From: Agrococcus sp.
Lineage (GTDB): Bacteria; Actinomycetota; Actinomycetes; Actinomycetales; Microbacteriaceae
Length of the DNA: 45,242 nt
Direction of reading: 5' to 3'
Assembly: GCA_031179215.1 (NCBI GenBank)
Contig: JAPSIA010000010.1
Coordinates: 1 to 45,242 of the forward strand
A program made the position numbers and the translations under genes. Positions 1 through 45,242 of this stretch are shown here, in pieces (the first letter of the stretch is position 1; every line of letters starts with the position of its first letter). The notes under the pieces were generated by a model that worked only from the letters and a program-made list of their open reading frames with translations, made no database searches and had not been told where the DNA came from.

Positions 1-239
1 TCGACGCGATCCTGATCCACACGCTCGCCGAGCGCTTCAAGCTGACGCAGGCCGTCGGCGTGCTCAAGGCCGAGCACGGCATGCCGCCGAGCGACCCCGG
101 GCGCGAGCAGCTGCAGATCGCGCGCCTGCGCCGCCTCGCCGAGGAGGCGGAGCTCGACCCCGAGTTCGCCGAGAAGTTCATCACCTTCGTGATCGCCGAG
201 GTCATCCACCACCACGAGCGGATCGCGAGCGCCGACTAG
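1..239 (+). CDS. Chorismate mutase, C-terminal part (truncated by window edge)
   Basis: The frame beginning at base 3 reads about 78 residues to a TAG stop. The segment VGVLKAEHGMPPSDPGRE followed by an all-helical stretch ending EVIHHHERIASAD matches the small AroQ-type chorismate mutases of high-GC Gram-positives, which convert chorismate to prephenate for Phe/Tyr synthesis in the cytoplasm. The Lys in VGVLKAEH and the downstream Arg/Gln residues are the expected active-site region. The family is about 90-105 residues, so only the first few residues are missing upstream of the window. Nothing can be said about its promoter. It is not obviously linked to the following genes, which run on the other strand. 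Confidence 0.85.
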   Translation, partial: DAILIHTLAERFKLTQAVGVLKAEHGMPPSDPGREQLQIARLRRLAEEAELDPEFAEKFITFVIAEVIHHHERIASAD

Positions 240-294
240 CGCGACCTCGCGCTCGGCCGCCGGCTCGCCGCCGGAGCGGACCCCTCTCCGCCGG

Positions 295-340
295 GCGGAC
301 CTCCGATCCCGGGTCCACGATGCGATCCGGGGTCCGGTGC
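295..340. repeat. Intergenic copy of a GATC/GGGGTCC repeat element
   Basis: The stretch contains two half-units, GATCCCGGGTCC and GATCCGGGGTCC, spaced by about 8 nt and preceded by GCGGACCTCC. Almost the same arrangement occurs at 17076-17122 inside a membrane protein gene. It lies in the 120-bp gap between two converging genes. No coding function is seen in the gap. Confidence 0.5.
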
Positions 341-359
341 CCGAAGCGGGGCGGGTCCC

Positions 360-947
360 CTAGCGGGGATCGCGCGCCTGCACCATGCCGGGCAGGCGCA
401 GCAGGTCGGCGAGCCACCACCCGATCGCCGCGATGGGCGCCGCGAGCAGCCAGGCGGGCGCGTCGCCCGCGCCGTGCAGCACGACACCCGCGGCAGCGGC
501 CGCGAAGGAGAGCATCATCTGCACGGTCGCCGAGGGCACGCGACCGAGGTAGAAGCGGTGCCCGCCGAGCAGGCCGAGCACGATGGCGAGCGCGTACGCG
601 ATCGCCAGGCGCTTCGTCCGCTTCGCCGCCGGACCCTGCGCCCCGGCGTCGCCGTGCGCCCTGGGCCCGCCGTGCGCACCGGCACCCGCGGGGAGGAACG
701 CGCTCGAGCGCAGCGGTGCGCTCGGCTCGGCCGGCGCGCTCGGCTGGGCCCTGGCGATGCGGCCCGCCGCGGTGGGGTCGAAGGTCAGCGAGCGATCGAG
801 CTTCGGCCGCTCGGGCACCGAGGGGGGCGCGTCGGCGCCGCTCGACTCGCCCCACGGCGCGTAGGCGCCCCAGTGGGTGCCGCTCCACCAGCGCCGGCGC
901 CCGTCCGGGTCGTCGTACCAGCCAGGGCTCGGCGGCGCATCGGTCAC
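360..947 (-). CDS. DUF2510 and TM2 domain membrane protein
   Basis: The 195-residue protein starts with GTG and opens with a DUF2510 motif (PGWYDDPDGRRRWWSGTHW, about residues 8-26). A disordered Pro/Ala/Ser linker follows, then a TM2 domain (about residues 130-190) with two hydrophobic helices and the signature GGHRFYLG. TM2 proteins sit in the cytoplasmic membrane; their role and that of DUF2510 are not established. The neighbour at 990-1475 has the same architecture and orientation, so the two look like tandem paralogues. The GTG start is supported by a TAAGGT box exactly 6 nt upstream (leaderless). Its stop converges on the chorismate mutase gene across a repeat-containing gap. Confidence 0.85.
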   Translation of the reverse strand: MTDAPPSPGWYDDPDGRRRWWSGTHWGAYAPWGESSGADAPPSVPERPKLDRSLTFDPTAAGRIARAQPSAPAEPSAPLRSSAFLPAGAGAHGGPRAHGDAGAQGPAAKRTKRLAIAYALAIVLGLLGGHRFYLGRVPSATVQMMLSFAAAAAGVVLHGAGDAPAWLLAAPIAAIGWWLADLLRLPGMVQARDPR

Positions 948-953
948 CGGTCC

Positions 954-959
954 ACCTTA
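954..959 (-). promoter_or_regulatory. -10 box TAAGGT of the first DUF2510/TM2 gene
   Basis: TAAGGT on the minus strand is followed by 6 nt and the GTG at 947, the spacing of a leaderless actinobacterial transcript. No convincing -35 box is visible. Confidence 0.5.
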
Positions 960-989
960 GATCGGCTCCGCGCTCGACGCATGCTGCGA

Positions 990-1475
990 TCAGCGAGGGA
1001 CGTGGTGCGGCGGCGCAGCCGCCGCGGCGAACCGCCGCGCGTTCTCCTGCTCCACCATCCCGCGCAGCGTGCAGAGGTCGACGATCCACCAGATGAGGAA
1101 GGCGAGGCCCAGCAGGAGCCCGATGCCGAGCCATGCCGTCGCGACGCCCACCTGCCACAGCAGCAGCATCGCGATCGCGCTCCCCGGCTTGCCGAGGTAG
1201 AACCGATGCGCGGCGAAGCCGGCGAGGAGGATCGCGAAGAGGTAGGCAGTGCCGACCTCCTTCTGCGAGACGTGCACGTGATGCACCACCGTCGGTGCCT
1301 GCCACGGCGCTGCTGCGCCGGGAGGGAGCAGCTGCGGGTGTCGGACGATCGCGGCGGGAGGCGTCGACGCGGAGGGCAGCGCGCGCGCCGCGGGCACGGT
1401 CCACGTGCGCCCATCCCACCACCGCTGACTGCCATCGGGCATGCGATACCAGCCGGGCGGCTGCTGCAGGGTCAT
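990..1475 (-). CDS. DUF2510 and TM2 domain membrane protein (paralogue)
   Basis: The 161-residue protein has an N-terminal DUF2510 motif (PPGWYRMPDGSQRWWDGRTWT, about residues 6-26), a short Ala/Pro linker and a C-terminal TM2 domain with two membrane helices and AAHRFYLGKPGSA. It is shorter in the linker than the paralogue at 360-947 but has the same domain order, which suggests a tandem duplication. Both are predicted inner-membrane proteins of unknown role. The ATG is placed by a TAGCCT box 6 nt upstream. The 42-bp gap to the next gene holds that gene's own -10 box, so the pair need not be one transcript. Confidence 0.85.
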   Translation of the reverse strand: MTLQQPPGWYRMPDGSQRWWDGRTWTVPAARALPSASTPPAAIVRHPQLLPPGAAAPWQAPTVVHHVHVSQKEVGTAYLFAILLAGFAAHRFYLGKPGSAIAMLLLWQVGVATAWLGIGLLLGLAFLIWWIVDLCTLRGMVEQENARRFAAAAAPPHHVPR

Positions 1476-1481
1476 GCCCTC

Positions 1482-1487
1482 AGGCTA
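1482..1487 (-). promoter_or_regulatory. -10 box TAGCCT of the second DUF2510/TM2 gene
   Basis: TAGCCT on the minus strand ends 6 nt before the ATG at 1475, giving a leaderless arrangement. Confidence 0.5.
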
Positions 1488-1533
1488 GGTGCGGACCGGT
1501 CGTGCTCGGCGCCCCCTCGGCATGCGCTGAGGG

Positions 1534-2004
1534 TCAGCGCGACTCGGCCGCAGCGGCGATGTCGTCGAGATCCTGCCGCATCGCTGCGCGGGTCGCGCGC
1601 AGCCCGATGCCCCACGTGAGCGTCGCGACCGCGCGCTGCAGCCACGACGGCGAGAGGAACGTGCCGCTGCGCCGCATCCGCACGATCGTCTGCCCGGCAG
1701 CGTCCGTGACCGGCTCGAGCGTGAGCTCGGTGCGGGTGACGATGCCGCTCGCCTCCGCCGCGAGCGTCGTCGAGCGGCCCTCGTCGATGCCCACGACCTC
1801 GAGCTCCTCGCTCGTCTCCCGGCCGAGCATGGCCCGCGTGACGCGCCAGCGCGTGCCGATCGCGTAGCCGATGCCCGCGAGCCGCTCGACGCGCGTCACG
1901 CCCGAGAGCACCCCCTCCAAGCCCTCGACGTCCGTGAGCACGCGCCAGAGCGCATCCGCCGGTGCGTCGACGAGGCGCTCGAGGGAGACGGCGACGTCGC
2001 TCAC
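1534..2004 (-). CDS. SRPBCC (polyketide cyclase/START-like) family protein
   Basis: The 156-residue protein begins VSDVAVSLERLVDAPADALWRVLTDVEGLEGVLSG, a typical start of the SRPBCC ligand-binding fold (beta strand, then helices covering a hydrophobic cavity). The middle carries the expected beta-rich stretch and the C-terminus a long amphipathic helix. No ligand or enzyme activity can be assigned. The GTG start overlaps the stop of the upstream DUF1761-like gene by 4 nt (GTGA), so the two are co-transcribed and probably translationally coupled. An open frame extends upstream of this start, but that part is antisense-like Arg/Ala-rich sequence lying over the neighbouring gene and was excluded. 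Confidence 0.8.
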   Translation of the reverse strand: MSDVAVSLERLVDAPADALWRVLTDVEGLEGVLSGVTRVERLAGIGYAIGTRWRVTRAMLGRETSEELEVVGIDEGRSTTLAAEASGIVTRTELTLEPVTDAAGQTIVRMRRSGTFLSPSWLQRAVATLTWGIGLRATRAAMRQDLDDIAAAAESR

Positions 2005-2435
2005 GCGGGCGGCCAGACGCCGATGACGAGCGCCATCGCGGTGACCACGAGCGCCTCGTTGAGCGCCGTGTGCCCGGTGACGCGGAAGCCCCGGGGGTCG
2101 AACGCGTCGTGCACGACGACGCGCGCGAGCGTGAAGCCGAGGAAGAGGATCCACGCGGTCACGAGCGCGTTGACGAGGAAGCTGCCCCCGTAGAACTCGT
2201 GCGAGATCCACGCCGCCCCGGCGAGCACCCACGCGGTGACGAACGCGCACGCGACGACGAGCGGGTACACCCACGGCTGCGGGCGTCGGCGCACCGTCTC
2301 CGCGGTGTGCCCGATCGCGCGCATCCACGAGGCGCCGAGCACCTTCGGGTGGTAGTAGGCGAAGCCGACGAGCATCGCGGCGACCGTCGCGAGCAGCACG
2401 GCGAAGACGTTGACGGCGGGCACGGTGAGCTCCAT
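2001..2435 (-). CDS. DUF1761-like four-helix membrane protein
   Basis: The 144-residue protein has about four hydrophobic helices and the sequence FAYYHPKVLGASWMRAIGHT near residues 25-45, typical of DUF1761-family membrane proteins. The function of this family is unknown. It is the first gene of a two-gene unit with the SRPBCC protein, whose start overlaps its stop. The ATG start is set by a TATGCT box exactly 6 nt upstream (leaderless). The gene is divergent from the glycosyltransferase at 2565, and the 129-bp gap holds both promoters. Confidence 0.75.
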   Translation of the reverse strand: MELTVPAVNVFAVLLATVAAMLVGFAYYHPKVLGASWMRAIGHTAETVRRRPQPWVYPLVVACAFVTAWVLAGAAWISHEFYGGSFLVNALVTAWILFLGFTLARVVVHDAFDPRGFRVTGHTALNEALVVTAMALVIGVWPPA

Positions 2436-2441
2436 GGCGGA

Positions 2442-2447
2442 AGCATA
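2442..2447 (-). promoter_or_regulatory. -10 box TATGCT of the DUF1761/SRPBCC unit
   Basis: TATGCT on the minus strand ends 6 nt before the ATG at 2435, consistent with a leaderless transcript. Confidence 0.5.
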
Positions 2448-2516
2448 GGCGGATGGGCGGGGCGTCGGGCGAGTGCGCTCACGGGCGGTTCACCGGGAAC
2501 CCGGAGGCGCCGCCGC

Positions 2517-2522
2517 TAGTGT
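2517..2522 (+). promoter_or_regulatory. Possible -10 box TAGTGT of the glycosyltransferase gene
   Basis: TAGTGT lies 42 nt before the GTG start and would give a leader of about 36 nt that contains the AGAGGA ribosome binding site at 2553-2558. No clear -35 box is visible. Confidence 0.3.
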
Positions 2523-2564
2523 CGCGATGAGCGCGCTGCGCCCGCGGCGCTGAGAGGAACGTGA

Positions 2565-4116
2565 GTGACTCGCGCTGAGCGGCCGCCCCGAGTGTCGTCG
2601 GCCCCCGCGCCCCGCGCGGCCGACGCGCTGCCGCTCCTCACGCTCGCGCTCCTCGGCTTCACCGCGCTCGCAGCCGTGGCGCTGGCGCGGCTCGCGCCGC
2701 CCACGTCGAGCGCCGGGTGGCTCGCGCTCGCGATCGCCTCGCCCGTCGTCGGGCTCGCGCTGCTGTCGGGCCTGCGGCAGGTCGTGCTGCTCGTCGCCGC
2801 CTGGCGCGCCTCGCGAGCCGCGGTGCCGCAAGCGCTCGCATCGAGCGCCGAGCGGGTCGCGCTCCTGTATCCCGTCACCGACGACTTCCGCGCCGACGTC
2901 GTGCGGCGCAGCGCCGCCCAGACGCACCTCGGCACGCGCACGGTGGTGCTCGACGACTGCTCGACCGCCGAGACGCGAGCGCGGATCGACGCGCTCGTCG
3001 CGGAGGGCGGGATCGAGCTGCAGCGGCGCTCCGAGCGGCGCGGCGCCAAGGCCGGCAACCTCAACGCCTGGCTCGAGCAGCACGGCCACGAGGTCGACCG
3101 CATCGTCGTGCTCGACGCCGATCAGGAGATCCCGCCGGACTTCGTCGCGGGCGCGCTCGCCCGCTTCGCCGCGCACCCCGACGCGGCCGTCGTGCAGGGC
3201 CGCATCGGCACGCGCTCGGGCGACTCCTCGTTCGTGCGCGACTTCAGCGGGCTCTTCTCCGGCTACGCCGCGGCGCAGCTCTCGGGCCGCGAGGCGCTCG
3301 GCGTGAGCGTGTTCTGCGGCCGCGGCGCGATGCTCGACGTCAGCGCCGTGCGGGAGGCGGGTGGGTTCCCCGAGCTCGTCATGGAGGACACCGCGCTCTC
3401 GCTCGAGCTCGCCCGACGCGGGTACGAGGTCGTCGCGGCGCCGGAGCTGCGCTCCGTGGAGGACGCGCCCGTCGACCACGCCGCGTTCGCGGTGCAGTTC
3501 GGCAAGTTCGTCGAGGGCGCCGTGCAGCTGCTCCGCCGCTCGCGCAAGAGCCTCGTCGATGCACGGCTCGGGCCGCTGCGGCGCGCGGACCTCGTGCTCG
3601 ACCTGCTCGTGCCGGTGCTCGCCGCGCTCGTGCCGGTCGTGCTCTTCGCCTACTCCCTCGTCGCGGCCGCGACGCACGCGCCGCTGTTCCCGTGGCAGCT
3701 CGGCATCGCGCTCGGCGTGCTGGGGCTCGCGCCGCTCGTGCCAGAGACGATCCATCGCGCGCGCGAGCGCGGCATCCTCTCCGGACTCGGCTTCGTCGTG
3801 CGGGCGGCGATGCTCTACGCGTCGGTCTCGGTCGTCGCGACGCGCGCGGTCGTCGTCGTGCTCGTGCTCGGGCGCGCGCGCTTCCGCGTGACGCCGAAGG
3901 CGGGCTCGGGCGCGAGCGTGCTCGCGGTCGTGCGGCGCTGCGGGCTCGAGGTCGCCGTCGCCGCCGCCGCGACCGGCGTCGCCGCGGTCGCGGTCGGGCG
4001 GCCCGAGATGGCGACGCCCTTCGTCGCGATCGCGGCGGCGGGCCTCGTCTACGGCTGGCGCGACGCGCTCGAGCTGCGCGCGGCGCGCGCGACCGGTGCC
4101 GCGCGCCCGCGCGCGC

Positions 4117-4124
<8 letters not shown>
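2565..4124 (+). CDS. Membrane family-2 glycosyltransferase
   Basis: The 519-residue protein has two N-terminal membrane helices (about 22-42 and 52-79), a cytoplasmic GT2 catalytic domain (about 95-320) and four or more C-terminal helices. Visible catalytic motifs are LDDCS (Asp130/131), the metal-binding DAD (184-186) and MED (273-275). The position of the processive-synthase Q-x-x-R-W motif reads QFGKF (311-315), with Lys for Arg and Phe for Trp. The topology resembles cellulose/hyaluronan-synthase-like enzymes that make and extrude polysaccharide, but donor and product cannot be named. The GTG start has AGAGGA 6 nt upstream. The gene's 3' end overlaps the convergent purL by 8 nt. Confidence 0.85.
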
Positions 4125-6408
<2,284 letters not shown>

Positions 6409-6419
6409 GGCTCTCCTCG

Positions 6420-6435
6420 GCGTAGATCCCTACGC
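6420..6435 (-). other. Short perfect hairpin in the purL leader
   Basis: GCGTAG, a 4-nt loop and CTACGC form a perfect 6-bp stem immediately before the GAGGAG ribosome binding site of purL. It could affect ribosome access, but no known riboswitch fold was recognised. Confidence 0.35.
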
Positions 6436-6458
6436 GGGCTCTGCTCGGCGGTCCCTCG

Positions 6459-6464
6459 ATCCTA
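6459..6464 (-). promoter_or_regulatory. Possible -10 box TAGGAT of purL
   Basis: TAGGAT on the minus strand lies 50 nt before the purL GTG, within the 115-bp gap after the DUF3817 gene. It implies a leader of about 44 nt that includes the hairpin at 6420-6435. Confidence 0.35.
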
Positions 6465-6523
6465 CCGGCGCGGAGGATGCGCGACGCGCGCGAGGCGGGA
6501 TGCCGCCGACGGCGCGAGGGCCG

Positions 6524-7018
6524 TCAGCCGAGCCACTCGGAGGGCGGCCCCGCCTGCAGCAGCACGACGAAGACGATCGCCACGACCACGGCGATCGCGA
6601 CTGCCATGAGGAGCGCGTGGCGGATGCCCCAGCGGAACGCGCGGTCGATCCGTCGCGCGTCGCGCGGGTCGTCGCCCGCCTCGGTGCGCCAGCCGCCCTC
6701 GAGCAGGCCGCGCCGGGCGAGGCTGCGCTCCCACGGGACGGTCGCGAAGGGGATCACGGCGGTGAGGATGCCGACGAGCAGCGTCGCGAGCCGCCAGCGC
6801 TGGTTGTGCCCGACGACGAGCTGCATGGCGCCGTACGCGAGGAAGGCGAAGCCGTGGATGGGACCGGCGACCGGCACGAGACCGTCGAGGTGGAAGCCGT
6901 ACTTCGCGACCATCGCGAGCAGCAGCAGCGTCCACGTGATCGCCTCGGCGATCGCGAGCGCGCGGTAGAGCGCCTTCGGCGTCAGTCCCTGTCGGGCGGT
7001 CGCGGTCGCGCCAATCAT
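6524..7018 (-). CDS. DUF3817 membrane protein
   Basis: The 164-residue protein has three helices in its first 100 residues, with AEAITWTLLLLAMVAKY and VPVAGPIHGFAFLAYG typical of DUF3817, then a charged loop (WERSLARRGLLEGGWRTE) and a last helix near the C-terminus. Its function is unknown. It sits between purQ and purL in the purine cluster, but a separate leaderless promoter (TAGGCT 6 nt before the ATG) suggests independent expression. The start is chosen on that box. No enzyme motif is visible. Confidence 0.85.
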   Translation of the reverse strand: MIGATATARQGLTPKALYRALAIAEAITWTLLLLAMVAKYGFHLDGLVPVAGPIHGFAFLAYGAMQLVVGHNQRWRLATLLVGILTAVIPFATVPWERSLARRGLLEGGWRTEAGDDPRDARRIDRAFRWGIRHALLMAVAIAVVVAIVFVVLLQAGPPSEWLG

Positions 7019-7024
7019 GTAGCC

Positions 7025-7030
7025 AGCCTA
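7025..7030 (-). promoter_or_regulatory. -10 box TAGGCT of the DUF3817 gene
   Basis: TAGGCT on the minus strand ends 6 nt before the ATG at 7018 (leaderless spacing). Confidence 0.5.
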
Positions 7031-7059
7031 CACTCGGGGTCGCCGGGCAGCCCCGCGCG

Positions 7060-7749
7060 CTACGCCGCGACGGCCTCGAGCGCCGACTTGAAGATCTCGA
7101 GCCCGTCGACGCCCGCCTTCATGCGGGTCGTCGTCGGGCCGAAGCCGAGCTCGACGGCGTGCTCGGGGTGCGGCATGAGCCCCACGACGTTGCCCGCGGC
7201 GTTCGCGACGCCCGCGATCGCGTCGATCGAGCCGTTGGGGTCCTCGCCGAGGTAGCGGAAGACGACGAGGCCCTCGCCCTCGATGCGCGCGACCTCCTCG
7301 GGGGTCGCGACGAAGCGGCCCTCCCCGTTCTTGAGCGGGATGACGATCTCCTGGCCCTCGTCGAACCGGTTCGACCATGCCGTGGAGGTGCGCTCGACGC
7401 GCAGCCGCTGGTCGCGGCGCACGAACAGGCCCGTCTGGTTGCGCACGAGGCCGCCCGGCAGCAGGTGCGCCTCGGCGAGCATCTGGAAGCCGTTGCAGAT
7501 GCCGAGCACCGGCATGCCGCGGTTCGCGGCGTCGACGACCTCGGTCATGATCGGGGAGAGCGCGGCGATCGCGCCGGCGCGCAGGTAGTCGCCGTAGGAG
7601 AAGCCGCCCGGCAGCACGAGCGCGTCGACGCCGTGCAGGTCGTGCTCGCGGTGCCACAGCGCGACGGGCTCGTGACCGGCGAGGCGCACGGCGCGCTGCG
7701 CGTCGCGGTCGTCGAGCGTGCCGGGGAAGGTGATGACGCCGACCTTCAT
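7060..7749 (-). CDS. purQ: FGAM synthase glutaminase subunit PurQ
   Basis: This 229-residue class I glutamine amidotransferase hydrolyses glutamine and passes ammonia to PurL. The catalytic triad is visible as Cys85 in VLGICNGFQ and His194/Glu196 in MPHPEH; the oxyanion region [15 protein letters not shown] is intact. The length is normal. Its ATG overlaps the purS stop by 4 nt (ATGA), so the two subunits are translationally coupled, which fits their need for matched amounts. purL follows downstream after the DUF3817 gene. Confidence 0.97.
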
Positions 7750-8012
7750 CGCGCGAGCTCCGCCTCGTCGACGACGCGCACCTCGACGACGTCCTCGATC
7801 ACCGTGTTCGCGAGCACCTCGGAGGCGACCTCGCGCACCTCGTCGAGCAGCGCGTCCGTGACGTCCCCGTCGACGCGCAGCTCGAAGCGCTTGCCGACGC
7901 GCACGTCGCCGACCGCCTCGTGGCCGAGGCGGGCGAGCGCGCGCGTGACGGCCTTGCCCTGCGGGTCGAGGATCTCCGCCTTCGGCATGACGTCGACGAC
8001 GATGAGGGCCAT
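7746..8012 (-). CDS. purS: FGAM synthase subunit PurS
   Basis: The 88-residue protein has the beta-alpha-beta PurS fold signature: [21 protein letters not shown] at residues 6-26 and RVGKRFEL near residue 40. PurS is the small subunit that bridges PurQ and PurL in the FGAM synthase complex. It is the first gene of the purS-purQ unit. The ATG has AGGGAGCG upstream as ribosome binding site and a possible -10 box at 8049-8054. It is divergent from the metallopeptidase gene at 8134. Confidence 0.95.
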
Positions 8013-8048
8013 GGGTCGCTCCCTGCGATGAGTGGATGGGGTGCCTCC

Positions 8049-8054
8049 AGTCTA
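8049..8054 (-). promoter_or_regulatory. Possible -10 box TAGACT of purSQ
   Basis: TAGACT on the minus strand lies 36 nt before the purS ATG, leaving a leader of about 30 nt with an AGGGAG site. The -35 region is unclear. Confidence 0.35.
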
Positions 8055-8121
8055 CGGTCGCGTGCGGTCGCGCGGGCGCTCGCGTCGCGCATCCGTCAGG
8101 GACACACCGATCGGCGCGGGC

Positions 8122-8127
8122 TAATGT
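8122..8127 (+). promoter_or_regulatory. -10 box TAATGT of the metallopeptidase gene
   Basis: TAATGT ends 6 nt before the ATG at 8134 (leaderless spacing). Confidence 0.5.
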
Positions 8128-8133
8128 GCAGCC

Positions 8134-9030
8134 ATGACGTTCAGGGGCGACGCGAACTTCGACACCTCCGCCGTGAGCCAGGGCGGTGGCGGCATCGGCG
8201 GCGGCACCCTCGCGGTCGGCGGCGGCGGCCTCATCACCGTGATCCTCGTCATCGTCTCGATGGTGTTCGGCGTCGATCTCACGGGCCTCGCTCCCGGCGA
8301 GCCCATCCAGCCGCAGTCGCAGTCGCAATCCCAGGGCGAGGAGGTCACGGGCTGCACGGGCGAGGAGGCCAACGATCCCGCGAACGTCGTCTGCCGCATG
8401 GAGGGCGGCGCCGACTCGATGTCGAGCTTCTGGACCCAGACGATGCAGGCGAACGACCTGCAGTACGCCGACCCGAGCGTGCAGCTGTTCGACCGGCAGG
8501 TGCAGACCGGCTGCGGCTCGGCCACGAGCGCCGTCGGCCCCTTCTACTGCCCGCCCGACCAGCGCATCTACATCGACACCACGTTCTTCCAGCAGATGCG
8601 CGAGCAGCTCGGCGCGCAGGGAGGCAACCTCGCAGAGCTCTACGTGCTCGCGCACGAGTGGGGGCACCACATCCAGCACGTCACGGGCCAGCTCGACCGC
8701 GTCCAGCAGGGCGACACCGGCCCCCAGTCGTCGGCCGTGCGCAGCGAGCTGCAGGCCGACTGCTACGCGGGCGCGTGGATCGCCGGCGCCTCGGGGGCGC
8801 GCGACGACGGCGCCGCCCCCGTGATCGAGTCGGTCTCCGAGCAGCAGCTGCTGCAGGCGCTCGACGCCGCGCGCACGATCGGCGACGACCGGCTGCAGCA
8901 GCAGAGCGGCGGCGGCGTGAACCCCGAGGGCTGGACGCACGGCTCGAGCGAGCAGCGGCAGTCGTGGCTCATGACCGGCTACGAGCAGGGCGTGGGCGGC
9001 TGCGACACCTGGAACGCGCCGCAGGTCTGA
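8134..9030 (+). CDS. Neutral zinc metallopeptidase (YpfJ family)
   Basis: The 298-residue protein opens [14 protein letters not shown] followed by a Gly-rich stretch and one membrane helix (about 32-47). The rest is predicted to lie outside the membrane. The zinc site is AHEWGHHIQ (HEWGH at 174-178), and the downstream Glu/Asp-rich helix [15 protein letters not shown] supplies the third ligand as in related families. Four Cys residues in the outer domain could form disulfides. The natural substrate of this family is unknown. The start is set by a TAATGT box 6 nt upstream. It is followed by the 57-bp repeat pair. Confidence 0.9.
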
Positions 9031-9040
9031 CCCTGTTGCG

Positions 9041-9097
9041 CTCTGCCCCCTGAGCCGGTGCGCGCCCGAAGGGCGCCCACCGAGTCGAAGGGCGACG
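9041..9097. repeat. 57-bp direct repeat, copy 1
   Basis: This 57-bp stretch is repeated exactly at 9147-9203, 106 bp away. Each copy contains the short palindrome GCGCCC-GAA-GGGCGC, able to form a 6-bp hairpin. It lies between the converging metallopeptidase and purC genes and may act as a two-way terminator or be a dispersed repeat. Confidence 0.8.
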
Positions 9098-9146
9098 CGC
9101 TGAGGGCGGCTCAGGGACCGGCGTGCGCTCTGGCCGCCGAGCCGGT

Positions 9147-9203
9147 CTCTGCCCCCTGAGCCGGTGCGCGCCCGAAGGGCGCCCACCGAGTCGAAGGGCG
9201 ACG
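9147..9203. repeat. 57-bp direct repeat, copy 2
   Basis: Identical to 9041-9097, including the GCGCCC-GAA-GGGCGC hairpin. It ends 14 bp before the purC stop codon. Confidence 0.8.
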
Positions 9204-9217
9204 GGCGCAGCGAGCCC

Positions 9218-10111
9218 CTACGACCCGCTCGTGAGGCGGGCGATGAGCTCGCGGTAGCGGGCGGCGGTGCGCTCGACGATCTCGGCGGGCAGCGCGGGCG
9301 CCGCGCCCTCGCCGTCCCAGTTCGCCGCGAGCCAGTCGCGCACGATCTGCTTGTCGAAGGACTCGACGCGGCCCGCCTCGAGCGCCGCGGCGTCCCAGTA
9401 GCGCGAGGAGTCGGAGGTGAGCACCTCGTCCGCGAGCAGGAGCTCGCCCGTCTCCCGGTCGCGCCCGAACTCGAACTTCGTGTCGGCGAGCACGAGCCCC
9501 GCCTCGGCGGCGACCTCGGCGGCGCGCGCGAAGACCGACAGGCTCAGCGCGCGGATCGCGATCGCATCCTCCTCGCCCACGAGCTCGACCGTGCGCTCGA
9601 ACGAGACGTTCTCGTCGTGCTGCCCCTGCGGCGCCTTCCACGCGGGCGTGTAGATGGGCTCGGGCAGCGCGTCGCCGTCGACGAGGCCCGCGGGGAGCGC
9701 GACGCCGGAGATCGATCCCGCCTGCTGGTACTCCTTGAGGCCGGAGCCCGTCACGCGACCGCGCACGACGCACTCGATCGGCAGCATGTCGAGCGTGCGC
9801 ACGAGCATCGCGCGGCCCCGCACCGGCTCCGGCGTGCGAGCATCCGCGTCGGGGGCGAGCTGCGAGGGGAGGCCGAGCCGCTGCGTCCACCACCGGGTGA
9901 GCGTCGTCAGCAGCTCGCCCTTGCCGGGGATGGCGGGTTCGAGCACCTGGTCGAAGGCGGAGACCCGGTCGCTCGCGACCATGAGCATCTCTGGCGCGGT
10001 CGCGAGGCTCTGCCCCTCTGCGACGTAGAGGTCGCGCACCTTGCCGCTGTACGCGAGCGTCCAGCCCGGCAGCAGCGCGCTGAGGCCGCCCGTCGGGGCG
10101 GTGCCGCTCAT
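9218..10111 (-). CDS. purC: SAICAR synthetase PurC
   Basis: The 297-residue enzyme joins aspartate to CAIR with ATP to give SAICAR (step 8). Conserved segments are YSGKVRDLY (20-28), [25 protein letters not shown]-like [15 protein letters not shown], and the DTKFEFG strand. The length is that of the long-type PurC of actinobacteria and fungi. Its ATG overlaps the purD stop by 4 nt (ATGA), so purD-purC are coupled. It converges on the metallopeptidase gene across the 57-bp repeats. Confidence 0.96.
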
Positions 10112-11367
10112 GCGCCGGCCGCGATGTCGGTGCGCGCCTGGCCGCCGAGGAGCTCGATGCGCGAGAGCGCCTCGTACGCGCGCTCGCGCGCCTCGGCGAG
10201 CGTCGCGCCCGTGCCGACGACGTTGAGCACGCGGCCGCCCGTCGCGGTCAGGCCCTGCTCGCCCTCGCTCGTCGCCGCGTGCAGCACGTGCACGCCCTCG
10301 ACGGACTCGGCGGCGTCGACGCCGCCGATGGGCCGGCCGGTCGCGGGGTCGCCGGGGTAGCCCTCGCTCGCGAGCACGACCGTCACGGCCGCCGAGTCGC
10401 GCCACACGAGCGGCGCGGCCGAGGCGAGCGTGCCGTTCGCGGCGGCGAGCAGCGCATCCGCGAGGCCCGACTCGATGCGCGGCAGCACGACCTGCGTCTC
10501 GGGGTCGCCGAAGCGCGCGTTGAACTCGATCACCTTGACGCCCGACGCGGTGACGATGAGCCCGCAGTAGAGCAGGCCCGAGAAGGGCGTGCCCGCCTCC
10601 GCCATCGCTCGGATCGTCGGCTTCGCGACCGTCTCGACGACCTCGTCGACGAACGCCTGCTCGCTGCCGAAGCGCTCGGCGAGCCACGGCAGCGGCGAGT
10701 AGGCGCCCATGCCGCCCGTGTTGGGGCCGGAGTCGCCGTCGCCGAGCCGCTTGTAGTCCTGCGCGGGTGCGAGCGGCACGACCGCCTCGCCGTCGGTGAG
10801 CACGAACAGGCTCACCTCGGGGCCAGCGAGGTACTCCTCGATGAGCAGCGGGCCATCCGGCAGGAACGCCTCGGCGTGCGCCTCGGCAGCCGCCCGGTCG
10901 TCGGTGACGATCACGCCCTTGCCCGCGGCGAGCCCGTCGGCCTTCAGCACGTACGGGGGTGCGGATGCGTCGAGGGCGGCGCGCACCTCCTCCATCGTCG
11001 TGGCGGTGGTGTCGATTCCCGTGGGCACGCCCGCCCGCGCCATGACGTCCTTGGCGAACGACTTCGAGCCCTCGAGCCGCGCCGCGGCCTTCGTGGGCCC
11101 GAAGACCGGCACGCCGGCCCTCCGCAGCTCGTCGGCGACGCCCGCGACGAGCGGCGCCTCGGGGCCGATCACGACGAGGTCGAAGCCCCCGTCGACCGCG
11201 AGCTCGGAGACGAGCTCGGGCGACTTGATGTCGAGGCGCACGGTCTCGACGTCGCGCGCGATGCCGGCGTTGCCGGGCGCGGCCGTGATCTCGTGGCCGC
11301 CCTCCGCCAGGAGCGCCGCGATGATGGCGTGCTCGCGCGCGCCGCTGCCGAGTACCAGGATCCGCAC
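10108..11367 (-). CDS. purD: Phosphoribosylamine-glycine ligase PurD
   Basis: The 419-residue ATP-grasp enzyme makes GAR from phosphoribosylamine and glycine (step 2). It begins VRILVLGSGAREHAI, the family's N-terminal signature, and contains GPEAPLVAGVADELR, the ATP-grasp core SKSFAKDVMARAGVPT and the Gly-rich GPNTGGMGAYSP. The GTG start is decided by a TACAAT box exactly 6 nt upstream; an open frame that runs further upstream has no family similarity. It is the first gene of purD-purC and is divergent from the DUF2243 gene. Confidence 0.96.
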   Translation of the reverse strand: MRILVLGSGAREHAIIAALLAEGGHEITAAPGNAGIARDVETVRLDIKSPELVSELAVDGGFDLVVIGPEAPLVAGVADELRRAGVPVFGPTKAAARLEGSKSFAKDVMARAGVPTGIDTTATTMEEVRAALDASAPPYVLKADGLAAGKGVIVTDDRAAAEAHAEAFLPDGPLLIEEYLAGPEVSLFVLTDGEAVVPLAPAQDYKRLGDGDSGPNTGGMGAYSPLPWLAERFGSEQAFVDEVVETVAKPTIRAMAEAGTPFSGLLYCGLIVTASGVKVIEFNARFGDPETQVVLPRIESGLADALLAAANGTLASAAPLVWRDSAAVTVVLASEGYPGDPATGRPIGGVDAAESVEGVHVLHAATSEGEQGLTATGGRVLNVVGTGATLAEARERAYEALSRIELLGGQARTDIAAGA

Positions 11368-11373
11368 CCGGCC

Positions 11374-11379
11374 ATTGTA
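11374..11379 (-). promoter_or_regulatory. -10 box TACAAT of purDC
   Basis: TACAAT on the minus strand ends 6 nt before the GTG at 11367. It is the closest match to the consensus -10 among the leaderless boxes in the window. Confidence 0.6.
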
Positions 11380-11554
11380 CGGAGCGGCGTGGCCTGCCCG
11401 CGCGGCAGGGCTGAGCGTCGACTGCGCATCGGCTCCGGGATCGCTGTGCTCCGTTGTCCCGCCGGTGCTCCGCGCCGAGAATGGTGGCGCTCCGCCGCAC
11501 CCGTGGGGCTCGCGCCTGCAGGCGCGGCAAGGCGACGCAGTCGAGGAGGACCGG

Positions 11555-12025
11555 ATGACGGCGACCGCCGCGACGCCTGCCACCGCCGCGAGCACCGATC
11601 GGCGGCTCCTGGCCTCCGGCCTGCTCTTCGGGGCCGGCATCGCGGCCTCGGTGGTCGACCTGCTCGTGTTCCACCTGCTGCTGCAGTGGCACCACTTCTA
11701 CGACCTCGGCACCCACGAGGCGGCGCTCGTGGGCGACGGCATCTTCCACGCGGTGGCCTGGGGCATGACCGTCGCCGGGCTGTTCCTCCTCGCCGATGCC
11801 GGTCGTCGCGCCGGGATCGCGTGGGGTCGCTGGTGGGGTGCGGTGCTCGCCGGACTCGGCGGCTTCCAGCTGCTGGATGCGGGCCTGCTCCACAAGGTGC
11901 TCGGGCTGCACCAGATCCGCTACGGCGTCGACCTCCTGCCCTACGACCTCGCCTGGTTCGGCTCGGCGGCGGTCGCGCTCGTCGTCGGGCTCGTCATCCT
12001 CTGGCGCACGCGCCGCCGGGCGTGA
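11555..12025 (+). CDS. DUF2243 membrane protein
   Basis: The 156-residue protein has four hydrophobic helices and His-rich loops (FHLLLQWHHFYD, GDGIFHAVAWG, LHKVLGLHQIRYG), typical of DUF2243. The His residues are suggestive of metal or haem binding, but this is inference. The ATG is preceded by GAGGAGGA. The next gene, a CtaG-type protein, starts within its stop codon (GTGA overlap), so the two form a coupled pair, a common pairing in bacteria. The 187-bp gap before it is shared with purD and shows no other recognisable feature. Confidence 0.85.
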   Translation: MTATAATPATAASTDRRLLASGLLFGAGIAASVVDLLVFHLLLQWHHFYDLGTHEAALVGDGIFHAVAWGMTVAGLFLLADAGRRAGIAWGRWWGAVLAGLGGFQLLDAGLLHKVLGLHQIRYGVDLLPYDLAWFGSAAVALVVGLVILWRTRRRA

Positions 12026-12837
12026 GCGCCGCGCTCGCGAGCGCCGGCCACGACCACGTCGGCGCTTCCGGTGTCGACGCGTGGGCGCTCGTCGAGGGCG
12101 TCGCGCTCGCGGCCGTCGCGGCCGCGGCGCTCCTCTACGGCATCGCCCTGTGGGCCTCGCGGCGTCGCAGCCCCTGGCCCGTCGCCCGATCGGCGTGCTG
12201 GTACGCGGGCCTCGCGTGCGTGGCGCTCGCGGTCGGGCCCGTCGCGCGCGCCGCGCACGAGAGCTTCACCGCGCACATGGTCGGGCATCTGCTGCTCGGC
12301 ATGCTCGCTCCGCTGCTGCTCGTGCTCGCCTCGCCGATCGCGCTCGCCCTGCGCGCGCTCCCGGTCGAGGAGGCGCGCGCGCTCACCCGGGTGCTCCGCT
12401 GGCCGGTCGTGCGCTGGGTGGCGCACCCGATCGTCGCCGGCGTGCTCGACGCGGGCGGCTTGTGGCTCCTCTACAGCACCGAGCTCTTCGCCGCCATGCA
12501 CGGCTCGGCGTTCGTGCACGCGCTCGTGCACCTGCACGTCCTCCTCGCCGGCTGGGTGTTCACCGCCTCGCTCGTCGGTCCCGACCCGAACCCGCACCGC
12601 GCGTCCCTCGCGATGCGCGCGAGCGTGCTGCTCGCCTTCATCGCGGCGCACTCGGTGCTCGCGAAGTGGCTCGTCGCGCACCCGCCCGCCGGCGTCGCGC
12701 CGCTCGACGCGCAGGCGGGCGCACAGGTCATGTACTACGGCGGCGACGCCGTCGACGTCGCCCTGCTCGTGCTGCTCGGCTGGGGCTGGTTCACGGCGAC
12801 GCGGCCGCGGGCCAGACCCGTCGCGGCGACGACGTAG
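12022..12837 (+). CDS. Cytochrome c oxidase assembly protein (caa3-type CtaG family)
   Basis: The 271-residue membrane protein has about seven helices. Diagnostic segments are SFTAHMVGHLLLGMLAPLLLVLASP and the His-containing ALVHLHVLLAGWVF and AHSVLAKWL. The caa3_CtaG family is needed for cytochrome oxidase assembly in Bacillus, with a role in copper delivery proposed for some members; the substrate here is not known. The GTG start overlaps the DUF2243 stop, so the two are coupled. No oxidase subunit genes are in the window. Confidence 0.88.
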   Translation: MSAALASAGHDHVGASGVDAWALVEGVALAAVAAAALLYGIALWASRRRSPWPVARSACWYAGLACVALAVGPVARAAHESFTAHMVGHLLLGMLAPLLLVLASPIALALRALPVEEARALTRVLRWPVVRWVAHPIVAGVLDAGGLWLLYSTELFAAMHGSAFVHALVHLHVLLAGWVFTASLVGPDPNPHRASLAMRASVLLAFIAAHSVLAKWLVAHPPAGVAPLDAQAGAQVMYYGGDAVDVALLVLLGWGWFTATRPRARPVAATT

Positions 12838-12840
12838 CCT
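12835..12840 (+). promoter_or_regulatory. -10 box TAGCCT of the sterol carrier gene
   Basis: TAGCCT overlaps the stop codon of the CtaG gene and ends 6 nt before the GTG at 12847. It argues for that start rather than the GTG at 12841. Confidence 0.45.
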
Positions 12841-12846
12841 GTGGAG

Positions 12847-13203
12847 GTGGCCAAGCGCATCCCCGACCTCGACGGCATGGACGCCGTGCGCGCAGCCCTG
12901 GAGCCGGGCGCCGACCGCTCGAGCCTTGCGCTCGCGGTGCGCTACACGCTCCAGTGCCTCGCCGAGCGCGCGCCCGGCAAGAGCGTCGAGGTGCGCGTGC
13001 CGCCCTTCGGCGCCGTGCAGGCCGTCGAGGGCCCCGGGCACACGCGGGGCACCCCGCCCAACGTCATCGAGACCGACGCCGCGACGTGGCTCGAGCTCGC
13101 GACCGGGGCGACGTCGTGGGCGGATGCGATGGGGCGCGGCGCCGTGCACGCCTCGGGAGTGCGCGCCGACGTGTCGGCGTGGCTCCCGCTCGTGCGCCCC
13201 TAG
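12847..13203 (+). CDS. Sterol carrier family (SCP-like) protein
   Basis: The 118-residue protein ends in a compact alpha/beta domain with APGKSVEVRVPPFGAVQAVEGPGHTRGTPPNVIETDAATW, the signature of the small actinobacterial sterol carrier family. These proteins are thought to bind lipophilic ligands, but no ligand is known. Two GTG codons are possible; the one at 12847 lies 6 nt after TAGCCT, while the one at 12841 has neither a box nor a ribosome binding site at proper distance. It follows the CtaG gene closely but probably has its own leaderless promoter. Confidence 0.8.
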   Translation: MAKRIPDLDGMDAVRAALEPGADRSSLALAVRYTLQCLAERAPGKSVEVRVPPFGAVQAVEGPGHTRGTPPNVIETDAATWLELATGATSWADAMGRGAVHASGVRADVSAWLPLVRP

Positions 13204-13275
13204 CATCGGCCGCGACCTGGGCCGGCCCCGACGGGCTGGTCCCGACGAGCCGGCCCACGCCCGGCCGGCGCGCGC

Positions 13276-13281
13276 CATACT
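13276..13281 (+). promoter_or_regulatory. -10 box CATACT of the Gln-rich membrane protein gene
   Basis: CATACT ends 6 nt before the ATG at 13288 (leaderless spacing). Confidence 0.45.
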
Positions 13282-13287
13282 GAGGGC

Positions 13288-14340
13288 ATGGCGCAGGTCG
13301 TGCAGTCCAGGGGGTGGGTCGGTCCGATCGTCATGATGGCGATCGGCGTGATCCTGCTCGTGAACGGCGTCCCGGCGCTCATCCAGTGGCTGCCGTGGAT
13401 CGCGCAGACGGCGCTCATCATGGGCACGGACTACGCGCTCGAGGCGGCGCTCGTGCCGCTCATCGTCGCGGGTGCGGCGAGCTTCATCGGCTTCCTCATG
13501 CTCCGCGGCGGCTTCGGGGCGCTGCGGCAGCGCGCTCGCGGGGCCGCGAGCCGCGCTCGCGAGCAGGCGCGCGGCGGCGTGCAGCAGGTGCGCCGCGAGG
13601 CCTCGCAGCGCTCCGGCGATGCGAGGCGCCAGGCCGATCAGCTCGTGAGCAAGGTGCCGCAGTCGTGGCGCGAGCGCATCCAGGCGGCCGCCGACGCGGT
13701 CGAGCACCAGCGCGTGACGCGCGAGGCCGACGCGGCGCGCCCCGCCTGGGACGGGCAGGGAGCGCGGCGCGCGTCCGGCCAGCAGGCCTACGCGGGGCAG
13801 GGGCAGCAGCTCGGGCAGGGGCAGCGGCTGCAGCAGGCCGGCCAGCGCGGCCAGCAGCAGTCCCGCCAGCAGCCGGGGCAGCGCGGCCAGGAGCAGTCCG
13901 GCCAGCGCCCGCCGCAGTCGCAGTCGCAGCCGCAGAGCTGGGAGCAGCTGCAGCACGGGCGGCCGCCGCAGGGCTGGCAGCCGTCGCAAGCGCCGTCGAG
14001 CGTGAGCCGGGAGCGGCCCGGGGCGGAGCGCCTCGCGCGCATCGACGAGCTGCGCGCTCGCCTCGATTCTGGGACCCAGCAGGCGCACCAGGCGCAGGAC
14101 GCGGCGCGTCAGGCAGCCGAGCAGACGCGCCGAGCGGCGCGGGCGGCCGCCGAGCGCGTGCAGCAGGGGCTGCCGCTGCGGCTCGACGAGGCCACCGAGG
14201 CGCTCGTGGGCCAGCTCGACCTCGCCGACGCCGAGCGCATCCGCCGCCGCGGCTCGTCGCTCACGCGCTCGTCGCTCTCGATGAGCTCGCTCGCCAAGAC
14301 CTCGCTCAGCCTCGACTCACTGCTGCAGCACCGCCGCTGA
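13288..14340 (+). CDS. Membrane protein with Gln-rich disordered tail
   Basis: The family of this 350-residue protein is not recognised. Two hydrophobic helices lie at about 10-32 and 50-75, followed by a basic helix (about 80-150), a Gln-rich low-complexity region (about 155-240, with many GQ, QQ and QSQ runs) and a long charged helix likely to form a coiled coil (about 245-300). The last 40 residues are Ser/Leu-rich (RSSLSMSSLAKTSLSLDSLL). The tail is probably cytoplasmic. Interaction or scaffold roles would be speculation. It converges on the fatty-acid transporter across a hairpin terminator. Confidence 0.75.
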   Translation: MAQVVQSRGWVGPIVMMAIGVILLVNGVPALIQWLPWIAQTALIMGTDYALEAALVPLIVAGAASFIGFLMLRGGFGALRQRARGAASRAREQARGGVQQVRREASQRSGDARRQADQLVSKVPQSWRERIQAAADAVEHQRVTREADAARPAWDGQGARRASGQQAYAGQGQQLGQGQRLQQAGQRGQQQSRQQPGQRGQEQSGQRPPQSQSQPQSWEQLQHGRPPQGWQPSQAPSSVSRERPGAERLARIDELRARLDSGTQQAHQAQDAARQAAEQTRRAARAAAERVQQGLPLRLDEATEALVGQLDLADAERIRRRGSSLTRSSLSMSSLAKTSLSLDSLLQHRR

Positions 14341-14413
14341 GCGCGGAGCCGCGTGAGGGCGGTGCAGCGCGGCCGCGCCCGCGGCTCGAGCGCGGCTGGC
14401 GCATCCCGGATGC

Positions 14414-14444
14414 GCACGGCCCCCGCTCGAGGCGAGGGCCGTGC
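14414..14444. terminator. Bidirectional hairpin terminator
   Basis: GCACGGCCC and GGGCCGTGC form a perfect 9-bp stem around a 13-nt loop containing CTCGAG. A second palindrome, GCGCATC-CCG-GATGCGC, lies just before it (14399-14415). The pair separates two convergent genes. There is no T-run, as is usual in high-GC actinobacteria. Confidence 0.6.
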
Positions 14445-14450
14445 GACCGG

Positions 14451-15827
14451 TCAGAGCGACCAGACGAGCAGGATGCCGGCGAAGACGATCCCGGAGGCGA
14501 TGAGCGTCACGGTCGTGTAGCCGAGGATGTCGCGCATCTTGAGGCCCGCGATCGCCAGCAGCGGGAGCGCCCAGAAGGGCTGGATCATGTTGGTCCACTG
14601 GTCGCCGTAGGCCACGGCCATGATCGGGATGGCGGGATCGACGCCGAGCCGCTCGGCGGCATCGAGCATGATGGGCGCCTGCACCGCGAACTGCCCGCCG
14701 CCCGAGGGCACGAAGAAGTTCACGAGGCCCGCCGACAGCAGCGCGAACAGGCCGAACGTCGTCGGGTTCGAGATCGCCACGAACCAGTCGGAGAACACCT
14801 GGATGAGACCCGACGCCGTCATCATCCCGAGGATCCCCGCGTAGAGCGGGAACTGCAGCAGGATCTCGCCGACGTTCGAGGCCGCTTCCTTCGTGAGGCG
14901 GATGATCTCGAACGGGCTGCGCACGAGGAGGAAGATGAGCGCGAGGAACGACCAGTTGACGATGTCCAGCGTGATCGTGCCGCCCCGGGCGAAGTGGATG
15001 ACGAGGTAGGTCACGAGCGCGGCGCCCACGATGAGCGTGAGGACGCGGCTCGCGTCGATGCGGTCCGCGGGCGTGACGACCTCCTCCTCCTGCTCGACGA
15101 GCTGCTCGCGCGCGTCGACGTGCAGCTCGACGATGCGGTCGCTGCCGCGCGGAGCGACGAGCGAGAGCGCGACGGCGACGGCGACGATCGTCACGACGGC
15201 GCCGACGACGTTCGGGAGGGCGAAGATCGTCTCGGAGACGGGGATGACGGCGCCGCCGAGGTGCTCGGCGATGAACGAGTCGGGCGTCGCGGCCGTCAGC
15301 GGCCCCGAGCCCGAGTAGCCCATGTGCCACACGACGAAGCCCGAGAAGCCCGCGGCGACGAGCATGGGGAAGTGCAGCTTGAGGCCCCGCTCGCGCCCGG
15401 AGGCCGCGACCTCCCGCGCGAGCAGGCCGCCCACGACGAGCCCGAGGCCCCACGTGATGAGGGAGGCGACCGCCGCGATGACGAACACGAACAGGTAGGC
15501 CTGCACGGGCGTCTGCGGCAGCGCCGAGAGCCACGTGAGCAGCTTCCGCACGGGCCGCGTGTTCGCGAGCATGTGGCCCAGCAGCAGGATGAGCGCCATC
15601 TGCGTCATGAACGCGAGCAGGCCCGAGAGGCCGTCGCCCCAGCCCTGCACGAGATCGACGGGGTTGGTCCTCGTGATCGTGAGTGCGAGGACGGCGACCA
15701 CGAGGGTCAGGATGATCGCGAAGACGAGCGCCGACGGGATCCATCGCTCGACGACGCTGTTGATGGGCCGCATCGCGCGCGCGAGCGGTGCGCCGGACTG
15801 CTTCGTCGCGGCAGGGCTGTTCGACAT
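14451..15827 (-). CDS. Short-chain fatty acid transporter (AtoE family)
   Basis: The 458-residue integral membrane protein has about 11-12 helices and AtoE-family segments ITWGLGLVVGGLLAREVA, GFSGFVVWHMGYSGSGPLTAATP and FFVPSGGGQFAVQAPIM. Family members import short-chain fatty acids such as acetoacetate or butyrate. A cytoplasmic acidic loop (about 225-250) carries EQEEEV. The ATG has GAGGTGA upstream. A possible -10 box (TAGGGT) lies at 15882-15887. No CoA transferase or thiolase gene is adjacent, so the substrate is not indicated by context. Confidence 0.9.
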   Translation of the reverse strand: MSNSPAATKQSGAPLARAMRPINSVVERWIPSALVFAIILTLVVAVLALTITRTNPVDLVQGWGDGLSGLLAFMTQMALILLLGHMLANTRPVRKLLTWLSALPQTPVQAYLFVFVIAAVASLITWGLGLVVGGLLAREVAASGRERGLKLHFPMLVAAGFSGFVVWHMGYSGSGPLTAATPDSFIAEHLGGAVIPVSETIFALPNVVGAVVTIVAVAVALSLVAPRGSDRIVELHVDAREQLVEQEEEVVTPADRIDASRVLTLIVGAALVTYLVIHFARGGTITLDIVNWSFLALIFLLVRSPFEIIRLTKEAASNVGEILLQFPLYAGILGMMTASGLIQVFSDWFVAISNPTTFGLFALLSAGLVNFFVPSGGGQFAVQAPIMLDAAERLGVDPAIPIMAVAYGDQWTNMIQPFWALPLLAIAGLKMRDILGYTTVTLIASGIVFAGILLVWSL

Positions 15828-15881
15828 GCTTCACCTCGTTGTGCGTGTGGGAACGGTGCGGCGCCGGTGGCGCCAGGGGTG

Positions 15882-15887
15882 ACCCTA
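15882..15887 (-). promoter_or_regulatory. Possible -10 box TAGGGT of the AtoE-type gene
   Basis: TAGGGT on the minus strand would give a leader of about 50 nt. The leader includes GGCGCC-GGT-GGCGCC (15860-15874), which can fold back. Confidence 0.3.
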
Positions 15888-15958
15888 GCGAAGCCGGATG
15901 GCGGGTGGATGCGGTGCGGCACCTCGGCGCGCCCGTCGGAGGTGGGATGATTGCGGGC

Positions 15959-16525
15959 ATGGACGAGACGCCCGATCCCGCCGCATCGCCCGAGCAGGGC
16001 GCGGCCCCGCAGGAGCGTCGCCGCGACGTCGAGGTGCGGGTGCGCCGGGCGCCGAAGTACGGCGTCTTCGCCGCCATCGGCGCGGTCGTGGGCGCCGTCG
16101 TCGCGTGGCTCATCGCCGAGCTGCAGCCGCCGGCGGTCAACGAGGCGGGCGCGCTGGTCGACACGACGGCCGTCATCGGCCTCATCGTCGTCGTCGGCTT
16201 CGTGCTCGGCGGCGCCGCGGGCGGCGTCGCGGCGCTCATCGCCGACCGCGCCTCGGCGAAGCGGGGGCGGACGCTCACTGCCGAGCGGGTCGACGTCGAG
16301 GCACCGCCGGAGCCCGGCACGCGGGAGCCGCGCGCGAGCGAGGCGACCGCCGACGTCGACGCAGGCGAGGTCGACGCAGGCGAGGTCGACGCAGGCGAGG
16401 TCGCGTTCGAGCGCATCGACCCGCTGACGGGCGACGCGCTGCCCGACCACCGGGTCGACCGCGTCGAGCCGGGGACCGAGCTGCCCGACCCGCCCCAGGA
16501 GCACGACCGGCCCGACCGCGCGTGA
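15959..16525 (+). CDS. Conserved two-helix membrane protein
   Basis: The 188-residue protein begins with an acidic tail, then VRRAPKYGVFAAIGAVVGAVVAWLIAEL (helix 1) and a second helix at about 78-100 ending in ADRASAKRGR. The last 80 residues are acidic and disordered and contain three exact DAGEV repeats. Similar small membrane proteins are found near purF in related actinobacteria, as recalled from family knowledge; no function is established. The ATG at 15959 is preferred over the one at 15947. The next gene's ATG overlaps its stop (TGATG), so the two are coupled. Confidence 0.75.
   Translation: MDETPDPAASPEQGAAPQERRRDVEVRVRRAPKYGVFAAIGAVVGAVVAWLIAELQPPAVNEAGALVDTTAVIGLIVVVGFVLGGAAGGVAALIADRASAKRGRTLTAERVDVEAPPEPGTREPRASEATADVDAGEVDAGEVDAGEVAFERIDPLTGDALPDHRVDRVEPGTELPDPPQEHDRPDRA
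16355..16402 (+). repeat. Tandem 15-bp coding repeat (DAGEV x3)
   Basis: The unit GTCGACGCAGGCGAG occurs three times in perfect tandem plus one extra GTC. It encodes DAGEV three times in the acidic tail and is a likely slippage or recombination site. Confidence 0.9.
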
Positions 16526-17691
16526 TGACGGCGGCTCGGCGCGCGCGGCCCGCCCTCGGGCACGCGCTCGCCTGGCTCGCGCACGGGCTCACGGCCGGAG
16601 CGCTCACGACGGATGCGCTGCGGCTCGACGGCGCGTCGGTCGCGCTCGCGCTTGGGGCGGCGAGCGCGCTCGCAGCGGCGGCGCTCGCCCTTACCGTGCC
16701 CGCGATCGCCGGCTCGCGCGAGCCCGCGCCCCGCACCCTGCGGATGCTCGCCACGGCGCTCGCGGCGGCGGCCGCCGCGGTGTCCGGAGCGCTCGCGCTG
16801 TCGGGGGCGGCGCCGCATCCGCTCCTCGTCGCCGTCCTCGGCGCCGCGGTCGGCACGCACAGCGCGGCGGTGCGCGCCGAGGCGGCCGCGACGCCCTCGC
16901 TCGCGCCGCGCGTGCGGCCGGCGCCGACCCTGCTCGCGACGGCCGTCGGGATGGCGGCAGCCGCAGGCGCCGCGCTCGCGCCGGCGCACGGGCCGGCGGC
17001 CGCCCTGCTCGCCGCCGCGGCGCTGCACCTGGTCGTGCTCGCCCTCGCCGCGCCCGGCGGACCCCGATCCGCCGCGCGGATCCCCGATCCGGGGTCCGCG
17101 TCGCCGATCGGGGTCCGGATGCGCGGCTCGGCTGCCGCGGCCGGCCTGCCGCCTGCGCTGCTCGCGCTGCTGGCGATCGCGGTCGCGGGCGCGGCCGCGC
17201 TCGCGGCGCTGCGCCCGGCGCTCTCGGGCATCGGCGTCGAGGAGCCGCAGCCGGCGGGCCCGATCGCGCTCACGCTCGCGATCGGTGCGCTTCTCGGCCC
17301 GCCCCTCGCGGTCCTCGTGCAGCGACTGCCGGGCGACGCCAGCGCGACGCTCGCGACGGTGGGCGGTGCCGCCGCGCTCGTCGCCCCCGTCGCGCGCGCC
17401 GGCGCCCTCGACCTCGTGGCCGCGGCGATCCTGGGGGTCGCGCTCGCCGCGGCCGTCGCCCTCGTCGAGACCGCGCGCCGCAGCGGGGCGCGCCTGGCCG
17501 GCGGGGCGCTGGCCCTCCTCGTGCTCGCGGGAGCCGTCGGCGCGGCCCTCGCCGCGCTCCTGCTCGCGGCGGTGCCGTTGCCCGACGTCGTGCTCGGCGC
17601 CGCGCTCGCGTGCCTCGTCGCGGGCATCGGCGCGTGGGCGCCGATCGCGCGGCAGCCGGCGCGGCAGGGGACAGCGGCCCGCGACGCCTGA
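16525..17691 (+). CDS. Polytopic membrane protein, MFS-like
   Basis: The 388-residue, Ala/Leu-rich protein has about 11-12 hydrophobic helices in two halves joined by a hydrophilic linker at about 178-200, a layout resembling major facilitator transporters. No MFS motif A or other signature is clear, so the assignment rests on topology. The linker is encoded by the GATC/GGGGTCC repeat element (17076-17122). The ATG overlaps the stop of the upstream two-helix protein (TGATG). It converges on purF across a double hairpin. Confidence 0.7.
   Translation: MTAARRARPALGHALAWLAHGLTAGALTTDALRLDGASVALALGAASALAAAALALTVPAIAGSREPAPRTLRMLATALAAAAAAVSGALALSGAAPHPLLVAVLGAAVGTHSAAVRAEAAATPSLAPRVRPAPTLLATAVGMAAAAGAALAPAHGPAAALLAAAALHLVVLALAAPGGPRSAARIPDPGSASPIGVRMRGSAAAAGLPPALLALLAIAVAGAAALAALRPALSGIGVEEPQPAGPIALTLAIGALLGPPLAVLVQRLPGDASATLATVGGAAALVAPVARAGALDLVAAAILGVALAAAVALVETARRSGARLAGGALALLVLAGAVGAALAALLLAAVPLPDVVLGAALACLVAGIGAWAPIARQPARQGTAARDA
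17076..17122. repeat. GATC/GGGGTCC element inside a coding region
   Basis: The half-units GATCCGGGGTCC and GATCGGGGTCC match the arrangement at 295-340, and an inverted GGACCCCGATC lies just upstream (17060-17070). It stays in frame and encodes the linker RIPDPGSASPIGVRM between the two halves of the membrane protein. Confidence 0.5.
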
Positions 17692-17772
17692 GCGGGAGCG
17701 CCGACGGCGGGTCCCTTGCGTCGCCGCGCAGCGGCGTCGCGGCGACCGGCTACGGCGAGGCAGCCGGAGAGC

Positions 17773-17791
17773 GACGCCCGGGACGGGCGTC
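17773..17791. terminator. Hairpin between membrane protein and purF
   Basis: GACGCCCG-GGA-CGGGCGTC forms a perfect 8-bp stem with a 3-nt loop in the 158-bp gap between two converging genes. Confidence 0.6.
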
Positions 17792-17808
17792 GGCGCTGGC
17801 GTCGCGGT

Positions 17809-17828
17809 GACGACCCGAAGGGGTCGTC
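17809..17828. terminator. Second hairpin before the purF stop
   Basis: GACGACCC-GAAG-GGGTCGTC forms a perfect 8-bp stem with a stable GAAG loop. With the hairpin at 17773 it probably serves as a two-way terminator. Confidence 0.6.
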
Positions 17829-17849
17829 GCCCTGAGCTCCGGCGCGCGC

Positions 17850-19307
17850 TCAGCTGAGCTGCGTGCGCTCGACCCAGTCGAGGTACTCGTCCGTCACGTC
17901 GCCCGTGACGTACTCGCCGGTGAAGCACGACAGGTCGAGGCCCTGCACGTCGGTGCCGCCGATGATGGCCCGCTGCAGGTCGTCGACCTCCTGGTAGACG
18001 AGGAAGTCGGAGCCGAGCGCGTCGTTCACCTCGGGGATCGTGCGGCCCGACGCGATGAGCTCCGCGCGCGAGGGCATGTTGATGCCGTACACGTGCGGGT
18101 AGCGCACGGGCGGCGCCGCCGACGTGAACGTCACGGTGTTCGTGCCCACCGAGCGCATCATCTCGACGATCTCGCGGCTCGTCGTGCCGCGCACGATCGA
18201 GTCGTCGACGACGAGCACGTTCTTGCCGCGGAACTCGCTCTCGAGCGCGTTGAGCTTCTGCCGCACCGACTTCTTGCGCGTCGCCTGCCCCGGCATGATG
18301 AACGTGCGGCCGACGTAGCGGTTCTTGTAGAAGCCCTCGCGGTACTCGATGCCGAGCCGGCGCGCGACCTCCATCGCGGCAGGGCGCGACGAGTCGGGGA
18401 TGGGCATCACGACGTCGATCGCGCCCGAGGGCGTGTACTTCGCGATCGTGTCGGCGAGGCGCTCGCCCATGCGCAGGCGCGACTCGTAGACGTTGATGCC
18501 GTTCATGACCGAGTCGGGCCGGGCGAGGTAGACGTACTCGAACGAGCACGGCAGCAGCACCGGGCTCTCGTGCGTCATCGCGCTCGTCATCGCGCCGTCG
18601 GGCGCGATGAAGATCGCCTCGCCGGGCAGCACGTCGCGCTCGAGCGCGAACCCCGAGCCGGTGAGCGCGACCGACTCGCTCGCGACCATCCACTCGGTGC
18701 GGCCGGCCGCGCTCGTCCGCGAGCCGAGCACGAGCGGGCGGATGCCGTAGGGGTCGCGGAAGGCGAGCATGCCGTGGCCGGCGATGAGCGCGATGACGCC
18801 GTACGAGCCGCGGATGCGCTCGTGCACGCGGCGCACAGCGGCGAAGATGCGGTCCGCGTCGAGCGCGCCGGAGGCGACGAGCGTCTGCAGCTCGGAGCCG
18901 AGCACGTTCACGAGCATCTCGGTGTCGCTGCCGGTGTTGACGTGGCGGTGGTCGATCGTCGCGAGCTCGCGCTCGAGCTCGCGCGAGTTCGTGAGGTTGC
19001 CGTTGTGCACGAGCACGATGCCGTAGGGGGCGTTGACGTAGAAGGGCTGCGCCTCGAGCTCGTTCTCGGCCTCGCCGCGCGTCGCATAGCGCACGTGACC
19101 GAGGCCGATGTCGCCGAGCAGCGCACGCATGTCGCGCGTCCGGAACGCCTCGCGCACCTGGCCCTTGGCCTTGCGCATGTGGATCGAGCGGCCCTCGGCG
19201 GTGGCGATCCCCGTCGAGTCCTGGCCGCGATGCTGGAGGAGGGCCAGCGCGTCGTAGACCTGCTGGTTGACGCTGGAGTCGGAGACGATGCCGACGATGC
19301 CGCACAC
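17850..19307 (-). CDS. purF: Amidophosphoribosyltransferase PurF
   Basis: The 485-residue enzyme catalyses the first committed purine step: PRPP plus glutamine gives phosphoribosylamine. It begins VCGIVG, so Cys2 is the exposed N-terminal nucleophile and there is no propeptide. The PRPP loop is VLVVDDSIVRGTTS. The Cys residues that bind the 4Fe-4S cluster in Bacillus PurF appear absent: the segments read RYPHVYGINMP and TDVQGLDLSCFTGEY, with only one Cys. It therefore resembles the cluster-free E. coli type. The GTG start has AAGGAG 7 nt upstream and a TAGGCT box further up. Unlike many actinobacteria, purM does not follow it directly. Confidence 0.96.
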   Translation of the reverse strand: MCGIVGIVSDSSVNQQVYDALALLQHRGQDSTGIATAEGRSIHMRKAKGQVREAFRTRDMRALLGDIGLGHVRYATRGEAENELEAQPFYVNAPYGIVLVHNGNLTNSRELERELATIDHRHVNTGSDTEMLVNVLGSELQTLVASGALDADRIFAAVRRVHERIRGSYGVIALIAGHGMLAFRDPYGIRPLVLGSRTSAAGRTEWMVASESVALTGSGFALERDVLPGEAIFIAPDGAMTSAMTHESPVLLPCSFEYVYLARPDSVMNGINVYESRLRMGERLADTIAKYTPSGAIDVVMPIPDSSRPAAMEVARRLGIEYREGFYKNRYVGRTFIMPGQATRKKSVRQKLNALESEFRGKNVLVVDDSIVRGTTSREIVEMMRSVGTNTVTFTSAAPPVRYPHVYGINMPSRAELIASGRTIPEVNDALGSDFLVYQEVDDLQRAIIGGTDVQGLDLSCFTGEYVTGDVTDEYLDWVERTQLS

Positions 19308-19341
19308 AGGCGAGCTCCTTCTGTCGCGGGGCTGACGATCC

Positions 19342-19347
19342 AGCCTA
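19342..19347 (-). promoter_or_regulatory. Possible -10 box TAGGCT of purF
   Basis: TAGGCT on the minus strand lies 34 nt before the purF GTG, giving a leader of about 28 nt that includes the AAGGAG site. Confidence 0.4.
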
Positions 19348-19430
19348 CCGGCCCGCGCGTGCTCGGGGCGGGCAGCCGCATCCGCCGCTCTCCCTGGTGG
19401 CGCTCAGGTGCCGAGGTCACGATGGGGGAC

Positions 19431-20291
19431 ATGAACGTCGACACCGAATCCATCAAGCACCTGCCAGAGCAGTCCCAGGAGTGGCCCGGTCGTACCGACG
19501 CCCTCGACCCCGTGCCCGACCACGGTGAGACGAGCTACACCGGCCGCGGCCGCCTCGAGGGCAAGCGCGCCCTCGTCACGGGCGGCGACTCGGGCATCGG
19601 CCGCGCGACGGCCATCGCCTTCGCGAAGGAGGGCGCCGACGTCGCGATCGCCTACCTGCCCCAGGAGCAGGACGACGCCGAGGAGACGCGACGCCACATC
19701 GAGGCCGCCGGCCGGCGCGCCGTGCTCGTGCCGTGCGACCAGCGCACCGACGAGGCGAACCAGCAGCTGGCCGAGACGGTCATCCAGGAGCTCGGCGGGC
19801 TCGACATCCTCGTCAACAACGCCGGCTACCAGATGGCGCAGGACGGGCTCGAGCAGATCACCGACGAGCAGCTGCGGCAGACGTACGAGACGAACATCTT
19901 CGCGATGTTCAACCTCACGCGCGCCCTGCTGCCGCACCTGGGCGCTGGCGCGAGCATCATCAACTGCTCGTCGATCCAGGCTGTCGAGCCCTCCGAGACG
20001 CTGCTCGACTACGCCTCGACGAAGGCCGCGATCAACAACTTCACCGTGAACCTCGCGGCGTCGGTCGGCGAGCGCGGCATCCGCGTCAACGCCGTCGCGC
20101 CCGGGCCGATCTGGACGCCGCTGCAGCCGTCGACGAAGCCGAGCGTCAAGGACTTCGGCATGAACGCGCCGCTCGGCCGCCCCGGTCAGCCCATCGAGGT
20201 CGCGACCGCGTTCGTCTACCTCGCGAGCGACGAGGCGAGCTACGTCTCTGGCACCGTGCTCGGCGTCACGGGCGGCAAGCCCGTCTTCTAG
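19431..20291 (+). CDS. SDR-family oxidoreductase (general stress protein 39-like)
   Basis: The 286-residue short-chain dehydrogenase has a 40-residue N-terminal extension (LPEQSQEWPGRTDALDPVPDHGETSYTGRGRLEGK) typical of the YdaD/YhdF-type stress-related SDRs. The cofactor loop is TGGDSGIGRA (50-59), NNAG is at 129-132, and the catalytic YASTK spans Tyr194-Lys198. The basic/acidic pattern after strand 2 suggests NADP(H), but the substrate is unknown. An in-frame ATG at 19422 (MGDMNVDTE) is an alternative start; neither has a clearly better ribosome binding site. It is divergent from purF and is followed by the tandem inverted-repeat region. Confidence 0.88.
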   Translation: MNVDTESIKHLPEQSQEWPGRTDALDPVPDHGETSYTGRGRLEGKRALVTGGDSGIGRATAIAFAKEGADVAIAYLPQEQDDAEETRRHIEAAGRRAVLVPCDQRTDEANQQLAETVIQELGGLDILVNNAGYQMAQDGLEQITDEQLRQTYETNIFAMFNLTRALLPHLGAGASIINCSSIQAVEPSETLLDYASTKAAINNFTVNLAASVGERGIRVNAVAPGPIWTPLQPSTKPSVKDFGMNAPLGRPGQPIEVATAFVYLASDEASYVSGTVLGVTGGKPVF

Positions 20292-20294
20292 CCG

Positions 20295-20439
20295 GCCGGC
20301 GCTGGAGCGCTGCGCGCTCCGCCGCCGCTTCCGCACAACGCAAGCCCGCGCGCCGCTTCCCGCGGCCGCGGGCTTGCTGCGTGCGCGGCCGCCGCGGATC
20401 GGCGCGGCGGGGCTTGCGTTGTGCGGACGGCGTGCGGGA
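20295..20439. repeat. 145-bp tandem duplication, unit 1
   Basis: The unit runs from GCCGGCGCTGGAG through a complete inverted-repeat element to the start of unit 2 at 20440. The left two thirds are nearly identical between units. No coding region was found in the 342-bp gap 20292-20633; it consists almost wholly of these two units. Confidence 0.85.
20331..20426. repeat. GCACAACGCAAG inverted-repeat element, copy 1 (96 bp)
   Basis: The ends are a perfect 16-bp inverted repeat, CCGCACAACGCAAGCC and GGCTTGCGTTGTGCGG. An internal arm at 20367-20388 (core GCGGGCTTGC) can also pair with the left end, so two alternative hairpins are possible. It follows the SDR gene. Confidence 0.8.
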
Positions 20440-20578
20440 GCCGGCGCTGGAGTGCTGCGCGCTCCGCCGCCGCTCCCGCACAACGCAAGCCCGCGCGCCG
20501 CTTCCCGCGGCCGCGGGCTTGCCGCGTGCCGGGCGGCCGCGGATCGCCGACGGCGGGCTTGCGTTCTGCACCGGCAGC
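20440..20578. repeat. 145-bp tandem duplication, unit 2
   Basis: Second unit, beginning GCCGGCGCTGGAG and carrying the second inverted-repeat element. The right part has diverged from unit 1. Confidence 0.8.
20476..20570. repeat. GCACAACGCAAG inverted-repeat element, copy 2 (95 bp)
   Basis: The left end, CCGCACAACGCAAGCCCGC, is identical to copy 1. The right end reads GCGGGCTTGCGTTCTGCA, with one mismatch in the pairing arm. The internal arm is kept. Confidence 0.8.
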
Positions 20579-20633
20579 GGCGAGCGGCCCCGGCGGCTGC
20601 TACGTGTCTGCGGCCGATGCGAGCATCGGAGCC

Positions 20634-21464
20634 ATGGCGCACGCCCTCTCTCGCACCCTCGAGTGGCGCGGCCGCACCGTCGCGTGGGACGTGATCGGCG
20701 CAGGCCCGCCGCTCGTGCTGCTGCATGGCACGCCGTGGTCCTCGTGGCTGTGGCGTCCGATCGCGGAGCGACTCAGCCGCGCCTTCCGCGTCCACGTGTG
20801 GGACATGCCCGGCTATGGAGCGTCGTCGAAGCTGCCCGAGCACGCCGTGGGCCTCGACGTGCAGGGCGAGCTCTTCGCCCACCTGCTGCGCGAGTGGCGT
20901 CTCGCGCGCCCGCATGTGATCGCGCACGACATCGGCGGGGCGGTCGCGCTCCGCGCTCGACTGCTGCACGGCGCGAGCTTCCGCTCGCTCGCGCTCGTCG
21001 ACGCGGTGGCGCTGCGTCCTTGGGGATCACCCTTCTTCTCGCTCGTGCAGCAGCACGCCGACGTCTTCGCTCAGCTGCCGTCGACGATCCACCGCGGCGT
21101 GATCGAGGCCTACATCCGCGGTGCGAGCCACCGCGGCCTCACCCCCGACGCGCTGGCCGCGCTCACGGCGCCGTGGCTCGACGCGGAGGGGCGATCGGCG
21201 TTCTACCGGCAGATCGCGCAGGCCGACGAGCGGCACACCGACGAGGTCGAGGGCAGCCTCGGCGAGCTCGACGAGCCCGTCCACATCATTTGGGGCGAGC
21301 AGGACGCGTGGATCCCGCTCGAGCGGGCCGAGCGGCTCCGAGCGGCCATCCCGCACGCAAACCTCGTGACGATCCCCGACGCTGGCCACCTCATCCAGCT
21401 CGATGCGCCCGACGAGCTCGGCGATGCGCTCGAGCGCTGGATGGACGCCGTGCGCGCCCGCTGA
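20634..21464 (+). CDS. Alpha/beta hydrolase with aspartate nucleophile
   Basis: The 276-residue alpha/beta hydrolase has the oxyanion loop LLHGTPWSS (29-37), a nucleophile elbow AHDIGG with Asp99 in place of the usual Ser, and the acid/base pair Asp224 (GEQDAW) and His252 (DAGHLIQ). An Asp nucleophile is the rule in haloalkane/fluoroacetate dehalogenases and epoxide hydrolases, so an ester-type intermediate on Asp is expected rather than serine esterase chemistry. The substrate is not known. The start ATG follows the tandem repeats; no strong ribosome binding site is visible. Its stop is one base from the stop of the convergent kbl. Confidence 0.88.
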   Translation: MAHALSRTLEWRGRTVAWDVIGAGPPLVLLHGTPWSSWLWRPIAERLSRAFRVHVWDMPGYGASSKLPEHAVGLDVQGELFAHLLREWRLARPHVIAHDIGGAVALRARLLHGASFRSLALVDAVALRPWGSPFFSLVQQHADVFAQLPSTIHRGVIEAYIRGASHRGLTPDALAALTAPWLDAEGRSAFYRQIAQADERHTDEVEGSLGELDEPVHIIWGEQDAWIPLERAERLRAAIPHANLVTIPDAGHLIQLDAPDELGDALERWMDAVRAR

Positions 21465-21465
21465 G

Positions 21466-22644
21466 TCAGGCGGCGACGCGATCGCGCGCCGCGGCGAACG
21501 CCGCGACGGCGCGGTCGACGTCTGCGTCCGAGTGCGCCGCCGAGAGCTGCACGCGGATGCGGGCCTCGCCGCGGGGCACGACGGGGAACGAGAACGCGGT
21601 GACGTACACGCCCTCCTCGAGCATCGCGTCCGCCATCTGCGCCGCGAGGCGCGCGTCGTGGAACATGACCGCCGTGATGGGGTGCTCGCCCGGCAGGAGC
21701 TCGAAGCCCGCTGCCTCCATGCCGGCGCGGAAGCGCTCGGTGTTGCGGCGCAGCTGCTCGCGCAGCTCGCCAGCGCCCTCGACGAGGTCGAGGGCCTTGA
21801 GCGAGCCGGCCACGACGGTGGGGGCGAGCGCGTTCGAGAAGAGGTAGGGCCGCGAGCGCTGCCGCAGCAGGTCGACGATCTCGGCGCGCGCGGCGATGTA
21901 GCCGCCCGAGGCGCCGCCGAGCGCCTTGCCGAGCGTGCCCGAGATGATGTCGACGCGATCCTGCACGCCCGCGAGCTCGGGCGTGCCGGCGCCGGTCACG
22001 CCCGTGAAGCCCACCGCGTGCGAGTCGTCGACCATGACCATCGCGTCGTAGCGCTCCGCGAGGTCGCAGATCGCCTCGAGCGGGGCGAGGTAGCCGTCCA
22101 TCGAGAAGACGCCGTCGGTGACGATCAGGCGCCGCCGCGCGCTCTGCGCATCCTGCAGCTGCTCCTCGAGCTGGGCCATGTCGCGATTGGCGTAGCGGTA
22201 GCGCTTCGCCTTCGACAGCCGGATGCCGTCGATGATCGAGGCGTGGTTGAGCGCGTCGGAGAGCACGGCGTCGTCGGCGCCGAGCAGCGTCTCGAACAGG
22301 CCGCCGTTCGCGTCGAAGCACGACGAGTACAGGATGCACGCCTCCTGCCCGAGGAACGACGCGAGCCGCGACTCGAGCTCGAGGTGCTGGGTCTGCGTGC
22401 CGCAGATGAACCGCACCGAGGCCATCCCGAACCCCCACTCGTCGAGCGCGTCGCGCGCGGCCTGGACGATGCGGGGGTCGTCGGCGAGCCCGAGGTAGTT
22501 GTTGGAGCAGAAGTTGAGCACCTCGCGGCCGTTGGCGACCACGGTGGCCGCTTGCGGCGAGGCGATGGCGCGCTCGCGCTTGGTGAGGCCGGCCGCCTCG
22601 ATCTCGGCGAGCTCGGAGGCGACGGATGCGCGGGCTGAGAACAC
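21466..22644 (-). CDS. kbl: Glycine C-acetyltransferase (2-amino-3-ketobutyrate CoA ligase)
   Basis: The 392-residue PLP enzyme splits 2-amino-3-ketobutyrate with CoA to glycine and acetyl-CoA. Motifs are [13 protein letters not shown] (45-57), [12 protein letters not shown] (204-215) and the PLP lysine Lys240 in [14 protein letters not shown]. The length is that of E. coli Kbl. It lies 3 nt downstream of tdh, and its AAGGAG site is inside the tdh end, so the two enzymes form one unit for threonine breakdown. Confidence 0.95.
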
Positions 22645-22647
22645 GGT

Positions 22648-23709
22648 TCAGGCTCCTTCGGTGAAGTCGAGGATGACCTTGCCGGCGGCGCCGGAGCGCG
22701 CGCGGTCGAACGCGCCCTCCCAGTCGGCGAAGGCGAAGCGGTCGGTGATGACGGGGGAGACGTCGAGGCCCGTCTGCGCCATGGCGGCCATCGCGTACCA
22801 GGTCTCGAACATCTCGCGGCCGTAGATGCCCTGGATCGTGAGCATGTGCGAGACGACCTTGCCGAAGTCGAGCTCGATCGGCGCCGACGGCAGCCCGAGC
22901 ATCGCCATGCGGCCGCCGAAGTTGAGGTTCTCGATGATGCCGACGAGCGCGGTGGGGGAGCCCGACATCTCGAGCGCGACGTCGAAGCCCTCGGTCATCC
23001 CGAGCTCGCGCTGCACATCCTCGATCTCGTGCTCCCGCGGGTTGAGGGCGCGGAAGCCGAGCGAGCGCGCGAGCTCGAGCCGCGGCTCGGAGATGTCGGT
23101 GACGACGATGTGGCGAGCGCCCGCGTGCCGAGCGACCATCGCCGCCATGAGGCCGATGGGGCCCGCGCCCGTGACGAGCACGTCCTCGCCGACGACGGGG
23201 AACTTCAGCGCCGTGTGCACGGCGTTGCCGAACGGGTCGTAGATGCCGAACACGTCGAGCTGCTGCGCGGTCGTGGTCGCGACCGTCGCGCCCGGGTGCA
23301 CCCACACGTTGGTCGCCGGCAGCACGACGTACTCGGCGAAGCAGCCGTCGCGCTGCACGCCGAGGTTCGAGGTGCGGATGCACAGGTGCCGGCGGCCGGC
23401 CCGGCAGTTGCGGCAGTGCCCGCACACGACGTGCCCCTCGCCGCTCATGACCTGCCCGACGGCGAAGTCGGTCACGCCCTCGCCGACCTCGACGACCTCG
23501 CCGCAGAACTCGTGCCCCACCGTGAGGCCCGGCCGCACGGCCGACTGCGCCCACGCATCCCACGTGTCGATGTGCAGGTCGGTGCCGCAGATGCCGGCGC
23601 GCAGCACCCGCACCTTGACATGGCCTGGCGGGGTGGCGGGCTCGGGGATCTCGACCAGCTCGAGTCCTGGCCTGCCTCGGGTCACGAGTGCATGCACGGG
23701 GGTCTCCAT
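22648..23709 (-). CDS. tdh: L-threonine 3-dehydrogenase
   Basis: The 353-residue zinc alcohol-dehydrogenase-family enzyme oxidises threonine to 2-amino-3-ketobutyrate with NAD. The catalytic zinc site has Cys41 (GICGTDLHI) and His66-Glu67 (GHEFCG). The structural zinc site has Cys96, Cys99, Cys102 and Cys110. The Rossmann loop is [10 protein letters not shown], and [12 protein letters not shown] is typical of TDH. It is followed immediately by kbl. Between tdh and the divergent purM (138 bp) no regulator site is evident. Confidence 0.95.
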
Positions 23710-23835
23710 CGACGGGCGGCGGGTGTGCCGCCCCCATCCTGCCACCCGATCTCGACGGCCATGCCGGGCCGATGTGCCGCGCAGGTGCACATCGGCGCGG
23801 GATGGCCGTTGGCCAGAGGGAGCGGGGGCGCTCGG

Positions 23836-23841
23836 TACCCT
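23836..23841 (+). promoter_or_regulatory. -10 box TACCCT of purM
   Basis: TACCCT ends 6 nt before the purM ATG at 23848 (leaderless spacing). Confidence 0.5.
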
Positions 23842-23847
23842 GGGGGC

Positions 23848-24936
23848 ATGACCGATCCGTATGCGTCCGCCGGCGTCGACACCGAAGCGGGCGACCGCGC
23901 GGTCGAGCTCATGAAGACCGCCGTCGCGCGCACGCACGGCCCCGGCGTGCTCGGCGGCGTCGGCGGCTTCGCGGGGCTGTTCGACCTCTCGGCCGTCGGC
24001 GCGTACGCCAAGCCGCTGCTCGCGACCTCCACCGACGGCGTCGGCACGAAGATCGCGCTCGCGCAGGCGATCGACAAGCACGACACGATCGGCCAGGACC
24101 TCGTCGGCATGGTCGTCGACGACATCGTCGTGGTCGGCGCGAAGCCGCTGTTCATGACCGACTACATCGCGTGCGGCCGCGTCGTGCCAGAGCGCATCGC
24201 CGACATCGTGCGCGGCATCGCGCAGGCGTGCGAGGCGACCGGCACGGCGCTCGTCGGCGGCGAGACGGCCGAGCACCCCGGCGTCATGGAGCCCGACGAC
24301 TACGACGTCGCGGGCGCCGCCGTCGGCGTCGTCGAGGCGGATGCGGTGCTGGGCGCCGAGCGCGTGCAGACCGGTGACGTCGTGGTCGCCATGGCCTCCT
24401 CTGGCCTCCACTCGAACGGCTTCTCGCTCGTGCGGCACATCCTCGCCGAGCGCGGCATCGCGCTCACCGACCGCGTCGACGAGCTCGGCGGCGTCGCCGC
24501 GGAGGCGCTGCTCGAACCCACGCGCCTGTACACGCTGCCGCTGCTGGGCATGCTCGAGGCGGGCCTCGGCATCCGCTCGATCTCGCACGTCACCGGCGGC
24601 GGCATCGCCGCGAACCTCGCGCGCGTGCTGCCGCAGCACCTCGCGGTCGAGATCGACCGCAGCGCGTGGCGGGTGCCGGAGGTCTTCGGCGCGCTCGCCC
24701 AGCTCGGCGGCTTCCCGCTCACCGACGCCGAGGGCACCTGGAACCTCGGCCTCGGCATGCTCGTCGTCGTCGACGCGGCCGACGCCGAGCGCGTCGTCGC
24801 GGCGAGCGAGCTGGCGGGCATCCCCGCGTGGACCGTCGGCGCGGTGCAGCCCTCGCCCGTTGAAGTCACCGGCTGGGTGCGCGGGGCGAAGGGCGTCGAC
24901 GGCGGCGCGGTGCGGCTCGCGGGCTCCTTCCGCTGA
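23848..24936 (+). CDS. purM: AIR synthetase PurM
   Basis: The 362-residue enzyme closes FGAM to AIR with ATP (step 5). Family motifs are [12 protein letters not shown] (about 61-72), [31 protein letters not shown] and [17 protein letters not shown]. It is the only pur gene in the window on the plus strand, separated from purF by four genes. The ATG is fixed by a TACCCT box 6 nt upstream. A weak 6-bp hairpin (24938-24952) follows the stop. Confidence 0.96.
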
Positions 24937-25031
24937 AGCGGCTCCGAGCCGCGCTGCACGCGTCCAGCCCACGAGGATGTTGCGGGCGTACCCTGCGGCG
25001 TGATGCGATGACCCGTCGGCCAGCTGCGGCG

Positions 25032-25037
25032 TACGAT
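25032..25037 (+). promoter_or_regulatory. Possible -10 box TACGAT of the first DUF4190-like gene
   Basis: TACGAT lies 36 nt before the ATG at 25074, leaving a leader of about 30 nt with GAGAGG as ribosome binding site. Confidence 0.35.
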
Positions 25038-25073
25038 CGCTGACGCGACGGAACTCGAGACGAGAGGTGGGCG

Positions 25074-25676
25074 ATGCCAGCGGACGTCGGCCGTTCCCAT
25101 CGGCACGAGCGCGACGCGCTCGCCGAGCGGCCCGTGCAGGGCCCGCACGGCTCGGCCGCGGCCTTCGACGGCGAGCACGACGGCGGATCGCCTCCTGCTT
25201 CGCCTGCGCAGTACGCGCCGCCGCCCGCACGTCCCTACGGCACGCCGTACGCGAGCGCACCGCAGTGGGCGCCGCCGCGCTACACGACACCGCACTACGC
25301 CGCAGGCTTCGACGGACGCGACGCTCCGCTCATCCACCCCGCGGCAGCGCAGGCGTCGAGCCTGACGCCCTACGGCGTGCCGGTCTACCGCGCGCCCGTC
25401 GTGCCCGTCGCGGTGCAGCCGGCCCGCGGCCTCTCGATCACCGCGCTCGTGCTCGGGCTGTGCTCGTTCGTCTTCGCCTGGATCTTCGTCGTCGTGCCCG
25501 TCATCGGCATCGTGTTCGGCATCCTCGGGATGCGGCGGGAGCCGGCGGGCAGGACGATGGCGATCATCGGCCTCGTCGGCTCGGCCATCGGGCTCGTGTG
25601 GGTGCTGCTGTTCTACCTGCTGCCGCTGCTGACGTTCATCAGCGCGATGGTCTTCGCCGCGACCGCCACCGCCTAG
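25074..25676 (+). CDS. DUF4190-like membrane protein with disordered N-terminus
   Basis: The 200-residue protein has a Pro/Tyr/Ala-rich N-terminal half (about 1-118) and a C-terminal DUF4190-like pair of helices: [55 protein letters not shown] and one more. The motif [20 protein letters not shown] is characteristic. The disordered half probably faces the cytoplasm. It has a close relative at 25776, and the two may have arisen by duplication. Function unknown. Confidence 0.8.
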
Positions 25677-25775
25677 CGCTCCGCGCGGGAGCGGTGCGCT
25701 CGCGCCTCGCGAGCGCCTAGGCTCGGGGTGACGCCGCGCGCGTCCCTGCACCAGCTTCCATCACGCGAGGAACCC

Positions 25776-26123
25776 ATGACGTACACGCCCCCCGAGCAGC
25801 CCGATCCCTCGAGCGGCTACCAGCCGTACCAGCCCGCGCAGCCGTCGTACGGCTACGCCGCCCCCGCCGCCTCCACGAAGCGGACCCTCTCGATGTGGGG
25901 CCTCATCCTCGGCATCTCGAGCATCGTCATCCCGATCTGGATCAACGCGATCGCGGGCGGCGTGCTCTCGGGCATCGGCCTCGCGAAGGAGCCCGCCGGC
26001 AAGACGATGGCCATCTGGGGCCTCGTGACCTCGATCCTCGGCTTCATCTGGGCGTTCATCTTCTGGCCGCTCCTGTTCGCGATCATCTTCGCCGCCGCGT
26101 ACTCGGCCGAGTACGGCTACTGA
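25776..26123 (+). CDS. Small DUF4190-like membrane protein
   Basis: The 115-residue protein has a short Pro/Tyr-rich start (about 35 residues) and the same GIGLAKEPAGKTMAIWGLVTSILGF core as the neighbour at 25074, with two to three helices. The ATG has GCGAGGA upstream. A TAGGCT box at 25718-25723 could be its promoter; an in-frame GTG at 25728 only 4 nt after that box would add 16 residues but is less likely. It ends before a strong bidirectional hairpin. Confidence 0.8.
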   Translation: MTYTPPEQPDPSSGYQPYQPAQPSYGYAAPAASTKRTLSMWGLILGISSIVIPIWINAIAGGVLSGIGLAKEPAGKTMAIWGLVTSILGFIWAFIFWPLLFAIIFAAAYSAEYGY

Positions 26124-26137
26124 GCCGCGTCGCTCGC

Positions 26138-26169
26138 ACGGAGGGCTCGCCGCGAGGCGGGCCCTCCGT
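26138..26169. terminator. Bidirectional hairpin terminator
   Basis: ACGGAGGGC and GCCCTCCGT form a perfect 9-bp stem; the loop holds a small secondary CGCC/GGCG pairing. It separates the convergent DUF4190-like and serine dehydratase genes. Confidence 0.75.
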
Positions 26170-26193
26170 CGTCTCCGGTGACGGCCGCGCGCC

Positions 26194-27684
26194 TCAGCAC
26201 TCGATGTAGGCCACCGCGAGCCCGCCGAGGGCGGTCTCCTTGTACTTGTCGCTCATGTCGGCGCCCGTGCGCCGCATCGTCTCGACCGCGGTGTCGAGCG
26301 AGACGTAGTGGGTGCCGTCGCCCTGCTTGGCCATGCGGGCGGCGTTGATCGCCTTGACGCTCGCCATCGCGTTGCGCTCGATGCACGGGATCTGCACGAG
26401 CCCCTTGATCGGGTCGCAGGTCAGCCCGAGGTTGTGCTCGATGCCGATCTCGGCGGCGTTCTCGATCTGCGCGGGCGTCGCGCCCAAGACGGCGGCGAAG
26501 CCCGCGGCGGCCATCGCGCACGCCGAGCCCACCTCGCCCTGGCAGCCGACCTCGGCGCCGGAGATCGACGCGTTCGACTTGATGATGATGCCGATGGCCC
26601 CCGCCACGAGCAGGAAGCGCACCTCCCATGGCAGCGCGTCCTCGACGCAGTCGGCGAAGCGGTCGGCGTAGTGCATGACGGCGGGGATGATCCCGGCCGC
26701 GCCGTTCGTCGGCGCCGTCACGACGCGACTGCCGGCGGCGTTCTCCTCGTTCACGGCGAGCGCGTAGAGATTGACCCACTCCATGCCCTCGAGCAGGTCG
26801 CGGCGGCCGTGCTTGGGCGCCGCGTCGCGCTCGAGCAGCTTCGCGTGCCACTCGGGGGAGCGCCGCTTGACGTCGAGCCCGCCGGGCAGGATCCCGCCGG
26901 TCTCGATGCCGTGCGCGACGCACTCCTGCATGACCTCCCAGATGCGCTCGAGCTGCGCGATCGTCTCCTCGCGCGAGCGCCACGCCGTCTCGTTCGCGAG
27001 CATGAGCTCGGCGACCGACAGCCCCGAGTCGCGGCACAGCGCGACGAGCTGGTCCCCGGTGGTGAACGGGTAGGGCACGGGCGTGCGCTGCGCCGCGGGC
27101 GCGGGCACGGGCGAGAGCACGTCGCCCTCGTCGTGCCGCATGACGAAGCCGCCGCCGATGGAGTAGTAGCCCGCGGTCGCGATCGTCTCGTCGGATGCGT
27201 CGTAGGCGGTGAGGCGCAAGGCGTTCGGATGCTCGCGGCGCACGGTGAGCGGCCGGAAGACGAAGGCCTTGGCCTCGTCGAAGGGCACGGCGCGGCGGCC
27301 GCCGAGGGAGAGCTCGCCGGAGGCGCGGATGCGCTCGAGGGTCGCGGCGATCTGGGGCGTCTCGACGGTGTCGGGCGCGAGGCCCGAGAGGCCGAGCATG
27401 ACCGCGGTGTCGGTGCCGTGCCCCGAGCCCGTGGCCCCGAGCGAGCCGAGCAGGTCGACGCGCAGCCGCACGACGTCGTCGAACCGCCCCGTCGCATCCA
27501 CCTGCCCGAGGAAGTCGAGGGCGGCGCGCATGGGGCCGACGGTGTGCGACGACGAGGGGCCGATGCCGATCTTGAACAGGTCGAGCACCGACAGGGATTC
27601 GAAGACGGGCGCCGTCGCGGTCGCGTGGCTGCCGACCTCGGTCGGCTCCACGCCCCGGCCATTGGTGATGGCGTGCGAGGTCAC
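26194..27684 (-). CDS. sdaA: L-serine ammonia-lyase, single-chain iron-sulfur type
   Basis: The 496-residue enzyme deaminates serine to pyruvate and ammonia using a 4Fe-4S cluster. The beta domain carries [18 protein letters not shown] and SGHGTD. The alpha domain carries the cluster Cys residues in [10 protein letters not shown] and [18 protein letters not shown]. The last residue is Cys (AYIEC), matching the C-terminal Cys tail known to cap the cluster in type 2 serine dehydratases. An extra 25-residue N-terminal tail precedes the family start. The GTG has AAGGAG upstream. It adds pyruvate formation from serine to the nearby threonine pathway. Confidence 0.95.
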
Positions 27685-27729
27685 GATGAGCTCCTTCGCT
27701 TGCGCGCGCCGGGAGCCGATCGTGTCAGC

Positions 27730-27936
27730 TCAGGCGGTGCGCCCCGTCTGGTACTCGTCAGCGTAGTCGTCGTCCGCGACGTCGTACTCGGCGTAGCCGG
27801 CCCACTTGTCGATCGGTGCGTCGCTGTGGGCGCCGCCGAGCTCGGCCTGCAGCGCGTTGAAGTTGACGTCAGGGCTGTACGACTTCAGCTCACGCGCGAT
27901 CTTGGTGTGCTTTGCCTTCTGGCGACCACGACCCAT
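27730..27936 (-). CDS. DUF3073 protein
   Basis: The 68-residue protein starts MGRGRQKAKHTKIARELKSY and ends in an acidic, Tyr-rich tail (KWAGYAEYDVADDDYADEY), the standard DUF3073 form in actinobacteria. The basic start and acidic end suggest a nucleic-acid- or ribosome-associated role, but none is proven. The ATG has AAGGGGG upstream. A promoter with an extended -10 lies about 60 nt upstream. Confidence 0.9.
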   Translation of the reverse strand: MGRGRQKAKHTKIARELKSYSPDVNFNALQAELGGAHSDAPIDKWAGYAEYDVADDDYADEYQTGRTA

Positions 27937-27994
27937 GCTGGACCCCCTTGCTACTGGCGTCGGCCCTTCGGCCGGCGATCGGTGGGAGACTTCC

Positions 27995-28003
27995 TCTATA
28001 CCA
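27995..28003 (-). promoter_or_regulatory. Extended -10 promoter of the DUF3073 gene
   Basis: On the minus strand TGG-TATAGA forms an extended -10 in an unusually A/T-rich patch. The leader (about 50 nt) contains a hairpin around GGCC-GAAG-GGCC (27961-27973). No good -35 is visible. Confidence 0.5.
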
Positions 28004-28080
28004 AGTCCAACCTCCATCGTATCATCGCGGCTGTCGATCGGCTGTGGCCGAGCGAAGGATGTGGACAGCGTTCGCGACCG

Positions 28081-28455
28081 TCACGCCGCGACCGCGGGCG
28101 CGAGCAGCGCGCCCAGCAGGAGGCCCGCGGATGCGCACAGGGCGCCGCCCACGACCGTCACCGCGATCGTCGCGAGCGCGTGGCCGCGTCGGCGCCGCTC
28201 GAGCTGTAGGGCGGCCTGCACCGCGAACGCGGAGTAGGTGGAGAGGCCGCCGCAGAAGCCGGTGACGAGGATCGCGCGCCACGCGTCGTCGAGCGGCAGG
28301 AGGCCCGCGCACGCGCCGGCGATCAGGCTCGCCGCGAGGTTGACGGCGACCGTCGCGCGCACCGGGCGCTCCCGCGCGATCGCGCCCGCGAGGAAGCGCA
28401 CGGCGGCGCCGAGCCCACCGGCGAGCGCGACGCCGAGCAGCTCGAGCGCGCTCAT
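28081..28455 (-). CDS. crcB: Fluoride channel subunit (CrcB/Fluc), second
   Basis: The 124-residue four-helix protein has VNLAASLIAG with the conserved Asn and TGFCGGLSTYSAF, the Fluc signature containing the pore Phe box region. Fluc channels export toxic fluoride across the inner membrane as antiparallel dimers. Its ATG overlaps the stop of the upstream homologue (ATGA), so the two different subunits are made together and probably form a heterodimer. No fluoride riboswitch was recognised upstream of the pair. Confidence 0.92.
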   Translation of the reverse strand: MSALELLGVALAGGLGAAVRFLAGAIARERPVRATVAVNLAASLIAGACAGLLPLDDAWRAILVTGFCGGLSTYSAFAVQAALQLERRRRGHALATIAVTVVGGALCASAGLLLGALLAPAVAA

Positions 28456-28844
28456 GCCGCCCGTCCGCTCGCGAGGCGACGCCCGAGCACGAGCCCGCCC
28501 CACGCCGCGAGGACGCAGGCGACGAGCATGCCGATCGCGATCGCGATGCCGGGCAGCGCGGGCACGAGCGCGGCCCAGCCGCCGCCCGCGGCCGAGGCGG
28601 AGACGCTCGCGACCGCGACGGCGCTGTAGGTCGTGAAGCCGCCGAGGACGCCTGCGCCGAGGCCATGCCGCAGCCACGCAGGCGCGTCGGCGAGCGCGGC
28701 GACCGCCACGCCCAGCAGGCCCGAGCCGAGCGCGTTGATGACCAGCAGCATCCACGGCTCGGGCACCGCCTCCTGCAGCAGGGCGCGGCACGCGGTGCCG
28801 AGCGCGCCGCCGACGAGCACGGCGAGCACGGAGCGCAGCAGCAT
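28452..28844 (-). CDS. crcB: Fluoride channel subunit (CrcB/Fluc), first
   Basis: The 130-residue four-helix protein has INALGSGLLG and GAGVLGGFTTYSAVAV, matching the Fluc signature. It starts the two-gene unit with the partner subunit at 28081. The ATG is set by a TAGCCT box 6 nt upstream. Two adjacent, divergent crcB genes are typical of Gram-positive bacteria where each subunit alone is inactive. It is divergent from the MerR-type regulator, but fluoride control by that regulator is not implied. Confidence 0.92.
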   Translation of the reverse strand: MLLRSVLAVLVGGALGTACRALLQEAVPEPWMLLVINALGSGLLGVAVAALADAPAWLRHGLGAGVLGGFTTYSAVAVASVSASAAGGGWAALVPALPGIAIAIGMLVACVLAAWGGLVLGRRLASGRAA

Positions 28845-28850
28845 CCGCTC

Positions 28851-28856
28851 AGGCTA
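28851..28856 (-). promoter_or_regulatory. -10 box TAGCCT of the crcB pair
   Basis: TAGCCT on the minus strand ends 6 nt before the ATG at 28844 (leaderless spacing). Confidence 0.5.
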
Positions 28857-28892
28857 CGCGTGCGCCGATGCCGCGACTCGCGGCCGTCGGCC

Positions 28893-28923
28893 TTGACGTT
28901 GACGCAACGTCAACCCCTAGCGT
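28893..28923 (+). promoter_or_regulatory. MerR-type promoter with operator in a 19-bp spacer
   Basis: The -35 box TTGACG (28893-28898) and the -10 box TAGCGT (28918-28923) are 19 bp apart, the long spacing typical of promoters activated by MerR proteins. A perfect 9-bp inverted repeat, TTGACGTTG-ACG-CAACGTCAA (28893-28913), covers the -35 and spacer. The ATG of the regulator follows 7 nt after the -10 box. Confidence 0.75.
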
Positions 28924-28930
28924 CGTCGCC

Positions 28931-29666
28931 ATGGAGTGGTCGATCCAGCGCATCGCGAAGCTCGCCGGCGTCTCGAGCCGCACCCTGCGGCACTACGACG
29001 CCGTCGGCATCCTGCCCCCCGCCCGTACCGATGCGGGCGGCATGCGCTGGTACGACGAGGCGTCGCTCAGCCGGCTGCAGCGCATCCTGCTGCTGCGCGG
29101 GCTGGGTGTCGGGATCCCCGCGATCGCCGAGAGCCTCGAGCGCGCATCCGACGAGGAGGCGCTCGCGGCGCACCTCGTCGACCTCGAGCGCGAGGCGAGC
29201 CGCATCCAGCGACAGATCCGCGCCGTCGAGCAGACGCTGCGGGCACGAGAGGGAGGAGCCGCCATGACGGCAGAGGAAGCGCTCGACGGGTTCGATCAGG
29301 GCCAGTACGAGCAGGAGGTCACCGAGCGCTGGGGCGCCGACGCGTGGCGCCGGGGCCAGGACTGGTGGAAGGGCATGTCGGATGCCGACCAGCCAGCAGG
29401 AGCACGTCGCGATCGCCGAGGGCTACGCGGCAGCGCGAGCGGCCGGGGAGCGCGTCGACTCGCCGCGCGTGCAGGCGCTCGCCGAGCGGCACTACCGCTG
29501 GGTGGGAGCAGGCTGGCAGTCGCGAGAGCCCGACCTCGAGGCGTTCGCAAACCTCGGCGAGATGTACGTCGCCGACGACCGGTTCGCCGCGAGCTACGGC
29601 GGCGCCGAGGGCGCGGCGTACGTGCGCGACGCGATGCTCGCCTTCGCGGCGAAGCGCAAGCCGTAG
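28931..29666 (+). pseudogene. MerR/TipA-type regulator, split by a +1 frameshift
   Basis: Residues 1-70 are a MerR winged-helix domain (SIQRIAKLAGVSSRTLRHYDAVGILPP), followed by a dimerisation helix (about 80-115) and the start of a TipAS drug-sensing domain (FDQGQYEQEVTERWG). The frame then loses similarity near 29390. The rest of TipAS (QQEHVAIAEGYAAARAAGERVDSPRVQALAERHYRW to the TAG at 29666) continues one frame forward. Removing one C at 29393-29394 restores a single protein of about 244 residues. This may be a true mutation, a sequencing error or, less likely, programmed shifting. The operator upstream suggests self-regulation; the RND pump downstream is a plausible target. Confidence 0.75.
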
Positions 29667-29716
29667 CCGGCGGCTCGGGTCGCGGGCCCGCGCGCCGCGC
29701 GACCCGCCCCCGCCGA

Positions 29717-29767
29717 CCTGCACCGGATGGCGCCCGCGGCCGCTCGCGGGCGACCGTTCCGTGCAGG
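29717..29767. repeat. CCTGCACCGGATGG hairpin, imperfect copy
   Basis: CCTGCACCGGATGG (29717-29730) is followed by a perfect inner stem CGCCCGCG/CGCGGGCG (29731-29752) and an imperfect closing arm ending CCGTGCAGG. It lies in the gap between regulator and RND pump. Confidence 0.65.
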
Positions 29768-29779
29768 CGTGGTTCGCGG

Positions 29780-29830
29780 CCTGCACCGGATGGTGCTCGC
29801 GATCCCTCGTCAGCGACCATCCGGTGCAGG
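29780..29830. repeat. CCTGCACCGGATGG hairpin, perfect copy
   Basis: CCTGCACCGGATGG (29780-29793) and CCATCCGGTGCAGG (29817-29830) form a perfect 14-bp inverted repeat around a 23-nt loop. Confidence 0.8.
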
Positions 29831-29870
29831 TGGACGCGCTGCCTGGGTCGGCGGGAGCGCCCGCGCGAGC

Positions 29871-29900
29871 GGCGGATGCGGGGGTTCACCCCCATCCGCC
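29871..29900. promoter_or_regulatory. Palindrome just upstream of the RND pump
   Basis: GGCGGATG and CATCCGCC with an inner G-run/C-run pairing make a strong hairpin or a symmetric protein-binding site, 29 bp before the GTG of the pump gene. It could be a terminator for the regulator or an operator. Confidence 0.45.
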
Positions 29901-29929
29901 GTTCACGGGCGCGGTGGGAGGATCGACGC

Positions 29930-32900
29930 GTGCATCTGCTCTCGCTCGCCAGCATGAGGAACAAGGCGCTCGTCGCGCTCGTGACGCTGTGCATCGCCGT
30001 CTTCGGCGGTGTGGCGCTGACGAGCCTGAAGACCGAGCTCACGCCCGAGCTCGAGCTGCCCGCGGTGGTCGTGACCACGACGATGGAGGGCGCGAGCCCG
30101 GAGATCGTGAGCGAGGACGTCACCGCGCCCATCGAAGCGGCGGTGCAGTCGGTCCCGAGCCTCGAGGGCACGAGCGGCACCTCCTCCACCGGCTCGAGCG
30201 TCGTCGTCGCCGAGTTCCAGTACGGGGCCAACATGGCCACGACCGAGCAGCGCGTGCAGCAGGCCGTCAACCGCATCGCGAGCCAGTTGCCGGAGGGCGC
30301 CGAGCCCACGGTGCTCACCGGCTCGATCGCCGACTTCCCCGTGCTGCAGATCGCCGTGAGCGCCGACGGCGACGCCGCGGCGCTCGTCGACCGCATCGAG
30401 ACGGTCGCCGTGCCGCAGCTCGAGCGCACCGACGGCGTGCGCGCGGTCGAGCTCCAGGGCGCGCCGGGCCAGCGCATCACCATCAGTCCGGACGACGCGG
30501 CGCTGACGGCCGCGGGGCTCTCGCGGCAGGACATCTCCGAGACGATCGACGAGCACGGCCAGCTGCTGCCGGGCGGCACCGTCGACGAGGGCGACCAGAC
30601 GCTCAGCGTGCAGATCGGCGAGCGGCTCGGCTCGGTGGAGGACGTCGCCGCGCTGCCGCTCGACGGCGACTCCACGATCGCCGACTTCGCCGACGTCGCC
30701 CTCACCGAGGATCCGGTCTCGTCGATCGCGCTCGTCGACGGCGAGCCCGCGATCATCCTGTCGATCACGAAGACCCAGGCGGCGAACACCGTCGACGTCT
30801 CGCACGCCGTGCAGGCGCTGCTGCCCGACATCCGCGACGAGCTCGGAGACGACGTCGCCATCACGACGATCCTCGACCAGGCGCCCTACATCGAGCACTC
30901 GATCGAGGCGCTCGCGGTCGAGGGCGCGCTCGGCCTCGGCTTCGCCGTGCTCGTCATCCTCATCTTCCTGTGGTCGCTGCGCTCGACGATCGTCACGGCG
31001 GTCTCCATCCCGCTCTCGGTGCTCATGACGTTCATCGGCATGTGGGGCGCGGGCTTCTCGCTCAACGTGCTCACGCTCGGCGCGCTCACGATCTCCATCG
31101 GCCGCGTCGTCGACGACTCGATCGTCGTCATCGAGAACATCAAGCGCCACCTCGCCTTCCAGCCGTCGAAGGCGAAGGCGATCCTGGATGCGGTGCGCGA
31201 GGTCGCGGGCGCGATCACCGCCTCGACCGTCACCACCGTCATCGTCTTCCTGCCGCTCGCCTTCGTGAGCGACATCACGGGCGAGCTCTTCCGGCCGTTC
31301 GCCCTCACCGTGACGATCGCGCTGCTCGCGTCGCTCGTGATCGCGCTCACGATCGTGCCGGTGCTCGCCTCCTGGCTGCTCAAGCGCCCCCAGGCGGCGC
31401 TCGAGGCCGAGGCCCGCGCCGCAGCGCGCGCCGAGGCGGCGGCGCTCGAGGCCGCCGCGAGCCCGACGCGACGCCGCGGCCTCTGGCGGCGCCGCGCATC
31501 CGCCCCTGCCCCCGCGCCCGCGATCGCGGTCGCCGCGGAGCCGGAGGAGCTCCCGGAGCGGCCCGACCGCCTGCGCCGCGCGTATCGGCCCGTGCTGCTC
31601 GCGACGCTCCGGAAGCCCTGGCTCGTGCTCGCGGGCGCCGCGCTCGTGCTGGGCGCCTCCGTCGCGGCGGTGCCGCTCATGGCCACGAACTTCCTCGGCG
31701 ACGACGGTCAGACGACGGTGCAGCTCTCGCAGGAGCTCGAGCCGGGCGCCTCGCTCGACGCGCAGCTCGAGGCCGCGGAGGAGCTCTCGGCGCAGCTGCA
31801 GGACGTCGAGGGAGTGGAGACCGTCTCGGCCACCGTCGCCGGCGCGGGCCGCTTCGCCGCCTTCCTCGGAGGCGGCGGCGGCAGCTCCGTCAGCTACGGC
31901 GTCATCGCGGCCGACGGCACCGACATGGAGGCGCTGCGCGACCGGATCCTCGCGGTCGGGGAGGAGGCGCCCGGGGAGGTCGCGATCGGCGGCTCCGCGG
32001 GGCTCGGCGGCAGCGACATCACGGTCGAGGTGCAGGCGCCGACGCCCGAGGCGCTCGAGGCGGCCACCGCATCCGTCACCGACGCCGTCGCGGGGCTCGA
32101 CGGGGTCGCGCAGGTGACCGACTCGCTCGAGGGCGCGCAGCCGCTCGTGCAGGTCGCGGTCGACCGCGAGCTCGCCGCGAGCCTCGGACTCAGCGAGGCG
32201 GCCGTGTCGGGCCTCGTGGCGCAGGCCATGCAGCCGACGCCCATCGGCGACATCCAGCTCGAGGGCTCGCTCGTGCGCATCTGGCTCGAGGCGATCGCGC
32301 CCGCCGCGACGCTCGACGAGCTGCGCGAGCTGGAGCTGCCGACGCCCCAGGGCCCGCTGCCGCTCGCCGACGTCGCCGAGGTCACCGAGATCACGAGCCC
32401 CGTCGCCATCGAGACGAGCGACGGCAGCCGCACCGCGACCGTCACGATCACCCCCGACGCGGCCGACGTCGGCGGCGTCTCCGCGACGCTGCAGGCATCG
32501 CTCGACGCGCTCGAGCTCGAGGAGGGCGCGCAGGCATCGATCGGCGGGGTCGCCACGCAGATCACGGATGCGTTCACGCAGCTCGGGATCGCGGCGCTCG
32601 TGGCCGTGCTGCTCGTCTACGTCGTCATGGTCGCGACGTTCAAGAGCCTGCTGCAGCCCTTCCTGCTGCTCGTGTCGGTGCCGTTCGCCGCGACCGGCGC
32701 GATCGCGATGCAGCTCATCACCGGCGTGCCGCTCGGCGTCGCCTCGATGGTCGGCGTGCTCATGCTCGTGGGCATCGTCGTGACGAACGCCATCGTGCTG
32801 ATCGACCTCGTCAACCAGTACCGCGATCGCGGGCTGCCGGTGCGCGAGGCGCTCGTCGAGGGCGCCGAGCGGCGCTTGCGGCCGATCCTCATGACCGCGG

Positions 32901-33142
32901 CGGCGACGATCTTCGCGCTCGTGCCGATGGCCGCGGGCCTCACGGGCCAGGGCGGCTTCATCTCGCAGCCGCTCGCGATCGTGGTGATCGGCGGCCTCGT
33001 CTCCTCGACCGTGCTCACGCTCATCGTGCTGCCGGTGCTCTACCTCGTCGTCGAGGGCGCGATCGAGCGGCGCCGCGTGCGCAGCGGCACCGGCACGCGC
33101 GCCGAGCGCCGCGGCGAGCTGGCCGAGGCCAGCGACTCGTGA
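29930..33142 (+). CDS. RND-family efflux transporter (AcrB/SwrC-like)
   Basis: The 1070-residue protein opens HLLSLASMRNKALVALVTLCIAVFGGVAL, the usual start of actinobacterial HAE1-type RND pumps, with 12 helices in two repeats and two large outer loops. The proton-relay Asp pair is Asp395-Asp396 (GRVVDDSIVVIENIKRHL). A 75-residue Ala/Arg/Pro-rich cytoplasmic insert joins the halves (about 490-560). It likely exports lipophilic compounds or lipids; the substrate is unknown. The GTG at 29930 has GGGAGG upstream; an ATG at 29954 is an alternative. The same frame is open back through the MerR gene, which could mislead start prediction. Confidence 0.92.
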   Translation: MHLLSLASMRNKALVALVTLCIAVFGGVALTSLKTELTPELELPAVVVTTTMEGASPEIVSEDVTAPIEAAVQSVPSLEGTSGTSSTGSSVVVAEFQYGANMATTEQRVQQAVNRIASQLPEGAEPTVLTGSIADFPVLQIAVSADGDAAALVDRIETVAVPQLERTDGVRAVELQGAPGQRITISPDDAALTAAGLSRQDISETIDEHGQLLPGGTVDEGDQTLSVQIGERLGSVEDVAALPLDGDSTIADFADVALTEDPVSSIALVDGEPAIILSITKTQAANTVDVSHAVQALLPDIRDELGDDVAITTILDQAPYIEHSIEALAVEGALGLGFAVLVILIFLWSLRSTIVTAVSIPLSVLMTFIGMWGAGFSLNVLTLGALTISIGRVVDDSIVVIENIKRHLAFQPSKAKAILDAVREVAGAITASTVTTVIVFLPLAFVSDITGELFRPFALTVTIALLASLVIALTIVPVLASWLLKRPQAALEAEARAAARAEAAALEAAASPTRRRGLWRRRASAPAPAPAIAVAAEPEELPERPDRLRRAYRPVLLATLRKPWLVLAGAALVLGASVAAVPLMATNFLGDDGQTTVQLSQELEPGASLDAQLEAAEELSAQLQDVEGVETVSATVAGAGRFAAFLGGGGGSSVSYGVIAADGTDMEALRDRILAVGEEAPGEVAIGGSAGLGGSDITVEVQAPTPEALEAATASVTDAVAGLDGVAQVTDSLEGAQPLVQVAVDRELAASLGLSEAAVSGLVAQAMQPTPIGDIQLEGSLVRIWLEAIAPAATLDELRELELPTPQGPLPLADVAEVTEITSPVAIETSDGSRTATVTITPDAADVGGVSATLQASLDALELEEGAQASIGGVATQITDAFTQLGIAALVAVLLVYVVMVATFKSLLQPFLLLVSVPFAATGAIAMQLITGVPLGVASMVGVLMLVGIVVTNAIVLIDLVNQYRDRGLPVREALVEGAERRLRPILMTAAATIFALVPMAAGLTGQGGFISQPLAIVVIGGLVSSTVLTLIVLPVLYLVVEGAIERRRVRSGTGTRAERRGELAEASDS

Positions 33143-33221
33143 TGGCGTTCCCAGCAGACGCTGGGGGTGCGCTGCTTGGATGGGCCGCACCTTGCAGGGC
33201 GAGCCGCGGAGGAGGTCGATC

Positions 33222-34250
33222 GTGCCCGCGTTCCTGATCGTGCACTCCGCGACCCAGGACGGCCGCATCGACGCCTACCGGGAGCCCCCCGTCCTCGACG
33301 TCAGCGGCCTGCGCGTCTCGCTCGACTGGGGCGACATCACGCTGCACGCGCCGGCCGGCGACATCCCCGTGACGATCTTCGTCACGCGCATGGACGGGCT
33401 CATCGAGGGCGCGAAGCTCACGGTGCGCGCGCCCGCGGGCACCGGCACGCGCCTGACGTTCATCGCGCCGGAGCAGCCTGGCGGGCAGTCGATCCTGCGC
33501 ATCGACGGGCAGTGGCCCTCCGACTCCTCGATGTACTACTACGCCGCGCGCGACGCCCGCGAGCTCGGGCATGCGACGCAGGGGCTGCTGCGGATCCCGG
33601 GCAGGGCGGAGCTCACCGGCACGGTTCCCTCCGCGAGCGCGCCCGGTCCCCAGCGGCGTCGCTCCGCACCGATGGCCGCAGGCCCGGAGCGCCCCTCCGC
33701 CCCGACGGCCCCCGTGGGCCCCGTGCCGGGCTCGACCGCATCGGTGCCGCAGCACACGTCGCACTTCGGCCGCGAGCAGGGCGCTCGCGTCGATCCCGTG
33801 CGGCCCGCCGGTGACTCGCCCGTGCAGCCCTCCCGCCTGGCGCAGCCGCCGCACCTCGGCCCCCGCCCCGTGCAGCAGCCCTCGTTCGGGCAGCGGCCGC
33901 CGCGCGTCGAGCGCGACCTCTACGGTCGTGAGCACGTCGTCGACGACCGCCATGCTCCGCCCATCCCGACGCCGGCCGAGTTCCACCGGCTCGAGCAGGA
34001 GGCCGCCGAGGCCCAGCGCCGCGTGTACGAGGCGTGGCAGGCGCAGCAGCCGCGCCCGCAGCAGCCCCACGCGCCGTCGCCCCACGACGGGGCACCGCAG
34101 CCGATCGCGCTGCATGGCGGAGGCGCGCATGCGCAGCCGGCGTGGTACCCGGATCCCTTCGGCCGTGCCGAGCAGCGCTGGTTCGACGGGCGGCAGTGGA
34201 CCGCATCGGTCATGCGCGGCGGGATGCGAGCGACCGACCAGCCGGGCTGA
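33222..34250 (+). CDS. Beta-rich protein with disordered middle and C-terminal DUF2510
   Basis: The 342-residue protein has an N-terminal beta-rich domain (about 1-115; VDVSGL-like strands with DWGDITLHAPAGDIPVTIFVTRMDGL), a Pro/Ala/Gln-rich disordered region (about 120-300) and a C-terminal DUF2510 motif (PAWYPDPFGRAEQRWFDGRQWT). No membrane helix is seen, so it is probably cytoplasmic. The N-terminal domain is not recognised with certainty. The GTG start has GGAGGAGG upstream. The DUF2510 at the C-terminus is reversed in order relative to the two proteins at the window start. Confidence 0.75.
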   Translation: MPAFLIVHSATQDGRIDAYREPPVLDVSGLRVSLDWGDITLHAPAGDIPVTIFVTRMDGLIEGAKLTVRAPAGTGTRLTFIAPEQPGGQSILRIDGQWPSDSSMYYYAARDARELGHATQGLLRIPGRAELTGTVPSASAPGPQRRRSAPMAAGPERPSAPTAPVGPVPGSTASVPQHTSHFGREQGARVDPVRPAGDSPVQPSRLAQPPHLGPRPVQQPSFGQRPPRVERDLYGREHVVDDRHAPPIPTPAEFHRLEQEAAEAQRRVYEAWQAQQPRPQQPHAPSPHDGAPQPIALHGGGAHAQPAWYPDPFGRAEQRWFDGRQWTASVMRGGMRATDQPG

Positions 34251-34310
34251 GCCTCGCACCTCCCCGGCGGTGTTGTCAGATCGCCCCTATCGGTGGCGCG
34301 CTCGGTGCCG

Positions 34311-34316
34311 TAGGCT
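34311..34316 (+). promoter_or_regulatory. Possible -10 box TAGGCT of the DEAD-box helicase gene
   Basis: TAGGCT would start a leader of about 140 nt before the helicase ATG. Long leaders are common for RNA helicase genes under cold-shock or self-control; no specific fold was recognised in the 210-bp gap. Confidence 0.3.
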
Positions 34317-34460
34317 GGATGTGTCGGCTCGGGACAGACGCGTGTGCGTCGCATGGAGTGTCACCGCGGCCGGATATCCCACGAGCACTCTCGTGGTCGA
34401 TCAGATCCCCGCGATGAACTGCGGCACTACCAGCGCGAGCGATCGACTCGCGCGCGATGA

Positions 34461-36824
34461 ATGCGAGCAATGGCACCGAACGACTCGCGCCCTCAGGGCG
34501 CACGCCGACCGAACGACCGAGACAGCAGCAGCCGACCCGGCTCCCGCAGCAAGGGCCACCGCGGCTACCGCGACGAGCAGCCCTCGAAGGGCCGCTGGAG
34601 CCGCGACGAGCGCGACCGCCGCGACGGCGCGCAGCGCGGCGACTCCCGCCGCCCGCAGTGGACCCCGCCGGAGGAGCGGAGCCGCGACCGCGCCCCCTCG
34701 TTCCGCACGCGCGGCGGCGCCCAGGGCGGCCGCGACCACCAGCGCGACGACCGCCTGCACCGCGGGGAGCGTCCTCGCGGCTTCGATCGTGCGCGCGACG
34801 AGCAGCACGGCCGCGGCCGCTCCGACGAGCGCGCTCCGCGCCGCGATGACCGCGGTGAGCGCCGCTTCGACGACCGTGCGCCGCGCCGCGACGACCGCGG
34901 TGAGCGCCACTTCGACCAGCGCGGACCGCGCCGCGATGACCGCGGTGAGCGTCGCTTCGAGGACCGCGCTCCGCGTCGTGACGACCGCAGCGAGCGTCGC
35001 TTCGACGACCGTGCGCCGCGTCGTGACGACCGCGGTGAGCGTCGCTTCGATGACCGTGCACCTCGCCGCTTCGACGACCGTGCGCCCCGCCGCTTCGACG
35101 ACCGCGCTCCGCGTCGTGATGACCGCGGTCCGGCTCGCGACGAGGGCGCCGCGCGCCGCGATGACCGCGGTGAGCGTCGCTTCGACGACCGTGCGCCGCG
35201 TCGCTATGACCGCGGCGAGCGTCGCTTCGACGACCGCGCGCCCCGCCGGTTCGACGACCGTGCTCCGCGTCGTGATGACCGCGGTCCGGCTCGCGACGAG
35301 CGCGCCCCGCGCCGCGATGACCGCGGCGAGCGTCGCTTCGACGACCGCGCGCCCCGCCGGTTCGACGACCGTGCTCCGCGTCGTGATGACCGCGGTCCGG
35401 CTCGCGACGACCGCGCCCCGCGCCGCGACGACCGCGCCCCTCGCTCCGACGAGCGTCCCCGCCGCGACGACCGCGCCCCCCGCTCCGACCGCTTTGACGA
35501 GCAGCCGCGCCGCGACAGCACCTACTACCCGTCCAAGGACGCCAACCCCTTCGAGCCGAAGGAGGACGTCGTCCTCGAGCGCCTCGAGGCGACGTCGATC
35601 CGCGCCGAGGACGTCGAGGGCGTCTCGTTCACCGATCTCGGCCTCGGCGCCGGCATCGCGGGCGCGCTGAAGTCGATGGGCGCGGAGTCGCCCTTCCCGA
35701 TCCAGGCAGCGACCATCCCCGACGTGATCGCCGGGCGCGACGTCCTCGGCCGTGGCCGCACGGGCTCGGGCAAGTCGATCGCCTTCGGCGCCCCCATCGT
35801 CGAGATGCTGCTGCGCAACCGCCCCGAGCGCCGCGAGATCGGCCGCGCCCCCCGCGCGCTCGTCCTCGCTCCCACGCGCGAGCTCGCCCAGCAGCTCAAC
35901 CACACGATCATGGGGCTCGGCCGCGCGGTGGGCGTCTTCACGACCGTCATCGTCGGCGGCGTCAAGCAGGATCGCCAGGTCGAGGCGCTGCGTCGCGGTG
36001 TCGACATCGTCATCGGGACCCCCGGTCGCATCGAGGACCTCGTCGAGCAGCGCCGCCTCAACCTCGGCGCGGTCGAGGTCGCGGTCGTGGACGAGGCAGA
36101 TCACATGTGCGAGCTCGGCTTCCTCGAGCCCGTGCAGCGCATCCTGCGCCGGACGAAGCCCGGCAGCCAGAAGCTGCTCTTCTCGGCGACGCTCGACGCC
36201 GAGGTGCAGACGATCGTCAAGGAGTTCCTGCCCGAGCCCGCCGTGCACGAGGTGGCGGGCGAGGAGCAGTCGACCTCGACGATCGATCACCAGGTGCTCG
36301 TCACCGATCGCTACGACAAGGATGCGGTGCTCGAGCAGATCGTGCGCAACCCCGGCCGCATCGTGGTCTTCACCCGCACCCGCGCCTACGCCGAGCGGCT
36401 CACCGAGCAGTTCGACGACGCGGGCGTCGCGGCGGTGAGCCTCCACGGCGACCTCACCCAGGCCAAGCGCACCCGCTCGCTCGAGAAGCTGCGCCGCGGC
36501 AAGGTCGACGTGCTCGTCGCGACCGATGTCGCTGCGCGCGGCATCCACATCGACGATGTGGCGCTCGTCGTGCAGGCCGACCCGCCGGACGAGTACAAGA
36601 CCTACCTGCACCGCGCCGGCCGCACCGGCCGCGCGGGCAACGACGGCCGCGTCGTCACGGTCATCGCGCCCGCTCGGCGCAAGCGCACCCAGCAGCTGCT
36701 CGACCGGGCGGAGATCGAGGCGCCGATGATCCCCGTGCGCCCCGGCGACGACCTGCTCGACACGCTCACGGCGCCGCCCGCGGCGGCGGCCCAGGCACCG
36801 GCCCCGGTGGGCGCCGACGCCTGA
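34461..36824 (+). CDS. DEAD-box RNA helicase with long Arg/Asp repeat N-terminus
   Basis: The 787-residue protein has a disordered N-terminal third (about 1-355) made mostly of degenerate [15 protein letters not shown] repeats, then a full DEAD-box core. Visible motifs are Q motif FPIQAATIP, motif [32 protein letters not shown], and in the second RecA domain the [13 protein letters not shown] and [10 protein letters not shown] motifs. It unwinds RNA with ATP; likely roles are ribosome assembly or RNA decay. The highly charged mixed tail is of the kind that drives RNA-protein condensates. ATG codons at 34461 and 34470 are both possible. The 3' end precedes an inverted-repeat element. Confidence 0.93.
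34820..35515 (+). repeat. Degenerate tandem coding repeats in the helicase N-terminus
   Basis: About 700 bp of 24-48-bp units encode variants of [15 protein letters not shown]. Longer blocks such as [17 protein letters not shown] recur three to four times, showing recent unequal exchange. Confidence 0.9.
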
Positions 36825-36847
36825 GGCATCGCGCACCGCTCGCGGCT

Positions 36848-36942
36848 CCGCACAACGCAAGCCCGCAGCAGCAGAGACGGCCCGGATCCTCGTGACCCGG
36901 GCCGTCTCGCGCTGCGGGCGCCCGCTCGACTTGCGTTGTGCG
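36848..36942. repeat. GCACAACGCAAG inverted-repeat element, copy 3 (95 bp)
   Basis: The ends CGCACAACGCAAG (36849-36861) and CTTGCGTTGTGCG (36930-36942) are perfect inverted repeats. Inside are CCCGCAGC/GCTGCGGG (36862-36869, 36911-36918) and a strong inner hairpin. The interior differs from copies 1 and 2, but the size and ends are the same. Confidence 0.85.
36874..36908. terminator. Strong hairpin after the helicase gene
   Basis: GAGACGGCCCGG and CCGGGCCGTCTC form a perfect 12-bp stem with an 11-nt loop, 50 bp after the helicase stop. It lies inside inverted-repeat element copy 3. Confidence 0.7.
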
Positions 36943-36952
36943 TGCGCGCGCG

Positions 36953-36958
36953 TAGCGT
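36953..36958 (+). promoter_or_regulatory. -10 box TAGCGT of the NAD(P)-binding protein gene
   Basis: TAGCGT ends 6 nt before the ATG at 36965 (leaderless spacing) and begins 11 bp after the end of repeat element copy 3. Confidence 0.5.
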
Positions 36959-36964
36959 AGGGGC

Positions 36965-37723
36965 ATGCGCATCGTCGTGATCGGTGGATCGGGGAACGCG
37001 GGCTCGGCCATCGTGCGGGCGATCAGCCGACGCGGCGGCACCCCGGTGCCGGTCTCGCGCTCGGGCAAGGCGATCGCCGGCGCCGCGGGCGCGAAGGCCG
37101 ACATCGTCACGGGCGCGGGGCTCGATGCGGCGCTCGAGGGCGCCGACGCGCTCGTGGACGCCTCCAACTCGCGCAACCCCATCGACCCGAAGCCCTTCAC
37201 CGTCGGCGCCCGCGCCATCGTCGCGGCTGCCGAGCGCGTCGGCGTGCCGCGCGCGGTCGTGCTGTCGATCCTCGGCGTGGAGCGCTCGCGGCTGACGTAC
37301 CACCGCCGCAAGCGCGAGCAGGAGCTCATCTACCTCGACTCCGCCCTCGACGCCTCCGTCGTGCGCGCCGCGCAGTTCCACGAGTGGTCGGTCGACCAGT
37401 TCGAGGCCGGCTCCCCGCTCGGGGTGATCCCCGTGGCGCTCGGCGGGCGGCTGCAGCCCGTCGCGGTGAGCGAGGTCGCCGAGCTCGTCGCCGACGAGGC
37501 GCTCGAGCCCAGCGGCAAGCGCTTCCTCGAGATCGCGGGTCCGCAGGTGCGCCTCTCCCGCGAGCTCGCGAAGGCGTGGCAGGCGAGGACGGGGGCGCGC
37601 GGGCTCATCGTCAACGGCCCCTTCCCGCCGTCGCTGCTCGACTACCTGCGATCCGGGGCGAACCTCAGCGAGCAGCGCAAGGGCAGGATCACCTTCGAGG
37701 AGTGGCTCGAGCGCCGCCGCTGA
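36965..37723 (+). CDS. NAD(P)-binding atypical SDR (NmrA-like)
   Basis: The 252-residue protein begins with the Rossmann loop MRIVVIGGSGNAGSAIVRAI and continues with the layout of atypical short-chain dehydrogenases: ALVDASN, RAVVLSILGVERS and a C-terminal substrate region. The usual YxxxK is replaced by YHRRKREQELIY, so true dehydrogenase activity is doubtful; NmrA-like sensors or quinone reductase-like enzymes are alternatives. The ATG is fixed by a TAGCGT box 6 nt upstream. The gene is alone between the helicase and recQ. Confidence 0.82.
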   Translation: MRIVVIGGSGNAGSAIVRAISRRGGTPVPVSRSGKAIAGAAGAKADIVTGAGLDAALEGADALVDASNSRNPIDPKPFTVGARAIVAAAERVGVPRAVVLSILGVERSRLTYHRRKREQELIYLDSALDASVVRAAQFHEWSVDQFEAGSPLGVIPVALGGRLQPVAVSEVAELVADEALEPSGKRFLEIAGPQVRLSRELAKAWQARTGARGLIVNGPFPPSLLDYLRSGANLSEQRKGRITFEEWLERRR

Positions 37724-37805
37724 CCCCACAGGCCGAGCGCGAGCAGCGACGCGTGTCGCCGGCTCGCCCTAGGGTGGGATGCGTCATGGACGCGAAGGGG
37801 GACGC

Positions 37806-39836
37806 GTGACCGACGCGAGGCACGACGAGTGGGCGCCGCCCAGCGACGACGACGCGCCCGAGCCGTGGGACTCGTGGGACGCGCCGGACGACGGCTGGCT
37901 CCCTCCTGCCGACGTCGACGCACCCGCGCTCGCGCACGCCGGGGTCGGCGGCCGGGCCGCGACCCCCGCGACGACCTCGACCCGCCCGCAGGCCGCTCGA
38001 CCGCAGCCCGCGCGCGCGGCGGGTGTCGCGGCATCCGCGAAGGCGGCGACGCCGCTCGAGGCGCTCACGCGCGTGTGGGGCTACGACGCGTTCCGCGGGC
38101 AGCAGGGCGAGATCATCGACGAGGTCGTCGCGGGGCACGACGCGGTCGTGCTCATGCCCACGGGCGGCGGCAAGAGCCTGTGCTACCAGATCCCCGCGCT
38201 GGTGCGCGAGGGCACGGGCGTCGTCATCAGCCCGCTCATCGCGCTCATGCACGACCAGGTCGACGCGCTCGAGCAGCTCGGCGTGCGAGCCGCCTACCTC
38301 AACTCGACGCAGTCGATCGATGAGCGGCGCGAGGTCGAGCGCCAGCTGCTCGCGGGCGAGCTCGACCTGCTCTACCTCGCACCCGAGCGGCTGCCGGTCG
38401 CGCAATCGCTGCTCGACGCTGCGCCCATCGCACTCTTCGCGATCGACGAGGCGCACTGCGTGAGCCAGTGGGGGCACGACTTCCGCCCCGACTACCTGCA
38501 GCTGTCGGTGCTGGGGGAGCGCTGGCCCGACGTGCCCCGCGTCGCGCTCACCGCGACCGCGACCGCCGAGACGCGCGCCGAGATCGTCGAGCGGCTCGGG
38601 CTGCGCGATGCGCGGGTGTTCGTCGCGAGCTTCGACCGGCCGAACATCCAGTACCGCATCGCGCCCAAGCAGGACGCGAAGGCGCAGCTGTTGCGCATCA
38701 TCCGCGACGAGCACCCTGGCGCTGCGGGCATCGTCTACTGCCTCTCGCGCCGCTCGGTCGAGTCGACCGCAGAGTGGCTGCGGGCGCAGGGCATCGACGC
38801 GCTGCCGTACCACGCGGGCCTCGACGCCGGTACGCGGGCGGCGAACCAGCAGCGCTTCCTCCGCGAGGACGGCGTCGTCATGGTGGCCACGATCGCGTTC
38901 GGCATGGGCATCGACAAGCCCGACGTGCGGTTCGTCGCCCACCTCGACCTTCCCAAGTCGGTCGAGGGCTACTACCAGGAGACCGGTCGCGCGGGCCGCG
39001 ACGGCGAGCCCTCGACCGCGTGGCTCGCGTACGGCCTGCAGGACGTCGTGCAGCAGCGCCGGATGATCGCCGAAGGCGATGGCGACGCGCAGCGCAAGCG
39101 CAACCAGTCGCGCCACCTCGACGCGATGCTGGCGCTGTGCGAGACGGTCGAGTGCCGCCGAGTGCAGCTGCTCGCCTACTTCGGGCAGCAGAGCGAGCCG
39201 TGCGGCAACTGCGACACGTGCCTCACGCCGCCCGACAGCTACGACGGCACCGTGCCCGCGCAGAAGCTGCTGTCGACGATCGTGCGGCTGCAGCGCGAGC
39301 GCCGGCAGTCGTACGGCGCGGGGCACCTCGTCGACATCCTCGTCGGCGCCGACACCGAGCGCATCCGGCGCTTCGGCCACGACCAGCTCGCGACGTACGG
39401 CATCGGCGCCGACCTCCCGGCGACGCAGTGGCGCGGCATCGTGCGCCAGCTGCTCGCGCAGGGGCTCCTGCAGGTGCAGGGGGAGTACGGCGTGCTCGCG
39501 CTGACCGATGCGTCTGCCTCGGTGCTCGCGGGTGAGCGGCAGGTGCGGCTGCGCCACGAGTCGCGCGCCCCCGCGCGCGCGGCGAAGCGCTCCGCGTCGG
39601 CAGCGCAGCTCGACGACGCGCAGCAGGGCCTGTTCCAGGCGCTCCGCTCGTGGCGCGCGGCCACGGCGAAGGAGCAGGCGGTGCCGGCGTACGTCGTCTT
39701 CAACGACAAGACGCTCGCGGCGATCGCCGAGCGGCGGCCGTCGACCCTCGTCGAGCTCTCGACGGTCTCGGGCGTGGGTGAGGCGAAGCTCGAGCGCTAC
39801 GGCGAGGCCGTGCTCGAGGTGCTGCGCGCCGCATGA
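37806..39836 (+). CDS. recQ: RecQ-type DNA helicase
   Basis: The 676-residue 3'-5' DNA helicase has an acidic, Trp/Pro-rich N-terminal extension (1-80) not found in E. coli RecQ, then Walker A TGGGKS (119-124), DEAH (214-217) with HCVSQWGHDFRP, the ETGRAGRDG motif, a Cys4 zinc site (CETVEC...CGNCDTC), the winged-helix RQC region and a C-terminal HRDC domain. It acts in recombinational repair. The GTG is preceded by AAGGGGGACGC; an upstream in-frame ATG at 37779 is less likely. The Hsp15-like gene overlaps its stop by 4 nt. Confidence 0.94.
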   Translation: MTDARHDEWAPPSDDDAPEPWDSWDAPDDGWLPPADVDAPALAHAGVGGRAATPATTSTRPQAARPQPARAAGVAASAKAATPLEALTRVWGYDAFRGQQGEIIDEVVAGHDAVVLMPTGGGKSLCYQIPALVREGTGVVISPLIALMHDQVDALEQLGVRAAYLNSTQSIDERREVERQLLAGELDLLYLAPERLPVAQSLLDAAPIALFAIDEAHCVSQWGHDFRPDYLQLSVLGERWPDVPRVALTATATAETRAEIVERLGLRDARVFVASFDRPNIQYRIAPKQDAKAQLLRIIRDEHPGAAGIVYCLSRRSVESTAEWLRAQGIDALPYHAGLDAGTRAANQQRFLREDGVVMVATIAFGMGIDKPDVRFVAHLDLPKSVEGYYQETGRAGRDGEPSTAWLAYGLQDVVQQRRMIAEGDGDAQRKRNQSRHLDAMLALCETVECRRVQLLAYFGQQSEPCGNCDTCLTPPDSYDGTVPAQKLLSTIVRLQRERRQSYGAGHLVDILVGADTERIRRFGHDQLATYGIGADLPATQWRGIVRQLLAQGLLQVQGEYGVLALTDASASVLAGERQVRLRHESRAPARAAKRSASAAQLDDAQQGLFQALRSWRAATAKEQAVPAYVVFNDKTLAAIAERRPSTLVELSTVSGVGEAKLERYGEAVLEVLRAA

Positions 39837-40219
39837 GCGGGGCGGGCACGGCGGGCGCGGTGCGCCTCGACGTCTGGATCTGGGCGGTGCGGCTCGTCAA
39901 GACGCGCGCCGCCGCGACGGAGGCGTGCCGCGGCGGGCACGTGAAGCTCAACGGGCAGGCGGCGAAGGCCGCGCAGCCCGTGCGCGTCGGTGACGAGGTG
40001 CGCGTGCGCATCCACGGCTTCGACCGCGTCGTGATCGTGCGGCAGCTGCTGCGCAAGCGCGTGGGTGCGCCGGCCGCGGCGGCAGCGATCGAGGATCGCT
40101 CCCCGCCGCGCCCCACCGCGATCGAGGCGGCGCAGGTGCCGCACCGGCCGAAGGGCGCAGGCAGGCCGTCGAGCCGCGAGCGTCGCGAGATCGACCGGGT
40201 GCGCGGGCGATCGCCGTGA
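39833..40219 (+). CDS. S4-domain RNA-binding protein (Hsp15-like)
   Basis: The 128-residue protein has an S4 domain at about 10-60 (VRLDVWIWAVRLVKTRAAATEACRGGHVKLNGQAAKAAQPVRVGDEVRV), as in ribosome-associated heat shock protein Hsp15, which rescues stalled 50S subunits. A basic, disordered tail (RERREIDRVRGRSP) follows. The ATG overlaps the recQ stop (ATGA), so it is expressed with the helicase. Substrate or stress role here is inferred from the family only. Confidence 0.88.
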   Translation: MSGAGTAGAVRLDVWIWAVRLVKTRAAATEACRGGHVKLNGQAAKAAQPVRVGDEVRVRIHGFDRVVIVRQLLRKRVGAPAAAAAIEDRSPPRPTAIEAAQVPHRPKGAGRPSSRERREIDRVRGRSP

Positions 40220-40234
40220 GCGCCGCGCGCGGCA

Positions 40235-40465
40235 TCAGTCGGCGCTGAAGAACTCCATCACGATCCAGATCGCGCCGGGGATGAGGAGCGCGACGCCGAT
40301 CACGAGCGCGGCCATGCCCGCGATGAGGTGGGGCTGGCCCGACTCCGAGGTGCGCCGGCGCCTGGCGCCCACTCGCAGGAGCGCGATCGCGATGGCGAGG
40401 GCGCCGAGGCCGAGGGCGACGAGCCAGATGCTCGCGCCTTGATCGAATCCCTGGGCGAAGTCCAT
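40235..40465 (-). CDS. Small two-helix membrane protein
   Basis: The 76-residue protein has two helices (about 12-32 and 49-70) joined by a basic loop (RVGARRRRTSESGQPH) that should face the cytoplasm. No family is recognised. The ATG is fixed by a TACGCT box 6 nt upstream, which argues against the longer frame that extends over the neighbouring gene. It is divergent from the CitE-like gene and converges on the Hsp15-like gene. Confidence 0.65.
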   Translation of the reverse strand: MDFAQGFDQGASIWLVALGLGALAIAIALLRVGARRRRTSESGQPHLIAGMAALVIGVALLIPGAIWIVMEFFSAD

Positions 40466-40471
40466 GCGGGG

Positions 40472-40477
40472 AGCGTA
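40472..40477 (-). promoter_or_regulatory. -10 box TACGCT of the small membrane protein gene
   Basis: TACGCT on the minus strand ends 6 nt before the ATG at 40465 (leaderless spacing). Confidence 0.5.
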
Positions 40478-40537
40478 GCGCCGCGACCCTGGGAGCGGCC
40501 GAGGCCGCGCATCGCAGGGCGGAGCGGCGACGCCCGA

Positions 40538-40543
40538 TAGGCT
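40538..40543 (+). promoter_or_regulatory. -10 box TAGGCT of the CitE-like gene
   Basis: TAGGCT ends 7 nt before the GTG at 40551 (near-leaderless spacing). Confidence 0.45.
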
Positions 40544-40550
40544 CGAGCGC

Positions 40551-41402
40551 GTGTCTCGCACCCCTGTCTCGCCCCTGATCGCCCGTTCCTGGCTCCTCGT
40601 GCCCGCCTCCAAGCCCGAGCTCTTCGAGATCGCGCAGGAGAGCGACGCCGACGCCATCATCATCGACATCGAGGATGCGGTCGCCGCGAAGGACAAGGCG
40701 CAGGCGCGCGACGACACCGTCCGCTGGCTCTCGACCGGGCACCGCGCGTGGGTGCGCATCAACGACGCGGCGAGCGAGTTCTGGAGCACCGACCTCGCGG
40801 CGCTCAAGGACGCGCCGGGCCTCGAGGGCGTCATGCTCGCCAAGACGGAGTCGGCGAGCCACGTCGACGACACGGCCGACCGCCTGCCGGAGGGCATGCC
40901 CATCCTGGCGCTCGTGGAGACCGCGCGCGGCGTGCTGCACGTCGAGCGCATCGCGAGCGCGCCCTCGACGTTCCGCATCGCCTTCGGCACCGGCGACTTC
41001 AAGCGCGACACCGCCACGGGAGAGGACCCCATGGCGCTCGCCTACGCCCGCTCGCAGCTCGTGATCGCCTCGCGCGCCGCCCGGCTGCCCGCGCCGATCG
41101 ACGGCCCGACGCTCTCGACGGAGGCGCTCGTCGAGGGAACGAGGCTCGCGAAGGAGATGGGCATGTCGGGCAAGCTCTGCCTGACGCACACGCAGGCCGC
41201 CACGATCAACGCGGGGCTCGCGCCGAGCGCCGAGGAGGTCGCTTGGGCGCACGCCTTCGTGCGCGCCTTCGAGGAGTCCGGCGGCAAGATCACCGACGGC
41301 AGCGACCTGCCGCGGCTCGCGCGCGCCCAGAAGATCCAGGCGCAGGCGCGCGACTTCGGCATCGAGGCCGACGCCGCCTCGCTCGAGAGCCTCAACTACT
41401 AG
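40551..41402 (+). CDS. HpcH/HpaI aldolase-citrate lyase (CitE-like) protein
   Basis: The 283-residue TIM-barrel protein has family segments RSWLLVPASKPELFE (near residue 13), DAIIIDIEDAV (metal/carboxylate region), LALVETARGVLHVERI with the conserved Glu, and FGTGDFKRD with the metal-binding Asp. Related enzymes cleave acyl-CoA thioesters such as citramalyl- or malyl-CoA. With no citrate lyase alpha/gamma genes nearby, a stand-alone CitE-like lyase or thioesterase is more likely than citrate lyase. GTG start with a -10 box 7 nt upstream. A strong terminator follows. Confidence 0.88.
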   Translation: MSRTPVSPLIARSWLLVPASKPELFEIAQESDADAIIIDIEDAVAAKDKAQARDDTVRWLSTGHRAWVRINDAASEFWSTDLAALKDAPGLEGVMLAKTESASHVDDTADRLPEGMPILALVETARGVLHVERIASAPSTFRIAFGTGDFKRDTATGEDPMALAYARSQLVIASRAARLPAPIDGPTLSTEALVEGTRLAKEMGMSGKLCLTHTQAATINAGLAPSAEEVAWAHAFVRAFEESGGKITDGSDLPRLARAQKIQAQARDFGIEADAASLESLNY

Positions 41403-41408
41403 CGGCAC

Positions 41409-41444
41409 GACGAGGGCGGGGCGCCGCAGCGCCCCGCCCTCGTC
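41409..41444. terminator. Very strong bidirectional hairpin terminator
   Basis: GACGAGGGCGGGGCG and CGCCCCGCCCTCGTC form a perfect 15-bp stem with a 6-nt loop between the convergent CitE-like and CsbD genes. Confidence 0.85.
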
Positions 41445-41454
41445 CTCGTCCGCG

Positions 41455-41649
41455 TCAGCGGTCGAAGGCGTCTTTCACGTCGCGCCCGGCGTCCTTGACG
41501 TGCTCACCGGCCTGCCTCGTGTTCGCGACGGCCTGGTCCTGCTCGCCGTCGGCCTGCAAGCGCTCGTTGTCGGTCGCGTCGCCGAGGCCCTCCTTGGCCT
41601 TGCCGACGGCTTCCTTGGCTTCGTTCGAGATCTTGTCGTCGAGACCCAT
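41455..41649 (-). CDS. CsbD family stress protein
   Basis: The 64-residue hydrophilic protein MGLDDKISNEAKEAVGKAKEGLGDATDNERLQADGEQ... matches CsbD, a small general-stress protein under sigma-B-type control in Bacillus. It is expected to be mostly helical or disordered; its role is unknown. The ATG has AGGAGG upstream; a longer frame would add 19 residues but loses this site. It lies downstream of the drug-efflux gene's end but is separated by 85 bp. Confidence 0.9.
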   Translation of the reverse strand: MGLDDKISNEAKEAVGKAKEGLGDATDNERLQADGEQDQAVANTRQAGEHVKDAGRDVKDAFDR

Positions 41650-41734
41650 GTGCTCAACCTCCTGATCGTTGCCTGCGCTCCGAAGCGGTTGCTCCGGGGC
41701 CGCCACGATACGAGCGGAGGCTGGGAGCGGCCTC

Positions 41735-43528
41735 TCAGGCGCTCGGCGGCCGCTCGCCCTCGCCCGCCGGGCGCCGCGCGACCACGGGTGTCGAGGCGGT
41801 CGTCACGGGGGGCGCGTACGAGCCGGGCGCCGAGGCATCCGCTTCGAGCTGCGCGGTGCGCGCACGCTCCTCCATGGCCTCCTCCATCGCCGACTTCTGG
41901 CGCAGCGGCGGCGCCTTGAAGAAGATCGCGAGCACGAAGGCGACCGCGACGGTGACGAGCGCGACCCAGAACGGCATGAGCGTCGCCGTGCTGAAGCCGT
42001 CGAGGAAGGGCGCGGCGAGCCGCGGATCCGCGGAGTTCAGGAACGACGAGTCGGAGTTGAGCGCGCCGCCGATCTGCTCGGGGTGCTGCAGCACGTCGAG
42101 GATGCGCGCGTTGCCGGGATCGGCGAGCACGGCTGGATCCTCGAGCGCCGCACCGAGGCCGGCCCGCAGGTCGGGGCGCGAGAACGAGGCCTGCAGCGTC
42201 TCGGGCAGGCGGGCGAACAGCAGCGAGAAGGCGACCGCGACGCCCGCGGTGCCGCCGAGCTGGCGGAAGAAGGTCGCCGAGCTCGTGGCGACGCCCATGT
42301 CCTTCGCCTGCACGGCGTTCTGCGAGGCGATCGTGAGCGTCTGCATCAGCTGCCCCAAGCCGAGGCCGATGAGGAGCTGCGCGAGCAGGAGCGACCACAG
42401 CGGGCTGTCGAACTGCAGCGTCACGAGCACGCCGTAGCCGATCGCCATGATCGCGAGGCCGACGACGGGGAAGAGCCGGTACCTGCCGGTGCGCGCGATG
42501 ATCTGGCCCGAGGCGATCGACGCGATCATGAGGCCGAGGATCATCGGCAGCGTCGCGAGCCCCGCTTGCGTCGGGTCCATGCCGTGCACGATCTGCAGCA
42601 CGAAGGGGATCAGCATCATGGCGGCGAACATGCCGAAGCCGGTGAAGACGCCCAGCAGCGTCGCCATCGAGAAGGTGCTGCTGCGGAACAGGTGCAGCGG
42701 GATGAGCGCGGCGTCGCCCATCCGCGTCTCGACCCAGATGAACAGCACGACGCCGAGGGTGCCGACGACGTAGCAGACGATCGCGGCGGTCGAGAGCCAG
42801 CCCCACTCGCGGCCCTGCTCGCCCACGAGCAGCAGCGGCACGACGGCGACCGCGAGCAGCGCCGCTCCCCACCAGTCGATCTTCACGCGCTCGTGGTGGG
42901 CGGGCAGGTGCAGGAACGTGAAGACCATCCACACCGCGGCGACGCCGATCGGCAGGTTGAACAGGAACACCCAGCGCCAGCCGTCGAGCCAGAGGATCTC
43001 GTCGGTGCCCGCGAGCACGCCGCCGATGAGCGGCCCGAGGATCGACGAGACGCCGAAGACCGCGAGGAAGTAGCCCTGGTACTTCGCGCGCTCCCTGGGG
43101 TTCAGCACGTCGGCCATGATCGTCATCGGCAGCGACATCAGGCCGCCGGCGCCGAGGCCCTGCAGGGCGCGGAAGGCGGCGAGCTGCACCATGTCCTGCG
43201 CGAACGAGCACGCGATCGAGCCCACGAGGAACAGCACGATCGCGATGAGGAACAGCGGCCGTCGGCCGAAGATGTCGCTGAGCTTGCCGTAGATCGGCGT
43301 CACGATCGTCGAGACGATGAGGAAGGCCGTGACGACCCACACCTGCAGGTCGAGGCCGTGCAGCTCGTCGGCGATCGTGCGCATCGACGTGCCCACGACG
43401 GTCTGCGAGACCGACGACAGGAACATCGAGATCATGAGCCCCACGATCACGAGGCTGATCTGGCGGCGGGTCATCAGCGGTGCCGGCGCGTTCGCGTCGC
43501 CGGCGGAGCGCGCGTCGCGCTGCGGCAT
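41735..43528 (-). CDS. MFS drug efflux transporter, DHA2 (14-helix) family
   Basis: The 597-residue protein has 14 helices, motif A YGKLSDIFGRRPLF and motif C GPLIGGVLAG, diagnostic of proton-drug antiporters such as EmrB/QacA. A large outer loop with LNSDSSFLNSADPRLAAPFLDG precedes the last helix, and a 55-residue disordered tail ends the protein. The ATG has AAGGA upstream. The promoter region holds TAATGA and an imperfect palindrome that may bind a TetR/MarR-type repressor, although no such gene is nearby. Confidence 0.92.
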   Translation of the reverse strand: MPQRDARSAGDANAPAPLMTRRQISLVIVGLMISMFLSSVSQTVVGTSMRTIADELHGLDLQVWVVTAFLIVSTIVTPIYGKLSDIFGRRPLFLIAIVLFLVGSIACSFAQDMVQLAAFRALQGLGAGGLMSLPMTIMADVLNPRERAKYQGYFLAVFGVSSILGPLIGGVLAGTDEILWLDGWRWVFLFNLPIGVAAVWMVFTFLHLPAHHERVKIDWWGAALLAVAVVPLLLVGEQGREWGWLSTAAIVCYVVGTLGVVLFIWVETRMGDAALIPLHLFRSSTFSMATLLGVFTGFGMFAAMMLIPFVLQIVHGMDPTQAGLATLPMILGLMIASIASGQIIARTGRYRLFPVVGLAIMAIGYGVLVTLQFDSPLWSLLLAQLLIGLGLGQLMQTLTIASQNAVQAKDMGVATSSATFFRQLGGTAGVAVAFSLLFARLPETLQASFSRPDLRAGLGAALEDPAVLADPGNARILDVLQHPEQIGGALNSDSSFLNSADPRLAAPFLDGFSTATLMPFWVALVTVAVAFVLAIFFKAPPLRQKSAMEEAMEERARTAQLEADASAPGSYAPPVTTASTPVVARRPAGEGERPPSA

Positions 43529-43551
43529 AGGGGTGGTCCTTCTCGCAAAAG

Positions 43552-43569
43552 TCATTAGCCCGACGAATG
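43552..43569 (-). promoter_or_regulatory. -10 box and possible operator of the DHA2 gene
   Basis: TAATGA (43552-43557 on the minus strand) overlaps the imperfect palindrome CATTCGTCGGGCTAATG (43553-43569). The overlap suggests repression. Confidence 0.35.
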
Positions 43570-43619
43570 GTCCGGTGCTGCCAGTATCGCACGATCGGGG
43601 TCCGCGCGCCGCGTCGTGC

Positions 43620-43625
43620 GACGAT
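43620..43625 (+). promoter_or_regulatory. Possible -10 box GACGAT of the VanY-type gene
   Basis: GACGAT ends 6 nt before the GTG at 43632; it lacks the first T of TANNNT, so it is weaker than the other leaderless boxes. Confidence 0.3.
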
Positions 43626-43631
43626 GGGAGG

Positions 43632-44441
43632 GTGCGCAAGGTGATGGCTCTCGGAGTGCTCGTGCTGGTGCTGACCGGATGCGGCGAGGCCGCGACGCCC
43701 GAGGCTTCCTCGAGCTCGCCGGCGACCCCGACGGCATCCGCCCACGTCGAGCTCGAGACGCCGACGCCGATGTCGACGCCCGCGCCGACGCCGACCCGGA
43801 CCGCCGCGCCCACGCCCAGCGCGACCCCGACACCGGAGGCCGCGAGCGCGTGGGACCTCACGTCGGCCGACAGCCTGCAGGTGCTCGTCAACAAGCGCAC
43901 GCCCCTGCAGCCCGCCGCCTACGTGCCGAGCCTCGTCGCCGTGTCGTCGGCGCAGGAGGGCGGCGAGCTGGTGCGGCCCGAGGTCGACGCGGCCCTCGCC
44001 GAGCTCTCCGCCGCGATGCGCGCCGACATCGGCGAGGGCACGTTCGTGTTCTCGTCCTACCGCAGCTACGACCGGCAGGCGCAGCTCTACAACGGCTACG
44101 TCGCGCAGTACGGCCAGGCCGAGGCCGACACCACGAGCGCCCGGCCCGGGCACAGCGAGCACCAGACGGGGCTCGCCGTCGACGTCTCGGGCACGGGCGG
44201 CGCCTGCCGGCTCGACGTGTGCTTCGGGGGCACCGCGGCCGGCCGGTGGATCGCCGAGCACGCGTGGCAGCACGGCTTCATCGTGCGCTATCCCGAGGGG
44301 CTCGAGGGCATCACCGGCTACGAGTACGAGCCCTGGCACCTCCGCTTCGTCGGCGCCGAGATCTCGACGGCGATGCACGAGCAGGGCGCGCGCACGTACG
44401 AGGAGTTCCTGGGGCTCCCGGCGGCACCCGACTACGGCTGA
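43632..44441 (+). CDS. D-Ala-D-Ala carboxypeptidase-like lipoprotein (M15, VanY type)
   Basis: The 269-residue protein has a short lipoprotein signal with lipobox LTGC (Cys17), a 55-residue Thr/Pro-rich spacer, and an M15B peptidase domain. Zinc and catalytic residues appear in SEHQTGLAVDVSG (His and Asp) and EPWHLRF (His); YRSYDRQAQLYNGY is a family segment. It is expected on the outer face of the membrane, trimming the last D-Ala of peptidoglycan stems. The GTG at 43632 is preferred on box spacing, with ATG 43644 as alternative. Confidence 0.9.
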   Translation: MRKVMALGVLVLVLTGCGEAATPEASSSSPATPTASAHVELETPTPMSTPAPTPTRTAAPTPSATPTPEAASAWDLTSADSLQVLVNKRTPLQPAAYVPSLVAVSSAQEGGELVRPEVDAALAELSAAMRADIGEGTFVFSSYRSYDRQAQLYNGYVAQYGQAEADTTSARPGHSEHQTGLAVDVSGTGGACRLDVCFGGTAAGRWIAEHAWQHGFIVRYPEGLEGITGYEYEPWHLRFVGAEISTAMHEQGARTYEEFLGLPAAPDYG

Positions 44442-44489
44442 CGCGGGCGCGCGCCCCGCGGCGATCGTGCGATCCGCTCCCCGGCGACG

Positions 44490-44495
44490 TACGCT
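44490..44495 (+). promoter_or_regulatory. -10 box TACGCT of the Gly-rich protein gene
   Basis: TACGCT ends 6 nt before the ATG at 44502 (leaderless spacing). Confidence 0.5.
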
Positions 44496-44501
44496 CCAAG
44501 C

Positions 44502-44789
44502 ATGGCGAAGACCGGTGGGTTCAAGCGGGGCGGCTTCCGCGGCGGCGGCGGCGGGTTCGGATCGGGCGGCTCGCGCAGCTTCTTCGGCGGCGGCTCGCGC
44601 TCGGGCGGCGGCGGATCCTTCGGACGCTCGCGCTCCGGCGGATCGCAGCGCAGCTGGAGCTGGGGCTCGGGCTCGACGCACAGGTCGCACCGCGGCAGCA
44701 GCGCGCCGCGCACGACGGGCGACTGGATCATGACGCTCGTCGTGATCGTCGTGCTCCTCGCCATCTACGCGGCGATGGCGAACTCGTGA
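44502..44789 (+). CDS. Small Gly/Ser/Arg-rich membrane protein
   Basis: The 95-residue protein has a 72-residue basic Gly/Ser/Phe-rich region (GGFRGGGGGFGSGGSRSFFGGG, SRSGGGG, RSWSWGSGS) and one C-terminal membrane helix (IMTLVVIVVLLAIYAAMA). The soluble part, probably cytoplasmic, is of the low-complexity RGG-like kind that can bind RNA or self-associate; this is inference. The CapA-like gene starts in its stop codon (GTGA overlap), so both are co-transcribed from the TACGCT promoter. Confidence 0.75.
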   Translation: MAKTGGFKRGGFRGGGGGFGSGGSRSFFGGGSRSGGGGSFGRSRSGGSQRSWSWGSGSTHRSHRGSSAPRTTGDWIMTLVVIVVLLAIYAAMANS

Positions 44790-45242
44790 GCCGCCTCGAG
44801 CGCGGGCAGCGGCTCGCGGCCCTGCTCGCGGCGGGGGCCCTGCTGCTGACCGGCTGCCAGCAGGGCGGGCCCGAACCCACGCCGAGCGCGACCGAGCCGG
44901 TCGCGGAGCCGGCCGCATCCGCCACCCCGACGCCCACGCCGGAGCCAGCGAGCGTGTCGGTGAGCGCGATGGGCGACATCCTGCCCCACGACTCGGTGAC
45001 GGCGGATGCGCTGCAGCCCGACGGCTCCTACGAGTACGGGCACATGTGGGATGCGGCGCGACCGATCTGGGCCGAGAGCGACCTCGTCTACTGCAACCAG
45101 GAGGCCCCGAGCGGTGGCGTCGAGCTCGGCCTGACGTACTTCCCGGCGTTCAACGCGCCCGTCGAGTTCGCCGAGGGCATCGCCGACGCCGGCTGCAACA
45201 CGATCGGCCTCGGCAACAACCACACCTTCGACCGCGGCCAGG
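44786..45242 (+). CDS. CapA-family lipoprotein, N-terminal part (cut by window edge)
   Basis: The 152 visible residues start with a lipoprotein signal (lipobox LLTGC, Cys24) and a Thr/Pro-rich spacer. The start of a CapA/PgsA metallophosphatase-like domain follows: VSAMGDILPHDSV, NQEAPSGG and GLGNNHTFDRGQ, with the metal-ligand Asp, Asn and His in the usual order. CapA proteins act in poly-gamma-glutamate capsule formation in Bacillus; many actinobacterial members have unknown roles. The GTG start overlaps the upstream stop. The gene runs off the window. Confidence 0.88.
   Translation, partial: MSRLERGQRLAALLAAGALLLTGCQQGGPEPTPSATEPVAEPAASATPTPTPEPASVSVSAMGDILPHDSVTADALQPDGSYEYGHMWDAARPIWAESDLVYCNQEAPSGGVELGLTYFPAFNAPVEFAEGIADAGCNTIGLGNNHTFDRGQ

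What the first reader, a model, noticed from the sequence alone, without database searches (positions are those of the whole stretch)
20331..20570. A dispersed 95-bp element with GCACAACGCAAG terminal inverted repeats and competing hairpin arms
Three copies (20331-20426, 20476-20570, 36848-36942) share length and ends but not interiors. In copies 1 and 2 the left arm can pair either with an internal arm (around 20367-20388) or with the right end, so two exclusive folds exist. In copy 3 the interior is replaced by a 12-bp terminator-like hairpin. Equal size with conserved ends looks like a non-autonomous mobile element or a REP/BIME-type repeat; all copies lie downstream of plus-strand genes and may modulate 3' ends.
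Basis: partly seen in the sequence, partly recalled or inferred. Interest (0 to 1): 0.72.

Follow-up and report, generated by a model that had tools for sequence, protein, structure and literature searches.

The report
Paired-end palindromes with partner nuclease gene
Short DNA elements with matching inverted ends and variable middles are scattered between the genes of soil bacteria called Agrococcus, and such families appear to belong to genes for a DNA-binding nuclease that are themselves flanked by two copies, which looks like a new variant of a known gene-and-repeat partnership.

Summary
The three copies belong to a dispersed family, 92 bp in 94 of 109 copies collected (91 or 93 in the rest), with near-invariant inverted ends, a weaker inner box pair and an otherwise near-random interior. 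It was found only in Agrococcus, 0-29 copies per genome. Competing hairpins are not supported for this family: arm mutations are never compensated and mirror pairing is close to expectation.

The main result lies outside the window. A gene for a DUF559/Vsr-like nuclease sits between two elements in 5 of the 6 genus genomes that carry its ortholog. These six are among the eight element-rich genomes; none of the other 16 has it. Homologs elsewhere in Microbacteriaceae are often bracketed by their own, different inverted elements: 20 of 58 loci against 0 of 306 control genes. Two end words read from such flanks occur in further dispersed copies only in the genomes that suggested them, 3 of 24 and 3 of 150. 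REP transposases are absent from the genus (0 of 24).

Best reading: a REPIN-like system whose partner is an unrelated nuclease. Binding, cutting and spreading by it are inferred.

The parts
20333..20424 (+). Element copy 1, 92 bp; end boxes 20333-20346 and 20411-20424, inner box CCGCGGC 20360-20366
20478..20569 (+). Element copy 2, 92 bp; one mismatch in the right 12-mer
20295..20569 (.). Tandem duplication of about 130 bp (20295-20424 and 20440-20569, offset 145) that produced copies 1 and 2
   Evidence: read by eye; interior identity 0.87
36850..36941 (+). Element copy 3, 92 bp; paired boxes in the orthologous spacer of 7 of 20 other genomes examined
36874..36908 (+). Terminator-like hairpin GAGACGGCCCGG..CCGGGCCGTCTC at the centre of copy 3; a similar hairpin is in G006 where the left box is missing
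36931..36958 (+). Possible promoter of the next gene: TTGCGT (inside the right end box), 16 bp, TAGCGT, then ATG at 36965; judged by eye only
19422..20291 (+). Neighbour gene: short-chain dehydrogenase
20634..21464 (+). Neighbour gene: alpha/beta hydrolase
34470..36824 (+). Neighbour gene: DEAD-box helicase
36965..37723 (+). Neighbour gene: NAD(P)H-binding protein (PF13460)

Best explanation
The finding is one family of a REPIN-like class of paired-end elements: two asymmetric ends of 14-16 bp in inverted orientation at a fixed distance, an inner dyad and otherwise unconstrained filler. Its partner is a single gene for a nuclease of the DUF559/Vsr-like kind (relatives have an AbiEi-like winged helix at the N-terminus). 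SHOWN: a dispersed, intergenic, fixed-length family; ends near-invariant while interiors are near-random; filled and empty orthologous spacers; co-distribution with, and bracketing of, the nuclease gene; the same gene-repeat bracketing with other end words around homologs in other genomes; copying of the discrete unit to unrelated loci in a sister family. INFERRED: the N-terminal domain binds the end boxes; a protein oligomer grips both ends, which explains the fixed 80-bp offset and the free interior; the nuclease cuts at or near the element so that copies reach other spacers; sites decay once the protein is lost.
For: Fixed length and conserved ends. No arm compensation, so independent half-sites. 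Ortholog of the gene in exactly 6 of 24 genus genomes, all among the 8 element-rich ones (Fisher p 2e-4); elements on both sides in 5 of those 6. Bracketing of homologs 20 of 58 vs 0 of 306 controls after removing the DUF559 gene itself from the controls; with imperfect arms 27 of 56 vs 4 of 315, one of the 4 being the DUF559 gene. Two end words from gene flanks: copies only in G007, G008, G014 of 24 (7, 11, 8 exact pairs, of which 1, 2, 3 flank the gene) and only in G098, G100, G162 of 150 (11, 17, 4, of which 2, 2, 1 flank the gene). Nuclease residues E192, D219, E229, D231, H236, D243, D247 invariant in 45 of 45 aligned homologs. Copies 96-97% identical at distant, unrelated loci in family 2. 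Exact ends rarer where the gene is missing, rough counts 11 of 27 vs 82 of 120, p 0.014.
Against: No binding, cutting or movement was observed. Two element-rich genomes, G009 (26 strand hits) and G010 (12), lack the ortholog, and in G021 elements lie only on the 3' side of the gene. More than half of the homologs failed both bracketing tests. The family-1 proteins matched no AbiEi model at the cut-offs used, so their DNA-binding domain rests on alignment to relatives. No target-site duplication was established. In the window's own family there is no sign of recent movement: within one genome only neighbouring copies have similar interiors. In family 2 three position pairs covary (7, 24, 25), so pairing is not excluded there. 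Other genes with the same phyletic pattern were not searched for.
Confidence: 0.6

Rival explanations
1. Operator array. The elements are dyad-symmetric binding sites of the same protein acting as a genome-wide regulator or chromosome-structuring factor; host selection keeps them, the gene-flanking copies are autoregulatory, and the nuclease plays no part in spreading them.
For: Ends stay near-invariant in orthologous spacers whose interiors and flanks are near-random; the fixed length suits a nucleoprotein complex; AbiEi-type proteins bind inverted repeats at their own promoters (PMC7319586, passages).
Against: Copies occur in convergent spacers more often than background (29 of 88 vs 61 of 388) and also on the 3' side of the gene; copy number ranges from 0 to 29 among relatives; no bias around the G003 chromosome (Rayleigh p 0.76); family 2 copies itself to unrelated loci.
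Confidence: 0.22
2. Decoy or antitoxin-like sites. The nuclease is a toxin or defence effector and the elements hold it in a harmless bound state or mark self DNA.
For: AbiEi and homing-endonuclease models of PADLOC match many homologs (AbiEi up to 29 of 45, HEase 6 of 45).
Against: No partner toxin or antitoxin gene was looked for or noticed; genomes without the gene keep elements (G009, G010); the own-genome protein matches no PADLOC model.
Confidence: 0.08
3. RNA or single-strand hairpin element (terminator, attenuator or mRNA 3'-end module).
For: The ends can pair; copy 3 holds a terminator-like hairpin; interiors fold slightly better than shuffles (mean z -0.70); some covariation in family 2.
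Against: No compensated arm change in 109 copies; mirror pairing close to expectation in family 1 and family 3 (12.24 observed vs 12.75 expected).
Confidence: 0.06
4. Ordinary REP/REPIN elements spread by a RAYT (Y1) transposase.
For: Same layout as REPINs: inverted conserved 16-mers at a set distance, less conserved spacer, gene flanked by its own repeats (PMC3116915, abstract and passages).
Against: Y1_Tnp (PF01797) in 0 of 24 genus genomes while the control search rings in 5 of 14 named genomes; the ends are not themselves palindromes; the bracketed gene is DUF559. PF01797 was not searched in the other genera.
Confidence: 0.02

Closest known systems
REPIN-RAYT systems (PMC3116915, abstract and passages; PMC8049555, passages)
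   Same: Two inverted conserved end words at a set distance with a less conserved spacer; extragenic; one cognate gene with its own repeats next to it; different words for different gene lineages; decay after loss of the gene
   Different: No Y1 transposase in the genus; ends are not palindromes; partner is a DUF559/Vsr-like nuclease; no compensatory changes in families 1 and 3, which REPINs are reported to show
AbiEi-type antitoxin/repressor proteins (PMC7319586, passages)
   Same: Winged-helix domain model matches 23 of 45 homologs; AbiEi binds two, Rv2827c four, inverted repeats at the promoter
   Different: C-terminal part is a nuclease; sites are dispersed over the genome; family-1 proteins themselves match no AbiEi model at the cut-offs used
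EDxHD/Vsr-like homing endonucleases such as I-Bth0305I (PMC3943268, passages)
   Same: Weak profile match to 3r3p, a mobile intron protein (E 0.04; that this is I-Bth0305I is recalled); long target bound by a dimer
   Different: No intron or intein; gene lies between repeats; cleavage untested
MITEs
   Same: Short, non-coding, inverted ends, filled and empty sites among relatives
   Different: Interiors not shared among copies in families 1 and 3; no target duplication shown; no long element with these ends was noticed, though none was searched for specifically

Membership tests
REP/REPIN-RAYT | RAYT (Y1) transposase gene in the genome | tested here: not met
   PF01797 in 0 of 24 genus genomes; control rings in 5 of 14
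REP/REPIN-RAYT | Two inverted conserved end words at a set distance with less conserved spacer | tested here: met
REP/REPIN-RAYT | Each end a REP, i.e. itself an imperfect palindrome, GTAG- or CGTC-tagged in the large families (PMC3733652, start of abstract in listings) | tested here: not met
   End consensus GCACAACGCAAGCCCG is neither palindromic nor carries such a tag (by eye)
REP/REPIN-RAYT | Compensatory changes that keep the hairpin | tested here: not met
   0 restored pairs in 109 copies; mirror pairing close to expectation
REP/REPIN-RAYT | Repeats flank the gene of their cognate protein | tested here: met
   met with a different protein
DUF559 / Vsr-like nuclease (partner gene) | Pfam DUF559 above gathering score | tested here: met
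   23.0, 22.9, 22.0 and 26.7 bits vs 20.6
DUF559 / Vsr-like nuclease (partner gene) | Intact active-site residues | tested here: met
   E192, D219, E229, D231, H236, D243, D247 in 45 of 45; which of them are catalytic is inferred
DUF559 / Vsr-like nuclease (partner gene) | Nuclease fold and activity | tested here: inconclusive
   AlphaFold model from two sequences unusable, mean pLDDT 44.7; activity not testable here
MITE | Target-site duplication and a transposon with the same ends | tested here: inconclusive
   Filled and empty spacers too diverged to read a duplication; no search for a longer element with these ends
Structured RNA / riboswitch | Covariation supporting a fold | tested here: not met
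   for family 1; partial covariation in family 2

The most novel reading that the evidence does not exclude
A second, independently evolved class of replicating repeat populations in bacterial genomes, widespread in Microbacteriaceae: a domesticated homing-type (Vsr/EDxHD-like) nuclease with an AbiEi-like DNA-binding domain recognises two asymmetric ends at a ruler-like spacing and spreads non-autonomous paired-end elements, each gene lineage with its own end word, without any transposase.
Probability: 0.45. Interest if true: 0.9.

Novelty: new variant of a known kind. Interest (0 to 1): 0.78.

Why it matters
REPINs are tied to one enzyme family, the RAYTs. A parallel system built on an unrelated nuclease would show that the life style of one gene with its own repeat population arose more than once, would give a role to a large orphan DUF559 family (homologs in 101 of 150 Microbacteriaceae genomes), and would offer families of apparently different age (family 2 young, family 1 old) in which spread and persistence can be compared directly.

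Tried and rejected
Hairpin or RNA switch: mirror-pair, stem-scan and arm-mutation tests gave no support in family 1; family 2 shows partial covariation, which may instead reflect lineage-specific end words. RAYT partner: 0 of 24. Phage link: exact pairs in viral contigs 0; a homolog search of viral contigs could not run. Position signal on the chromosome: none on G003 apart from slight clustering (28 places; three gaps under 3 kb, p 0.04). A gene that I took for lipB (recognised by eye) as conserved neighbour of the nuclease gene: only G019 and G023 of 13 genomes hit, so the empty site of the gene was not characterised. Structure: one AlphaFold job with two sequences was unusable, so no fold search was made. 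Literature: nine text searches; nothing in their listings dealt with these repeats or with DUF559 genes and palindromes; the library lacks most subscription papers and preprints.

Limits of counts: one search scored at most 150 candidates per genome, so copy numbers are lower bounds; copies were detected by their ends, which inflates end conservation, although up to 5 mismatches were allowed and none had more than 3. Rows dropped: L195 (odd length); L180, L189 and L195 (56 of 59 loci kept); 11 of 56 proteins left out of alignment A2 by choice, mostly for short or extended N-termini; the L120 gene removed from the controls because it is the DUF559 gene (1 of 307 became 0 of 306). The comparison of exact ends (82 of 120 vs 11 of 27) halves strand hits and is rough. 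One search used 17 copies of exactly 88 bp out of 28 listed and 32 counted. Genes come from my own simple predictor. The output was cut in the middle. The end word of family 2 had also been seen at the copy-3 spacer of G007 and G014, so only G008 was a wholly blind case.

Full report
WHAT WAS CHECKED. The genome behind the window (G000, 2.56 Mb in 231 contigs, 88% complete) holds the 12-mer GCACAACGCAAG 45 times, the reversed control 0 times. Exact pairs with N60-75 occur in 10 of 24 genomes of the genus; 31 of 32 named stretches in genome contigs are Agrococcus. A sequence-only profile finds the family in 13 of 24 genus genomes. Hits counted on both strands are 56, 58, 52, 36, 26, 24, 13 and 12 in G000, G003, G017, G013, G009, G021, G018 and G010, and 2-4 in G002, G004, G006, G011 and G015; 11 genomes have none. 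Among 120 genomes drawn from the family only the three Agrococcus genomes in the draw match (stricter filters).

ANATOMY. Of 109 distinct copies collected from 11 genomes, 94 are 92 bp, 12 are 91 and 3 are 93; mismatches in the two 12-mers are 0 in 85, 1 in 18, 2 in 4 and 3 in 2, although 5 were allowed. Fifty-four 92-bp copies align without gaps: positions 1-14 and their mirror are near-invariant, positions 26-34 carry a weaker box (about WYCCGCGGC) with its mirror, and the rest is close to background. Pairing of mirror positions is close to the expectation from independent columns. Six copies have mutations in both arms; no position is shared and no pair restored. The best interior stem scores 3.11, within the range of 40 column permutations (mean 2.79, largest 3.55); interiors fold slightly better than shuffles (mean z -0.70), which I do not explain. 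The constraint thus acts on two independent, inverted, asymmetric half-sites at a fixed distance, as for a protein holding both ends.

CONSERVATION AND GAIN/LOSS. Flank comparison gives 51 pairs of copies in orthologous spacers. Ends are 95% identical, interior positions 17-25/68-76 42%, the 20 bp outside 41%; end identity is partly forced by detection. Interior identity exceeds the 95th percentile of unrelated pairs in 15 of 51, and in 8 of 36 without the copy-3 site: some copies are true orthologs, but for most, common descent cannot be told from repeated insertion. At the copy-3 spacer the pair of boxes is present in 8 of 21 genomes, only the right box in 3 (G001, G006, G015) and neither in 10. 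Copies 1 and 2 have counterparts next to the same dehydrogenase gene in G003, G010 and G018, and G002 has no element there. Element-bearing spacers are convergent in 29 of 88 against 61 of 388 background spacers (p 4e-4); median distance is 38 bp to a stop and 72 bp to a start. On the G003 chromosome 28 listed copies show no preferred region.

THE PARTNER GENE. In G000, G003, G013, G017 and G018 two elements bracket one gene. Its product (286 aa) hits DUF559 above the Pfam cut-off. A genus search with the G013 protein finds orthologs of 70-78% identity in G000, G003, G017, G018 and G021, so six genomes in all; every other match is at most 37% identical. All six are element-rich; the element-rich G009 and G010 lack it, as do the 16 genomes with few or no elements. 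In G021 elements lie only on the 3' side of the gene. In 45 aligned homologs the nuclease residues are invariant; 41 hit DUF559, 38 the Vsr-like MTES_1575 model, 23 the AbiEi_4 winged helix. The own-genome protein itself hits only DUF559 and no PADLOC model. PDB relatives are 3hrl (endonuclease-like, 4e-9) and, weakly, 3r3p (mobile intron protein, 0.04). MTES_1575 is listed as a Vsr-type REase in PMC3710099 (passages).

THE PARTNERSHIP RECURS. Homologs occur in 101 of 150 family genomes and 62 of 85 genera. I asked whether both flanks of such genes carry inverted repeats (40-125 bp, exact arms of 10 or more) with matching arm words. Yes in 9 of 30 Agrococcus loci and 11 of 28 loci from other genera; among 307 control genes one, which is the DUF559 gene of G003 itself (20 of 58 vs 0 of 306, p 5e-18). 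With imperfect arms: 27 of 56 against 4 of 315, again counting that gene. The words differ between genes, e.g. GCGTTTCGCAGGCG (68-69 bp), TCAACGTGTGAGGT (61), ACACTTCTCGGTCT (70), GCATAACTCCTGCA (92), TCTTCCGAAATGCA (91). Loci are related to one another, so these are not all independent events. Two words were then searched. GCGTTTYGCAGGCGAT pairs occur 7, 11 and 8 times in G007, G008 and G014, whose DUF559 genes suggested the word, and in none of the other 21; 1, 2 and 3 of these flank the gene. ATAACTCCTGCA pairs occur 11, 17 and 4 times in G098, G100 and G162, again the genomes that suggested it, and in none of the other 147; 2, 2 and 1 flank the gene. Family 3 has the same plan: invariant ends, a central CCCCG dyad, 87-89 bp in 25 of 28 listed copies, and in 17 copies no interior covariation in sum. 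Family 2 differs: three position pairs covary (0.86 vs 0.67, 0.68 vs 0.48, 0.73 vs 0.36 expected, 22 copies of 69 bp). Six further words were looked for in the held loci: besides family 2 and a sub-word of it, one family gave 10 places (reversed control 1), two gave 2 each and one none.

MOBILITY. In family 2, copies 96-97% identical lie at distant loci with unrelated flanks, in either orientation, e.g. G007 at 638 kb and 1,493 kb, and G008 contigs C22 and C55. In the window's family the within-genome pairs with similar interiors (0.87-0.93) are neighbours. I read family 2 as young and family 1 as old; this is inference.

READING. Layout, spread and gene association are those of REPIN-RAYT systems, but the defining enzyme is absent from the genus and its place is taken by an unrelated nuclease, whose relatives carry a winged helix of a kind that binds inverted repeats at promoters (PMC7319586 passages). 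I commit to a nuclease-partnered, REPIN-like element. That the protein binds the ends, cuts and spreads the element is inferred. Whether the host gains is open: near-invariant ends in old copies point to continued use, and the lower share of exact ends in genomes without the gene (11 of 27 vs 82 of 120, rough counts) fits decay after loss.

Noticed in passing
window 23752-23812: A 61-bp inverted element of another family (CTCAACGGCCAT..ATGGCCGTTGAG type, one mismatch per arm) that also flanks a DUF559 paralog in G004 (L171); it sits in the spacer that holds the 92-bp family in G013 and G017.
   Followed up: partly
window 36931-36958: The right end box of copy 3 seems to supply the -35 (TTGCGT) of a promoter for the next gene; the box alone is kept there in G001, G006 and G015, which lack the left box (by eye).
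   Followed up: no
L115 (G023), spacer orthologous to copy 3: Two copies of yet another palindromic repeat (TGTGGTCAC..GTGACCAC with GGCCCTC arms) in a genome without the 92-bp family (by eye).
   Followed up: no
L106 (G006), copy-3 spacer: Three right-end boxes in a row, about 17 bp apart, without a left box: remnant or a different arrangement of the same box.
   Followed up: no
L009-L012 (G000 contig C48, 12217-12303): Extra right-end boxes 37-38 bp apart beside a complete element; a similar extra box 35 bp away in G017 at the copy-3 site.
   Followed up: no
L229 (G007) and L036 (G021): Some elements sit exactly in the middle of a longer flanking palindrome, as if inserted into the loop of a hairpin; no general excess of flank pairing was seen in 54 copies.
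   Followed up: partly
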